A DNA stretch of 50,277 nucleotides from a virus. The position numbers were made by a program, and so were the translations under genes. Position 1 is the stretch's first letter. Every line of letters begins with the position of its first letter. Where the stretch lies: positions 5,304 to 55,580 of IMG/VR virus record IMGVR_UViG_3300001589_000012. One strand, given 5' to 3'. The notes under the pieces are model-generated. The model worked only from the letters and a program-made list of their open reading frames with translations. It made no database searches and was not told where the DNA came from. This document shows, in pieces, positions 1 through 50,277 of the stretch.

Positions 1-1
1 T

Positions 2-184
2 CTCGATCCCTCGACGGTTATGTACCTCGACACTTCCTTCAGCCAGAAGGACGAAGTGAAGAACCGTGGAGCGAAGTGGGACGATCAGCGTCGAAAGTGG
101 CATACCAATGCCGAGACCGTGAATCTGGATCCCGACTTCTGGAACCAGTTCAACCCCACCGCTGCGGAAACGTCGCCCTTCTGA
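2..184 (+). CDS. DUF5710-type domain protein, 5' end outside or at window edge
   Basis: The frame is open from base 2. It carries the compact DUF5710 pattern: YLDTSF, then KDEVKNRGAKWD, then RRKWHT, a short domain usually found at the C-terminus of phage and plasmid DNA-processing proteins or as a small stand-alone protein. An ATG at 20 would give 54 residues, but no Shine-Dalgarno precedes it in the 19 visible bases, so this is probably the tail of a longer gene. The stop is TGA at 182-184, followed within 14 bases by a tRNA. The biochemical role of the domain is not established. Confidence 0.65.
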   Translation, partial: LDPSTVMYLDTSFSQKDEVKNRGAKWDDQRRKWHTNAETVNLDPDFWNQFNPTAAETSPF

Positions 185-197
185 TCCTCCAACCCCC

Positions 198-270
198 GGT
201 CCTGTAACTCAGTTGGTAGAGTAGCGGCCTTTTAAGCCGACAGTCCTCGGTTCGAGCCCGAGCGGGACCA
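198..270 (+). tRNA. tRNA-Lys (UUU)
   Basis: The 73-nt cloverleaf has acceptor GGTCCTG pairing with CGGGACC, a D-loop with TTGGTAGA, anticodon loop CTTTTAA and T-loop TTCGAGC. The 3' CCA is not encoded. D-arm and anticodon arm are almost identical to the second Lys tRNA at 12732, while acceptor and T-stems differ. Confidence 0.95.
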
Positions 271-293
271 TTTCACTTCTCTTGGAGCATTCA

Positions 294-467
294 ATGCTGA
301 ATCCGTACATCGACGCATCATCCGACCCGACCCTCGATCCCGCGATCGAAGACAACTACGATGGATTGCCCATCGGCCAGATGGTCATCACCACTAATTG
401 CGATTGCTACCATTGTACTGGTATCGCCGAGCCGATCAACACTCACGAAGAGGACTTCGCCCTGTGA
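294..467 (+). CDS. small acidic protein, unknown
   Basis: A 57-residue acidic protein of unknown function. ATG 294 is preferred because GGAG at 284-287 lies at normal spacing; a TTG at 282 would overlap that site. It has a CDCYHC cluster (three Cys and one His near residue 40) that could bind a metal, but there is no second cluster. It follows tRNA-Lys by 23 bases and overlaps the next gene by four bases (GTGA), suggesting translational coupling. No family recognised. Confidence 0.7.
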   Translation: MLNPYIDASSDPTLDPAIEDNYDGLPIGQMVITTNCDCYHCTGIAEPINTHEEDFAL

Positions 468-727
468 AAGTAGATAACACTGCTGACATCTCCGATCAAT
501 TGAACGTCATGGTACAGATGATGGAAACCATCGACCCACAAGACCCCGAAGTACAAGCATTGAGCGATCGTGTCATCGATGCTAGCGTACAGATGGTGCA
601 GGTAGGGATGACTATTAGACTTCTCTCCCTAGTAGGGGAATCGTTCCTCACTGACACCGAAGAAGAAATCATTAGCGAATTTATTGAATGGGCCTCTGAT
701 ATCACTGACGCCCTCGAATCACTCTGA
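464..727 (+). CDS. small acidic helical protein, unknown
   Basis: An 87-residue protein starting at GTG 464, which overlaps the upstream TGA. An AAGAGG sequence about ten bases upstream is a plausible ribosome site. The product is rich in Asp, Glu, Met and Val, with a long predicted helical character and no Cys-based motif or membrane segment. An upstream ATG at 398 in the same frame would overlap the previous gene by 70 bases and is not favoured. No family recognised; it lies in a chain of small, probably early genes. Confidence 0.65.
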   Translation: MKVDNTADISDQLNVMVQMMETIDPQDPEVQALSDRVIDASVQMVQVGMTIRLLSLVGESFLTDTEEEIISEFIEWASDITDALESL

Positions 728-744
728 ACAAGGACAAGAATCAC

Positions 745-1149
745 ATGAACGAACAGAACAACAATACCAATCTCATGACCGACATCGATCCCTCCCTCTA
801 TACCAACCTCAAGGCGAAGCAGCAAGCATTCATTCGATGCATCGCCGAATCCATTGGTAGCATGACTACCACGGAGTTCTCCCGTAAGGATCTCAAGGTT
901 ATCGCCAACGATCATGGTATCGCATGGGCGCCTGCTTGGATCGTGAAGGACCAGAAGCGTGTTATCAAGCGTGGTTTGTATAGCGTGCCAGAACTCGCAT
1001 CGTATCGTAACATGAAGAACGAAGACGCACTAGAGTCTGATCACGTTACCATTGTCGAAGATGTCGCCGGCGAATGCTGCGAGGATGTGGTGGGTGATGC
1101 CGTCGATGTGCTGACGGATACCGTTCTCGGTCGAGCGATGACTGCCTAA
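745..1149 (+). CDS. hypothetical protein, possible DNA-binding N-terminal half
   Basis: A 134-residue protein. Residues about 20-75 (ending in a run with ARG-like helices, AWAPAWIVKD and KRGLYSVPEL) look like a small winged-helix or HTH-type module, and the remaining tail is acidic with repeated ED/DAV patterns. Start ATG 745 is preceded by AAGGA at 729-733. No catalytic motif is visible and no named family is recognised. It is the last gene before a 175-base intergenic stretch. Confidence 0.65.
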   Translation: MNEQNNNTNLMTDIDPSLYTNLKAKQQAFIRCIAESIGSMTTTEFSRKDLKVIANDHGIAWAPAWIVKDQKRVIKRGLYSVPELASYRNMKNEDALESDHVTIVEDVAGECCEDVVGDAVDVLTDTVLGRAMTA

Positions 1150-1324
1150 TACCATCCTAACAGTGCCACGCGATCTAGGTTCCCTAGCGGTTCCAGATCG
1201 CTAGCAGATCGGTCCCTATTTTCTTCTCGGAGGGATTCTCAGAAACTTTTACGGGACTCCAAATCCCAAAAATTCTCCGGGGATATTTTTCACCCCAAAT
1301 ACCTTTTTTCAAAGGGTTTTCGCA
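1150..1324 (+). other. intergenic region with hairpins, no clear promoter
   Basis: This 175-base gap contains an imperfect inverted repeat at about 1171-1201 (GCGATCT with a bulge, then GG, pairing with CCAGATCGC) and a GGGG/CCCC hairpin around 1279-1297. There is no T-run typical of a terminator and no TTGACA/TATAAT pair. Confidence 0.4.
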
Positions 1325-1522
1325 ATGATCGAAGATTTCGTAATCCAAACGGCACAGGATCGAATGATGGATGAATTGGCTCCGTATATTATCGTGGGAT
1401 TCCTCGCGGGTATCCTCTTCGTGTTCTATCATCTCTTCGAGCGTGTCGATCACACAATCGAGCGAAGAAAAGAAAGAAAGCGTAGTGGCGGAAGGAGAAT
1501 GATCAATGATCGCCGATATTGA
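1325..1522 (+). CDS. small single-span membrane protein, module A (holin candidate)
   Basis: A 65-residue protein with one hydrophobic segment at about residues 19-38, followed by a strongly basic tail (ERRKERKRSGGRR), so a probable N-out/C-in inner-membrane protein. It aligns along its whole core with the 50-residue protein at 5800: both begin MI(E/D), have an Ala/Met-rich amphipathic stretch, then P(Y/F)(I/L)IVG and a basic end. Both lie upstream of paralogous i-type lysozymes. A holin-like or other lysis role is inferred from that arrangement only. The ribosome site is weak (AAAGGG at 1310-1317). Confidence 0.75.
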   Translation: MIEDFVIQTAQDRMMDELAPYIIVGFLAGILFVFYHLFERVDHTIERRKERKRSGGRRMINDRRY

Positions 1523-1646
1523 ATCACAATTTACTGCGGAAATCATCATGAGTATCATTGTAATTTTCACCATGATCGGTTATACTATAATGAATCTGAT
1601 AGAAGATCAAATTGCCTTTCGACATTCACTCAAGGAAAACAAATGA
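1506..1646 (+). CDS. 46-residue single-span membrane protein
   Basis: ATG 1506 overlaps the upstream gene by 17 bases, with AGGAGAATG directly before it. The 46-residue product has a hydrophobic helix at about 12-31 rich in Ile and Met and a short charged tail. It overlaps the next gene by four bases (ATGA). No family recognised. It is one of three consecutive tiny membrane proteins (1325, 1506, 1643), a layout compatible with a lysis cluster. Confidence 0.6.
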   Translation: MIADIESQFTAEIIMSIIVIFTMIGYTIMNLIEDQIAFRHSLKENK

Positions 1647-1741
1647 CAGACAGCATCTCTCTTATTCTCAACACCGTTACCGTTTGTTTCTTGGTATTTA
1701 CCTTCCTCATTATCTGGTCTATGCGAAACGATAAGCCATGA
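1643..1741 (+). CDS. 32-residue membrane peptide
   Basis: The ATG at 1643 overlaps the previous TGA by four bases, and CAAGGAAAA upstream (about 1631-1639) is a usable ribosome site. The product is one hydrophobic helix (residues about 7-26) ending in RNDKP. It again overlaps the next start as ATGA. At this length coding status rests on the unbroken chain of ATGA couplings rather than on homology. Confidence 0.5.
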   Translation: MTDSISLILNTVTVCFLVFTFLIIWSMRNDKP

Positions 1742-2145
1742 AGAACGTGAAAAAGAATTACATTATCGGGTATCCCGCTTCGGGTTGTACGAAGGATGAG
1801 GGTCTCATGGTCGTCAACGCCATTCGATGGTTCCTGAACCGATACAACATGCAACTCAACGACTTCGATGGTGAACATGAGGACATCACGATCACCACGA
1901 ACGCCAGACAGTACAAGGATATCGAGTGTTACGGACAATGCTACGAGTGGGATCAGGGCGGTGTCGATTATGTGATTGACATTGCAGTCGATCAGTCGGT
2001 ACGCGATACGCTCGCTACGGTGTTCCACGAATGCGTACATCTGTGGCAGTGGGAACGCGGAACATGGAAGGGCGAAGGCGAACGTGAAGCGACTCAACTA
2101 CAATACGAACTGGCCGATGAATACTGGAGATGCGGCAATGTCTGA
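1738..2145 (+). CDS. mini zinc metallopeptidase-like protein (HExxH)
   Basis: A 135-residue soluble protein with a zincin signature HECVH at residues 97-101, set in a hydrophobic helix (LATVFHECVHLWQW) as in SprT/IrrE-type and other minimal metallopeptidases. A Glu-rich helix follows (EGEREATQLQYELADEYW), which could supply the third ligand. The length is about that of one catalytic domain, with no signal peptide. It is translationally coupled to a tiny membrane protein upstream and lies four genes before an i-type lysozyme. Substrate unknown; a role in lysis or in processing phage or host proteins is inference. Confidence 0.65.
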   Translation: MKNVKKNYIIGYPASGCTKDEGLMVVNAIRWFLNRYNMQLNDFDGEHEDITITTNARQYKDIECYGQCYEWDQGGVDYVIDIAVDQSVRDTLATVFHECVHLWQWERGTWKGEGEREATQLQYELADEYWRCGNV

Positions 2146-2290
2146 TATGACCAAAGAAGAAGCAATCGAACAGGCTCGACGTAACTACATGGAATTGTTC
2201 CATGATCAAGAGACTAAACTCTCGAACCTCTATGATGAGTGTGATGAGTTGGAAGAGGGCGATCTCGAAGAATATAGGATTGATGGATGA
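2138..2290 (+). CDS. small acidic coiled-coil protein
   Basis: A 50-residue, Glu/Asp-rich helical protein. ATG 2138 overlaps the metallopeptidase stop by eight bases; ATG 2147 three codons later is an alternative. GGAG at about 2125 serves as ribosome site. The downstream gene overlaps by four bases. No family recognised. Confidence 0.55.
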   Translation: MSDMTKEEAIEQARRNYMELFHDQETKLSNLYDECDELEEGDLEEYRIDG

Positions 2291-2373
2291 TGGAAGATCG
2301 ATATGAATCGGCGGACCTTCAGCGTGAACGCGATGAACAAGAACAAAAGAAAAAGGAACAGGAAAAGAAATGA
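2287..2373 (+). CDS. 28-residue Lys/Glu-rich peptide
   Basis: ATG 2287 overlaps the upstream TGA (ATGA), and the stop overlaps the lysozyme start at 2370 in the same way. The peptide is almost wholly charged (RERDEQEQKKKEQEKK) and probably one helix. It may chiefly provide translational coupling into the lysozyme gene. Very short, so called mainly from the overlap pattern. Confidence 0.45.
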   Translation: MMEDRYESADLQRERDEQEQKKKEQEKK

Positions 2374-2792
2374 TTGAATTCATTCTCCCGTGTGTTCTCG
2401 GTTATACGAACGTTCCTCCCGCCGATGATATGAGTATGGTACTCAACGCCATTCGGATTGTAGAGTCGAGTGGGGACGATCGTGCCGTCGGTGATGGTGG
2501 GAATGCGATTGGTGCTTTCCAGATCTGGGAAGTGTACTGGATGGATGCCACGGAGTTCTCAGGGATCAACGGCGAGTATCGAGATTGCTACGATCGAAAG
2601 TATGCGGAACGCATTGTGAAATCGTACATGAAACGATACGCTACCGAAAAGAGACTGGGAAGAAGTGTAACGGTGCAGGACATTGCACGCATTCACAATG
2701 GCGGGCCGAATGGTTATCGTAAGGATAGCACGCTCGGTTACTGGAAGAAGGTTAAGATTCAACTTCGCAAACTCGGATGGGATGGTAACTGA
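2370..2792 (+). CDS. i-type (destabilase-like) lysozyme, copy A
   Basis: A 140-residue muramidase-type protein expected to cleave the MurNAc-GlcNAc bond of peptidoglycan. The fold signature is the invertebrate-type lysozyme: AIRIVESSGD at residues 27-36 with the candidate catalytic Glu32 (the E of the family's VESG motif), GAFQIWEVYW, a YMKRY helix, then the hallmark ARIHNGGPNG and T-x2-YWKKV. The family's many disulfide Cys are mostly missing, as expected for an intracellular phage enzyme. The N-terminus is only mildly hydrophobic, unlike copy B at 6104, which has a clear signal peptide. The ATGA start overlaps the upstream gene. It is the last-but-one gene of the chain starting at 1325. Confidence 0.8.
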   Translation: MIEFILPCVLGYTNVPPADDMSMVLNAIRIVESSGDDRAVGDGGNAIGAFQIWEVYWMDATEFSGINGEYRDCYDRKYAERIVKSYMKRYATEKRLGRSVTVQDIARIHNGGPNGYRKDSTLGYWKKVKIQLRKLGWDGN

Positions 2793-2950
2793 TGGAAGAA
2801 CTGATCATTGAGCAGATTCGGCGGCATGAGGAAAGTATTATGCTGCTGAAAAAATTGCTGGCCGTGGAGAAAAAAAAGCGACCGGAGAAGAGATATGAGT
2901 GGGCAGAGAATGCATGGGGTCAACCGATCAGGGTAGAGAAAAAAGTTTGA
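2792..2950 (+). CDS. 52-residue basic helical protein
   Basis: The start ATG 2792 shares one base with the lysozyme stop (TGATG). The product has an amphipathic helix (residues 1-27) and a Lys/Arg-rich middle followed by a short aromatic stretch. No membrane span, no recognised family. It ends eight bases before the -35 box of the next promoter, so it closes this transcription unit by position. Confidence 0.6.
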   Translation: MEELIIEQIRRHEESIMLLKKLLAVEKKKRPEKRYEWAENAWGQPIRVEKKV

Positions 2951-2957
2951 ATGAGGG

Positions 2958-2985
2958 TTGACACCCTCGACAGTTAGTGTATAAT
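2958..2985 (+). promoter_or_regulatory. sigma70-type promoter P1
   Basis: TTGACA at 2958-2963 and TATAAT at 2980-2985, separated by 16 bases. Both boxes are perfect. It serves the ParB-like gene at 3058 with a leader of about 65 bases. Confidence 0.9.
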
Positions 2986-3057
2986 GATCACAGTTGTAAG
3001 GACGATCTCTCACACGTTGTGACAGACGGATCTAACGACAGAACATAGGAGACTCAA

Positions 3058-4101
3058 ATGAGTCAGACGAGTAAGAATTTTAGGATTCAGTTGGCTATCG
3101 ATAAGGGTGGAGTTACCTCGCATGGTATCCGAAAGTATAAGATTAAGGATATCTTTCGGGACAAAAAAACCAATGTACCACGAACAATCGCTGGTGGTGA
3201 AGATCTTGACAATAGGGCTCATATTAAAGACTCTATTGCGAACATTGGTTATATCGAGCGATCTAACCCACCAGTCGTATATCTAGATGAGAATGGCAAT
3301 CCTTGCCTGTTTGATGGTTTTCATAGCACGGACGCAGCCGAAGCCGTGGAGGGTGAAGACTATGAAATGAATTGTGAAGTGATTGAATTCCATAGCGATT
3401 TGGAAAAGAATATTCTCCAGCAGGCATTGAACATTGGTCTTCCATGTAAGGAACCCACAAAGGCGGAGATGGCTCTAAACCTTCAAGACCTTTGCGAGCA
3501 AGGTCTGATCGATAAGAACAACGACGCAGAGATTGATGCCGCGATTGATCAACTGTGTCCCGAACGAGGCGCTACCTTTAAGCGAGGTCTTCGGAACATG
3601 GTTAAGCGAGCAACGGGTGTTCCAGTTAAATTTAGGTCATGGGATGCCACAGAATCTAAGAAAATGTTGGCAAATCATGGTATCGGAACTGGCGGTAGTT
3701 GGAATGACAACAAGCAGGGTTACGAATCCGTCTTGAAGAATGCAACTGCATGGCGAGAGATGGGAAAGGCAGTTGCACGCTTTCGTAATGGTGATGTAAA
3801 CAAGGGAAACCCGACACATCGCCCGACTTACATGACCCTCGGTCTGGGCGGAGAACCAGCGGGAGGAAATTTCAAGAAGGGCCGCCACGGCGTAATAGAC
3901 GAGGCACAGGAAGTTTTTGATAACTACAAGTATTACTTCAACTGGTGTTTTGAACAAGGTAAGGAACCAGAACTTAGTGATATCGCACGATTCTCATATG
4001 TCTTGCCTCAAGATATGTCATGCGAACACGATAAGTCGCCTATTCCTATCGACGATCATACCAACATGATTCTCGAACAGCCGCCTGCGCCCGCAGAGTA
4101 A
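3058..4101 (+). CDS. ParB/sulfiredoxin-fold nuclease-like protein
   Basis: A 347-residue protein. Residues about 50-115 follow the ParB-like N-terminal pattern: a helix with HIKDSIANIGYIERSNPPVV, strand VYLDENGNP, then the phosphate-binding-like DGFHSTDAA, and a final strand. The rest is helical with a Gly-rich central stretch (TGGSWN, LGLGGEPAGGNF). Such domains in phages occur in DNA-binding regulators, nucleases and small-molecule kinases or ATPases, so the exact activity is open. AGGAG at 3047-3051 supports the start. It has its own promoter (2958) and a terminator (4136), making it a single-gene transcription unit, unusual in this window. No ParA partner is present. Confidence 0.65.
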   Translation: MSQTSKNFRIQLAIDKGGVTSHGIRKYKIKDIFRDKKTNVPRTIAGGEDLDNRAHIKDSIANIGYIERSNPPVVYLDENGNPCLFDGFHSTDAAEAVEGEDYEMNCEVIEFHSDLEKNILQQALNIGLPCKEPTKAEMALNLQDLCEQGLIDKNNDAEIDAAIDQLCPERGATFKRGLRNMVKRATGVPVKFRSWDATESKKMLANHGIGTGGSWNDNKQGYESVLKNATAWREMGKAVARFRNGDVNKGNPTHRPTYMTLGLGGEPAGGNFKKGRHGVIDEAQEVFDNYKYYFNWCFEQGKEPELSDIARFSYVLPQDMSCEHDKSPIPIDDHTNMILEQPPAPAE

Positions 4102-4135
4102 TCGATATTGGGTTGAATATTTGGTTGGACGGACG

Positions 4136-4161
4136 GGAGGGGCCTTCGGGCTCCTCCTTTT
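4136..4161 (+). terminator. intrinsic terminator after ParB-like gene
   Basis: A nine-base stem GGAGGGGCC/GGCTCCTCC with a stable TTCG tetraloop (one wobble pair), followed by TTTT at 4158-4161. Confidence 0.85.
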
Positions 4162-4220
4162 CGTCCGATAATGCCAGTCAAGCCAAAAACCCCCATTTTT
4201 CGTCAAATAGGCACTAAAAG

Positions 4221-4229
4221 TTATCCACA
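4221..4229 (+). promoter_or_regulatory. single DnaA-box match
   Basis: TTATCCACA at 4221-4229 matches the bacterial DnaA box exactly. It lies 36 bases upstream of the -35 box of the next promoter. Only one copy is seen, so replication or regulatory meaning is uncertain. Confidence 0.35.
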
Positions 4230-4265
4230 ATTTGTCCCCAATTTTGGGAATATTCCTTCAATGGG

Positions 4266-4293
4266 TTGCATTCCTGCCTGAGTATGGTATAAT
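4266..4293 (+). promoter_or_regulatory. sigma70-type promoter P2
   Basis: TTGCAT at 4266-4271 and TATAAT at 4288-4293 with a 16-base spacer. It drives the gene string 4342-6526, which ends at the terminator at 6553. Confidence 0.8.
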
Positions 4294-4341
4294 ATACATG
4301 TCCCAGCGGGGACGACTCACTGGTCCTAACGGAAACCAAAC

Positions 4342-4569
4342 ATGGACAACATCGTCAACTACTACCCGATCAACAACTTCCTCGAAGTCGTCGTCTGCGA
4401 CGACGATGGTACGCGAGTCTTCATGATCGTCAATACCGACAACGGTACAGAAGAGCAGATCTCTGAATCCGCTGCTCGTGCGTTCTGCATCAATCCCGAT
4501 TCCACCATCACCTATGAGAACTGGGAAGATTTCTGTGCCGCTAGCGGTATCTTCACGGAGGACAACTGA
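4342..4569 (+). CDS. hypothetical small acidic protein
   Basis: A 75-residue acidic protein and first gene of the P2 operon, with a leader of roughly 40 bases. It shows alternating hydrophobic strands (FLEVVVCDDDGTRVFMIV) and a C-terminal helix; no recognised domain. The ribosome site is weak (AACGGAAACC). The next gene starts one base after its stop. Confidence 0.75.
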   Translation: MDNIVNYYPINNFLEVVVCDDDGTRVFMIVNTDNGTEEQISESAARAFCINPDSTITYENWEDFCAASGIFTEDN

Positions 4570-4570
4570 T

Positions 4571-4861
4571 ATGAACGACCGACACAACCACCAGACCACT
4601 GCCGATGCCGTCGATCTGCGTCACTACATCAAGACGATCAACGCCGATGCCAAGGGTGGTTTCCTCCTCATCGATGATCTCGATCACTGGGCGGGATACG
4701 GGATCTACACCAAGGCGGACCTCGGCGACTATCTCTCCGATCTGCTGGTGATGCAGCAGCCGTACAATTCGTGCGACTCCAACGATGATGATTACATCTA
4801 CGATCCGCCCGAACCGACTTGGGACGCTGTGTCCCGCCACGACTCAAACGAAGGATGGTGA
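4571..4861 (+). CDS. hypothetical protein
   Basis: A 96-residue protein. ATG 4571 is chosen because GGAGG at 4557-4561 lies upstream and only one base separates it from the previous stop; an ATG at 4478 in frame would lie deep in that gene. The C-terminal third is rich in Asp, Asn and Pro (CDSNDDDYIYDPPEP), probably flexible. No family recognised. Confidence 0.7.
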   Translation: MNDRHNHQTTADAVDLRHYIKTINADAKGGFLLIDDLDHWAGYGIYTKADLGDYLSDLLVMQQPYNSCDSNDDDYIYDPPEPTWDAVSRHDSNEGW

Positions 4862-4866
4862 ACACC

Positions 4867-5202
4867 ATGACCGATACCGTACTACACCGAATTTCCGTCA
4901 CTGGCGTCATGGATCTCCTGATCACCAGCAACGGGTGCATCGACATCTTGGGCGGAGTGGACATTCAGTTCATGCTCAGCGTTCGAACGGGCGCCGGCGA
5001 AACGGTCGATTCCCCGATCTCGATGGAAGCGGCGAAAGAGATCTTTATGACGAATTGTGCTAGAGAACGAGAACACTGGACCGTAGAAAACCAGTGGCAC
5101 GAATGTTATAGGGATGCTGCATGTGCTGCCCGCGACCATCGTGAAAGAATTTCAAATAACAAGTCGGCCGACCAGGCATGGCGTGCGACTTACGACCTTT
5201 GA
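4867..5202 (+). CDS. hypothetical protein
   Basis: A 111-residue protein. ATG 4867 is preferred (AAGGATGG at 4851-4858); an in-frame GTG at 4858 overlapping the upstream TGA is a possible alternative. The N-terminal half is a probable beta sandwich (GGVDIQFMLSVRTG), the C-terminal half charged and helical with the pattern NCARERE and AACAARDH. No recognised family. Confidence 0.65.
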   Translation: MTDTVLHRISVTGVMDLLITSNGCIDILGGVDIQFMLSVRTGAGETVDSPISMEAAKEIFMTNCAREREHWTVENQWHECYRDAACAARDHRERISNNKSADQAWRATYDL

Positions 5203-5213
5203 GGAACCAACAA

Positions 5214-5459
5214 ATGCCACAGTACTATAACCCAGATGATTATGCCGCAGATACTCTTGATGCTGATCCCCGATCGGAACAGGATTTAGCATACTGGATC
5301 GTTGATGACGATGGCGTCGGTCGATGGAGCGATGATTGGGACGGTGAACTTTCCGACGAAGAATACCGTAAACTCCCGATCGAGGAACAGTCTATGGATG
5401 CGTTCGCTCCTGGCGTGGTAGATGGTTATGAACTGGAACTCGATGACTGCCCCTTTTGA
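5214..5459 (+). CDS. hypothetical very acidic protein
   Basis: An 81-residue, strongly acidic protein (about one third Asp plus Glu). ATG 5214 follows GAGGA at 5201-5205 with normal spacing. Small acidic phage proteins often mimic DNA or block host factors, but nothing specific supports that here. No recognised family. Confidence 0.7.
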   Translation: MPQYYNPDDYAADTLDADPRSEQDLAYWIVDDDGVGRWSDDWDGELSDEEYRKLPIEEQSMDAFAPGVVDGYELELDDCPF

Positions 5460-5469
5460 GGAAATGAAA

Positions 5470-5763
5470 ATGATTGATACCAGCATGACGTACAAATTCA
5501 ACGGCGTTGAAGCAGACGACAAGGCGCCCGATGGACCGAACCGGGGCGCTCGATACGCCACCGACTGGACAGTGGGCGAGGAGCGGTTCCGAGTCTCCTC
5601 GATCGAGAACCACTACACCACCGAAACGATGATTTTCCCCATCAAGGAGAACGGCGAGGTGGACTACGGCGAAGTCTGGGTCGATCGGGAGTACCGCACG
5701 AACGCCAGCCAGCACGCGAAATTTCTTCAGGAATTTCTTGAGAATCGCGGTCCCAACGGTTGA
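5470..5763 (+). CDS. hypothetical protein
   Basis: A 97-residue protein. GAGGA straddles the end of the upstream gene (5458-5462) and its distance favours ATG 5470 over ATG 5464. It shows a likely beta-rich core (RYATDWTVGEERFRVSSIENHY) and a C-terminal helix ending in FLENRGPNG. No family recognised. A 36-base gap leads to the second membrane-protein/lysozyme module. Confidence 0.7.
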   Translation: MIDTSMTYKFNGVEADDKAPDGPNRGARYATDWTVGEERFRVSSIENHYTTETMIFPIKENGEVDYGEVWVDREYRTNASQHAKFLQEFLENRGPNG

Positions 5764-5799
5764 CACCGTACCATTTTCCCCCGTTCAAGGATTGATCCG

Positions 5800-5952
5800 A
5801 TGATAGACTCACTTCTCGCCGATATGGCAAAGGATGCTCTCATGGCCGAAATCGTTCCGTTTCTTATTGTTGGTGCCATGTTTGGTACAATATATTTCTT
5901 GAACCACTGGTTCGCCCAGATCAACAAGGTATTGGATAGAAAGAAGAAGTGA
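5800..5952 (+). CDS. small single-span membrane protein, module B (holin candidate)
   Basis: A 50-residue protein with a hydrophobic segment at about residues 19-36 and a C-terminal DRKKK. It is homologous along its length to the protein at 1325: matching MI(D/E), an Ala/Met helix, then (V/A)P(F/Y)(L/I)IVG and an aromatic-His exit from the membrane. TCAAGGA at 5785-5791 is the ribosome site. The stop overlaps the next start by one base. Its repeated pairing with an i-type lysozyme makes a lysis function likely but unproven. Confidence 0.7.
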   Translation: MIDSLLADMAKDALMAEIVPFLIVGAMFGTIYFLNHWFAQINKVLDRKKK

Positions 5953-6107
5953 TGCAGAGAAAGCAGAAGGATGGATGGCGTGGTGATAAGGCTCGACCCA
6001 ACAACAGAGCCAAGACTTGGTCGTCGAAAGATCGTGATCCCAAGAGGGATCGTCGAAACTGGAGGAAGGACGCTCCTTCCTCCTCCGAAATCGTCTGGAT
6101 TGGATGA
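5952..6107 (+). CDS. 51-residue highly basic protein
   Basis: ATG 5952 shares a base with the upstream TGA, and its own TGA overlaps the lysozyme start at 6104. The product is dominated by Lys, Arg and Asp (for example KDRDPKRDRRNWRKD) with Trp residues, likely disordered and nucleic-acid or membrane-surface binding. No family recognised; module A has no direct equivalent. Confidence 0.55.
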   Translation: MQRKQKDGWRGDKARPNNRAKTWSSKDRDPKRDRRNWRKDAPSSSEIVWIG

Positions 6108-6526
6108 ACATGAAGACTTCTCTCTCGCTTCTCGCCGTTGGTATTCTTTGTTCGACTCTCGCTAATGCGGAGGTTCCTCGCCGACTCATGGATGCAATTC
6201 GCATCGTCGAGTCGGGTAATGATGACTCTGCGGTGGGTGACAATGGAAACGCCATCGGTCCGTATCAGATTTGGCGTTCCTATTGGAAGGATGCAGTACA
6301 ATTCGATAAGAGCATTGGTGGGAAGTACGAAGACTGTTTCAACCGTGAGTATTCCGAGAAGATCGTGAATGCCTATATGGATCGATACGCGATTGAGCGA
6401 CGACTGGGACGTACGGTTACGATGGAGGATATCGCTCGCATTCACAACGGCGGACCGAACGGTTATCGCAAGAAGGCTACACAGTCCTATTGGGAAAAGG
6501 TTCTCAATAATCTGAAAATCGATTGA
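6104..6526 (+). CDS. i-type (destabilase-like) lysozyme with signal peptide, copy B
   Basis: A 140-residue paralogue of the protein at 2370. It keeps AIRIVESGND with candidate catalytic Glu36, GPYQIWRSYW, YMDRY, ARIHNGGPNG and T-x2-YWEKV. The difference is the N-terminus: MKTSLSLLAV, then GILCSTLANA and EVP, a convincing Sec signal peptide cut after residue 22. So copy B can reach the periplasm without a holin, while copy A probably cannot. ATG 6104 overlaps the upstream stop; ATG 6110 is a slightly shorter alternative that also keeps the signal. It is the last gene before a terminator. Confidence 0.82.
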   Translation: MNMKTSLSLLAVGILCSTLANAEVPRRLMDAIRIVESGNDDSAVGDNGNAIGPYQIWRSYWKDAVQFDKSIGGKYEDCFNREYSEKIVNAYMDRYAIERRLGRTVTMEDIARIHNGGPNGYRKKATQSYWEKVLNNLKID

Positions 6527-6552
6527 ACTAAAACAAAATGATCCCCGTAGAG

Positions 6553-6576
6553 AGAGACGCGAAAGCGTCTCTTTTT
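6553..6576 (+). terminator. intrinsic terminator after lysozyme B
   Basis: AGAGACGC, GAAA tetraloop, GCGTCTCT, then five T. A perfect eight-base stem closes the P2 operon; the next -35 box begins three bases later. Confidence 0.92.
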
Positions 6577-6578
6577 AC

Positions 6579-6606
6579 TTGACAGATTTTAAAATGGTGT
6601 TATAAT
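6579..6606 (+). promoter_or_regulatory. sigma70-type promoter P3
   Basis: TTGACA 6579-6584, TATAAT 6601-6606, 16-base spacer. A CTAAATA sequence at 6632-6638, like the late motif of marine T4-like phages, lies just downstream and could give a second start. Confidence 0.88.
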
Positions 6607-6655
6607 TTCTGTGTCAACAGTATCCATAACCCTAAATAAAAAGGAGTAGTGAGTT

Positions 6656-6913
6656 ATGAACAGAGAAACAATGGTAGATCAACTTCACCGAGGCGTATGT
6701 ACGGTGGTCTTTGAAAAGAAGGATGGTTCGATGCGAGAGATGCATTGCACACTTCATCCCGATCGTCTTCCCGAACGTCAGCAACTGACGGAAGTTTCTC
6801 CTACCCCAGAGAATCCTGATACTGTCCGTGTCTTCGATACTGATCTCCAAGAGTGGCGATCGTTCCGTGTAGACTCGGTCAATAAGTTTTCCACACCACA
6901 ACTTCTAATTTAA
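6656..6913 (+). CDS. DUF2693-type SH3-like barrel protein
   Basis: An 85-residue protein matching a small family common in T4-like phages: an N-terminal LHRGVCTVVFEKKDG strand pair, REMHCTL, a variable loop, then PDTVRVFD and EWRSFRVDSV. The family is annotated as an SH3 beta-barrel protein; function is not known. AAGGAG at 6640-6645 sits ten bases upstream of ATG 6656. First gene of the P3 operon. Confidence 0.75.
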   Translation: MNRETMVDQLHRGVCTVVFEKKDGSMREMHCTLHPDRLPERQQLTEVSPTPENPDTVRVFDTDLQEWRSFRVDSVNKFSTPQLLI

Positions 6914-6924
6914 GGAGGCCCATT

Positions 6925-7149
6925 ATGGCTGGTAAATTTGTAGGTGTAGACTGGTACGATGGTGACTATGGCGTATTCGAAAAGCATGGGGATAAGTATA
7001 TCCCTGTCAAATTCTCGAAAGAGATTTATGACTGCATTCAATATGTTTGTTGTAGATACGATCACTTAGATACGATTGAAATACCAGAAACAATATCAGA
7101 GATTGCCGCCATGGTAGCCCGTGAATCTATCTTAGAGAATGTTTCGTAA
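6925..7149 (+). CDS. hypothetical protein
   Basis: A 74-residue protein beginning with a compact beta element (GKFVGVDWYDGDYGVFEKHGDKYIP). The core is followed by a CC pair (YVCCRYD) and a C-terminal helix. GGAGG at 6914-6918 supports the start, 11 bases after the previous stop. No family recognised. Confidence 0.75.
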   Translation: MAGKFVGVDWYDGDYGVFEKHGDKYIPVKFSKEIYDCIQYVCCRYDHLDTIEIPETISEIAAMVARESILENVS

Positions 7150-7210
7150 ACATATCCATACAGTCTTTATAGTATGATAAAGTGATGACTGTGATTCAAG
7201 GAGATCACAG

Positions 7211-7453
7211 ATGGCTAAGAAAAAAGATTCGTTTAGTTATCCCGAAGACAGAGATCGTTGGCTAGAAGATCTTATTGAGATCGGCGAAGCCGCGGTCATT
7301 GCTTACGAGAAGTATCTTCTGGATGAAATAGGATACAAAGATCTTGCGAAGGTTATGTTACTCATGAGAGAGAATCTTCCCATGACGAAGGAAACACCAA
7401 GATCGTATAAAGCAAGGCCGAAAGCACGGCGAAAGGAAAAGCGTGATGAGTGA
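7211..7453 (+). CDS. hypothetical basic-tailed protein
   Basis: An 80-residue protein with two helices (LEDLIEIGEAAVIAYEKYLL and a following Leu/Met helix) and a tail almost wholly Lys, Arg and Ala (YKARPKARRKEKRDE), suggesting nucleic-acid contact. AAGGAG at 7197-7202 supports ATG 7211. The next gene overlaps by eight bases. Confidence 0.75.
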   Translation: MAKKKDSFSYPEDRDRWLEDLIEIGEAAVIAYEKYLLDEIGYKDLAKVMLLMRENLPMTKETPRSYKARPKARRKEKRDE

Positions 7454-7751
7454 TTTTAATGGTTACCGACTTCACATTGATATTCCAGTTGGACATGACA
7501 AGGACCGAGCGGTAGAACAGGCGGAAGAAATTATGTCTTCCTTCACTTCCGAGGGAGGGTGGCCTATCATTGACAAAGCCGGTCTCTTGCAGGTGAACTA
7601 CCGTCTCGGTAATGATCTTGATCGGCAGAAGTCAAACTATCTTCGTGTGAATGAGAATGGTCATGTCATGAATAAGAAGTGTAGTATTGTCTTGAGTAAA
7701 GAAGATCCGAATCAAACTGAGTTCGATTTTGCGTCTTCTGATGAGTGTTGA
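7446..7751 (+). CDS. hypothetical protein
   Basis: A 101-residue protein. ATG 7446 is preferred over GTG 7443 (AAAGGA at 7434-7439). It has a mixed alpha/beta appearance with strands YRLHIDIPV and LLQVNYRL and a C-terminal segment TEFDFAS. No named family recognised. It ends eight bases before tRNA-Gln, so they are likely cotranscribed. Confidence 0.72.
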   Translation: MSDFNGYRLHIDIPVGHDKDRAVEQAEEIMSSFTSEGGWPIIDKAGLLQVNYRLGNDLDRQKSNYLRVNENGHVMNKKCSIVLSKEDPNQTEFDFASSDEC

Positions 7752-7759
7752 ATGAGATT

Positions 7760-7830
7760 TGTCCCGTAGTGTAATGGTAGCACTTTTGTTTTTGGTACAA
7801 ACAGTCCTAGTTCGAGTCTAGGCGGGACAG
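7760..7830 (+). tRNA. tRNA-Gln (UUG)
   Basis: Acceptor TGTCCCG pairs with CGGGACA; anticodon stem TTTGT/ACAAA closes loop TTTTGGT, giving anticodon UUG; T-arm CCTAG/CTAGG with loop TTCGAGT. CCA not encoded. Confidence 0.93.
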
Positions 7831-7869
7831 TTATATATAATGATGGTTTCTATACTGTAGGAGATTGTC

Positions 7870-10800
7870 ATGCGTAGAGATTTGAAGCCCTCACTTCGTC
7901 AGGATACCAGTCGGAAGAAAACTCGTCCCACGGATATCGTCAAAGAAATCGTTATCGATGTAGGTGACGATACTGTTCTTCACTATGAGGGCAGTCCATT
8001 GATGAACGGAAATTTAGTTGCTGATCCCGAAAGTGAAAGTTTACACAGCGGGATCGGGACAAATTCGTATGACAATCTACCGTGGCTGGCAATTGGTTTG
8101 GCAACAGACAATGTTGAGGATGCAAACAACGACGTTGTTACGGTGCCAAATACCGAACCCGACCACGTTGACCCGGGATCCCCTCTAGACGGATCGGGTG
8201 GTATTCACCAGCCGCCTTCCGACATTGATGGTATGGATTCTGCTGGATCATCTTCGAAGTTTCCTACTCGAACTGCAATTCTTTTAGATCTCGCGGGCAT
8301 CCCAAACAATGCCATCATCGAATCTGCGGAACTCGAACTGACTGCATTCCCCAACAACCCACCAGATCCTGGCAACGATGTATTTGGTTCTGAGGATGGA
8401 GTTTCTACTTCTGTTTGGCCAAGCGGCGGCGTAGAAGTAGAAGTAATGAATCTCATTGAAGATGTTGATCCGTCTTGCACATGGAACACGAAGAACAATG
8501 TAACAGAAGATTCTCCCTCTGGTAACGCAACATTCCCCGCGTCGGATCAACGCTGGTGGAGACAACCAGAGGGAGTGGTGCCACCCAACGCTATTGGTAT
8601 CGCACAGAACACAAGAAGATCAGACACAGGTGAACCGCTCGAACCAATTGAAGATCAATTGGTGGATACAGGCACAGACGGTGGTCAGGATTTTGGTCAA
8701 GAATACTATGGTCACATAGGATACGGAATTAGCGGCGGTGGTTGTGTAGTAAACACCAATGACGCAAACTCATATCCATCTTTCAATATCAGTTTTGATG
8801 ATTGGGGTGGCTCAGGGACTGGACTGTTTGATGTTGATGTTACGAATCTGGTTCAATACTCTCTTGATAACCAAAACAAGAAGTGTAACTTACTTCTTCG
8901 TGCCAAGAACTGGACAGAGAATGATGCCGCAGCCAATCCCGACGCACAAAGAACATATCCCGAGAATGTAGCAACGATTGAAGAACTAGAATTTGATCGT
9001 GCTTATATTACCAGTCCGTTGGCTTCCAGTGGTGAACTTGATGACTTAGATTCGGACGGTGTTTCCGATGAACCAATCGAAAACGACCAAATCTTGCACG
9101 CAGTTCCAGTCGGTCTTGCCAATGAGGATAGTGTAACCTATACATGGCAAATTGAAGTTCCAGTAGTTTATGAATCACTAAACAATCTCACCTTCAATTT
9201 TCCCGCCAGTGCAGTCGAGGGAAATACGGTAGAAGTTACCAATGTAACTTATCTTGGTGGTGACGGTACAGAGACCACTTCTTATGAGTGGTTCTTGGAT
9301 GGTACACAGGACTCTACCCAAACGAGTTCCTCTTATACAATTCCTGATGCAACTGGTGGATCTGTTGTAGCGGTTAAAGTAACAGTTTCTAATACGACCG
9401 AAGGTGACAGTATTGATGGTACTGAAAACTGTGACATTGCCGCCGATTCGTCCGGAAGTTTCAATCTAACGAAAATTCCTGATACCCCTTCTATTCTTGA
9501 AGGTACTGATGTCAGCGTTCAAATGGATACTATCAGTGGTGTTGGTCAACCAAGTTTTGGAGTTGAATGGAAGAAGGACTTTACTGTATTGAAGACTGAA
9601 TCAGTAACACCAAATCCTTCTGGTGTTGCAATATCGACTATTACCGCTCCTCTTGTTAGTGGTGGAGCGCCTCTTCTCAAATATTCGGTGCAGATGTTCG
9701 ATGGTGCGGTTGCGATAGGCGCGGCTGTAACTGGACAGTGGGGGATCAGTGACACACCGGCGGTGCCACGACCTGCAATATTGAACGGCAGTTACAAACT
9801 AGATAATGTTTCCGTTTGTCCGAACTACCGAAGTTCCGATTCTAGCCACCCAACCTACAACGAAGAGGCAGATAATGACACCAGTGACGGTGGTAGTCGT
9901 CAAATCACTCTCGATTGGTATGAAGAACCCATTTTGGCTGGTTGTGATCTGACTATCCTTGATGAACCTTCATTGTCTCAGACTCACGATGGAACCGTTT
10001 ACGACTTCGGTGTTCCGTTCGGTTACTGGAGAACTGACGGAAACGTTCAGAAGTTGACAGATACTACAACAGATCCATCGGGTCTGACAAAATACGATGA
10101 CATCGGAGACGGCTTCATCATTAGTTTACTTTCGGGCGGTGACGGGAATCCTGTAAAATTAAGAAGTAGTATTACCAATTCCGCCAATCTTGGTAATGGT
10201 TTTGGTTTATCTCAGATAGTGCATATGATCACAAGAAATGGTGCGAATGGTAGATCGGTCGAACCCACTGGTGGACAGACAGAACGTTGGGGTGATTGTG
10301 CTGTTTGGTTGCCTGGATTCTCAAATGTTGACGATAACGGATGGATTATCATGACACCGGTGTCAAAGGTGGCAAAGTTCTACAATGGATCCCCGCCCGA
10401 CCCGCATGACAATAAAAAATACCGAACTCACGATCGAGAAGAGGTAGATGATGAGACTACGGTCGGGTGGAAAATAAAAATAGGACCAAGTAATGCGACC
10501 GATGCTAGAGAGTTTTGGCAAAGTATGACGCCGATGGAGTCTTTAGACAGAACCGATTTTGGTAATTTCACGGACGCGGGACCGATAAATTCTAACGACG
10601 AGAACAGTAAAAATATTCACATCAATTTTTATACTAGGGATATTCCCGAGACCGTTGATGCCTCCTCTACGGGAAATGATTGGGCTAGTGTAATTGCTAC
10701 CGCTGTTCCCTCGACGGGTGGTGGTCCGAGTTCGGATGTGATTCCTCTGATTACTGCATTCGTGGAGAACTCTAAGCATGCTTTGACATTCATACCAAAT

Positions 10801-11373
10801 GGTACTCCCGCTAGCGGAAGTGGGAACGAACTTCTCCAACAGGCTCTCAGTAATCTTACGGTGACAAGCCTTCATGGATCGTTAGCACTTGGTGATAAAA
10901 ATAATGATGAGGCTTTTGCTCTTATCTTTGGAAAATATATTGTGCTGAGAGTAGAACCCACCGCCAACGTGGACACCGACGATGATGGTGTGATTGATAT
11001 CGTGCAGGGTGATACTTTAAGTTACTATACTCACTACATGGGTCTTGACACATATGACAATTCGAACAATACAGGACCAGAATTTGCATGGTTCAGTTAC
11101 AAAAAGTTAGATGGATCTAATTGGTCATTGATTGGGTATAGGACGGGAAATCAAATAACGAATCCATCGGGTTCTGGAGATGCCATTTACCTAGAACACA
11201 TGTATTTCAATGCAGGCACGGGTCTAGGTGGTCCAGGCGAGGAGTATGTGCAGCCAGATGTTCAACATGTTTTATATGTGTTTGATACAAGAGCAGAATT
11301 CGAAACCGCCATTCCCTCTAACCAAAGAGACATAAACGCCTGGGACGCGACAAATGGTGTAGAATTTCCATAA
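7870..11373 (+). CDS. large DNRLRE / Ig-like domain protein, probable virion or adhesin protein
   Basis: A 1167-residue modular protein. Residues about 125-360 follow the DNRLRE pattern of beta-sandwich surface proteins: TRTAILLDLAGIPNNA, ESAELELTAF, CTWNTKN and FDVDVTNLVQYSL. Residues about 437-525 form an Ig-like fold (EGNTVEVTNVTY, YEWFLDG, GGSVVAVKVTVSN), followed by a second such module to about 630. Calcium-loop-like DLDSDGVSDE (near 391) and DTDDDGVID (near 1035) resemble thrombospondin type 3 or dockerin loops. No signal peptide or transmembrane anchor. It has its own AGGAG site and lies alone between two tRNAs, far from the tail operon. Host-surface binding or decoration is inference. 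Confidence 0.65.
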   Translation: MRRDLKPSLRQDTSRKKTRPTDIVKEIVIDVGDDTVLHYEGSPLMNGNLVADPESESLHSGIGTNSYDNLPWLAIGLATDNVEDANNDVVTVPNTEPDHVDPGSPLDGSGGIHQPPSDIDGMDSAGSSSKFPTRTAILLDLAGIPNNAIIESAELELTAFPNNPPDPGNDVFGSEDGVSTSVWPSGGVEVEVMNLIEDVDPSCTWNTKNNVTEDSPSGNATFPASDQRWWRQPEGVVPPNAIGIAQNTRRSDTGEPLEPIEDQLVDTGTDGGQDFGQEYYGHIGYGISGGGCVVNTNDANSYPSFNISFDDWGGSGTGLFDVDVTNLVQYSLDNQNKKCNLLLRAKNWTENDAAANPDAQRTYPENVATIEELEFDRAYITSPLASSGELDDLDSDGVSDEPIENDQILHAVPVGLANEDSVTYTWQIEVPVVYESLNNLTFNFPASAVEGNTVEVTNVTYLGGDGTETTSYEWFLDGTQDSTQTSSSYTIPDATGGSVVAVKVTVSNTTEGDSIDGTENCDIAADSSGSFNLTKIPDTPSILEGTDVSVQMDTISGVGQPSFGVEWKKDFTVLKTESVTPNPSGVAISTITAPLVSGGAPLLKYSVQMFDGAVAIGAAVTGQWGISDTPAVPRPAILNGSYKLDNVSVCPNYRSSDSSHPTYNEEADNDTSDGGSRQITLDWYEEPILAGCDLTILDEPSLSQTHDGTVYDFGVPFGYWRTDGNVQKLTDTTTDPSGLTKYDDIGDGFIISLLSGGDGNPVKLRSSITNSANLGNGFGLSQIVHMITRNGANGRSVEPTGGQTERWGDCAVWLPGFSNVDDNGWIIMTPVSKVAKFYNGSPPDPHDNKKYRTHDREEVDDETTVGWKIKIGPSNATDAREFWQSMTPMESLDRTDFGNFTDAGPINSNDENSKNIHINFYTRDIPETVDASSTGNDWASVIATAVPSTGGGPSSDVIPLITAFVENSKHALTFIPNGTPASGSGNELLQQALSNLTVTSLHGSLALGDKNNDEAFALIFGKYIVLRVEPTANVDTDDDGVIDIVQGDTLSYYTHYMGLDTYDNSNNTGPEFAWFSYKKLDGSNWSLIGYRTGNQITNPSGSGDAIYLEHMYFNAGTGLGGPGEEYVQPDVQHVLYVFDTRAEFETAIPSNQRDINAWDATNGVEFP

Positions 11374-11378
11374 ACTAC

Positions 11379-11406
11379 TTGACAAGCACGATCTGTATAC
11401 TATAAT
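11379..11406 (+). promoter_or_regulatory. sigma70-type promoter P4
   Basis: TTGACA 11379-11384 and TATAAT 11401-11406, 16-base spacer. Located five bases after the stop of the 1167-residue protein. The tRNA-like element begins about 11 bases after the -10 box, so its 5' end nearly coincides with the start of transcription. Confidence 0.9.
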
Positions 11407-11416
11407 TCATATGTGA

Positions 11417-11489
11417 GGGTTGGAAGCGGATGGCATCAGCAGTAACGCTTATAACGTTATTTTCGGGAGTTCGAGTCTCCCCCAACTCA
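11417..11489 (+). tRNA. tRNA-Ile (UAU)-like, with degenerate D-arm
   Basis: Acceptor GGGTTGG pairs with CCAACTC (one G-T), anticodon stem TAACG/CGTTA closes loop CTTATAA (anticodon UAU), and T-arm GGGAG/CTCCC closes TTCGAGT. The D-arm is poor: only two convincing pairs (GC/GC) and no standard AG/GGT pattern, and position 8 is A, not T. Total length is 73, as for a normal tRNA. Either a diverged functional tRNA reading AUA or one losing function. Confidence 0.65.
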
Positions 11490-11505
11490 TTGGAGATTTT
11501 TTATC

Positions 11506-11874
11506 ATGGAACGAGAACCAACAATCTATGTTGCGGGACCCATGCGTGGGTTCGAGAACTACAACTATCCTGCCTTTGACCGTTGCGCCCGTGTGCTTCT
11601 GGAGCAGGGATGGCATGTAATCAATCCAGCAGAACTTGATCGTGAGCAGGGCAAACCTACTTCGCCCTCTTACGACTTTGATCCAGACAACTGTTACGAG
11701 GACCATGAGTTTATGCGTGCCGCTTTGAAGCGAGACATGGATTCTATCTGTGATCAGTGTACGGCAATCTATATGATGTCTGGTTGGGAGAAGAGTAGAG
11801 GCGCAAACGCCGAACTTGCCCTGGCCCGAGCATTGGGTATCAAAGTTTACTATGAGGCACCACTCCCGAAATGA
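11506..11874 (+). CDS. DUF4406 nucleoside-deoxyribosyltransferase-like protein
   Basis: A 122-residue Rossmann-like protein of the DUF4406 family, related to nucleoside 2-deoxyribosyltransferases. Markers are IYVAGPMRG at residues 7-15, the helix FDRCARVLLEQGWHVINPAE, and RDMDSICDQCTAIYMMSGWEKSRG followed by NAELALARALGIKV, where the Glu would be the nucleophile equivalent in the family. Probable role: nucleotide metabolism or NAD/nucleoside sensing; the reaction is not established. TTGGAG at 11490-11495 lies just after the tRNA. The next gene overlaps by four bases. Confidence 0.78.
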   Translation: MEREPTIYVAGPMRGFENYNYPAFDRCARVLLEQGWHVINPAELDREQGKPTSPSYDFDPDNCYEDHEFMRAALKRDMDSICDQCTAIYMMSGWEKSRGANAELALARALGIKVYYEAPLPK

Positions 11875-12488
11875 ATATCTTTGCATTACATACGTCACCG
11901 TACCAAGCAGCCAGAGAGATGTGCGACAAGCATGTTGTCAAGATGCCTGTTGAGACGGCACAAATGCTTTCCACTATTCACCGTATGCTCGATGGAGATC
12001 CTTATGTCGGTTACGCTAAGAATGGTCGCCGCCTTCAGCGGTGGCGACACCACACTGATGCCCCTAGTGGTGATGTGCTATATCGTGCTACTATGATGAA
12101 TCATCCCTGCACCATTTGGGCAAGGGAGACACTAGGTAACTATCGCTGGCTAGCGACTCATGGTATCGCTCTCTGTGACGAGTACACACGACGCTACGGA
12201 CGCACACATGGATCCAGAGAGGTTCTAGAGTACTGCAAGGAAACGGAACCAGAGAACCTTCGTGTGGATCACAGACAGACTCCGTTCCCGCAAGCGATGC
12301 CCGATCACTGCAAGGTAATGGGCAATGCGGTTGCTGCCTACAAGAAGTATTATGTGGCAGAGAAGAGACGATTTGCCACATGGAAGCAACCAGCAGAAAT
12401 GCCTAAGTGGTTTGATCAGGCTTGTTTTCAAGAAGACTGCCTAAAAAGAGTTGACAAGATTCTTGAGAAAACCATTCAAGACAGTTGA
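11871..12488 (+). CDS. pyrimidine dimer DNA glycosylase-like protein (PF03013 type)
   Basis: A 205-residue protein resembling the phage family annotated as pyrimidine-dimer glycosylase/endonuclease V. Conserved elements are MNIFALHTSPYQAA, MCDKHVVKMPVETAQML, then NHPCTIWARETLGNYRWLATHGIALCDEYTRRYG, and a C-terminal KYYVAEKRRFATWK. In that family the N-terminal region supplies the Schiff-base chemistry that cuts UV-damaged DNA; I infer repair of phage DNA in sunlit water. It is longer than T4 DenV (138 aa) and only distantly similar, so activity is unproven. Coupled to the DUF4406 gene through ATGA. The stop TGA lies within the next -35 box. Confidence 0.65.
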   Translation: MNIFALHTSPYQAAREMCDKHVVKMPVETAQMLSTIHRMLDGDPYVGYAKNGRRLQRWRHHTDAPSGDVLYRATMMNHPCTIWARETLGNYRWLATHGIALCDEYTRRYGRTHGSREVLEYCKETEPENLRVDHRQTPFPQAMPDHCKVMGNAVAAYKKYYVAEKRRFATWKQPAEMPKWFDQACFQEDCLKRVDKILEKTIQDS

Positions 12489-12512
12489 CAAACTAGACGA
12501 TGATGATATAAT
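12485..12512 (+). promoter_or_regulatory. sigma70-type promoter P5, -35 box over a stop codon
   Basis: TTGACA 12485-12490 contains the stop TGA (12486-12488) of the upstream gene; TATAAT 12507-12512; 16-base spacer. It transcribes the structured region and tRNA-Lys downstream. Confidence 0.9.
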
Positions 12513-12609
12513 AGAGACTCACCAACGGAGACAGTGATGATCTGGAAACCTAAACACAATTGACTATGTTTGATTTAGCCTTTACTATAATAATGTATAT
12601 TACACTATA
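12513..12609 (+). other. AT-rich leader with possible second promoter
   Basis: No gene is seen. A TTGACT at 12560-12565 and TATAAT at 12586-12591 are 20 bases apart, too far for a good promoter. An eight-codon frame at 12536 is not supported. Confidence 0.3.
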
Positions 12610-12720
12610 GGCGCCGCTGGTACTAATCCCAGCCTGAGATCGATCGACTTTCTCAGAACAGCAAACAGGCATCCAAGTTTAGGGATCTTAGGTCAAACCC
12701 TGGCGTTACGCGGACTCGCC
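12610..12720 (+). ncRNA. candidate structured RNA upstream of tRNA-Lys
   Basis: A roughly 111-base non-coding stretch with nested complementarity. GGCG (12610-12613) and CCGC (12614-12617) can pair with CGCC (12717-12720) and GCGG (12710-12713) to close it. Inside are hairpins CTGG/CCAG (12617-12620 with 12629-12632) and CTGAGA/TCTCAG (12634-12639 with 12651-12656). A local GGCG/CGCC hairpin at 12702-12720 competes with the closing helix. It could be a processed leader, a regulator or a diverged cis-RNA; no Rfam family is recognised. Confidence 0.45.
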
Positions 12721-12731
12721 ACCCGCACACT

Positions 12732-12804
12732 GGCTCTGTAACTCAATTGGTAGAGTAGCGGCCTTTTAAGCCGAACGTTCTGGGTTCGAGTCCCAGCGGA
12801 GCCA
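12732..12804 (+). tRNA. tRNA-Lys (UUU), second copy
   Basis: Acceptor GGCTCTG pairs with CGGAGCC, anticodon loop CTTTTAA, T-loop TTCGAGT. It shares the D-arm and anticodon arm with the tRNA at 198 (one base difference over about 35) but has a different acceptor and T-stem. Confidence 0.95.
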
Positions 12805-12821
12805 TTATGGAGAACACTCAA

Positions 12822-13007
12822 ATGAAGGAATCTGAACTCGTGAATTTCCCCGTGAACATGCAACTGCCACAAGAACATCTCGATATTCTTATTGATGCGG
12901 CGACCGAGAATAACATCTCGGCAGAACAGTACGCGAAGCAAATCGTGATGAACTTTATTGCGAAAAACTACCCCAAAGGGTTGACAAACCGTTCAACCAC
13001 TGTATAA
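12822..13007 (+). CDS. small helical protein, possible ribbon-helix-helix type
   Basis: A 61-residue protein. GGAG at 12809-12812 favours ATG 12822; ATG 12807, two bases after the tRNA, is the longer alternative. The segment VNMQLPQEHLDILIDAATENNISAEQ resembles the strand-helix-helix layout of small RHH regulators, which is suggestive only. Its 3' end carries the whole next promoter (12981-13008), so transcription of the next gene starts inside this one. Confidence 0.6.
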   Translation: MKESELVNFPVNMQLPQEHLDILIDAATENNISAEQYAKQIVMNFIAKNYPKGLTNRSTTV

Positions 13008-13008
13008 T
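12981..13008 (+). promoter_or_regulatory. sigma70-type promoter P6
   Basis: TTGACA 12981-12986 and TATAAT 13003-13008, 16-base spacer, inside the end of the preceding gene. The -10 box overlaps that gene's stop codon. Confidence 0.92.
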
Positions 13009-13018
13009 ATACAAAGTC

Positions 13019-13071
13019 GAGTCAAGGAACACGGATGCGATTCCAAGACTCTTAACCTTAAACAAGCATCC
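13019..13071 (+). promoter_or_regulatory. possible H-type pseudoknot in the leader of the HTH gene
   Basis: GAGTC (13019-13023) pairs with GACTC (13047-13051). GGATGC (13033-13038), in the loop of that stem, pairs with GCATCC (13066-13071) downstream. This is the crossed order of an H-type pseudoknot, ending six bases before the GGAG of gene 13091. A translational operator is inferred. Confidence 0.45.
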
Positions 13072-13090
13072 ACAACTGGAGCATTGTGTT

Positions 13091-13360
13091 ATGAACAACA
13101 CTCTCACCAAGAAGCGCCGTGTCATCAACTACCTCGCCAGCGGCAAGGGACTCACCCCGAACGAAGCCAAGAGCCGCTTCGGTGTCGGTAACCTCCGAGC
13201 CACCATCAGCGACATTCGTTCGCAGGTTGAGGCGTTCGGTAACTGGGAAATCACCAGCCAGTCCACCGCTACGGGCATGACCCGTTACTTCATGGAGGAT
13301 ACCCATCCTGGCAGTCGAACCTACGGTTACGACGCCGAAGGTAACCGCTACTCTCTCTGA
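13091..13360 (+). CDS. helix-turn-helix protein (HTH_39-like)
   Basis: An 89-residue DNA-binding candidate. Residues 7-45 fit the small helix-turn-helix family that occurs in phages: RRVINYLASGKGLTPNEAKSRFG, then NLRATISDIRSQ. The C-terminal part (VEAFGNWEITSQ, then TRYFMED) is a likely wing. GGAG at 13078-13081 supports the start. It has its own promoter and a strong terminator, so it is monocistronic, with a structured leader that may allow autoregulation. Target unknown. Confidence 0.75.
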   Translation: MNNTLTKKRRVINYLASGKGLTPNEAKSRFGVGNLRATISDIRSQVEAFGNWEITSQSTATGMTRYFMEDTHPGSRTYGYDAEGNRYSL

Positions 13361-13379
13361 TATTCAGAACGAGTAGTAC

Positions 13380-13418
13380 GGGAGCCAGATGTCGGAGGGG
13401 CATCTGGCTCCCTCTTTA
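13380..13418 (+). terminator. intrinsic terminator after HTH gene
   Basis: A perfect 12-base stem, GGGAGCCAGATG with CATCTGGCTCCC, and a nine-base loop, followed by TCTTTA. The T-run is short but the stem is very stable. tRNA-Gly begins two bases later. Confidence 0.85.
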
Positions 13419-13419
13419 T

Positions 13420-13491
13420 GCGGGTGTAACTCAATGGTAGAGTGTTAGATTTCCAATCTAAATGTTGACGGTTCGAGTCCGTTCACCCGCT
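13420..13491 (+). tRNA. tRNA-Gly (UCC)
   Basis: Acceptor GCGGGTG/CACCCGC, D-stem ACTC/GAGT, anticodon stem TTAGA/TCTAA with loop TTTCCAA, T-loop TTCGAGT. Discriminator T, CCA not encoded. Confidence 0.95.
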
Positions 13492-13493
13492 TT

Positions 13494-14093
13494 ATGAAAA
13501 GTGATTTCATTATTGATCCGATCGGCAAGAAAGATGCGGAGGGCTTGCTCCTTCAGTATCACTATCTCAAGGATCACTCTAAAGGTTTCAAGTCTGGATA
13601 CAATTATGGACTATTCAAAGACGAACCAATCTCATCAGAAGGAAGTCTTGGGGTATGTATTTTCACGGGACTACCAGTTCCCGAATTGGCCCAGTCAGCC
13701 TTCGGATTACAACGTGATCAACAGGACGGGCTTTTTGAACTTAGCAGGTTGTGTCTGCACCCATCCATCCAACGAAGTGAAAAAAATATGGCGACATGGT
13801 TCGTTTCGAGATGTCTGCGAAGGTTGCGACAGACAACTATGGTTAGAGCGGTCCTGAGTTACGCAGACGCCGACTATCACCAAGGAACCGTTTATAGAGC
13901 AGCAAATTTTGATTACTATGGAATGACGGCCCCGAAGAAAGACTTCTGGATCAAACAGGAAGACGGATCATTCGTCAAGCATAGTAGAGGTAAGATGAGC
14001 GGACTCGATGGAGAGTGGCGCGATAGAAGCAGGAAGCATCGCTTCCTCATGGTTTATGATAAGACTTTGAATGTTCTTTGGAACAAGGAGTAG
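13494..14093 (+). CDS. Mom-like DNA-modification protein (GNAT fold)
   Basis: A 199-residue protein resembling the Mu Mom family, acyltransferase-fold enzymes that modify adenine in phage DNA to resist host restriction. Supporting segments: FELSRLCLHP (residues 81-90), the helix ATWFVSRCLRRLRQ, then AVLSYADADYHQGTVYRAANFDYYG (119-143), the core of the fold, and a basic C-terminus ending FLMVYDK. Length is slightly below Mu Mom (about 230-240 aa). No Com-like zinc-finger activator is adjacent. Start ATG 13494 is two bases after tRNA-Gly and has no independent ribosome site, so translation may be weak or depend on processing. The chemistry is inferred from family resemblance. Confidence 0.65.
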   Translation: MKSDFIIDPIGKKDAEGLLLQYHYLKDHSKGFKSGYNYGLFKDEPISSEGSLGVCIFTGLPVPELAQSAFGLQRDQQDGLFELSRLCLHPSIQRSEKNMATWFVSRCLRRLRQTTMVRAVLSYADADYHQGTVYRAANFDYYGMTAPKKDFWIKQEDGSFVKHSRGKMSGLDGEWRDRSRKHRFLMVYDKTLNVLWNKE

Positions 14094-14096
14094 AAC

Positions 14097-14258
14097 ATGG
14101 TTAAGGTATTCGAAAAGATTCTTTACATTTTGGCGTTCATTTCAATTCTTCTTTCGATCTGGGTTTACCAGACGGATGCGACTCTTGGAACCTTCATCGG
14201 TCTTTGGGTTCCTACTCTTCTGCTGATTGGACCCAGTTGTCCTTGGAGGAAGAACTGA
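14097..14258 (+). CDS. 53-residue two-span membrane protein
   Basis: ATG 14097 is three bases after the previous stop, with AAGGAG at 14085-14090. Hydrophobic helices at about residues 5-24 and 29-47 are joined by a short polar turn, ending CPWRKN. It is coupled to the next membrane protein by a one-base stop/start overlap. No family recognised; size and topology are compatible with a small holin, but neighbours give no support. Confidence 0.65.
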   Translation: MVKVFEKILYILAFISILLSIWVYQTDATLGTFIGLWVPTLLLIGPSCPWRKN

Positions 14259-14524
14259 TGATTCGCAACAACGAAATTAGCACACTCGGATTTCTTACGG
14301 CTGGTGGGGCTTTCTATGCACAGCAGACCGATCAGACTAATCTTTTGGTTGGTATGATTATTGCTACTGGAATTATTCTTGTGTATCGTTTCCGAAAAGA
14401 AGCCATCGAGGCACAAAATAATCTTGAAGAGCGTGACCGTGATGCCCAACGCAACGAACTCTGGGATGAGATCAGTAAGGTCGAGACTGAAGTTCATGAT
14501 GAAATTTCTAAGATTAAGAGTTGA
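14258..14524 (+). CDS. membrane-anchored coiled-coil protein
   Basis: An 88-residue protein. ATG 14258 overlaps the upstream TGA by one base; TTGGAGGAAG about seven bases upstream is a good ribosome site. One membrane span (about residues 28-44) is followed by a basic stop-transfer (YRFRKEA) and a roughly 40-residue heptad-like coiled coil (NNLEERDRDAQRNELWDEIS). The shape resembles inner-membrane spanin-type or spacer proteins, but no named family is recognised. The stop codon lies within the next promoter. Confidence 0.7.
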   Translation: MIRNNEISTLGFLTAGGAFYAQQTDQTNLLVGMIIATGIILVYRFRKEAIEAQNNLEERDRDAQRNELWDEISKVETEVHDEISKIKS

Positions 14525-14548
14525 CAAACTCACCACAACGAGTATAAT
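14521..14548 (+). promoter_or_regulatory. sigma70-type promoter P7, -35 box over a stop codon
   Basis: TTGACA 14521-14526 includes the upstream stop TGA at 14522-14524; TATAAT 14543-14548; 16-base spacer. It drives the structured RNA at 14555-14858. Confidence 0.92.
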
Positions 14549-14554
14549 ATTCGT

Positions 14555-14858
14555 ATGACAAGTGAATAAGGAATAATGTGAGGGAGACTAATTACCTCCC
14601 TTACGGGACTCGCATAATAATCTCCCACGAATGGGGATAGTGCAACCTCCAAATGGTTTAGCGACCTGTCCGTATGATGCAGAAATGCTTGTATGAGATG
14701 ATCCTTAGCGGGATGGGTGGAGGAGTTGAAGCAGGTTACTACCGACATTGTACGTTCGTGCTGCTTCTTTCAGGTATACAATAACCCTGAGTCCCATTAA
14801 ATCAACACCGCCGGCGGGCGACCACGGTTTCGGCTGCTTGGAACTCGCCGGCGGTTTT
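14555..14858 (+). ncRNA. candidate roughly 300-nt structured non-coding RNA
   Basis: This gene-free stretch has its own promoter and a terminator-like 3' hairpin. A 5' hairpin pairs GTGAGGGAG (14578-14586) with CTCCCTTAC (14596-14604). A long-range helix GGGACTC (14605-14611) with GAGTCCC (14789-14795) encloses several arms: ATCTCC/GGGGAT near 14620-14638, CAAC-CTCC (14643-14650) with GGAG-GTTG (14719-14728), ATCC/GGAT near 14701-14714, and GAAGCAG (14728-14734) with CTGCTTC (14761-14767). These two arms share base 14728, so they may alternate. I see no RNase P, tmRNA, 6S or group I intron signature. It may act in trans or as a long leader of gene 14877. Confidence 0.65.
14807..14858 (+). terminator. 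terminator-like hairpin closing the structured RNA
   Basis: ACCGCCGGCG (14807-14816) pairs perfectly with CGCCGGCGGT (14846-14855), leaving a 29-base loop, followed by TTTT (14855-14858) and then C. The long loop is atypical, so partial read-through into gene 14877 is possible. Confidence 0.7.
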
Positions 14859-14876
14859 CTCTTAAGGAGATTAAAT

Positions 14877-15044
14877 ATGGGTGGACAACACGGTGCGGGT
14901 AAAGGTGATAAATATAGGAAAGTAGATCGGGAAGCGTATTCCAAGAACTACGAAGCAATTTTCGGAAAGAAAAAAGGAAAGAAAACCAATGGTAAAGATT
15001 CTACGACTGACAAGCGGCGAAGAGATTCTCGCAACGGTGACTGA
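14877..15044 (+). CDS. small conserved basic phage protein
   Basis: A 55-residue protein. AAGGAG at 14864-14869 fixes ATG 14877. The N-terminal GGQHGAGKGDKYRKVDREAY with KNYEAIFGKKK is a pattern seen in small proteins of many T4-like phages (GKGDKYR, VDR, Y-x-IFG). The tail is Lys/Arg-rich. The last 56 bases are also the start of the next gene in another frame. Function unknown. Confidence 0.75.
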   Translation: MGGQHGAGKGDKYRKVDREAYSKNYEAIFGKKKGKKTNGKDSTTDKRRRDSRNGD

Positions 15045-15294
15045 AGAGGAAACCGAATTCAAGATTGAAAAGCCCTGTCTGATTCTTCCTACGGGAAATC
15101 AGAGTATTGGACTTGCTCCGTGGCTCCCCTATGCGGATCATGATGGGCCTATTACGATCTCGAAGAACTTCATTCTCTTCAGTATCAAGCCCCACGATGA
15201 ACTCATGAATGAGTATAACACGGCGTTCGGTAGCGGTCTCGTTGTTCCTCCCAAGGGAACCGTGAGCGGACCAGCACTTACTCTAACCGAGTAG
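14989..15294 (+). CDS. conserved phage protein, possible Sm-like barrel
   Basis: A 101-residue protein. The start MVKILRLTSGEEILATV and the following GLAPWLPYAD plus the end NEYNTAFGSGLVVP match a protein widely present in cyanophages and relatives; the N-terminal strand pattern (KILRLTSGEEILATVTEEE) resembles Sm/LSm-type small barrels, an inference only. The conserved N-terminus requires the ATG at 14989 and so a 56-base overlap with the preceding gene. AAAGGAAAG at 14972-14980 can serve as ribosome site. tRNA-Arg follows in six bases. Confidence 0.72.
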   Translation: MVKILRLTSGEEILATVTEEETEFKIEKPCLILPTGNQSIGLAPWLPYADHDGPITISKNFILFSIKPHDELMNEYNTAFGSGLVVPPKGTVSGPALTLTE

Positions 15295-15300
15295 ACATAA

Positions 15301-15374
15301 GCGGGCGTGGCTCAGTTGGATAGAGCAGCGGACTTCTAATCCGCAGGTCGCAGGTTCGAGTCCTGCCGCCCGTG
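15301..15374 (+). tRNA. tRNA-Arg (UCU)
   Basis: Acceptor GCGGGCG pairs with CGCCCGT (terminal G-T), anticodon stem GCGGA/TCCGC with loop CTTCTAA, T-arm GCAGG/CCTGC with TTCGAGT. Reads AGA. Confidence 0.94.
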
Positions 15375-15394
15375 TTCCTTCGGAGGGCAGTGTT

Positions 15395-15467
15395 TCCACG
15401 GTAGCACAATTGGTAGTGCGACACGCTGTTAACGTGTAGGTTGCTGGTTCGAGTCCAGCCCGTGGAG
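15395..15467 (+). tRNA. tRNA-Asn (GUU)
   Basis: Acceptor TCCACGG/CCGTGGA, anticodon stem ACACG/CGTGT with loop CTGTTAA, T-arm GCTGG/CCAGC. It lies 20 bases after tRNA-Arg. Confidence 0.94.
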
Positions 15468-15476
15468 TTTTTTGTT

Positions 15477-15842
15477 ATGAATCTTAGAACCATCAACAAA
15501 GTGAAAGATGTTGCTCTTCCCGTGTCTCTGGAGATCCCGAGGCCGAAGAAGCATGTTTCGATTATCGTTCGGAAGAACGAGATCGTGTCGGTTGGCACGA
15601 ACCACTTTCGCACGCACCCGATGGCGAAGAAGTATGGTTATAGATTCGATGAAGTGCATTCCGAATTGGATGCACTTCTTCGTTACAAAGGACCGAAAGA
15701 TAATTTAGCACTTCTTAATTTTAGATACAATAGATTCGGTGACATGAGAATGAGTAAACCTTGTAGATTTTGTTTACCTTGGTCTATTGCACTCTTCGAC
15801 AGAATATACTATACTACCAATTCAGGTATTGAACTTCTCTGA
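15477..15842 (+). CDS. deaminase-fold zinc protein
   Basis: A 121-residue protein of the cytidine/deoxycytidylate deaminase superfamily. It has a HSE motif (His61, Glu63; the His is a zinc ligand, the Glu the proton shuttle) and PCRFC (Cys96, Cys99) in the expected spacing, then the strand RIYYTT. Compared with canonical enzymes the residue between His and Glu is Ser rather than Ala or Cys. Probable substrate dCMP or another cytosine compound in phage nucleotide metabolism, but RNA or base substrates cannot be excluded. Start ATG 15477 is nine bases after tRNA-Asn with no clear ribosome site. Confidence 0.72.
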   Translation: MNLRTINKVKDVALPVSLEIPRPKKHVSIIVRKNEIVSVGTNHFRTHPMAKKYGYRFDEVHSELDALLRYKGPKDNLALLNFRYNRFGDMRMSKPCRFCLPWSIALFDRIYYTTNSGIELL

Positions 15843-15853
15843 AAGGAAACACA

Positions 15854-15988
15854 ATGGCTAAATCATCCCAACAATCTAAGCACGTTAACAACATGATGAA
15901 GGCGGGATCACCTCGTAAGTCGAAGGTGACTAAGGGTAATGCTCCAGCGAAGACTTCTCGTAGCGGTAACGGTAAGAAGATTCGTTGA
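15854..15988 (+). CDS. 44-residue basic protein
   Basis: GAAAGGAAA at 15841-15849 supports ATG 15854. The product is rich in Lys, Arg, Ser, Asn and Gly (AKSSQQSKH, SPRKSKVTKG, GNGKKIR), likely disordered and able to bind nucleic acid. No family recognised. tRNA-Leu starts seven bases after its stop. Confidence 0.6.
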   Translation: MAKSSQQSKHVNNMMKAGSPRKSKVTKGNAPAKTSRSGNGKKIR

Positions 15989-15995
15989 ATAAGTT

Positions 15996-16081
15996 GCGGT
16001 CGTGGCGGAATTGGCATACGCATCGGACTTAAAATCCGACGAGGGTAAAACCTCTTGTGGGTTCGAGTCCCACCGACCGTA
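15996..16081 (+). tRNA. tRNA-Leu (UAA)
   Basis: An 86-base class II tRNA. Acceptor GCGGTCG/CGACCGT (terminal G-T), anticodon stem TCGGA/TCCGA with loop CTTAAAA, long variable arm GAGGGTAAAACCTC, T-arm GTGGG/CCCAC with TTCGAGT. Confidence 0.95.
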
Positions 16082-16086
16082 TTTTC

Positions 16087-16093
16087 CTAAATA
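16087..16093 (+). promoter_or_regulatory. possible T4-type late promoter motif
   Basis: CTAAATA at 16087-16093 resembles the late -10 motif of marine T4-like phages and precedes genes of structural type. A single short match. Confidence 0.35.
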
Positions 16094-16111
16094 GTAGGGG
16101 AGAACACTACT

Positions 16112-16315
16112 ATGAATAGCAGAAGCACAAACAAAGACAAAAAGTATTCCACGGAAGCAAACCATTACTGGCCAACTCGCGTCAGAGTTGACGGAGTTGC
16201 AAGATGGATTCTTCTTACCGACGCCGAAGTAAATAGGGCTGCTACCAGAGCAGAAAAAAACCCAGAAGACATGCCAGGACTTTGGTCTAGAATCAGAATC
16301 GTCTTAGGACTATAG
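16112..16315 (+). CDS. small conserved phage protein
   Basis: A 67-residue protein with GGGGAG at 16097-16102 ahead of ATG 16112. Residues 18-45 (NHYWPTRVRVDGVARWILLTDAEV) look like a small beta element plus helix; the ending RIRIVLGL is hydrophobic. It sits ten bases before a structural-type gene. No function known. Confidence 0.7.
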   Translation: MNSRSTNKDKKYSTEANHYWPTRVRVDGVARWILLTDAEVNRAATRAEKNPEDMPGLWSRIRIVLGL

Positions 16316-16324
16316 GAGAATCAC

Positions 16325-16777
16325 ATGCCAGCAGCACGACACGATTTAAATATAGATCGTGGAGCAACTTTCAAGTTGTTTCTTGAATATCAAACAGCAG
16401 CAACCACGGGTATCAACCTGAGTGGCTATACTGCTGACATGCAGGTTCGTAGATCTACCAAGACCTCCAAGATCATTCTACATCTCCAAGGCAATACTGG
16501 AGAACGCGGAGTGACAGGTGGAGGATCGACTGGTGAGTATGTGGCAGGTGCCGCGTTCGCAGGTACGGCAGGAACAGGAGGCATCTTTTTGAATGCCTCT
16601 TCGGTCGGAGTCACAGAAGGTGCTACAGGAGGCATTTTTATTCAGGCAGATTCTGCTACCATGAAGAACGTCCCAGAAGGGCAGCACCACTACGATCTCG
16701 AACTCACAGACTCCTCTGGAACCGTTACGAGGATCATCGAGGGACGCTTCCGTGTGTCTCCTGATGTCACGCGATGA
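16325..16777 (+). CDS. phage structural-type beta protein
   Basis: A 150-residue protein. The beginning DLNIDRGATFKLFLEYQ and LSGYTADMQVRRS, with the ending HHYDLELTDSSGTVTRIIEGRFRVSPDVTR, follow a pattern common in tailed-phage virion proteins (RGATF, Y-A-MQVR, YDLEL, GTVTR-EG, VSPEVTR). The middle is a Gly/Thr/Ala-rich insertion (TGGGSTGEYVAGAAFAG) of low complexity that is not part of the core. AGGAG at 16315-16319. Position in the particle unknown; the next gene overlaps by four bases. Confidence 0.65.
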   Translation: MPAARHDLNIDRGATFKLFLEYQTAATTGINLSGYTADMQVRRSTKTSKIILHLQGNTGERGVTGGGSTGEYVAGAAFAGTAGTGGIFLNASSVGVTEGATGGIFIQADSATMKNVPEGQHHYDLELTDSSGTVTRIIEGRFRVSPDVTR

Positions 16778-17013
16778 GTAACCGTATCGTCGTCCATACG
16801 ACTCCTCAGATCCCTCTCAGGACGCTCCTAGAGGACACGGAGGAGCGAAGGGTGGTTGTTCACTACGAGGACGACACAGACGCTCTACGGGACACTCAGG
16901 GACTCAATATACGTCAAGGAGAGAGCCTCACAAAGAGCCTAATCACAAAAGGCACTTTGATCGTGAAGATTAGGCAGAACGAGGAAACGACAATCTCTCT
17001 CCTTACCATTTGA
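16774..17013 (+). CDS. small protein coupled to structural-type gene
   Basis: A 79-residue protein starting with ATGA overlap at 16774. It is beta-rich (VVVHYEDDTDA, GTLIVKIRQNEETTISLLTI) and acidic at the N-terminus. Its coupling suggests it works with the product of 16325. Its stop TGA is part of the -35 box at 17010. Confidence 0.68.
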   Translation: MSNRIVVHTTPQIPLRTLLEDTEERRVVVHYEDDTDALRDTQGLNIRQGESLTKSLITKGTLIVKIRQNEETTISLLTI

Positions 17014-17037
17014 CAAGTCTAGAATCTATGATAGACT
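17010..17037 (+). promoter_or_regulatory. sigma70-type promoter P8 (weak -10)
   Basis: TTGACA 17010-17015 over the upstream stop, then 16 bases and TAGACT 17032-17037. The -10 matches only TA---T. Initiation would fall at or next to the ATG at 17044. Confidence 0.6.
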
Positions 17038-17043
17038 GTAGTC

Positions 17044-17232
17044 ATGAACAAGAAGCGACATATTGATAAGTTTGATTTGGAGGCAGAACGCGAAGGTTCT
17101 GCCATTCGTGAACATCGTGGTATACCTGAAACCGCTTACGGAAAAGGCATTACCAAGCAACGAAACATGCACAAGCGTGGACAGGAAATTCTGGAAACCA
17201 GAGTTATCAAGAGAGGAAAGTGGCTCGTATGA
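17044..17232 (+). CDS. small basic protein, possibly leaderless
   Basis: A 62-residue Lys/Arg/Glu-rich protein (NKKRHIDKFDLEAEREGSAI and KRGQEILETRVIKRGK). No Shine-Dalgarno precedes ATG 17044, and the promoter's predicted start lies almost on it. No family recognised. It overlaps the next gene by four bases. Confidence 0.65.
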   Translation: MNKKRHIDKFDLEAEREGSAIREHRGIPETAYGKGITKQRNMHKRGQEILETRVIKRGKWLV

Positions 17233-17513
17233 ATGACAAGACTATGAAGAAGGTTCTGCCTAAGATTGTTGAAGACTGGATCAATGCGGAGGACATCTGC
17301 TTCATCACTGGTAAGATCATCGGTAGAGACGATCAGTGTCGCTGGACGGACGAGTTCGATGCATGGGTGTCCGAGAACGGACAGAACATCGTAGAGCGTG
17401 AGGCAACGTCTGACTACCCCCACAGCGAAGAATCAGTGATCATCTATAGCGAATGGTATGCGAAAGATGAGGCTGCTGCCGCAAACGAAGAATATCGAAG
17501 GTGGCACAAATGA
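17229..17513 (+). CDS. hypothetical acidic protein
   Basis: A 94-residue acidic protein. ATG 17229 (ATGA overlap) is preferred to GTG 17220; GAGAGG at 17211-17216 serves either. Features are ICFITGKIIGRDDQCRW near residues 20-36, which could hold a beta hairpin, and a C-terminal helix rich in Ala and Glu. No recognised family. Confidence 0.7.
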   Translation: MNDKTMKKVLPKIVEDWINAEDICFITGKIIGRDDQCRWTDEFDAWVSENGQNIVEREATSDYPHSEESVIIYSEWYAKDEAAAANEEYRRWHK

Positions 17514-17770
17514 GAGGATTCAGCACACTAGAACTTCTAGTGGTCGTTTCACTGATTTCTCTTTTGATTTCAATGACCTTCTTCTTTCGTTGGGACGACA
17601 CCAAGAAGGAACTCGAAGAGAATCAAGAGATCCAGCAAGCAACTACTCAACTGTGGCTGGTCCGTATCGAAGATCCGACTCAACCAGTCTACTGGGTTTG
17701 GGAAGACGAAGACGGCATCATGTGGATGCTCTCTCGTAGTGACAACAAGGTAAGGAAGGTGGGTCCGTGA
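17510..17770 (+). CDS. protein with type IV pilin / pseudopilin N-terminal signal
   Basis: An 86-residue protein whose start MRGFSTLELLVVVSLISLLI reproduces the class III (prepilin) signal: a short basic leader ending in Gly3, then Phe as residue +1 and Glu at +5 of a hydrophobic helix. Prepilin peptidase would cut after Gly3 and methylate Phe. The remainder (about 60 residues) is Trp-rich and acidic (TQLWLVRIEDPTQP, YWVWEDEDG) and not a known pilin head. It is embedded in a phage gene chain (ATGA overlaps on both sides), so it is phage-coded. Interaction with host type IV pili or a type II secretion machine is inference; a plain membrane anchor is the alternative. Confidence 0.65.
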   Translation: MRGFSTLELLVVVSLISLLISMTFFFRWDDTKKELEENQEIQQATTQLWLVRIEDPTQPVYWVWEDEDGIMWMLSRSDNKVRKVGP

Positions 17771-17964
17771 AGATATTTTTAATCTATATTCTATTCTTGA
17801 CTGTGTTTATCACAGGATTTGCACTCACTCTTTACTTTGGTTTGCCACGATCTGACAACTACGATTCTTTGATTGCTTTTTCTGGTATGATCGTTGGAAG
17901 TCTAGGTGCTGGTGTCGTTATCTTTTTCTCAGAAAGGAATAGCAATGAAAGACGAAATTCATGA
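17767..17964 (+). CDS. two-span small membrane protein
   Basis: A 65-residue protein starting at GTG 17767, overlapping the upstream TGA. It has two hydrophobic helices (about 2-24 and 34-54, the second Gly-rich: MIVGSLGAGVVIFF) and a charged tail ERNSNERRNS. Holin-like topology. The next gene overlaps by 20 bases. No family recognised. Confidence 0.62.
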   Translation: MKIFLIYILFLTVFITGFALTLYFGLPRSDNYDSLIAFSGMIVGSLGAGVVIFFSERNSNERRNS

Positions 17965-18160
17965 CTTTAATGGACCATATCAAATTCACACTCATCCAGA
18001 TCGTGATATCGTTTTTGTGAAGAACGAGGGTGGTCTGGGTGGCGCATATTCATATGACAGTCCTCGTCTCCTTGATATTGTGAATATGAAACTCGCCGAA
18101 CATGAAACTGAACTGATGAAGTGGAACCTTCTTTTGGATAGGATCAATAAGAATGTTTGA
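17945..18160 (+). CDS. hypothetical protein
   Basis: A 71-residue protein. AGAAAGGAA before ATG 17945 fixes the start inside the end of the upstream gene. N-terminal beta segment (GPYQIHTHPDRDIVFVKNEGG) with an HTH dipeptide pair of His, then a C-terminal helix (MKLAEHETELMKWNLLLDRI). No family recognised; overlaps the following gene by eight bases. Confidence 0.68.
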   Translation: MKDEIHDFNGPYQIHTHPDRDIVFVKNEGGLGGAYSYDSPRLLDIVNMKLAEHETELMKWNLLLDRINKNV

Positions 18161-18374
18161 ACAACAGTACGCAATGACTATGCTTTTGATGATGACTACA
18201 ATGAATGCCTTTCTCGGTATTCTAATGGTTGCAGGATTTATTCCGATTGAATACGGAATGTCGTTTGCTTTCTTCGTAATGTGTGGTATGATCTGGAAGT
18301 GCAAGAGAGATCTCATGGGCAATGTTCGCCTCTGGGAAAACCCAAAACAGTACCGTGATCGGATGAGCAAATGA
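18153..18374 (+). CDS. two-span membrane protein
   Basis: A 73-residue, Met-rich protein with membrane helices at about 7-29 and 33-50 and a basic C-terminus (CKRDLMGNVRLWENPKQYRD). It follows two other membrane proteins in the chain (17510, 17767). No family recognised. Confidence 0.65.
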   Translation: MFEQQYAMTMLLMMTTMNAFLGILMVAGFIPIEYGMSFAFFVMCGMIWKCKRDLMGNVRLWENPKQYRDRMSK

Positions 18375-18413
18375 TATATAAGGTGATCCCTTTAAACTAA
18401 AAGAGATACCTAA

Positions 18414-18542
18414 ATGATCAAACGACTCCTGCTTTCTCGCCGTCGTAGACTATACCTAAAACGACTAAAACGTAACCCGCATTATCTAACTAACCTATCT
18501 GGAAGATATCAGGATTGGGGCCGACCACGGCCCCTACCCTAG
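18414..18542 (+). CDS. 42-residue Arg/Leu-rich protein
   Basis: The ATG at 18414 follows AAGAGAT. The product is MIKRLLLSRRRRLYLKRLKR followed by a short polar tail ending in GRPRPLP, a strongly cationic amphipathic helix. Its 3' end carries a GGGGCCG/CGGCCCC hairpin (18516-18537) with no T-run. It could be a nucleic-acid binding or membrane-active peptide; coding status is moderate. Confidence 0.45.
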   Translation: MIKRLLLSRRRRLYLKRLKRNPHYLTNLSGRYQDWGRPRPLP

Positions 18543-18550
18543 AGAATATT

Positions 18551-18760
18551 ATGATTTGCCTGGAATGTGAAAATCCAATCGCTCCCGCCCGACTCGAAGC
18601 AGTCCCCGATACCGAGTATTGTGTCAAGTGTGTAGATAAGAATTCTACGCCTATTATTGCCCGAGTTATCTACAGTCACAAGTGCGACAGTGAACTCTTT
18701 ATCGCAAAGGGTAAAGAGAACGTTCGGAGACTTGACCGAGAGTGGGCAAGGGCACGATAG
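18551..18760 (+). CDS. mini DksA/TraR-type zinc-finger protein
   Basis: A 69-residue protein. It has C-x2-C at Cys3/Cys6 and Cys24/Cys27 around NPIAPARLEAVPDTEYC, a near-exact DksA/TraR zinc-finger signature. It lacks the coiled-coil arm that in DksA and TraR enters the RNA polymerase secondary channel, so direct polymerase control is uncertain. The C-terminal 40 residues are a strand plus a basic helix (RRLDREWARAR). The upstream ribosome site is weak. A phage regulator of host transcription is a reasonable inference. Confidence 0.65.
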   Translation: MICLECENPIAPARLEAVPDTEYCVKCVDKNSTPIIARVIYSHKCDSELFIAKGKENVRRLDREWARAR

Positions 18761-18804
18761 TCAGATACATAAGTATAGACTATCTACTTTAATAGGAGAA
18801 CACT

Positions 18805-18942
18805 ATGGAAAACTTTGATCTAACTGTATCCCAATGGCTCGGAACTGCTTTCTGGACTCTGCTAGTTTTTGTTGCAGGTGCCTGGGCAGGTCCTAAGTTT
18901 TTTGGATGGCTAGGAAAGTTCCTTCCGTGGAACAAAGACTGA
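18805..18942 (+). CDS. 45-residue single-span membrane protein
   Basis: AGGAG at 18795-18799 before ATG 18805. A hydrophobic helix at about 12-28 is followed by an aromatic, basic amphipathic end (GPKFFGWLGKFLPWNKD). Its stop abuts the stop of the convergent gene: TGA (18940-18942) then TCA. No family recognised. Confidence 0.65.
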   Translation: MENFDLTVSQWLGTAFWTLLVFVAGAWAGPKFFGWLGKFLPWNKD

Positions 18943-21192
18943 TCACGGAGACCCTTCTTCGTCATCTTCGATGAACAATCTGAATTGTGTACCGTCTGGA
19001 ACATCGCCGTCGTAATTGATGGTGATTTTTCCGTCTACCGTACCATCACTAGAGATTGTGAAGTCTGATAGTGCGGATGCTACTAATTCTCTTCTGTGAT
19101 CATCGATATGTTCTTTATCCATATCTCTGTATACAATGGGACCGTATTCCGAACTTGCGGGAAGTAGATTCGACTCTGGATTAGTGATAACTTGCTTGTC
19201 TACCATCGTGATCTGAATATTATCTCCGTCGGCGATTGTATAATCTTCGTCGGAATACATAGCAACAACGTAGTTGTCTTTATCAGTTTTAATAACGGCA
19301 TGATTATTTAAGGTTATGTCATTCGCTCCATTTTTTGTCATTATCAAGTCGCCAAACGTATTTCTCCACGCATCAACAGGATCATAATTGCTACCACTCC
19401 ACCGAAGTACTTCATCGGTTTCGGTGATGTCAATGAAGACGGCAGTACTTGCTATACCACCCGATGAGGGGAGTGCGTAATTGTTCACTATAAATCCATC
19501 CGTGGATGGATCGAAGTAAAGAATCTCACCAGAGTAGGCAGGGATGACTGTTTCTTTACATGAAACTTTTCCGTTGTAGTCATAGTTAAATCGTCCGACT
19601 CCTTCGCTACTCTGGTCGTTTTTATTTACAGTGAAACTGATTACGTTCGGATCGTTTAATTCGTCGATAACATAACCATCTGAACTGGGATCGATCCATT
19701 GATTAGCATTCCAAACAAAACTTGGGTCGCTTCCCTGAAAATGTACGGTCCCAGTGGATTCCCTACTTTCCACATCATTATCGATTAATATTTGGTTGTT
19801 TCCGTGACCACCATTGGCAAACACTTTCCATTGTAATGCGGCCGGTCTGTGAGGAATCGCAAGAGGGAAAGTAAAATTGGGGTCATCCATGTTACTAATT
19901 GGTATTGCCGGTCCTCTTTTTAGATTGTACTTTATGGTTCCGTCTAGTGGCGATTCACCTGTGCGTGTCTGACGGAATGTAATTTCTCTTGGGGTGAATC
20001 TGTTGATCGATCTATATGCTTTTCTCCACGGGGTTAATCTGGTGGTAACCCCTCCGTCTGTGGTCGTTGTTGTGGGTACACCGAAGTTGAAAAATCCAAA
20101 ATTGGGTCCGTTAATTGTGTGTGTCCCTCCTATGGTAAATATTCGGGTATCCTGATCGAAAAGTAATTCTGGTGATGCGAGATCACCTTGACTGATTTTC
20201 GTGGTTCCATTGTTAGATAAGAGTTTGTAATTGGATCCATCTGGAGTACTGTAAATCTTATATGTGGTAGTGGGAGATCCACCACCGCCTCCACCACCTC
20301 CACCGCCTCCACCACCACCAGAAGGCACTGGAACTCTATAGCGAATCTTTAGTCTAGGTCGGCTGGTGATATTATCAATATCACTTGAATCAATTGTTTC
20401 GTCGGTAGAAGGGAATACCGAACCATCAGTGGGATTAACACGAAGACATGTGAGATTAGTTGTCGATGTGAGAATTTCGGTGATTTGGTATCGACTTACT
20501 GCGCCGTTGGTGGTATCAGTTACCATAATATAAGAACCCACGGCAGGATTTATTGGAGCGCCATTTATTTCAATGAAATTTCCTGCTCGTGATTCATCAT
20601 TGTACTCGGCATTCCACTCCATAATTCCTGCATCATACTGAAAACCAGTACCGAGTAGTGAGGTGTTCTCGAATGGTGTGTCTAGTGTCATCGCATAAAC
20701 GCATTTATCACCTTGATCAAATTTCTGAATATTACTTACTGTTGTTTTATGACTCGCATCAACAATGTCGCCTGTTCCGTATTGGACACGCCCGAAGTCG
20801 AACCCAGTAAAATTACTCTCTGATAAATTATCTAAATTGTCGAGGTACTGATCGTATAAAGCCTGATCTACAGGCACATTAGTTGTTGGTTTATTTAAGA
20901 TCACCTGAAAATTTTGTGGTATACCCGAGACATAAAATATAGCATAGACGGGGTCACCACCAGAATATGTCACGTCTGTCCCTAAAGGCCAATTACTCGT
21001 GGTGTTCGTTTCGGTTACTTCTATCAGTCTTTTAAGAGTAATAGAACCATTGTGTAGATCCGATGAATTGTTGAGCGAATTGAAAAACATCATCGCACGA
21101 GCACGATCACTATAATTGGGGGAACCGGTGGATGAGTCGTATGGATACCACTCACCTTGATTTACATTATATGAAATATCATTTAGAGGCAT
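18943..21192 (-). CDS. large structural or fibre-like protein with poly-Gly linker
   Basis: A 749-residue beta-rich protein without signal peptide. The N-terminal region (residues 1-285) and the C-terminal region are separated by a run of 14 consecutive Gly at residues 292-305 (20278-20319), probably a flexible hinge. Frequent Asn, Asp, Thr and Ser are typical of virion surface proteins. The ATG is only one base from the stop of the upstream gene 21194-23494, so they form one operon. No named family; a virion or tail-fibre role is inferred from composition and operon partner. Confidence 0.6.
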   Translation of the reverse strand: MPLNDISYNVNQGEWYPYDSSTGSPNYSDRARAMMFFNSLNNSSDLHNGSITLKRLIEVTETNTTSNWPLGTDVTYSGGDPVYAIFYVSGIPQNFQVILNKPTTNVPVDQALYDQYLDNLDNLSESNFTGFDFGRVQYGTGDIVDASHKTTVSNIQKFDQGDKCVYAMTLDTPFENTSLLGTGFQYDAGIMEWNAEYNDESRAGNFIEINGAPINPAVGSYIMVTDTTNGAVSRYQITEILTSTTNLTCLRVNPTDGSVFPSTDETIDSSDIDNITSRPRLKIRYRVPVPSGGGGGGGGGGGGGGSPTTTYKIYSTPDGSNYKLLSNNGTTKISQGDLASPELLFDQDTRIFTIGGTHTINGPNFGFFNFGVPTTTTTDGGVTTRLTPWRKAYRSINRFTPREITFRQTRTGESPLDGTIKYNLKRGPAIPISNMDDPNFTFPLAIPHRPAALQWKVFANGGHGNNQILIDNDVESRESTGTVHFQGSDPSFVWNANQWIDPSSDGYVIDELNDPNVISFTVNKNDQSSEGVGRFNYDYNGKVSCKETVIPAYSGEILYFDPSTDGFIVNNYALPSSGGIASTAVFIDITETDEVLRWSGSNYDPVDAWRNTFGDLIMTKNGANDITLNNHAVIKTDKDNYVVAMYSDEDYTIADGDNIQITMVDKQVITNPESNLLPASSEYGPIVYRDMDKEHIDDHRRELVASALSDFTISSDGTVDGKITINYDGDVPDGTQFRLFIEDDEEGSP
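20278..20319 (-). repeat. poly-glycine codon run
   Basis: Fourteen successive GGN codons (mostly GGT and GGA with GGC) encode the Gly linker in the 749-residue protein. Mixed codons argue against recent simple slippage. Confidence 0.9.
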
Positions 21193-21193
21193 A

Positions 21194-23494
21194 TCAGAAT
21201 CCTATTGCGAATACGGTGAGATTGCTTCCCGTTGTTGGTGCGTACACTGAAACTTTACGAATTTGATCTATCTCGATGAATATATCTTCTCCTGCACTTA
21301 GAGGATAAAACTTGCTAGCATCACTGATAGTTCCGCTTCCTATGAATACAACCTGATCGGCGCCTGGGTGCAGTTTGAATCTTGCACCCGACCTCAGTTG
21401 CGTGACGTTTGTGAACGGTTCGATCTTCCCGGCGACCGCGGCCACGGATTCTTGTACAAAACTCGTGGGAGTCGGAACTTCAATGTAGACTCGTTTAGCG
21501 GGGGTCGTGGTGGTTTGGGTATCACCAATCGTTTGCATAATTCCAGCACCACCAACTAACGTGTCAAGATCGTTATTGATATCAGTTGCAAGTGTATCAA
21601 TCGATGATGCTAGAAGGTTGGTCTGGCTAGTTGATGCTTCGACGGAAGTTTTTAGTCCTTCGAAAGCGGCGCATATTCCCGTTAGACCTCTGTAAGTCAA
21701 TTCAAGGGATCCCGTAGATCCATTGATGATATCATCCAACTGAGAAGAGGTAATAGCGACTGGTGCGTCACCAGATGAAGCACCACGCTCTGTGGTATAC
21801 CCTCGAATCATAATTGGGAATGGTTCAGATGTGCCTCCCGTTCCTGTGACGAATACTCCAGTATTACCGATATCAGAACCTTTAACGGGGAGTGCTTCGG
21901 CAGATGTTGCAGCATTGCTAATCTTGATGTCGCTTGCAACATTCACCGCGAACGAGATACCGTCAGCGTTTACCATATTTACATTGATCGCATCATTTGT
22001 CATACCGATTGGTAGAATGGAGGATCCCGATGCTCCATGCAGAAGCACTGCGATGGCAGAGGCACTTGCTCCAGCCAGACCGAGTATGCCAGGAGCGGTA
22101 AGTCCGCTATGCACTCTCATTCCCGGGAATGGCTGGTCGAATGTCACACCAATGAGACCTTCATCGGGACTGACATCGCTAGTAGGACCAACACCTGCTA
22201 TGTGAACTGGATCGAGAGTTGAACCATCATTTCTGCCTTGAATCTGCATCGCAGTTGCGTTGGTGACTCCTCTACCATCGATTACTGTTTTTAAGGCTTG
22301 GGTAGTTGCATCTATAACTTCTGTCTGTAGAAGAATGGGCGATCCGTCAGTCGAGAAGCCAGCGAGTGCTGTTGCAACTGGGAATGCTCCAGTAGAACCT
22401 TGAACCACTATTGAATCTTCAAGGGATCCTAGTCCACCAGTTGCACCCCATGTTCCGCCCGTAATACCTCGAATGTCAAGATCGGTTGCAGTAACCGTTC
22501 CAGATGTGGTCACGGTTCCTGTAACTGACACAGTTCCCCTGACTGGTAGAGTGACTCCAGCCGCGGTTGTTATTCCTACGGCCAGATCTGAATTGGCAGT
22601 TCCTGCGATTGTGATGGGTGCAAATGCGGAATTTGATCCTGACGTTCCCGAAACCGCTAGTGTGTTTTGTGAATTTACCCCTATCACGGATCCGACATTT
22701 ACGGTTGCACTAAAGGCTGAGTCGGTTAGAGCAACTTTTAATGCATCACCAGATTTACCGAAGTAGTCAACACTACCATCAGCAGTGATAAAACAGAGAG
22801 CGGCGGTAACGGGGTATGCTCCAGTGGCACCCTGAACTATAACTGAATCAAAAGATCCTAATGTATCTCCACTGTATCCTGACGTTCCGAAAGTAAGACC
22901 TCGAATGTCAAGATCGGTTGCCGATACTGCAATATCACCAGTAACACCTACTGTTGTTCCAGCAACGATTCCAACGTCACCTGACACTGTAACATCACCA
23001 GTAACACCTACTGTTGTTCCAGCAACGATTCCCACATTACCTGATACTGTAACATCACCAGTGACACCTGTGGTTGTTCCCGCAACGATTCCGACGCTAC
23101 CTGATACTGTAACATCACCAGTGACACCTACCGTTGTTCCAGCAACGACCGATACTGCAACATCACCAGTAACACCTATTGTTGTTCCAGCAACGATTCC
23201 AACGTCACCTGACACTGTAACATCACCGGTGACACCTAAAGTGACACCAGATCCCTGAAGATCAACATTTAATCTTCCAGAGGTGTTGGTAATTTGTGTG
23301 CCATTAGAGTAAAGTTGTGCAGGTAGAGGACCGTTCGTTCCTGCGGTGTTTACCGGATTAATGGTTCCGTCTGCACCCCAAACCATTTTTACATATTGGT
23401 AATTTGCGGCGGTTGAACCTGAAGTAACTAGATCGGTGGCTATTAGAGCCGATGTTGCTCCCGATACTAAAGTGACTGAGTCATTGATGGTCAT
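21194..23494 (-). CDS. large repetitive virion structural protein
   Basis: A 766-residue protein poor in Cys and rich in Gly, Thr, Val, Ser and Ala. The N-terminus (TINDSVTLVSGATSALIATD, YQYVKMVWGADGTINPVNT, PLPAQLYSNG) resembles that of marine-phage virion proteins. Residues about 85-191 are tandem 20-residue repeats (VGIVAGTT-GVTGDVTVSGD) suggesting a beta-helix or beta-roll fibre. Later parts contain two near copies of the DLDIRG / GATGAYPV type block. GGAGAAACAA upstream supports the start. It is first in a - strand operon starting near an 18-base palindrome. Role inferred as fibre or capsid decoration. Confidence 0.65.
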   Translation of the reverse strand: MTINDSVTLVSGATSALIATDLVTSGSTAANYQYVKMVWGADGTINPVNTAGTNGPLPAQLYSNGTQITNTSGRLNVDLQGSGVTLGVTGDVTVSGDVGIVAGTTIGVTGDVAVSVVAGTTVGVTGDVTVSGSVGIVAGTTTGVTGDVTVSGNVGIVAGTTVGVTGDVTVSGDVGIVAGTTVGVTGDIAVSATDLDIRGLTFGTSGYSGDTLGSFDSVIVQGATGAYPVTAALCFITADGSVDYFGKSGDALKVALTDSAFSATVNVGSVIGVNSQNTLAVSGTSGSNSAFAPITIAGTANSDLAVGITTAAGVTLPVRGTVSVTGTVTTSGTVTATDLDIRGITGGTWGATGGLGSLEDSIVVQGSTGAFPVATALAGFSTDGSPILLQTEVIDATTQALKTVIDGRGVTNATAMQIQGRNDGSTLDPVHIAGVGPTSDVSPDEGLIGVTFDQPFPGMRVHSGLTAPGILGLAGASASAIAVLLHGASGSSILPIGMTNDAINVNMVNADGISFAVNVASDIKISNAATSAEALPVKGSDIGNTGVFVTGTGGTSEPFPIMIRGYTTERGASSGDAPVAITSSQLDDIINGSTGSLELTYRGLTGICAAFEGLKTSVEASTSQTNLLASSIDTLATDINNDLDTLVGGAGIMQTIGDTQTTTTPAKRVYIEVPTPTSFVQESVAAVAGKIEPFTNVTQLRSGARFKLHPGADQVVFIGSGTISDASKFYPLSAGEDIFIEIDQIRKVSVYAPTTGSNLTVFAIGF
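22921..23238 (-). repeat. 60-bp tandem coding repeat
   Basis: Units start at 22921, 22981, 23041, 23101, 23149 and 23209. All are 60 bases except the one at 23101, which has an in-frame 12-base deletion (48 bases). Each encodes a 20-residue beta repeat of the structural protein 21194-23494. Confidence 0.92.
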
Positions 23495-23505
23495 TTGTTT
23501 CTCCT

Positions 23506-23523
23506 AGAATATTGCAATATTCT
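23506..23523. promoter_or_regulatory. 18-bp perfect palindrome in divergent promoter region
   Basis: AGAATATTGCAATATTCT reads identically on both strands. It lies 11 bases upstream of the start of the - strand fibre gene and 13 bases before the + strand -35 box, so it could be an operator for either or a leader hairpin. Confidence 0.5.
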
Positions 23524-23536
23524 TAGTATATATAAT

Positions 23537-23564
23537 TTGCGTGAGGATTGTATCGTGGTATAAT
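23537..23564 (+). promoter_or_regulatory. sigma70-type promoter P9
   Basis: TTGCGT 23537-23542 and TATAAT 23559-23564, 16-base spacer. Precedes gp33. Confidence 0.75.
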
Positions 23565-23587
23565 TCTGTATGTGAAAGGAACACATC

Positions 23588-23806
23588 ATGTTTGAAAAAG
23601 TTGAAAGACTATTAACCACAGATCTCCAAGATTCAGTAAACGCAAATGGTGGATCTTACATTGACGCGATCGTTGATCTGTGCGATAAGCACGGCGTCGA
23701 GCCTGCCATTGCTGCGAAGTATTTATCAAAACCCGTTATCGAGAAAATTCAGGCAGAAGGTGAGAGCCTAAACATGCTCCCATCCACACCAAAACTTCCG
23801 ATTTAG
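23588..23806 (+). CDS. 33: gp33-like late transcription co-activator
   Basis: A 72-residue protein. SYIDAIVDLCDKHGVEPAIAAKYLSKPVIEKIQAEGESLNML fits the gp33 core of T4-like phages, which bridges RNA polymerase, the late sigma factor gp55 and the sliding clamp to activate late promoters. It is shorter than T4 gp33 (112 aa), as in marine relatives. The C-terminal STPKLPI may be the clamp-binding end. AAAGGA at 23575-23580. It is next to gp32, a pairing also seen in relatives. gp55 is not in this window. Confidence 0.7.
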   Translation: MFEKVERLLTTDLQDSVNANGGSYIDAIVDLCDKHGVEPAIAAKYLSKPVIEKIQAEGESLNMLPSTPKLPI

Positions 23807-23808
23807 GG

Positions 23809-23836
23809 TTGACATCCCAACATAATAGACTATACT
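23809..23836 (+). promoter_or_regulatory. sigma70-type promoter P10 for gp32
   Basis: TTGACA 23809-23814 and TATACT 23831-23836, 16-base spacer. It begins two bases after the gp33 stop. Confidence 0.85.
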
Positions 23837-23846
23837 ACTATTCAGT

Positions 23847-23891
23847 GCTGGGGAGTTCCCAGCGTATTTCAAGTGCGGGGGAGAACCTCGC
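23847..23891 (+). promoter_or_regulatory. twin hairpins in the gp32 leader
   Basis: Two similar stem-loops in tandem: GCTGGG-GAGTT-CCCAGC (23847-23863) and GCGGGG-GAGAA-CCTCGC (23875-23891), each preceded by GT. The second ends just before the AAAGGA ribosome site. In T4, gp32 represses its own mRNA through a leader pseudoknot; here a two-hairpin operator is inferred. Confidence 0.6.
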
Positions 23892-23906
23892 GGAAAGGAT
23901 ACTCAT

Positions 23907-24803
23907 ATGAGTTTCAGTGATTTTAAGAAGCGTTCAGAAGGCAGTCTCGACAATCTCCAGAAGGAGATGGAGGCTAGCGAAAAGAAGAAGTCATACAAGG
24001 ATGATCGGCTTTGGCGTCCAGAACTTGACAAGTCTGGTAACGGCTTTGCTGTTATTCGTTTTCTCCCTGCTAGTGATGGAGAAGACATTCCGTGGGTGAA
24101 GGTTTACAACCACGGATTCAAGGGCCCTGGCGGGTGGTACATTGAGAACTCTCTTACCACTCTGGGTCAGAAGGATCCTGTTTCTGAGATGAACAGTCGT
24201 CTCTGGAACAGTGGAGTTGAGTCGGACAAGGACATCGCACGGGATCGCAAGCGACGACTCAGTTATATGTCCAACATTCTGGTGGTTAGTGATCCCGCAA
24301 ATCCACAGAACGAGGGCAAGATTTTTCTCTTCAAGTTTGGAAAGAAGATTTTCGACAAGGTTCAGGAAGCAATGAATCCTGAATTCCAAGATGAAGAGAA
24401 GGTGAATCCTTTTGATTACTGGGGTGGCGCAAACTTCAAGTTGAAGGTGCGTAAGGTTTCTGGCTTCGTCAACTACGACAAGTCTGAGTTCGAGTCTCCC
24501 GCTGCATTGTACGACGGGGACGATGAGCGACTTGAGCGTCTTTGGAAGAGTCAGTACCCTCTTGCAGAGTTCTCGGATCCCAAGAACTTCAAGTCGTATG
24601 ACGAACTCAAGGCCCGCCTTGATGAAGTTCTTCTGGGTGATGATCGTGGAGTTGCAACTGCGGAAGATGATACGGTAAACAATGCTACCGTGAGTCCTTC
24701 GCCTGTTACTCCTAGCACATCGACTGAGGAGGAAGATATCTCTAAGATTGATGATACCAAGGACGCTATGTCCTACTTCAATCAACTCGCTAGCGAGGAT
24801 TGA
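23907..24803 (+). CDS. 32: gp32 single-stranded DNA-binding protein
   Basis: A 298-residue gp32 family protein that coats ssDNA and organises replication and recombination. N-terminal basic B-domain FKKRSEGSLDNLQKEME for cooperative binding; core RLWRPELDKSGNGFAVIRFLP, then IENSLTTLGQKDPVSE, KRRLSYMSNILVVSDPANP and GKIFLFKFGKKIFDKV; NFKLKVRKVSGFVNYDKSEF; then an acidic Ser/Thr-rich tail ending FNQLASED for protein contacts. T4 gp32 binds zinc through one His and three Cys; this protein has no Cys at all, so the zinc site is absent, as in several marine relatives. It has its own promoter, structured leader and terminator. Confidence 0.95.
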   Translation: MSFSDFKKRSEGSLDNLQKEMEASEKKKSYKDDRLWRPELDKSGNGFAVIRFLPASDGEDIPWVKVYNHGFKGPGGWYIENSLTTLGQKDPVSEMNSRLWNSGVESDKDIARDRKRRLSYMSNILVVSDPANPQNEGKIFLFKFGKKIFDKVQEAMNPEFQDEEKVNPFDYWGGANFKLKVRKVSGFVNYDKSEFESPAALYDGDDERLERLWKSQYPLAEFSDPKNFKSYDELKARLDEVLLGDDRGVATAEDDTVNNATVSPSPVTPSTSTEEEDISKIDDTKDAMSYFNQLASED

Positions 24804-24826
24804 TATCTTAGATGTGCGAATTGAAA

Positions 24827-24856
24827 ACGGACGCCTTTCGGGGCGTCCGTTTTTTT
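24827..24856. terminator. bidirectional intrinsic terminator
   Basis: ACGGACGCC (24827-24835) pairs with GGCGTCCGT (24842-24850), followed by a T-run on the + strand (24850-24856) and AAAA before it (24824-24827), which reads as TTTT on the - strand. It ends gp32 transcription and the opposing operon, whose last stop is at 24863. Confidence 0.93.
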
Positions 24857-24862
24857 ATAGAT

Positions 24863-26572
24863 TCACTTGAAGAGTATTCCATCCGAGTAATCGTTTTGGG
24901 ATCGGCGAGTTCTCAGGGGTGGATCTTGGACTGTGGTTTCTTTCTTTATAGTAATAGGGGCGAACACCTTCGCCCCATCTGAAGTACCGAAGGTCGAGTG
25001 GAATTCCCTTTCATCTGGTGTAAGATTTGGAGTGACAAAAGATACTAAGTCCTTAACCCCCTTTTCTATTTGAAAAAAGGGATCCATTTGTTCTATCTGG
25101 TTCTGGATTGTGGGATCGATCTTTCTCTTCAGATCCATTTGGGCGTTGAATTCTATATCTTTGTTTGTCATTTTTGGTATGAGTGATATATCTCTATTTT
25201 CTCCAACGTGCTTGGAGTCGCCCGGCATCGGGTTCGCTCGCTCTTCATGGTATCTTATAATATCGCTGAGGGTTCCAGTAATTTCCCCTGTATTTATTGG
25301 ATTGCTGGGATCCAAAAATTTTAATCTCGGCGGTAACCCGTCCGCCACTACTTTTTCTGATTCCTTTACATTTTGCTCTTCCATATGAGCCAATTCCTCC
25401 ATTCGTTTCCGATCAGAAGGATTCTTTGTATTTTTAGCCTTCTCTCTTATGCTTGCTGCATTTCTTCTCTTTTCGGAGGTGACTTCATCAGCATCTCTTA
25501 ACTTTTTCAGGGAATTCGCTGCCCATGTGTGATAATCTGACCTTGGTCGATCGTTGAATTCGGCATTTACCTTCTTCATATCAAAGGATGGGTTTGCCTG
25601 TCCCATCTGTCTCCCTAGAGATTCGTTCGTTTTTTGTAATTGTACTGCCTGTTGTCTTGTGAACTCTGCCAAAAGATCAGCACCCAGTCCTAAAGGACCA
25701 GTGAGTTTTCCCAGACCTTTCGTGATCAGGTTTCCCATATTGCGAAGACTTTTTTGTAATCGCAATGCCTTATCGGCTCGTAATTTTGCTGCATTTGCTG
25801 CATCGTCTACGACACTGCCGGCTGCTTGTGTCGCATTTTGTGGGGGCCTAGGAACGTCACTGGTATCACTGATTCCAATCGGCGGCCCAGGCGTCTTCGA
25901 GGGTGTCACAGTCGGCCGACGGGCTACATTCGTGGCCGCCCTTGCTCCACGACCAGCGGCGTCGTCTGTAACTCCAAGAAGTTTTTTAAGGAAAGGAATT
26001 TTATTAGCGCCAGGAATTCGTCTCAGCAAGGGACCTAATGTAAGTCTACCTGCTGCTAAAGCACCAAGAATATCAAGGGCTATGTCTCCGAAACTAAGCA
26101 AACTGCTTAATACTGATCCCTTCTTATCATCATCATCACCACCACCACCACCAATAGTTCTTGTTTTTTTGGTTACGGCACTTGCACCCATTAACCCGGC
26201 GAATCCACCAACCTTACTTCTTCTCGCCTCTAATTCCTCTTCTCTACGCTCTGCTCTTGTTGTTTGATCTTCCGATCCACCTTCACCCATAACCACTCTT
26301 CTAGGATTATAGATGTTGATAATAGAATCTTTAATTGGAGCCTTTATAGTAAAGTTTTTAGTTTCGGCCAATATGATATCACCACCTTGACTGATTCTAT
26401 TCTCTACTTGTGTAGCGGTTTTTCTTTCGGTGATATTATCCCGAGGAGATTTCTTGATCTGTTTAGTCGCCAGTCTAAATGCATTAGATACCGTGAATTT
26501 GGATTGTATATCACGAATCCCCTGAATGGGATCAGGTAAGTTTAACGTATTTAAAATTTGACTAAGAGCCAT
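24863..26572 (-). CDS. tape-measure or baseplate-hub candidate (gp29-like position)
   Basis: A 569-residue mostly helical protein. Its N-terminal 120 residues are polar, followed by a Gly/Ala-rich hydrophobic stretch (SSLLSFGDIALDILGALAAG) and a long Lys/Arg/Ala-rich coiled region (AAKLRADKALRLQKSLRNMG, RRNAASIREKAKN). Size is near T4 gp29 (590 aa) and it directly follows gp26/gp51, where hub and tape-measure functions sit in T4-like operons. No residue-level gp29 signature is recognised, so the name is by position. Its ATG overlaps the end of the gp51-like frame by 11 bases. Last gene of the - strand morphogenesis operon. Confidence 0.45.
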   Translation of the reverse strand: MALSQILNTLNLPDPIQGIRDIQSKFTVSNAFRLATKQIKKSPRDNITERKTATQVENRISQGGDIILAETKNFTIKAPIKDSIINIYNPRRVVMGEGGSEDQTTRAERREEELEARRSKVGGFAGLMGASAVTKKTRTIGGGGGDDDDKKGSVLSSLLSFGDIALDILGALAAGRLTLGPLLRRIPGANKIPFLKKLLGVTDDAAGRGARAATNVARRPTVTPSKTPGPPIGISDTSDVPRPPQNATQAAGSVVDDAANAAKLRADKALRLQKSLRNMGNLITKGLGKLTGPLGLGADLLAEFTRQQAVQLQKTNESLGRQMGQANPSFDMKKVNAEFNDRPRSDYHTWAANSLKKLRDADEVTSEKRRNAASIREKAKNTKNPSDRKRMEELAHMEEQNVKESEKVVADGLPPRLKFLDPSNPINTGEITGTLSDIIRYHEERANPMPGDSKHVGENRDISLIPKMTNKDIEFNAQMDLKRKIDPTIQNQIEQMDPFFQIEKGVKDLVSFVTPNLTPDEREFHSTFGTSDGAKVFAPITIKKETTVQDPPLRTRRSQNDYSDGILFK

Positions 26573-26741
26573 TGTTTTCTCGTTTCTGTTTCTCTATCTC
26601 TTTGATAATGAAACCAACATAAATTTCTCTCTCCCACGGAAGCATAGATTCTATTTCGGTCAACGAATACTTGTGCCAATACATCAAGTCATGATTAGTC
26701 TTATAGTAGTTAGTCAAACTTGTGTGGCTGTTTATCAGATA
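26562..26741 (-). CDS. 51: gp51-like frame read by -1 frameshift from gp26
   Basis: An open frame of 59 codons entered directly by a -1 slip at the end of gp26. It encodes LTNYYKTNHDLMYWHKYSLT, then EIESMLPWEREIYVGFIIKE and a charged end: the compact HDL-YWHKYSLTE-LPWERE pattern of the small baseplate-hub assembly protein (gp51) of marine T4-like phages. There is no ATG before residue 20 (26684) and no good ribosome site there, so either the frameshift product (about 290 residues in total) or a 40-residue short form is made. By analogy with gpG/gpGT of other tailed phages it would be a tail or baseplate assembly chaperone. Confidence 0.65.
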   Translation of the reverse strand, partial: YLINSHTSLTNYYKTNHDLMYWHKYSLTEIESMLPWEREIYVGFIIKEIEKQKRENNGS

Positions 26742-27433
26742 AAAAAATCAAGAACATTTTCAACCTCCATCGAAACTTTCTCTTGGCAGTTAGGACAAGT
26801 GAAATTTACGTCGATGTAGTTTCGGGGAATTTTATCCAAAAAATCTTTGTTTATTTTTTGTACGATATCGACACCTAAAGATTCAACAAACTTGTCTTTT
26901 TCCTCGTCCGTTTCGTCATCGAAAGGAAATACGCTTTCAGAATCAAACACAGATTCGATAGACGCTTTGATCACATCTACTATTTCGTTCTCTGGTTTTA
27001 CACCCTCTCCCATCGTTTTTAAGGATGGAAACTGAAGTTTTAGGCCATACTCATCGTTGATCATAATTTTATATTGTGGATCTTCTGGATTTTTCCGTTT
27101 GATGTCTTCTAGATTCACAGAAACTTCTGTTGAAGTGTTACAGTTCTTGCACAAGATGCCTGTCTTTACATCTTCACCGACTGACTTACATCTGATCGCC
27201 ACCATTAATTTTTCCAAGTCAAAAACGGCAAGATCTCTAATGTCAACATCACCTTCGACGCACACTTGACAAACTTCGACAGTTTTATTCATGATCTCTT
27301 GAGCATCTTCTGACTGTAGAGCCATGAGAATGTTTTTCTCTTCGCCTACAGTATATGGTCTGAACTTCACTCGCTTGTTAATGCTTGGAAGTTCAATATT
27401 GAATGTTGGGTTTTTTAGTGTAGGTAAACTCAT
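26735..27433 (-). CDS. 26: gp26-like baseplate hub / assembly protein
   Basis: A 232-residue protein of the T4 gp26 baseplate family (T4: 208 aa). The start MSLPTLKNPTFNIELPSINK followed by FRPYTVGEEKNILMALQ is the family's hallmark. Two C-x2-C pairs (CKNC at 95-98 and CPNC at 213-216) form a probable zinc ribbon. It ends LDFFI, where the codons GAT TTT TTT ATC TGA create a run of seven T. A -1 slip there extends the protein into the gp51-like frame. It has no close ribosome site overlap with the upstream gene (22-base gap). Confidence 0.85.
   Translation of the reverse strand: MSLPTLKNPTFNIELPSINKRVKFRPYTVGEEKNILMALQSEDAQEIMNKTVEVCQVCVEGDVDIRDLAVFDLEKLMVAIRCKSVGEDVKTGILCKNCNTSTEVSVNLEDIKRKNPEDPQYKIMINDEYGLKLQFPSLKTMGEGVKPENEIVDVIKASIESVFDSESVFPFDDETDEEKDKFVESLGVDIVQKINKDFLDKIPRNYIDVNFTCPNCQEKVSMEVENVLDFFI
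26740..26747 (-). promoter_or_regulatory. candidate -1 ribosomal slippery site (T TTT TTT A)
   Basis: On the - strand the heptamer T-TTT-TTT (26747-26741) followed by A spans the last Phe codons of gp26 and lies four bases before the stop TGA (26737-26735). Re-pairing one base back enters the gp51-like frame exactly. Confidence 0.65.
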
Positions 27434-27455
27434 AATATTTCTCTGCTTTCATTTT

Positions 27456-28226
27456 TTATATGTCAAAACCTTCTTGACCAGTTTCATCTATGGTGATCGG
27501 TGCGACTTGATTTGCAAAATATTCTAGTGCGGCTCTATCGTGGGTTTCTTCGACGAACGGGGCCATCGGTAATGTAAGATCTGCACCCTCGTTGATGAGT
27601 TGTTGTATCTTATCTTGTATAAATCGAGAGTTTCTACCCTGATATGGTAGATCGCCGATATTGTTTCTATCGTCCGAGTATAATACAAAGTATCTTCTAA
27701 AGGCAAGTTGTATTTGCATCGTCGCAACAGAATTGAACAATCCTTGACCAACGCTAACTCTACCAACGGACTTTGGCCACACATCCGTTAGTTTTATTTC
27801 ATAAACTTTTTCATTTGAAAGATTCAATGCTTCAACATATGCCTCGCATCTGTAATTATCTGGGTAGTTTAAGTTTTGTGTTTTTTGATTTATTACAATA
27901 TCCTGCCAAGTTTCAAACAAAACCTTTTCTCTAAAATCACCAGAGACGCGAACCGTTATGTCTAGATCTCCACTATATGTCGCTTCGTAGGGAATCTCAT
28001 CCACTGGACCTGCTATTTTGATTGGTTCGCTTGATATATTTCTGCCTGGGAAAAACACATTCTCTACAGCGAATTGAAATTTTCTTCTGTGTTCGGTGGG
28101 GTTAATTGACTGGTGTATCAGGAGGGGAAGTTGTGGAATGTGAAACTCGAACCTCGTGGGTTGATACAATCTACCTGCCATTGACCTGACATCATTATAG
28201 TTCGTGCTTGCGGTTGGTTTAGGCAT
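27456..28226 (-). CDS. 54: gp54/gp19-fold baseplate tail-tube initiator
   Basis: A 256-residue protein of the tail-tube fold. Visible are FQFAVENVFFPGRNI, then PYEATYSGDLDITVRVSGDF-EKVLFETWQDIV, YPDNYRCEAYVEALN, and IKLTDVWPKSVGRVSVGQG followed by MQIQLAFRRYFV, the order of strands typical of gp19 and its paralogue gp54. gp19 is 163 residues and T4 gp54 320; the length and the neighbours (gp26, gp4) favour the initiator that starts tube polymerisation on the baseplate. A role as a second tube protein is the alternative. The start shares bases with the upstream stop. Confidence 0.6.
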   Translation of the reverse strand: MPKPTASTNYNDVRSMAGRLYQPTRFEFHIPQLPLLIHQSINPTEHRRKFQFAVENVFFPGRNISSEPIKIAGPVDEIPYEATYSGDLDITVRVSGDFREKVLFETWQDIVINQKTQNLNYPDNYRCEAYVEALNLSNEKVYEIKLTDVWPKSVGRVSVGQGLFNSVATMQIQLAFRRYFVLYSDDRNNIGDLPYQGRNSRFIQDKIQQLINEGADLTLPMAPFVEETHDRAALEYFANQVAPITIDETGQEGFDI

Positions 28227-28972
28227 TAAGTTCTTCTTTCTTCGTCGTTGATCATTCGGATAGAATCATTCCAAACATCTTTTCTTGACTGCTTTTCGAA
28301 CTTGCTGATAGGTAGTAAGGACGCCAACAACCAATTTTCTACTGGAATGCGAATAAGACGAGATGATATCCCGTCATATTTATAACGTTTATAGGTAGGC
28401 TTAATAAATTTATATGTGGATAATTTAGCAAGCCGACTTTGAACATCATCTTCGTCGATACTATCAAGATCTAAATCACCAAACATAGCACGCATAAATG
28501 CTACTCTATGTCGATTAGGTAGATAGTGAAGATTCAATCCTATCAATCCGTCACTTTCTTTGCCTGTATTTATAATCAAAGGAAGGGTATCGTAATATTT
28601 TAATTTGTTTTTTGTCGTAGGCTCATACTTGAATAGAAACATGCCACCACTTGTTGTTTCGTATGAACTTGTAGTCTCTTCACTGGTAAGCAAAAAATCG
28701 GTAACATCATTAGAAGTATACTCACCTGATCCGAAAGCCAGATTGATAGTTCCCGTAAAAAATCGAATGGCTTCTTCGAGTGTGTTTACCACATATTCAT
28801 CAGGTGTTTCATCTTCTTGTTTTTCTGGGGTGAGAGAATCCCCTGAATAGTCCGTGAGCGATTTCAGGAGTTGTTCACGGAGATCTGGACCTGGTTTCAT
28901 TTTCTTCTGATAGATGACGTTGACTTGTGTTTTATTTTCTCTGCCTAAAAGGTATGTGTCTTCTTTGATCAT
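28226..28972 (-). CDS. conserved T4-like virion-associated protein
   Basis: A 248-residue protein. The start ATG 28972 overlaps the gp4 stop (ATGA). The core MFLFKYEPTTKNKLKYYDTL, then PLIIN and GLIGLNLHYLPNRHRVAFM, is a pattern shared by a family in marine T4-like phages (F-Y-P-TK-KL-YYD--PL); later KPTYKRYKYDGISSRLIRIP and ENWLLASLLPI. I do not recall a firmly established function; by location between gp4 and gp54 it is probably a structural or assembly protein of head, neck or tail. Residues about 20-75 are polar and variable. Confidence 0.6.
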   Translation of the reverse strand: MIKEDTYLLGRENKTQVNVIYQKKMKPGPDLREQLLKSLTDYSGDSLTPEKQEDETPDEYVVNTLEEAIRFFTGTINLAFGSGEYTSNDVTDFLLTSEETTSSYETTSGGMFLFKYEPTTKNKLKYYDTLPLIINTGKESDGLIGLNLHYLPNRHRVAFMRAMFGDLDLDSIDEDDVQSRLAKLSTYKFIKPTYKRYKYDGISSRLIRIPVENWLLASLLPISKFEKQSRKDVWNDSIRMINDEERRT

Positions 28973-29403
28973 GGTTGCAGTTCCTTTTCTGTAAGAATTT
29001 GAAACTCCCATCCTTTGTTTTCTGCGAACTCTGTGGCGGCTTTCCACTTAGCAGAATTGACACCCCACGTTTTCACCTCGGAGATATATCGTCGAGTAGT
29101 TCTCTTTTGCTTTTTTGGTGGTGAACATTGTTTTTTTGGTTTCACCTCTATCAGTTTTACCTTTTTTCTTCCGTCCCTTTGTAAAACTTCGATTATGAAG
29201 TCAACAAAGTAACGATGCATTCGATTGTCGATCGGGGACAAATAAGGAACTACAACTTCCTCTGATCCCCACGACACTATTTTTTCTTCGTTATCACAAT
29301 AGATCATGAATCGTCTTTCCCATAAACTTCTATAAACAATCTTGGTAGGATCGCCTATATACTTTGAGAGATTCTTTGGTTTAAATTTGCCTTTATATGC
29401 CAT
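28969..29403 (-). CDS. 4: gp4-like head completion protein
   Basis: A 144-residue protein of the T4 gp4 (gp50) head-completion family: GKFKPKNLSKYIGDPTKIVYRSLWERRFM, then YCDNEEKIVSWGSEEVVVPY, DFIIEV and LIEVKPKKQ. The fold resembles TnsA/endonuclease domains with E, D and E-x-K residues present, while the family acts in closing the filled head before tail joining. MAYKG at 29403 is chosen over an upstream GTG or ATG because homologues begin there; the ribosome site is poor. First gene of the - strand operon and divergent from gp48 with a 23-base gap. Confidence 0.85.
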   Translation of the reverse strand: MAYKGKFKPKNLSKYIGDPTKIVYRSLWERRFMIYCDNEEKIVSWGSEEVVVPYLSPIDNRMHRYFVDFIIEVLQRDGRKKVKLIEVKPKKQCSPPKKQKRTTRRYISEVKTWGVNSAKWKAATEFAENKGWEFQILTEKELQP

Positions 29404-29426
29404 AAAACTATTTAGCAGGAGCGGCC

Positions 29427-30728
29427 ATGAGCGAATCATCCGTTAATAGACCTCCAAGAAAAAATGTCTTCGACAAACTAGATAAAAGTTACGGTGACAA
29501 TTCCCCAGTAAATGGGGGAGAGGATTTGCAATACCCATCGGATCTGGGAACTGATGAGTATAATCAGTTCATAACTTTTAGCATATACGAAAAGTTCTCT
29601 GAAAATTTTTCTCAAGCCGAAAGAAAATTAACAGAGGCAAAAGGGGCATACTCAAGATTGGCAGGAGAAAATGCAGAACTAATAGGCAATGATGTAAGAA
29701 AAAAGATTGACTCCGCATTAAATTCGGCGAGATTTTCAGCATATTTAGGCGGCACCGTCGCGGCCATCGAGTACCTCAGCATTCCCGGCATCGTGCAGAG
29801 CGGGGTAGAGATGGTTGCGGAAGCGGTCGGTGGTCCATTTAGCGACGATCCAGACATTGTAAATGCTATCAGGGAAGTCGTGGAAGCAAAAGTAATGTTC
29901 AATTTGGTAAATCAAAGAGAAGCAACAAATACCACTTTTGCAGACAGTAATAAAAATTTCGAAAGTCGTACTGCTAAACCCATTAGTACAGGTGAATATG
30001 ATAATTACTATGGGGATTTGGGTATTCAACAGCGAGGATTTGGGTCGATGGCTGCGAGATCGAGATTGAAGCGGGCCTCGTACAAAAGAGGATCTAATAT
30101 TGCTTTGTATCTGCCAAACAAATTGGTAAACAATGGAACGATTAATTATTCGGGTGTGAACTTTGAAATTGTCAAAAATCTTGGTTCCGTGGGTCAAGGA
30201 GATCTTACCGCGTTAGGACCAACACTTAAGCGAGGAATGGCGAGTATTGTGACCGATGTCCTTGGGTTTGTTGGTGTTGATGTAAATGCCCCCGAAGCGA
30301 TCGATGCAATTACAGGACTCGCTATCAATCCAAGAGAGGAACAAGTCTTTCAGGGAGTTGCAACAAGATCTTTTGATTTTACATTTTCTCTTGCTCCTAG
30401 AAATCCAAAAGAAGCCGTCGAGATTAGTAAAATCGTAAGAGAATTCAGAAAATTTGCACACCCAAGTGTTGTACGATCGGGTTACTTCCTTACCATTCCT
30501 GCTGAATTTGATATACGCTATTATAAGATTACACCGAACGGAGTTGCTCTAGAGAATCTCTTCCTTAATAGAATTGGTAGATGTTCCCTAACAGGTATCA
30601 ATGTTGACTACACACCGAACGGTGTGAATGCGACTTTCGAGGATGGTAGTCCGGTAAGAACTTCATTGACGATGACGTTCACTGAACTTAGACCTCTTGT
30701 CAGACAAGATATAGAGGAAGGATTCTGA
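29427..30728 (+). CDS. 48: gp48-like baseplate tail-tube cap
   Basis: A 433-residue protein (T4 gp48: 364). The C-terminal half holds the tail-tube fold: SFDFTFSLAPRNPKEAVEI, then REFRKFAHPS and the terminal SLTMTFTELRPLVRQDIEEGF, which is diagnostic. The N-terminal 180 residues are helical and polar with a Gly/Ala/Ile hydrophobic stretch. gp48 caps the baseplate centre and with gp54 nucleates the tube. GGAG at 29419-29422 supports the start. First gene of the long + strand baseplate operon. Confidence 0.85.
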   Translation: MSESSVNRPPRKNVFDKLDKSYGDNSPVNGGEDLQYPSDLGTDEYNQFITFSIYEKFSENFSQAERKLTEAKGAYSRLAGENAELIGNDVRKKIDSALNSARFSAYLGGTVAAIEYLSIPGIVQSGVEMVAEAVGGPFSDDPDIVNAIREVVEAKVMFNLVNQREATNTTFADSNKNFESRTAKPISTGEYDNYYGDLGIQQRGFGSMAARSRLKRASYKRGSNIALYLPNKLVNNGTINYSGVNFEIVKNLGSVGQGDLTALGPTLKRGMASIVTDVLGFVGVDVNAPEAIDAITGLAINPREEQVFQGVATRSFDFTFSLAPRNPKEAVEISKIVREFRKFAHPSVVRSGYFLTIPAEFDIRYYKITPNGVALENLFLNRIGRCSLTGINVDYTPNGVNATFEDGSPVRTSLTMTFTELRPLVRQDIEEGF

Positions 30729-31615
30729 TGTACTTTGATAAATTTCCAATACTCTCGCACATTGACACGTTCGGTGATTCTCTGAACAGGACATTGATTA
30801 CTGATGTTCTTCGTCGCGTTCAAATCACAAATCTAGGAAAAGAAGAATCTACCTTCTTCATAAATTATGACGTAAAAGACGGTGACACTCCAGAGAATAT
30901 TTCTGATAGGTTATATGGCACCACGTCGTTCTTTTGGGCCGTTTTGATGATCAACGACGCATTGAATCCGTATTATGATATGGCTCTTGATAACGTATCG
31001 CTAGAGAACTACACCAGAAAAAAGTATGATGGTAAGTACTTGTACTTGGTAGATGTTGTTGACGAAAAGAAAATTAGCGGAATTACTTTTTCCCCAGATG
31101 AAACCATCTATTCTTCTACTAACACAAAAGATGATTTTGGAACCACGAAAGAAAATTTTGCCGTTAGAGCAAGAGTAGTATCACATGAACCTACTCTATC
31201 AAGAGTTTTTGTTGACGGCGGAGAACATACCAATTTTAGTTCTGGTCAACTAATCGGTGTTGTGCGAGGATCTGATGTTCAGCAGGCTAAAATCAAAAAA
31301 ATAGAAAATGGTATGTTTGCACTTCACCACTTTGGTGGTTCAACAATCACTCACAATCCCCTCAGTTCTGTGATCGGTGATATCCCGCTGGGACTGACTG
31401 CACCGAGCGGAATTTACACCAACATCTCACCGAAGTTCTACGAAACAAAATTGGGCGTCTATTTGGGAATTAGTGGTCCAGAAGATGTTACCACTGCAAT
31501 AACAAATTTTGATCATGAAATAAACGAAAATGAAAAGAGGAGATCAATCAAACTAGTTCATCCCGACTACATTCAAGATGTTGTCGCCTCATTTGAACAG
31601 TTGATAAACAGATAA
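30728..31615 (+). CDS. 53: gp53 baseplate wedge protein
   Basis: A 295-residue baseplate wedge subunit. Residues about 45-95 (FFINYDVKDGDTPENISDRL, then YGTTSFFWAVLMINDALNPYYDMAL) form the LysM-like segment that defines gp53 in T4-like phages. T4 gp53 is 196 residues; the additional beta-rich middle (residues 110-260) is an insertion. The start shares bases with the gp48 stop (TGATG). In the assembled baseplate it locks neighbouring wedges around the hub. Confidence 0.88.
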   Translation: MYFDKFPILSHIDTFGDSLNRTLITDVLRRVQITNLGKEESTFFINYDVKDGDTPENISDRLYGTTSFFWAVLMINDALNPYYDMALDNVSLENYTRKKYDGKYLYLVDVVDEKKISGITFSPDETIYSSTNTKDDFGTTKENFAVRARVVSHEPTLSRVFVDGGEHTNFSSGQLIGVVRGSDVQQAKIKKIENGMFALHHFGGSTITHNPLSSVIGDIPLGLTAPSGIYTNISPKFYETKLGVYLGISGPEDVTTAITNFDHEINENEKRRSIKLVHPDYIQDVVASFEQLINR

Positions 31616-31616
31616 A

Positions 31617-32888
31617 ATGGCAAGTTCAGATAGAATCAACGACGTAAAAGTAGATAAACTAGATCTCATTCTCGACTCAGGAGATGTGGTTTCTCTTTTA
31701 GATTTATACACAACCATTGATTTTTATCAGGACTTGTTTGGTGATCCACTGTACTGTGAAATCTTGATAACTGATGCATTAGATTTATACAGTTCTCTAC
31801 CAATAAAGAATAATGAAATACTGAATGTCGAGTTTAATTCACCTAGCAATAATGTAGTAGCGAAAAAACTGAGACTGATCTCTAAGGAGAACGTTATTCT
31901 CAGTGACAGTGGGCGAGTTACCACTTACAAATTAGGTTTCGTTTCGGAAGAGACGATACAAAACGCTTCATATAAAGTATCAAGATCATACACAGGAACA
32001 CTATCCAATATAGTGGGCGCATTGTGGTCGGATAATTTTGGAGATGCTGAACCTATCCAAGTGGAAGATACTAAAAATGAGTATACGATGGTACTACCTT
32101 ACGATTCTGTGTTCTCGCACATCTTCAATCTGAGCAAAAAGGCTAGAAGAAAAGAAAACGAAAATTCATGCAGTTTCATGTTCTTCGAAGATTTCAGAGG
32201 ATTCAATTTTGTGTCTTTGCCTCTTCTGTTCAATGAAGACGTAAAGGGTTATTATTCATGGGAATTGGAAGAAGCATCAAGAAAAGAAGATAGACCAATT
32301 GGTGTGGATTATGAATCGTCTAGATTTAGGATTACAGAAATCGACTTCACAGGAAGAGAAAATCTCCTTGACCAAATACAATCTGGTATGTACAATTCAT
32401 ATGTTGTAGATCACGATATCAAAAACAAAACAATATCAGGAAGTAAACACGAATACAGTCAAACTTTCGGAAAGGTAGAACATGCGAATGGATCTAGTTC
32501 TTTCCCACTGAACATCAAAACTCAGATCGAAAAAATTAACGTAACATCAAATGTAAAAAATCATTTTTCTGGTTTTTACCCAGCAGACATAATGTTACTA
32601 AGACAGTCACAAGTTCGTGCTTTTACTGACAGAGCAATTAGATTTAAATCCGCAGGAAACAGTTCTCTGAATGTTGGTGATAAAATAAAAGTACGTTTCA
32701 CAAAACAAAATATGACAATGTTAGACTCGTCCGCCGATGATAAATACAGAAGTGGTTTCTATATTATATCTTCGATCAAACACAGTATTATAAAGGGTGA
32801 AGGATACACCGTTACGGTAGAGGCGTCCTCTGATTGCTATCCCAATCCCATTCCCGACGAATCAAGTTTTACTTCGTCAAACAGTTAG
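31617..32888 (+). CDS. 27: gp27 baseplate hub / cell-puncturing complex
   Basis: A 423-residue hub protein (T4: 391). The start with LILDSGDVVSLLDLYTTIDF and YCEILITDALDLYSSLPI, the LRLISKENV and YKLGFVSEETIQN strands, and C-terminal DKIKVRFT and GFYIISSIKHSI follow gp27, a ring of two tube-like domains that carries the gp5 spike. It starts one base after gp53 and is separated from gp5 by one small gene, as expected for a hub-spike pair. Confidence 0.85.
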   Translation: MASSDRINDVKVDKLDLILDSGDVVSLLDLYTTIDFYQDLFGDPLYCEILITDALDLYSSLPIKNNEILNVEFNSPSNNVVAKKLRLISKENVILSDSGRVTTYKLGFVSEETIQNASYKVSRSYTGTLSNIVGALWSDNFGDAEPIQVEDTKNEYTMVLPYDSVFSHIFNLSKKARRKENENSCSFMFFEDFRGFNFVSLPLLFNEDVKGYYSWELEEASRKEDRPIGVDYESSRFRITEIDFTGRENLLDQIQSGMYNSYVVDHDIKNKTISGSKHEYSQTFGKVEHANGSSSFPLNIKTQIEKINVTSNVKNHFSGFYPADIMLLRQSQVRAFTDRAIRFKSAGNSSLNVGDKIKVRFTKQNMTMLDSSADDKYRSGFYIISSIKHSIIKGEGYTVTVEASSDCYPNPIPDESSFTSSNS

Positions 32889-32898
32889 GAGTTAAATA

Positions 32899-33030
32899 AT
32901 GAATTTAAACGAACAAGAAGAACCCCGTGAGTACGAAAAAAGACTCGAAGCCCTGAAGAGCCGTGATTACAATAGCGAAGAATTAGAAGATTGGAAAAGA
33001 TGGGCAGAGTCGTGGGTATATGCTAGATGA
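32899..33030 (+). CDS. 43-residue helical protein between gp27 and gp5
   Basis: TAGGAG at 32886-32891 before ATG 32899. A charged helix-forming product (EYEKRLEALKSRDYNSEELE, then DWKRWAESWVYAR). The stop overlaps the gp5 start by four bases, so it may couple hub and spike translation. No family recognised. Confidence 0.65.
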   Translation: MNLNEQEEPREYEKRLEALKSRDYNSEELEDWKRWAESWVYAR

Positions 33031-34001
33031 TAAATCTAAACGGAGAATTCGTATGGTGGATGGGTGTTGTTGAGGATATCAACGACCCCGAAGTAATCGG
33101 TCGATCGAGAGTTCGCATCGCAGGATATCATACTGCCGACAAGGAAGTTCTCCCTACCGTTTCTCTTCCTTGGGCCCACCCAATCTTTCCAATTACCAGT
33201 GCTTCAAATAGAGGTAAAGGATCAACGGTTCCAGGTCTTTTGCCAGGATCTCATGTGTTTGGTTTTTTCTTGGATGGAACCAACGCACAGCAACCAGTAA
33301 TCATGGGATCTGTGCCAGGAATTAACACAGAACCGAACGATCCGTCAGTGGGTTTCAATGATCCGTATGATAAATCAAATGAATTATATGACGGTAAGTC
33401 TGATGTAAACATTTTGGCGATAGAACCCCCAGGCACTCAAGGGGACAGACCAACTTCGTCAAAAGCACCACTCATTGGCGTTGACACCGCAATAGATGAT
33501 TTCTCTTGGGACGAACCCGAATCACCATCCAATCCTTCGTATCCGCAAAATAAAGTTTATGAATCGACCAGTGGACATGTGGTAGAAATTGACGACTCGC
33601 CCAATTCCGAGAGAATACAAGTCTATCACAATTCTGGATCTTTTGTTGAGTTTCATCCCGATGGAAAATTAGTGATAAAGTCCACAAATGAAGGATATGA
33701 TATAACCCTATCAAACAAGCATATGTTCGTGGCAGGATCTCTAGATATAAGTGCTTTGGGTAATGTAAATATCAAAGCAGAAAATTTTGTGTTCAAGGGT
33801 TCAAAAGTACTATTCGATTTAGATGACGATTTTGTTGTTCACTGTAAAAAGTTTCAAGTGAACGCCTCAGAAAATATTGACATGGCATCTTCGGGCGAAG
33901 AAACTAAAATTGGTGCCGCTAATCAAGTGAAGTTGGTCAATGGTGCAGGTGCGAAAGTGATCTTAGAGGGCGGTAATGTAAATCTTAACCCACCATCATA
34001 G
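33027..34001 (+). CDS. 5: gp5 baseplate spike without lysozyme domain
   Basis: A 324-residue spike protein. Residues about 5-100 form the OB-fold (FVWWMGVVEDINDPEVIGRS, RVRIAGYH, PWAHPIFP and GTNAQQPVIMGSVPG). After a Pro/Asp-rich linker, residues about 180-324 form the beta-helix (VVEIDDSPNSERIQVYHNSG, then SLDISALGNVNIKAENF). T4 gp5 has a lysozyme domain between these parts; here about 80 residues of linker with no lysozyme motif stand in its place, as in cyanophages. Peptidoglycan opening would need another enzyme. Confidence 0.88.
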   Translation: MINLNGEFVWWMGVVEDINDPEVIGRSRVRIAGYHTADKEVLPTVSLPWAHPIFPITSASNRGKGSTVPGLLPGSHVFGFFLDGTNAQQPVIMGSVPGINTEPNDPSVGFNDPYDKSNELYDGKSDVNILAIEPPGTQGDRPTSSKAPLIGVDTAIDDFSWDEPESPSNPSYPQNKVYESTSGHVVEIDDSPNSERIQVYHNSGSFVEFHPDGKLVIKSTNEGYDITLSNKHMFVAGSLDISALGNVNIKAENFVFKGSKVLFDLDDDFVVHCKKFQVNASENIDMASSGEETKIGAANQVKLVNGAGAKVILEGGNVNLNPPS

Positions 34002-34010
34002 GAGAAGTAA

Positions 34011-34655
34011 ATGAGTAGTTACGGATACTCTAGTCCAAGTCAACCATCATCTGTACCATCGACACCATCGACACCATCGACACCGTCGGCGCCAACACAG
34101 CAGACAATCTATACTCCACCGCCCACCCTACTTCCTACACCCACGGCGGCTCCTGTAACATTACCCGCACCGAAACCGACACCCGTAGCAGAAAAAGAAA
34201 TTCAATCAGTCATTACTGGACCTTTTGTTATTGATGGATACTATCCCGTTTACACAACATCAGAAGATGCAGTCAATAACAGTCCAGATCCAGAACTGGT
34301 TCGGGAGAACGAGACCACTGTAGGATATCACACCCACACCCTCAGAGGTAGGGTTTACTATATGCCTAATGGTTTAGAAATGAATGTTACGCAGTTTCAC
34401 GGAAATTATGGAAATGTGGTTGTTCCAAGATCGAAACCAGATTCCCCAGAAATAATCGGGGGCAATCGAACATTTTCTTTAAAAGACTCCAACGGAAACT
34501 TCTCTAAATACTCTAAAGGCGAAATCGTTCTTTATCAGGGAGAATTGTATGAAGTTATATTTAACAACTTCGCTAAGTTTCCAGATGATCAAAAGTTTTT
34601 TCGATTGCTCACAGAGGAAACCGATGTGAGTATTATAGACGGAGGTGAATTTTGA
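34011..34655 (+). CDS. Pro/Thr/Ser-rich virion-associated protein
   Basis: A 214-residue protein with a disordered N-terminus (residues 1-60, PSTPSTPSTPSAP and similar), in which a nine-base unit is repeated about three times at DNA level. The middle FVIDGYYPVYTTSEDAVNN, then YHTHTLRGRVYYMPNG, is a motif common in marine phage tail-spike proteins, and the end KYSKGEIVLYQGELYEV resembles carbohydrate-binding ChtBD3-like folds. AGGAG at 34001-34005. It sits between gp5 and the PAAR tip, so it probably decorates the spike. Confidence 0.65.
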   Translation: MSSYGYSSPSQPSSVPSTPSTPSTPSAPTQQTIYTPPPTLLPTPTAAPVTLPAPKPTPVAEKEIQSVITGPFVIDGYYPVYTTSEDAVNNSPDPELVRENETTVGYHTHTLRGRVYYMPNGLEMNVTQFHGNYGNVVVPRSKPDSPEIIGGNRTFSLKDSNGNFSKYSKGEIVLYQGELYEVIFNNFAKFPDDQKFFRLLTEETDVSIIDGGEF

Positions 34656-34924
34656 ACGGTGCTGCGAGGATGAATGACTTTACTGATGGTTTTGCAAAAT
34701 TTATTGCTGGGCCTTCAACAGGAGTAATGGTTAATGGTAATCCGATTGCTGTCTCTCCTTTAGATGTTGAGTGTCATCAGCACGGAAACCAAACAATATG
34801 TTCTCAAATAGTAATTGGATCTCCCAGTGTTTTTGCTGGCGGGAAACCAGTTGTCAGACTCAACGATCAAGCACTATGCGGTCATAAAGTAATTAGTGCA
34901 TCACCTAACGTATTGGTTCCATAA
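34652..34924 (+). CDS. PAAR-type spike tip protein
   Basis: A 90-residue PAAR-repeat-like protein (T4 gp5.4 equivalent): ARMNDFTDGF, VMVNGNPIAVSPLDVECHQH, IVIGSPSVFAGGKPVVRLND, CGHKVISASPNVLVP. His and Cys residues (CHQH, CGH) can bind the tip metal. It would form the sharp cone at the end of the gp5 beta-helix. The probable start is TTG 34652, overlapping the upstream stop, because GGAGG at 34641-34645 is ideally placed; ATG 34670 has its ribosome site too close. The stop overlaps the next start. Confidence 0.82.
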   Translation: MNGAARMNDFTDGFAKFIAGPSTGVMVNGNPIAVSPLDVECHQHGNQTICSQIVIGSPSVFAGGKPVVRLNDQALCGHKVISASPNVLVP

Positions 34925-36411
34925 TGGGAGTTAGTCAAATTGGAAACGGGGACTTTCCCCTTAATAACTGCGCCATTCTTCGGCAGATTCTTCCTGAAAG
35001 TTCATTGGACTTCATGAAGACTGTTTTGCGTGGAGAGGCGTTTGCAAATCCGATTGCTGAGTTGGCGGGAAATGTTCGTGCCAATCTAACTGAGGCATTG
35101 TCGAAGATTGGAACTTTAGGGAATGCTGATAGCGGCGGATCATTTTTCGGTGAAATGAAAACCACACTCCAAAGTTTCGAGACAAAATTAATTCAGTTTG
35201 AATCACGAACAAATCGTATGAGTGGTGTTATCAGTGGATTTCAAGAAGGTGAACCAGATCTCGGTAGAATACTTGGTATCGGGAGTGCATACAACTCTGC
35301 TCTTGCAACTTTAGCAACTAATCCAGAGGATATTCTAAAGGACAACTTCTCACATGGTTTCAATAGTCTGAAACAAGAGTTTGGTATAAATGCCATTCAA
35401 GATTCAAGTAATGCAATGGAAGCAGCAGGAAATTTTTTGGCTCAATTTGGATTAGGTAGTACTGAACTTCCGGACGGAGGATTTTCCACTTTCGTCCGTC
35501 CGTCTCCATATGAATTCTATGGCGAAGCACAGCAAATTCTTGGTAGTATTCGGACAATACAACAAAGCATAATAAACATTACAACTTCAGAAGATGCATT
35601 TCTTGCTGGAGCATTGGCTTTTCTTGAGGACTTTGCTTTAGCGAACAGCGCCCTTAGTGGTGTTTTAACGGACCCGTGTCAGGCTGGAAAAGTTATTGGT
35701 ATGATCGCTTCAGGTGATCTTGAAAGTCTACTTCCTAGTCTGGAAATACCATCTCTTCCAACACTGGATGAAATTTTAGAAAATATTCCAGACCCAGAAG
35801 ATATCGCAAACTCCGTTGTTGAAAGTGTCGAGGGAATAGTAGAAAGTGTTCAGCAACAGGTAGAAGAGTTGATAGACACAGCGGCAGAAATAGGAAAAGA
35901 GACGGTAGAAGCGATACAAAAATCGGCAGAAGAACTAGTAGAGGCAGGAGAACAATTAATTGAACAGGCAGAACAAGCAGCAGAAGATCTTGCAACGAAT
36001 GTAGATGAATTTGGTAAAGACGTAGATAAGTTCTTCGAGGATCTAGAGAAGCGTCTAGAGGGGAGCGAGGAGTCCACAGAGGACACCACAGAGACTCCAG
36101 AGGAAACCACGGAGAAGATAGAAGAGGAAGAAGCGGTTCGAACATCAAAGGACAATGAATTAGAGAGAATATTAGGTTACGCTTCGGAGGCAAGAGGTGT
36201 TTTAGATGTGTATGTGGCTGCGTTAGGGAACGGAATTGAAGGCGAACGAGTACAATATCTTCTTGCAACCTTCCCCATATCTCAATTACAAAATACAAGC
36301 GAATATTTAAACCAGATAATTCTTTCTCCTGAATACAACGAGTTTGCCGCTAGAGATTTGCCTGAACTTATACGAAATGCGATAAGAATATATCAAGAAG
36401 AATCACTATAA
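34924..36411 (+). CDS. baseplate-region coiled-coil protein
   Basis: A 495-residue protein. The N-terminal 280 residues are helical and mostly neutral. Residues about 290-420 are a highly acidic heptad-like coil (VEELIDTAAEIGKETVEAIQ, then KSAEELVEAGEQLIEQAEQA, ending in EESTEDTTETPEETTEKIEE). The C-terminal domain ends LIRNAIRIYQEESL. It lies between PAAR and gp25, so it is likely a baseplate or spike component, possibly a long connector. No established family name. Confidence 0.6.
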   Translation: MGVSQIGNGDFPLNNCAILRQILPESSLDFMKTVLRGEAFANPIAELAGNVRANLTEALSKIGTLGNADSGGSFFGEMKTTLQSFETKLIQFESRTNRMSGVISGFQEGEPDLGRILGIGSAYNSALATLATNPEDILKDNFSHGFNSLKQEFGINAIQDSSNAMEAAGNFLAQFGLGSTELPDGGFSTFVRPSPYEFYGEAQQILGSIRTIQQSIINITTSEDAFLAGALAFLEDFALANSALSGVLTDPCQAGKVIGMIASGDLESLLPSLEIPSLPTLDEILENIPDPEDIANSVVESVEGIVESVQQQVEELIDTAAEIGKETVEAIQKSAEELVEAGEQLIEQAEQAAEDLATNVDEFGKDVDKFFEDLEKRLEGSEESTEDTTETPEETTEKIEEEEAVRTSKDNELERILGYASEARGVLDVYVAALGNGIEGERVQYLLATFPISQLQNTSEYLNQIILSPEYNEFAARDLPELIRNAIRIYQEESL

Positions 36412-36427
36412 AGGGCATACATAAGAC

Positions 36428-36808
36428 ATGGCACGATACTCAGACCTAAATTTAGATTTCTTACCACATCCTATCACGGGTGATGTTACTATATTGACTG
36501 ACATGAATGCCTTAAAACGATCGATTCGTAATTTAGTGTTTACTAACACCTACGACAGACCCTTCCGACCTGAACTCAACGGAGGGATACGAAAATATTT
36601 GTTTGAGCCAATGACTGCACTCACAGCAGTAAGAATCTCGGACGCAATCGAAAATGTAATTCGTGAACATGAGCCTAGAGTTGAATTGTTAGATATTAGA
36701 GTTCGGGGAAATGAATCTAAAAACTCGTTTGATGTCAAGTTAGTTTTCCGTCCAAAAAATATAAATCAAACAGTTCAATTAAACCTAGTCCTTGAGAGAA
36801 CACGATAA
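36428..36808 (+). CDS. 25: gp25 baseplate wedge protein
   Basis: A 126-residue GPW/gp25 family protein (T4: 132). Markers: LDFLPHPITGDVTILTDMNA, LKRSIRNLVFTNTYDRPFRP, GGIRKYLFEPM and ENVIREHEPRVELLDIRV. It clamps the wedge and initiates the sheath. The start ATG 36428 lacks a strong ribosome site (AAAGGGC at 36411-36417). It shares bases with the start of gp6 (TAATG). Confidence 0.93.
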   Translation: MARYSDLNLDFLPHPITGDVTILTDMNALKRSIRNLVFTNTYDRPFRPELNGGIRKYLFEPMTALTAVRISDAIENVIREHEPRVELLDIRVRGNESKNSFDVKLVFRPKNINQTVQLNLVLERTR

Positions 36809-38757
36809 TGGCAATTAACGGAACTAAAAAAATAACAGAGTTAGATTTCGAGGAGATCAGAGCAAATCTTCAGACCTACCTCGAATCGCAGGATAGGTTC
36901 AAGGATTATGATTTTAACGGATCTGGTCTTTCTATTCTTTTAGACACTCTTGCATACAATACACATTATCAAGCATATTATACCAACATGGTTGCTAATG
37001 AAATGTTCATCGATACTGCAACAAAGAGAGAGTCTGTTGTATCTCATGCAAAACAAATTGGGTACACACCCCACTCCAGAAAATCAGCAGAGGCTACAGT
37101 TCAAATTAGTTTCTCAACTTCTGATTCTGATACAATAGTCGTTCCCGCAAAAACAGAATTTACTTCGACGGTTGAAGGTTCTATCCTCAAGTTTTATAAT
37201 ACAATTCCTGTCACAATTGGAACGACAGGAACGGCTCCACACACTTCCGACGTATTCTCGATCAGCGAAGGTTCATTTTCAACAATTTCTTACGTTACAT
37301 CTTCTACTAGCGATACAAAGTATGTGATCCCATCAGAGAGGATCGACACTGATCATCTAACCGTTCGTGTAACTAAATCTACCACCGACACTTCAGGATC
37401 TAATGAAATTTGGTCGAAGGTATCAGATATTACTGCCGTAACTGGGGGCAGTAAAGTTTATTTCCTCAACGAAAACTCAAGGGGTTTTTACGAAATAAAA
37501 TTCGGAGACGACACTGTAGGTAAAAAATTAGATGACGGCAATGTCGTCATTTTGGAGTACCTAGAAACTAATGGTCTTTCCGCAAACGGTTTAGGGAGAA
37601 CGGACAGTAATACTCTCGCAACTTTCACATCACCTATCAACAATTCTGTGGTTACTGTAGTAACACCCGCTTCTGGTGGTAGTAGTAATGAGTCTACCGA
37701 GAGTATCAGACAAAACTCTCCACTTTACTATCAGACCCAAGACAGAGCCGTAACAGAAAACGATTATCGATCTTTGGTTCTTGCAAATTATGGGGATTCT
37801 GACGATGTTGTCGTTTTTGGTGGAGAGAAATTCAATCCCCCTCAGTATGGTAAAGTTTACATTTCAGTCAAACCCAAATCTGGTGGCATTCTGACCAACA
37901 CAGAAAAAGAAAACATAAAACGAGATATCTTATCATCCAAAAGTGTTGTTGGTGTAATACCAGAAGTGATAGATCCCGAATACACTTATCTAAAATACCA
38001 CGCCAAATTTTCATACGACAAATCGAAAACGTCTACGTCATCAGAAACTTTAAGAAATACTATTTTAGTTTATCTGGGGGTATACTCGAATCTTGAACTA
38101 TCAAAGTTTGGCAATAATTTGTATGTCAATAAACTAGAAGAACTATGCAGATCACTAGATCCATCGCTGAACTATGCTGATGTGGATGTTATGTTAGAGA
38201 AGAGATTAGTACCCACTCTCAACAAGAAACAAAATTATACTATACGTTTCGAAAATTCTATACTAAATACTACTCATAATGCTCGTGATGGTGTAAATGG
38301 TCCTCCAGCAATTCAGTCAACTTCGTTCGCTTATAAGAAAAACGACGGTACTATTTTCTTAGCAAGTATCGATTCTGACATGGACGGAAACTTAAGAATA
38401 TACGAAACAATTTCGGGAGTGAGAACTTCAGTATTTTCTGACATCGGAACTGTAGATTTTGCCAACGGCATCATTACAATCAATAATTTTAGTCCTTTAT
38501 CTGCCACCAAAAATGGAACTATACGGTTTGAAGTGACTCCAATGGAAGATGTTATTTATACTGTCACCAACAACATTCTAAATTTTGATCTAACGGACAA
38601 TGACAATTTGACCGTAGATTATATCGAAGATCGAAATACTTCTCCGACTCCTGTAAAAACGGTCACTTCAACCTCCTCTTCATCTTCAACCTCCTCTTCA
38701 TCTTCAACCTCCTCTTCATCTTCGACGACCTCAACTTCAACCTCTAGTGGGTATTGA
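36808..38757 (+). CDS. 6: gp6 baseplate wedge protein with Ser/Thr tail
   Basis: A 649-residue baseplate J/gp6 family protein (T4: 660), a main ring component that makes the wedge dimer and controls baseplate expansion. Strong markers: LDFEEIRANLQTYLESQDRF, DYDFNGSGLSILLDTLAYNT-YQAYYTNMVANEMF, and SPLYYQTQDRAVTENDYRSL. The C-terminal residues about 610-649 are a low-complexity Ser/Thr run encoded by an 18-base tandem repeat and are not part of the T4 core. The tail is probably disordered. Confidence 0.93.
   Translation: MAINGTKKITELDFEEIRANLQTYLESQDRFKDYDFNGSGLSILLDTLAYNTHYQAYYTNMVANEMFIDTATKRESVVSHAKQIGYTPHSRKSAEATVQISFSTSDSDTIVVPAKTEFTSTVEGSILKFYNTIPVTIGTTGTAPHTSDVFSISEGSFSTISYVTSSTSDTKYVIPSERIDTDHLTVRVTKSTTDTSGSNEIWSKVSDITAVTGGSKVYFLNENSRGFYEIKFGDDTVGKKLDDGNVVILEYLETNGLSANGLGRTDSNTLATFTSPINNSVVTVVTPASGGSSNESTESIRQNSPLYYQTQDRAVTENDYRSLVLANYGDSDDVVVFGGEKFNPPQYGKVYISVKPKSGGILTNTEKENIKRDILSSKSVVGVIPEVIDPEYTYLKYHAKFSYDKSKTSTSSETLRNTILVYLGVYSNLELSKFGNNLYVNKLEELCRSLDPSLNYADVDVMLEKRLVPTLNKKQNYTIRFENSILNTTHNARDGVNGPPAIQSTSFAYKKNDGTIFLASIDSDMDGNLRIYETISGVRTSVFSDIGTVDFANGIITINNFSPLSATKNGTIRFEVTPMEDVIYTVTNNILNFDLTDNDNLTVDYIEDRNTSPTPVKTVTSTSSSSSTSSSSSTSSSSSTTSTSTSSGY
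38667..38720 (+). repeat. three exact 18-bp tandem repeats in the gp6 tail
   Basis: TTCAACCTCCTCTTCATC occurs at 38667, 38685 and 38703, followed by a degenerate continuation. It encodes Ser/Thr runs at the gp6 C-terminus. Confidence 0.95.
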
Positions 38758-38761
38758 TTGA

Positions 38762-40537
38762 ATGCTACTTTCTCTTCTCCTTCGCGGAACTGATGGGACC
38801 TCTCCAACTATTTTTAATAATGGTGTGGCTGTTCCATTGGACCCTAAAATAAAAAAAATATACGAAGGTATCTCTCCTCTTATCCAGAGCCAGGTTCCAG
38901 ATTTTCTAAATTCAGATCATCCGAATTTTGTTGCTTTCGTGGAAGCATATTACGAGTGGATGGAGCAACAAGGAAATGCAACCGAGAGAACTTTACTCTT
39001 AAATGACTATAGAGATATAGAAAAAACTTTAGATCAGTTTGTAGAATCTTTTGAGGAGACTTTCATGAAGAATGTCCCAAAAGAATTCCAGACTGATGTA
39101 GCAGGGAAAAATATAGACAGAAAAAATATTCTCACACAAATGAAAGACTTCTATTCAGTAAAAGGCACGGAAAAATCATTCGAGTTTTTCTTTCGTGCCT
39201 TTTATAGCAGTATTTGTGAGTTTTATTATCCTCGTGTAGATATTCTAGAATCATCTGGCGGTAAATGGATCGAAAATAAATCAATCAGAGTCACATCAAA
39301 TAATGGTAGGACCAATTTTGATATGATCGGGAAGACTGTATCACAAAGTGTGGGTAGTCAGTCTTCCGCTGGCTCTGCTTTAATCGAAGACGTTGTTCAG
39401 TTTGAAAGATATCCGTTTACTGTAACAGAACTATTTTTATCCAACGTAGAAGGAACTTTCGTATCTGGTTTTCCTGTTGAAGTTGTAATAAATTCTACCA
39501 CAACACTAAGAGAGAATGTTTTCGGATTGTTCGACAACTTCCAATTAACCACTAAAGGTAAAAACTATAAGATAGGTGACAAAGTAAAAATTCTAGGATC
39601 GAAGTATGGTGTCGGTGCAAACGCAAAGGTATCAAGAACTTCCGCAGATGGAGCAATCGAAGAAATAGGTATTCTAGATCACGGTGTAAACTACTCGGAA
39701 GGTGCCACATTTTCAATAGAAACTGAGAGTGGTGATGGTACTGCGACAGGATCAGCAAGATCAGCGGCACTGGCAGTTTATGATGGGTTTTACTTTGATG
39801 ACGGAGGAAAACCAAGTTCAAGAAAACGAATTCACGATAGCGATTACTATCAGAGATTTTCTTATGTTCTGAAAACTGAGTTATCCATTCAGAAATACCG
39901 TGATGCTTTACTTGCATTGGTTCACCCCTCTGGATTTAAAGTTTTCGGTGATGTACTTCTGGCAAATACTATAACTTCTGAGAATCCGTTCCATAGTCAA
40001 GCAGAAACTCAAGAATTGTCTATGTTGGGAAATTACACCCCATATACTTTCGGTACAACACAAGATCTTCGTTCGAATAACTCAACGGAGGGATCGAGCG
40101 TAGATTTGTATCCCAACGGATATTCGCCTGGATTCACAGGAGTTACTGCGAATGGAGAGACGGTTGGTACAGTTCCCGAACACGGCATAACTGCTCATGT
40201 AGTTGGAACTGGGTTGACAGGACCATTAGGAGGTACAGGAAACGCTGGCGGAACACCAGAGGGATATAGTGCTGCACAAGAATTAAACTTAAACTTTTTC
40301 CCCGTATATCATCATCCCAATGTCAGAGGTTTAACCGATATACCAAGCGGAACATCTTTTGGTGGTACAAATCTAAGACCGTTTTTCTTCATTCCGATCG
40401 GAAAAAGTTTCCACTCTAATCCTACATACTCTACATGGACATCTCCGCAGTTCCCATATCTGGGAGTAGGTGGTGGCACACTCGATCAATACTACGGTAT
40501 TCCATACGGAACAACATCGGAAAGTCCGAATACTTGA
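38762..40537 (+). CDS. baseplate/virion structural protein (gp7-position)
   Basis: A 591-residue protein. Residues about 45-170 have a pattern shared by large structural proteins of marine T4-like phages: FLNSDHPNFVAFVEAYYEWM, then DYRDIEKTLDQF, KNILTQMKDFYSVKGTEKSF and EFFFRAFYSSICEFYYPRVD. The rest is beta-rich and ends in a Gly/Thr/Pro-rich tail. It lies in gp7's place between gp6 and gp8, but is shorter than T4 gp7 (1032 aa). The start ATG 38762 is five bases after gp6 with a weak ribosome site. Confidence 0.65.
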   Translation: MLLSLLLRGTDGTSPTIFNNGVAVPLDPKIKKIYEGISPLIQSQVPDFLNSDHPNFVAFVEAYYEWMEQQGNATERTLLLNDYRDIEKTLDQFVESFEETFMKNVPKEFQTDVAGKNIDRKNILTQMKDFYSVKGTEKSFEFFFRAFYSSICEFYYPRVDILESSGGKWIENKSIRVTSNNGRTNFDMIGKTVSQSVGSQSSAGSALIEDVVQFERYPFTVTELFLSNVEGTFVSGFPVEVVINSTTTLRENVFGLFDNFQLTTKGKNYKIGDKVKILGSKYGVGANAKVSRTSADGAIEEIGILDHGVNYSEGATFSIETESGDGTATGSARSAALAVYDGFYFDDGGKPSSRKRIHDSDYYQRFSYVLKTELSIQKYRDALLALVHPSGFKVFGDVLLANTITSENPFHSQAETQELSMLGNYTPYTFGTTQDLRSNNSTEGSSVDLYPNGYSPGFTGVTANGETVGTVPEHGITAHVVGTGLTGPLGGTGNAGGTPEGYSAAQELNLNFFPVYHHPNVRGLTDIPSGTSFGGTNLRPFFFIPIGKSFHSNPTYSTWTSPQFPYLGVGGGTLDQYYGIPYGTTSESPNT

Positions 40538-40545
40538 GGTAAACA

Positions 40546-42783
40546 ATGGCAATAACTGACGGTCTTCAAAATAAATTCAAAAAACAATTCGCTCAAAGCC
40601 TACAAGATACTTTAAATCCTATCAGCGATGATAATTACTTCTTGTTTTTCGGTAAGTCAACTGCATGGACAGAAGAGACAACTCCTCCAGCGGTGGTCGA
40701 TTCTGTTAGTGATCATTTTTCTGCTTTGAGAAATGGTCTTTTTGCTGTACGAATTGACGAGAGAAATTCCATGTTGGTTGTTCCTAGAATTGATTGGACA
40801 TCAGGAACAATCTATGAGGAATATGATGACGCAGTTGATCTTCATGATATCGCATCAAGAAAAAATTATTACGTTCTAGTTGACGGCGATAAAGTATACA
40901 AATGTATTTCTAATGCTTCTGGAAGATTATCAACTGATAAACCCGAACTAGAAACCACGGCCATTTTTACCACACAAGAAGGATACCAGTGGAAGTTTTT
41001 GTATAAGTTAACAGAAAATCAAAAAGACTTTCTTACTAAAGAATATTTACCCGTAGTGATTGCAAATAAAACTGGAGATGAGGTTGAACAAAAACAATAT
41101 GATGTTCAGCAAAATGCAATCGATGGGGGGTTATACAGAATAAGTGTTACTAGTTCAGGTGATGCATATCCCAATTCAGTTAGCACTGAATTTTCTCCAA
41201 AAATAGGTTCTAAATCATCAGAGAATAAATATATTACAGTCACCGAGGATTTTCCACGAGAAACTAATCTATACAAAGATTATATGCTATATGTGAGTTC
41301 GGGAATAGGTAATGAGGTTGGTCAATTAGTACGAATCGCAGGATACGCCGAAGATACAGTCACCGGTGATTGGCGAATACAACTAGAAACTCCACTCGAA
41401 ACTGAAGTGTTTGGTAGAGATGATGCAAATTCACGAAAGAGTTTCTGCCAAATTTTACCAGAAATTTTGATTCACGGAGACGGTACACAGGCTAAAGGTG
41501 TGGTTCTTGTAGACAGCAACAAAAAGGCATCTTCAATAAAAATATTAAATGCAGGGAGAGATTACACTACAGCATATGCTAGTTTCCCTACTCCCAATGG
41601 AGGCTCTGCTCCCAGCGTGACAGTTGATATTCCACCAAAAGGTGGTCACGGGGCAAATGTTATTAATGAGTTAGACACTTCAAGATTGATGATTCGTCTT
41701 TTGAATGAAAATGTAGAAAATCAACCTGCTATCGTTAACGTTAATGATTACAGACAGTATGGAATAATCAAAAACCCCATACTAAATGACAATTCTCTCC
41801 GTGTCGCGGGATCAGAGTATAACAGAAAAGTTAACGTTGAAATATCACGACCTCATGGGGTAAGTTTATCTGATTATTTCGAGTCAAGTTCTCCATCCTC
41901 TACTTTCAAAGTGGGTGAGTTTGTTTACGGGTTTGAATCAAAATCAGTTGCCACAATAAGTTCATGGAAAGTAAATTCGGATAGAAAATCAGGGACCTTG
42001 ATTCTCGATAATCCATCCAAAAAGTTTCTTTTGCCGAATACTGAACAGAAACTCGTTCGAGCGAATTTCGGATTATCTGGTGCATCAGGAGACTATACTC
42101 TATTCGAAAAAGTTCAGCAGTTCCAGACTTCAGGTGTGACCGCAGAGGGTATTGTTCAAGGATGGAACTCATCAGAGAAAGAGTTACTCATCAGAATTAC
42201 TGGTACGGGTGAAAGCGGATCATTGTCTTTTGCGAACAACCAGTATCCAATTGTCGGTTCTTCATCTAATGCATATCACTATGATTTTTCCACGCTGACT
42301 GAGGCCGGTGGAGAATTGATTGGAACCTTCGGGACAACAAGCGGAACGTTTAAGAAATTACAAGACAATACTAAAATTGCTAGAATAAGTCGCGGATCCA
42401 ACGCCTTTATAAATTCCAGCGAAACTCCAATTTACAAAATGAATTCTTCTATGGTGGTAACGGGTTCAGGTTTCAATAGCGGAACTTTTACTTTAGACGA
42501 AGGAATAACACAAGAAAACAATAGAATTTTCTCTACAGCAAATGTAGTTTCTTGGACGCCTGGTTCGGGATCGACAGGAAGTTTGGTTCTGAGTAATGTT
42601 ATTGGAAATTTCACGGCAGGAAGTACGATCGAAAAAGCATCGGGATCTGCCTTTACTGTCACTTCGATAACCGAACCAGATTTAGTCAAAGGCTCAGGAG
42701 AAGTGTTATACATACAAAATATAAGACCTATACTAAGGCAGCAAAAACAACGAGAAGAATTCAGAATCTCTATCGGATTCTAA
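40546..42783 (+). CDS. 8: gp8-like baseplate wedge protein
   Basis: A 745-residue protein. The N-terminal about 190 residues follow T4 gp8: NYFLFFGKSTAWT-ETTPP, then SMLVVPRIDWTSGTIYEEYD, KNYYVLVDGDKVYKCISNA-GRLSTDKPE and GYQWKFLYKLTENQKDFLT. T4 gp8 is 334 residues; the additional 400 residues are beta-rich modules typical of marine relatives. AGGT-AAC upstream of ATG 40546 is a modest ribosome site. It connects the wedge core to peripheral fibre-bearing parts. Confidence 0.82.
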   Translation: MAITDGLQNKFKKQFAQSLQDTLNPISDDNYFLFFGKSTAWTEETTPPAVVDSVSDHFSALRNGLFAVRIDERNSMLVVPRIDWTSGTIYEEYDDAVDLHDIASRKNYYVLVDGDKVYKCISNASGRLSTDKPELETTAIFTTQEGYQWKFLYKLTENQKDFLTKEYLPVVIANKTGDEVEQKQYDVQQNAIDGGLYRISVTSSGDAYPNSVSTEFSPKIGSKSSENKYITVTEDFPRETNLYKDYMLYVSSGIGNEVGQLVRIAGYAEDTVTGDWRIQLETPLETEVFGRDDANSRKSFCQILPEILIHGDGTQAKGVVLVDSNKKASSIKILNAGRDYTTAYASFPTPNGGSAPSVTVDIPPKGGHGANVINELDTSRLMIRLLNENVENQPAIVNVNDYRQYGIIKNPILNDNSLRVAGSEYNRKVNVEISRPHGVSLSDYFESSSPSSTFKVGEFVYGFESKSVATISSWKVNSDRKSGTLILDNPSKKFLLPNTEQKLVRANFGLSGASGDYTLFEKVQQFQTSGVTAEGIVQGWNSSEKELLIRITGTGESGSLSFANNQYPIVGSSSNAYHYDFSTLTEAGGELIGTFGTTSGTFKKLQDNTKIARISRGSNAFINSSETPIYKMNSSMVVTGSGFNSGTFTLDEGITQENNRIFSTANVVSWTPGSGSTGSLVLSNVIGNFTAGSTIEKASGSAFTVTSITEPDLVKGSGEVLYIQNIRPILRQQKQREEFRISIGF

Positions 42784-42793
42784 GGAGATATGA

Positions 42794-45700
42794 ATGCCAT
42801 CCTACAGATCAGATCTTTTTAATGTAGACCCATATTACGACGATTTCGACGAAACGAAGAATTATCAAAAGATTCTCTTCCGTCCAGGCTATTCTGTTCA
42901 AGCCAGAGAATTGTCACAACTTCAAACTATGTTACAGAACCAAATTGAAAGGTTCGGTAATCATGTTTTCAAAGACGGTTCTAAAGTATACGGTGCAGAA
43001 AGTGCCGTTCAAACCGTAGACTATATTAAAGTTACTACCGACAGTGATTATGGAAACTTCATAGGTTATGAAATTTCTCAGACTGCCGATGGTGTAACCA
43101 GTGTAGCAAAAGTCATTCATGCAGAAACAATCAACAACGAAAAGTATTTCTTTGTTCAGGTTGTTAGAGGATCTCTATTCTCATCGGGAACTTTGACATC
43201 TAACATAACGGGCATTTCTGCAACCGGAACTTTAGTATCAACTGGTTCGGTAAAACTTTTCTCCGTGTCGGAAGGAATATTCTTTATTGATGGTTTCTTC
43301 GTCCGTACCGACCAACAATATACGGCCAATATTACTTCTAGCGGAAGCATAGATGTTGCAGGTTCTTTCGGATTCGACATAGAAAGAAATTATATCGGAT
43401 CAAACAATGATACCACTCTTCTTGATCCTGCCGGCGGATCATACAACTTCAATGCACCAGGCGGAGATCGGTATCAACTAAATCTGAATTTGAATTTTCA
43501 TGAGACATCACAAAGAGATAATTTTGTTCCTCTTGCAAATATTGATTCGGTAGGAGATCTGACAAATCAAACAATCTATAGTGACTATCAAGAACTAGAA
43601 AAAACTCTTGCAAGAAGAACAGAAGACGAATCTGGATCTTACATCGTAGATCCTTTTGAACTGGAAATTAAAAAATCAACAGACGATTCAAACGTTACTC
43701 TTGGGATAGGAAGCGGAAAGGCATATCTTCTAGGATACGAATTTGAAAATCAGTCGGTACAAAATTTAGATTTAAGCAAAGCAAGAACAACTGAGGCACT
43801 ACAAGATAACGAGACCATTAGTGCGTTTGATTTATTTTCGTATATTGTTTTGAATTTTAGTCCCACCTTACCTTCTGGATTAGGATCAGTTTTATCATCA
43901 GGGGGTGCAACAACGACACCAGTTTCTCTTAACATATATGATGATAGTAGTGATACACAAATAGGAATTACAGACGTAATCTCTATTCAGAAGCATAATA
44001 CTGGTGGTTATAGATTCTACCTCACGAATATACGATTTGATCAGGATAAAAGTTTTTCCGTAGGAAATGTGAGCCTTCGTGTCGGTGAAGACGAACTTGC
44101 CACTGGTAGCGGACATGCATTTGTCTCGGGAGAAAAAGATAGTTTAATTTTTCCTGTGGAAATAGGTTCGAGCGTAAAAACATTAAGAGGTCTAGAATAT
44201 AGAACTCGCCTTGCAGGTCAATTCACAACAATCAGTGACGGTTCAACAAATACAGGAAAATTGAATCTTGGATCACTATCGTCTAACGTAGATCCAGAGT
44301 TTTTCGATTTTGTCGGCGAAGACAGTATTATTTTTGACAGTGCATTTAATGAAAAATATTATCATCTATTCCGTCTTCCAGAGGAAACTGAAACAGCAAC
44401 CGAATTAGTAACAACCGCAAGTATATCGAAACAGGGTGGATTGCTGACAATCACTGGCATAGAAGCAGGAACATATGTTTTACTTACTACTGTTCAGTTC
44501 AGAAATGAGTATGAAACAACTCCATCAACTCAATACACGTCTGCAATACGAAGAAAAACTTTACAGAGTGGCGACAACAAAGGAAACATTACCGTTGATG
44601 GATCGGATGTCAAGACAGACGAAAAGGGTAGAAACTATATTCAACTAAGTCATGCTGATATAGTAAAAATAAATTCCGTTACTATCGCAGCGGAAGATCC
44701 CAGATTCACAGGTCAAGATGCGTTTGATAGAGTTGGCGTCAGTGTAATTACAGACTTCACTTTTGATAATGGTCAGAGAGATTACTCCTACGACTACGGA
44801 AGATTATATTTCACCAACACGAGAGAGTCCACATATAATGATGAAAATAACGAACAGTTCACTTTTAGGTTGAACGTTCAGTACGATTACTTCAGACATG
44901 ACGGAACAGGACCTATTACCGTAGATTCATATCCGTCAAATCAAGAAGCATTATTCAGCGACGGAACTGCGTTTGGCTATTCTGACATTCCTCTATACAC
45001 CAGTGCAAAAACCGGTAAGACATTATCTCTTGTTTCATGTATTGACTATCGCTACACCAGAGATGAGCCAATTGATGAAAATGGAAATTTATCTGTTCTA
45101 GATTCTTCCTATGTTCCTGTTTTTCAAATCGAACAGTCGAGAGAAAATGACATACTGAAGGTAGCACACGAATATTACTTACCAAGAATTGATAAGTTGG
45201 TGCTACGAAGAGATTTCAACGAGGACGGAACAAAGTTCAGCATAATTCAGGGACAGCCAAATCTAACTCCCGAAGAACCAGCGGACCGAGAAAATTCTCT
45301 AACTCTTTATAAAATGATCGTGCCGCCTTACACACACAACCCAAATGATATTGAGGTTGAAGGTGTTTCCCATAAACGATATACCATGAGAGAGATAGGA
45401 GAGGTAGATAAGCGATTAGAAAATGTTGAACTATTCACATCACTTTCTAACATCGAAAGTAAAATAGACGCTACCACTTTTCTTTCTGACTCGGGTAACG
45501 AACTAGAGAAGAAAGCAATTCTTGTAGATGATTTTAGCGGACACGAAGTCGGTGACGTTTCCAACGATAATTACCGATGTTCGATTGACTTCCAAAACAA
45601 AGAACTTCGTCCATCATTTGAAGTTTATAACTACGGAACCACAGTTGGTTCAGTACAGGGTGATCTTAGACTACACTCAAACGGAATCATTACCGCTGCC

Positions 45701-47743
45701 ACTGCTTCCGAAAACCCGAATGGAATTACACTCGCTTCACAGACAAAAGGAACCGAAACTCTTTCGGTCAATCCATACCAACTCACAAATTGGGTAGGAT
45801 CTGTCGAAGTTGACAATCCGTTTGATCTTTGGTTTGATGACAGAACTCGACCCACTGTAAAAACTAATACGGTAGGAGAAAATAATGCCTGGTTGTTCAC
45901 TTCATACGAAGACGAACAGGTCGGATTTGGTTCACAATGGAATGACTGGGAATCCATCTGGTTTGGTGTTCCTTTCGATAAGAATCGAAAAAATCAAAAA
46001 CTAGAAGAGTTACTATCAGTTCCCAAGTCAAACGACAGTTTAAATGTCATATCAAGCCACTTTAAACAATCAGAAAAAATAAACAGAACAACAAAGAGCA
46101 TTCAGCAAAAGTTGGAGGAAGTATCGAACAGAATCGAAACCTTCCCTGATCATATCAAAAAGACTTTAAGGGATAAAGTTGTAGATCTGAGCGTTGTTCC
46201 TTTCGTTCGAGCAAAAGACATTGTAGTGACCGTCAATAACATGAAGCCAAATACAAATGTCAACGTTTATCTTGATGATGTATTACTCAACGAAACCACA
46301 TACACTACAGACGATTCTGGGAAGATAGTCGGTACATCACTTTCGATTCCTAGTGCAACTTTCCTTACAGGAAACAAGACGCTGAAATTTACTGACAGTC
46401 TCACATCTCCGACAACTATAGCAGAAACTTTCTTAACGTCACAAGGAATCTTCGAATCACGATCTCAAGGTATGTCTTCCATTAGACCGTTGATTCGTAG
46501 AAGACAAACTGTATCAGACTCTGGTTATGCTTTGGATGTTAACACAAGAAAGTCAAATGTCCGCACGAATAAAAGATATCAGTGGTTAGATCCACTGGCA
46601 CAAACATTCTTTGTAGATGAGTCAGAAAACCCTCAAGGTTTATTCTTACAGAACTTACATCTGTATTTTGCAACCAAAGACTCTACTCTTCCAGTTACCG
46701 TACAAATAAGACCAACAAAGAATGGATATCCTCACCCGTCCGCAATTCTACCTTTCAGTGAAGTCGTTCTTTATCCTGATAACGTCAATGTTAACGTAGA
46801 AAGCCCATCAACCAAAACACTAGTGAACTTCCCGTGCCCAATCTTTTTGGAGCCAGGAGAGTATTCTGTGTGTCTATTATCGAACAGTAGAGATTATACA
46901 GTTTACACTGCAACAATCGGAAAAACTGAATTGGGTGGAACTGATAGAGTCTCCAAAGAAGTTTATAGCGGTAAACTTTTCCGACCCCAGAACACCAATG
47001 TTGCAGAACCTGATTATACCCGTGATTTAACTTTCTGCCTTAATAGATGTTCGTTCAATACTGGTAGTGATAAAACTTTTGTCCTAGATGCTCTTGATTC
47101 TGGAATCACGCACGGGATAGATATCTCACGGCTAGTCTCGTATAGTTTGACACCAAATGGCACTTCATCTGAAGTCACCTACTCTCAAGTTGGTGGTTCT
47201 AGAATTCTAGAAAACAAAAATGTAAACTTACTGACACAACCCACCGGTATTACCTCCAGTTTCAGTATCAAATTACAGAACACAGAAAAAGTTTCTCCAG
47301 TGTTTGATACAAATGTCACTAGTGTATTGCATATAGAAAACGTGTTTAATGATGGCGGGGGAGACTTGGATATCCAAGAGAAACTGCCAACAACAAACGA
47401 AGGCGGAAAATCTAAGTACATCACCAAGACAATAGAATTAAAAACTCCCGCGACTGATATTCGAGTTTTCTTGGATATGGTAAAAACCAATACCAATAAG
47501 ATTCATGTGTATATAAAATATAGACCCGAAAGCACTTCTGTGGACTTTGATTCTCTTCCGTACGAAAAACTTACTCTTCAGGATGAAACATTTTCCGAAA
47601 ATGAGAATGATATCATAACAGAAGAATATAGAATTTCTAGTTTGAACACAAATAAGTTTGCTATTAAGATCGTAATGACAGGAACTGACGATTTAAGTGT
47701 GCCCAGAATAAAAGGAATGAGAGCAATTGCTCTCTCTCAATGA
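42794..47743 (+). CDS. giant DUF4815-type baseplate/fibre protein
   Basis: A 1649-residue protein. The N-terminal VDPYYDDFDETKNYQKILFR, followed by PGYSVQARELSQLQTMLQNQIERFGNHVFKDG, is the DUF4815 signature, present in large structural proteins of marine T4-like phages. Strong beta content runs through the sequence, with a helical segment around residues 1085-1135 (LNVISSHFKQSEKINRTTKS) that may trimerise. It is placed where T4 has gp10 and gp11, so it is a candidate for the baseplate periphery holding fibres. AAGGAG at 42782-42787. Overlaps the next gene by four bases. Confidence 0.78.
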   Translation: MPSYRSDLFNVDPYYDDFDETKNYQKILFRPGYSVQARELSQLQTMLQNQIERFGNHVFKDGSKVYGAESAVQTVDYIKVTTDSDYGNFIGYEISQTADGVTSVAKVIHAETINNEKYFFVQVVRGSLFSSGTLTSNITGISATGTLVSTGSVKLFSVSEGIFFIDGFFVRTDQQYTANITSSGSIDVAGSFGFDIERNYIGSNNDTTLLDPAGGSYNFNAPGGDRYQLNLNLNFHETSQRDNFVPLANIDSVGDLTNQTIYSDYQELEKTLARRTEDESGSYIVDPFELEIKKSTDDSNVTLGIGSGKAYLLGYEFENQSVQNLDLSKARTTEALQDNETISAFDLFSYIVLNFSPTLPSGLGSVLSSGGATTTPVSLNIYDDSSDTQIGITDVISIQKHNTGGYRFYLTNIRFDQDKSFSVGNVSLRVGEDELATGSGHAFVSGEKDSLIFPVEIGSSVKTLRGLEYRTRLAGQFTTISDGSTNTGKLNLGSLSSNVDPEFFDFVGEDSIIFDSAFNEKYYHLFRLPEETETATELVTTASISKQGGLLTITGIEAGTYVLLTTVQFRNEYETTPSTQYTSAIRRKTLQSGDNKGNITVDGSDVKTDEKGRNYIQLSHADIVKINSVTIAAEDPRFTGQDAFDRVGVSVITDFTFDNGQRDYSYDYGRLYFTNTRESTYNDENNEQFTFRLNVQYDYFRHDGTGPITVDSYPSNQEALFSDGTAFGYSDIPLYTSAKTGKTLSLVSCIDYRYTRDEPIDENGNLSVLDSSYVPVFQIEQSRENDILKVAHEYYLPRIDKLVLRRDFNEDGTKFSIIQGQPNLTPEEPADRENSLTLYKMIVPPYTHNPNDIEVEGVSHKRYTMREIGEVDKRLENVELFTSLSNIESKIDATTFLSDSGNELEKKAILVDDFSGHEVGDVSNDNYRCSIDFQNKELRPSFEVYNYGTTVGSVQGDLRLHSNGIITAATASENPNGITLASQTKGTETLSVNPYQLTNWVGSVEVDNPFDLWFDDRTRPTVKTNTVGENNAWLFTSYEDEQVGFGSQWNDWESIWFGVPFDKNRKNQKLEELLSVPKSNDSLNVISSHFKQSEKINRTTKSIQQKLEEVSNRIETFPDHIKKTLRDKVVDLSVVPFVRAKDIVVTVNNMKPNTNVNVYLDDVLLNETTYTTDDSGKIVGTSLSIPSATFLTGNKTLKFTDSLTSPTTIAETFLTSQGIFESRSQGMSSIRPLIRRRQTVSDSGYALDVNTRKSNVRTNKRYQWLDPLAQTFFVDESENPQGLFLQNLHLYFATKDSTLPVTVQIRPTKNGYPHPSAILPFSEVVLYPDNVNVNVESPSTKTLVNFPCPIFLEPGEYSVCLLSNSRDYTVYTATIGKTELGGTDRVSKEVYSGKLFRPQNTNVAEPDYTRDLTFCLNRCSFNTGSDKTFVLDALDSGITHGIDISRLVSYSLTPNGTSSEVTYSQVGGSRILENKNVNLLTQPTGITSSFSIKLQNTEKVSPVFDTNVTSVLHIENVFNDGGGDLDIQEKLPTTNEGGKSKYITKTIELKTPATDIRVFLDMVKTNTNKIHVYIKYRPESTSVDFDSLPYEKLTLQDETFSENENDIITEEYRISSLNTNKFAIKIVMTGTDDLSVPRIKGMRAIALSQ

Positions 47744-47928
47744 GCATGAAAGTAAAAAATAGATCAGACCTTCACAGAGACGAAAACACTGGCGCACTAA
47801 TTTATGAAACAGATAAAAATGTTTCTACAAGAAACGAAGTAAAAAAGTTGAAAAAAGAGATACATAGTCTGAAGAGTAATGTCGAAGATATTAAAACCCT
47901 TTTAGAGAGAGTCATCAATGGGCGTTGA
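47740..47928 (+). CDS. 62-residue coiled-coil protein
   Basis: ATG 47740 overlaps the upstream TGA. The C-terminal 35 residues form a clean heptad coil (NEVKKLKKEIHSLKSNVEDI). It may act as a fibre chaperone or trimerisation partner for the neighbouring fibre. Overlaps the next gene by 11 bases. No family recognised. Confidence 0.7.
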   Translation: MSMKVKNRSDLHRDENTGALIYETDKNVSTRNEVKKLKKEIHSLKSNVEDIKTLLERVINGR

Positions 47929-50277
47929 AAGCAGAACCTACGATATTCCTGATCTAGTTCTAAGTGATACATTTCATGAATGGTTCACTGTAACCAACGA
48001 TCAGATCATTGAAAAACTCAACCGTCTTGAGATTTATACTCTGGGCGGACTTAGTATCGCAAGTCAAGGCACAGTAGTAGGTGACGGTATCTCGGCTGGA
48101 TTGGGATCGGGCGGAGAACTGTATATCGAAGTAGGTTCTACTATCGATAAAGATATTGTTTTTAACGGCAGTATTACAGTTAATGGTTCTACCACAACGA
48201 TCAATTCGAGCAACTTCACTGTAGACGATTATAACTTAATTCTTGGTGCTACTACCGAACAAGTAGCCGACGAAACAATAATGGACATTTCAGGTGCAAG
48301 TGCCGGCGGCGGTATTATCGTAACAGGTGCATCTGGTGACAAAGAATTTCTGTGGCAATATCCCAATTCTGCATGGAACAGCAATCAAAATATTAAACTG
48401 GCGGAGAACAAAGCACTTCTCGACGAAGTACGAATCGCTCAGGGTATGTCTGGCGGCAATGCAACCAAAGGATTGATCTTCGGATTCACTGCGGGAACTA
48501 CAGGCGGACTGACTGGTTCTGATACTCAACTTCGAGTTTTCAATACTGATATTTCTCCAGGCCATTCTGCTGATGTCATGTACATCAACGATGATGGTCG
48601 AGTAAGTATTAACACTGGCGTAAACAAAATTACCGTGAATCAAAGTTCACACGGAATGACTTTCGGTAATGCAGTATATTTAACATCCGCTGGAAATTAT
48701 GAAAAGGCGATCGCAAATAACCTAACCAAAGCGGAAGTTATAGGTATCGTTTCTCGTGTATATGACACCAACAAGTTTGAAATTACTACTAATGGGGTCA
48801 TCAAAGGAAACTTTTCGGATTCCACTATCGGATCAACGACAATCCAATCAGGACAGGCATACTTTTTGGATGTTGCAACGTCAGGAAAAATTACCACAGA
48901 CAAAACTACAACTGACGGCTATGTCCAGAAAACGGTTCTGCTAGGGATCACATCAGACGAAGGACTTGTTGTTCAGTTTGTCGGTGGCGAGGTAGACAAA
49001 ATTATCTCCACCGAAAATGCCACAACTTCTAGTAGAATCATAATCAGCCAAGAAAGTCATGGGTTAACATACGGGGACGCCGTTTATCGAACAATAGAAA
49101 CCACAGGACCCCTTTATAAGAGGGCGGCACCAATTACCGATATTGAAGGTTCAGGTCTCAGCGAATCTCCTGCTGAAATTATTGGTATATGCGACGATCC
49201 ACGGGTTGGAGGGAATCCCGATGTTGCTAGTATTGTTATTGCTGGTAAGTTTGGGATAACTTCCAGTGCTCCACCGCTTGTTCCAGGCCAAACATACTTC
49301 CTCAAGAAAAATACAGATTCTGCTTCTGAAAGAAACGTTGACTTTGTTGATGCTCGCAACGACGAGACCGTTGTATCTGCCTTATCATTAAGTACGGGCG
49401 ATATAGTAAAACCTTGTTTTGTTTCCACTGGTACACACGAAGGTGTCCTCACAAACCTGATAGGAACAGAACTTTCGTCAGATACAATTTCTGATACTTT
49501 CGATGATGTTCCTGTCGGAACAATTATATCAGCCGTAGGTACACTGAACGACGGAAACTATCTCGAATGTAACGGACAATTTATTACAGAAGCAGATTAT
49601 CCTGAACTTTATCCTCTTCTAACGTCACCAGCAACCGCTGGTGGTAAGAGTCTCCCCAATCTTAATGGTAGATTCCTCGTCGGTGATGGAAGTGGAACAG
49701 ATGTAAATAACGTCAGTAGATCATTCACTGTTGGAACAACAGGTGGTGAATACGAAATAGTTCTTGACGAAAATAACATTCCAGCACATCAACACGAATC
49801 GCCATATGTTTACGATCACGCCGCCGGCGGTGGCGTTGCTGATCCGGATGGCACCAACAGTCTCTTCGCAGGTAAATTAGATCTTGATTCAACAGCCGGC
49901 GCGGGTGAACCCGGTAAAGTCGGTGGAGTTGGCACAGGACAGGTTGACGCCTTCCATTCTGCCTCCAATAGTTCTTCGTCAGAGTTTTCTCCAGGCGTCC
50001 CAAACGGTGACAATAGAATGTTCACCACTTCTGTTGGTGGTAATGGATCTCATAGTAACACTCCCCCGTACTATGCAGTCAAATACTACATCCGTGCTAA
50101 GGGTGTAACCGTACTAGACGATGGAACACGAATCACTGGCGGAGATGTAGAGCATATTCGATCATTATCATCTGATGCTGGTCGAGGTTTTGTGCCTGGT
50201 TCAGAGGAGGACGGTCGATTCGGTAATATTGATTCTAATACACCAGAGGGCACAGAAATCCAATTCGAAATTCCGAT
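47918..50277 (+). CDS. tail fibre protein with collar domain, 3' truncated by window
   Basis: An open frame of 786 codons reaching the window end without a stop. The start MGVESRTYDIPDLVLSDTFH and EWFTVTNDQIIEKLN is a typical marine-phage fibre head; then come repeated beta modules (GSITVNGSTTTINSSNFTVD and two KI--QSSHG / II-SQESHG blocks). Residues about 530-600 are a phage tail collar domain (VPVGTIISAVGTL, NYLECNGQFITEADYPELYP, LPNLNGRFLVGDGSG). An IPAHQHES stretch follows, as in gp12-type metal-binding fibres. It is a short-fibre or receptor-binding candidate; the specificity-determining end is outside the window. Confidence 0.8.
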   Translation, partial: MGVESRTYDIPDLVLSDTFHEWFTVTNDQIIEKLNRLEIYTLGGLSIASQGTVVGDGISAGLGSGGELYIEVGSTIDKDIVFNGSITVNGSTTTINSSNFTVDDYNLILGATTEQVADETIMDISGASAGGGIIVTGASGDKEFLWQYPNSAWNSNQNIKLAENKALLDEVRIAQGMSGGNATKGLIFGFTAGTTGGLTGSDTQLRVFNTDISPGHSADVMYINDDGRVSINTGVNKITVNQSSHGMTFGNAVYLTSAGNYEKAIANNLTKAEVIGIVSRVYDTNKFEITTNGVIKGNFSDSTIGSTTIQSGQAYFLDVATSGKITTDKTTTDGYVQKTVLLGITSDEGLVVQFVGGEVDKIISTENATTSSRIIISQESHGLTYGDAVYRTIETTGPLYKRAAPITDIEGSGLSESPAEIIGICDDPRVGGNPDVASIVIAGKFGITSSAPPLVPGQTYFLKKNTDSASERNVDFVDARNDETVVSALSLSTGDIVKPCFVSTGTHEGVLTNLIGTELSSDTISDTFDDVPVGTIISAVGTLNDGNYLECNGQFITEADYPELYPLLTSPATAGGKSLPNLNGRFLVGDGSGTDVNNVSRSFTVGTTGGEYEIVLDENNIPAHQHESPYVYDHAAGGGVADPDGTNSLFAGKLDLDSTAGAGEPGKVGGVGTGQVDAFHSASNSSSSEFSPGVPNGDNRMFTTSVGGNGSHSNTPPYYAVKYYIRAKGVTVLDDGTRITGGDVEHIRSLSSDAGRGFVPGSEEDGRFGNIDSNTPEGTEIQFEIP

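Follow-up and report, generated by a model that had tools for sequence, protein, structure and literature searches.

The slippery heptamer of phage lambda is GGGAAAG, and the lambda gpG/gpGT proteins and their relatives were reportedly treated by Xu, Hendrix and Duda in 2004. Vladimirov, Gautam and Davidson (2022, Virology 566:9-15) are said to have found frameshifting conserved in several groups of T4-like phages, with T4 itself using genes 26 and 51. The locus analysed here resembles the lambda pair in that a short and a long form are predicted to arise by a -1 frameshift near the 3' end of a gene upstream of the tape measure gene; it differs from lambda in its heptamer, in its larger short form and in the extra domains that follow gp26 residue 87. 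T4 gp26 and gp51 are two separate genes, gp51 being an in-frame long form for which no frameshift is needed, whereas a single locus is found here.

Citing Vladimirov et al. 2022, the PRFect paper (PMC10885494) refers to T4-like phages with a separate long gene in place of frameshifting, and the phage Adele paper (PMC12846349) refers to poly-T slippery sequences in the N-terminal tail assembly chaperone (TAC-N) of T4-like phages. As described there, the TAC-N/TAC-NC pair of T4-like phages has its poly-T slip site in TAC-N, as does the present locus, and no difference in kind is apparent. Pseudomonas phage Adele and the Vandenendeviridae likewise have, at their TAC locus, a -1 shift at a T run ending TAC-N, with the -1 frame open in every genome (PMC12846349); there the motif is GTTTTT and the phage family is a different one. 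The original prediction had been made unaware of any established T4-like gp26-51 fusion. According to the papers citing Vladimirov et al. 2022, genes of the gp26/gp51 type had already been identified as frameshift-linked TACs of these phages, so that the finding is right but of an already known kind.

The gp26 locus in the window

The window is a 50,277-nucleotide stretch taken from a 60 kb IMG/VR virus record, IMGVR_UViG_3300001589_000012. Within it the gp26 locus (Table 1) is surrounded by T4-like tail and baseplate genes. The 3' end of gp26 reads GAT TTT TTT ATC TGA, with the TGA at 26737-26735 on the minus strand, and 231 of the 232 residues come before the shift point. A slip of one base backwards leads into a frame that reads TAT CTG ATA AAC AGC and onwards, open as far as 26562, and the predicted fusion therefore has 231 + 59 = 290 residues. 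The ATG of the next gene shares 11 nt with the end of this frame. The slippery T-TTT-TTT, the -1 direction free of any intervening stop and the 231 + 59 residue product had all been predicted from the letters alone, and each agrees with the coordinates found here.

Table 1. Features of the gp26 locus, in window coordinates.
Feature	Coordinates	Strand	Description
gp26-like gene, short form (TAC-N)	26735..27433	-	ORF, ATG start, 232 codons, 232 aa
Slippery heptamer T_TTT_TTT	26747-26741	-	Sequence; 3 nt 5' of gp26 TGA
-1 'gp51' frame, TAC-C of long form	26562..26741	-	59 sense codons + stop 26564-26562
Next gene, probable tape measure protein, 569 aa	24863..26572	-	Homologous in nearest relatives
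Shine-Dalgarno-like TGGAGGTT, candidate stimulator (inferred)	26762..26769	-	14 nt upstream of heptamer

Profile searches matched gp26 to Pfam PF12322 (T4_baseplate, E 5e-52) and to phrog_150 (E 5e-52), and matched the -1 frame peptide to phrog_634 (E 1e-20) as well as to the last 50 columns of phrog_150; an NCBIfam search gave no useful result. Judged by these profiles, the locus belongs to the T4-like gp26/gp51 family (PF12322, phrog_150, phrog_634). The 60 kb record, which may be incomplete, contains a single copy of the gp51 domain; it follows gp26 in the -1 frame and belongs to no longer in-frame gene. The layout of the T4 subtype, with an in-frame gene of its own for the long form, was not found in that record. 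Elsewhere in the window, an ORF of 1167 aa at 7870-11373 on the plus strand had no PHROG or Pfam match, and a 199 aa protein encoded at 13494-14093 on the plus strand matched a Mom-like DNA modification family (phrog_1384, E 6e-30).

The slippery heptamer across relatives and its candidate stimulators

Viral contigs were scanned with single gp51 peptides, and 159 loci with a gp51-like peptide were gathered from IMG/VR and GenBank phages, representing 75 distinct gp51 sequences. The gp51 queries started with the residues FF, which slightly biases recovery towards intact sites; searches based on gp26 gave the same picture. The loci span the Kyanoviridae (cyanophages and phages of Pelagibacter, Methylophilales and Ochrobactrum), Schizotequatrovirus (Vibrio), Pseudomonas phage pf16 and a Desulfovibrio phage. 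An alignment of gp26/gp51 junctions across marine T4-like phages had been proposed as a check, and its outcome was uniform: in all 75 distinct relatives, which are mutually related and so do not count as independent trials, gp51 lies in the -1 frame relative to gp26 and an in-frame X_XXY_YYZ heptamer stands 0-24 nt before the gp26 stop. The heptamer is T_TTT_TTC in 47, T_TTT_TTT in 25, T_TTT_TTA in two and T_TTA_AAA in one. Such heptamers occupy 0.48% of codons in gp26 bodies, or an expected 4% or so per 9-codon tail, and the combination of a -1 frame with a heptamer close to the stop in every relative is thus more than chance.

Immediately before the two slip codons the amino acid varies among Asp, Ser, Asn, Ala and Phe, yet the final base of its codon is T in 75 of 75 relatives. 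Of the 75, 74 have TTT as the first Phe codon of the slip site, compared with a TTT share of 69% in gene bodies, and at three loci the protein has changed while a slippery heptamer is kept (T_TTT_TTA in L067 and L141, T_TTA_AAA in L078). Together, the invariant T, the preference for TTT and the three altered but slippery loci indicate that the signal itself is conserved, and not the protein alone. In L078, a distant relative, T_TTA_AAA takes the place of the T run at the gp26 end (about 2480-2505) and is itself another classic heptamer.

It had also been suggested that a stimulatory structure might be sought by folding the sequence downstream of the slip site. That suggestion was not borne out in the window, where no stable stem was found over the 45 nt directly downstream of the heptamer (z about 0). 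Taken over the family, downstream RNA structure is modestly in excess (mean z of -1.0 compared with -0.25 for gene bodies, p 1e-6); a downstream stimulatory structure is not claimed for the window, since none appears there over 45 nt. Upstream, TGGAGGTT contains a Shine-Dalgarno-like GGAGG with a duplex energy of -10.5 kcal/mol. Most relatives have a similar GARGG at a distance of 7-10 nt upstream of the heptamer, forming a strong peak relative to gene bodies. Synonymous shuffling retains most of this peak, however, and a best-site test was not significant, for which reason the element is regarded as a candidate stimulator only. Its conservation in the family appears to be mostly explained by conserved Glu-Gly codons, and the spacing of 14 nt in the window is at or past the usual range. 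It is conceivable, though we would sooner doubt it, that in marine T4-like phages a GARGG 7-14 nt upstream drives the poly-T shift in place of downstream RNA structure; if so, phages such as this one would need no stem or pseudoknot.

Frameshift or independent gp51 start

The strongest competing explanation is that gp51 is a separate small gene, translated by termination-reinitiation once ribosomes have stopped at the end of gp26, with TTG 26717 or an ATG in its core as the start. Public records do annotate gp51 separately, mostly from inner ATG starts (Syn1 and others), and in a few relatives, for example B23 and VH7D, an ATG adjoins the gp26 stop. The TTG at 26717, the earliest possible gp51 start in the window, could in principle begin a 51-residue protein. 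At that position, however, relatives carry TTA, CTG, CTT or CTA, which makes it a plain Leu codon, and no Shine-Dalgarno match precedes it, the best anti-Shine-Dalgarno energy being +0.6 kcal/mol against -2.9 at the gp26 start. The first ATG in the -1 frame of the window is the 20th codon after the slip and falls within the conserved part, again with no Shine-Dalgarno sequence found before it; at 56 of the 75 loci the first 18 codons of the frame lack an ATG. The original prediction of 19 codons free of ATG and of no convincing ribosome site for gp51 thus holds.

The substitution pattern upstream of the ATG weighs further against a separate gene. In the clade of the window, codons 2-19 after the slip give a pN/pS of 0.23 when read in the -1 frame, whereas the other two frames give 1.14 and 2.09; for the codons between slip and ATG over 74 loci the values are 0.46 for the -1 frame and 1.10 and 1.39 for the others. 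Judged by these ratios, the stretch from slip to ATG evolves as -1-frame protein-coding sequence under purifying selection, and a gene starting at the TTG or the ATG is disfavoured because it would leave this selection unexplained. The heptamer, moreover, is universal among the distinct loci, and the fused protein exists in T4-type phages. We consider an independent gp51 very improbable; the -1 'gp51' frame is no free-standing gene but the C-terminal domain of the predicted long form.

Even less probable is transcriptional slippage, in which the T run would cause RNA polymerase to insert an extra base and the edited mRNA would then encode the fusion. Bacteria are known to show such slippage on runs of T or A, and the window offers a homopolymer of seven T; yet 47 of the 75 relatives have just six T followed by C, one has the non-homopolymeric T_TTA_AAA, and what is conserved is the codon pattern of tandem slippage, kept in phase with gp26. 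An error of sequencing or assembly in the T run, with gp26-51 in truth one in-frame gene, would suit the error-prone nature of homopolymers but is refuted by the comparative data, the same -1 layout being present at 75 distinct loci that include isolates from different depositing groups.

A predicted tail assembly chaperone pair

Programmed frameshifting at the end of gp26 would yield a protein that T4-type phages, in which one gene encodes the whole gp51 of some 250 aa, make directly. With hhalign, T4-type gp51 could be aligned to almost the entire length of the predicted 290 aa fusion (E 2e-23), and its last 50 residues are matched by the -1 peptide taken alone (E 7e-11). The short form aligns with T4-type gp26 (E 1.5e-24). 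Against the 282 columns of phrog_150, the fusion covers 5-280, T4-type gp51 13-282 and T4-type gp26 17-235. These alignments indicate that T4 uses two genes for what the present phages make from one locus.

The lambda-like layout that had been proposed is supported by the fold of gp26 and by its neighbour. In an AlphaFold model of gp26 (mean pLDDT 90), residues 1-87 match YqbN (3klu, Z 7.8) and the HK97 TAC (2ob9, Z 7.3); the next match is 5ir0 at Z 5.8, and unrelated chains start at Z 2.7 and fall from there. These matches came from a second aligner; a Foldseek search of the model against the PDB gave nothing at E < 0.001 (E 0.6). Values of Z below 8 are weak alone, but the gap to unrelated chains, combined with gene order, makes the match useful, and the modelled N-terminal domain of gp26 appears to have a chaperone-like fold as in HK97 gp13 and YqbN. 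The gene directly downstream of the TAC locus is kept in the clade of the window and had no PHROG match itself, while its positional counterparts in Syn1 and vB_OspM_OC hit tape-measure PHROGs (E 6e-12 and 4e-8, respectively). It is therefore a probable tape measure gene, an assignment that in the window rests on position and on these more distant relatives. Downstream of it, two adjacent large minus-strand ORFs at 18943-21192 and 21194-23494 (749 and 766 aa) had no PHROG or Pfam match.

The analysis establishes the layout of the locus, and also the conserved heptamer, the -1-frame selection ahead of any start, the colinearity with single-gene fusions and the chaperone-like N-terminal fold. 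Based upon these and the tape measure neighbour, gp26 and the -1 frame very probably constitute a tail assembly chaperone pair (TAC-N/TAC-NC) of the G/GT type, produced by programmed -1 frameshifting. For the window phage, slippage itself, its efficiency and chaperone action are what we infer. Most ribosomes would terminate at the TGA, releasing the 232-residue short form (TAC-N), while a minority would slip back one base with P- and A-site tRNAs on TTT TTT and translate 59 further codons, giving the long form (TAC-NC). If the lambda gpG/gpGT pair is a guide, short forms would coat the tape measure protein encoded by the next gene, the C-terminal domain of the long form would recruit the tail tube protein, and neither form would be present in the virion; a pair of this type would also be expected to be produced in a fixed ratio and to be required for tail formation.

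This reading has consequences for annotation. The cyanophage and marine T4-like records inspected omit gp51 or give it a doubtful start, often within the conserved core: gp51 is unannotated in the deposited records of S-WAM1, ACG-2014b, S-MbCM6 and VH7D (L015, L016, L017 and L020), and in those of Syn1 and S-RSM4 (L002 and L018) it begins at an inner ATG, losing conserved residues. The true gp51 product in the inspected marine T4-like records is probably the gp26-gp51 fusion. One superfamily would thus make the same chaperone in two ways, by a frameshift here and from a separate long gene in T4.
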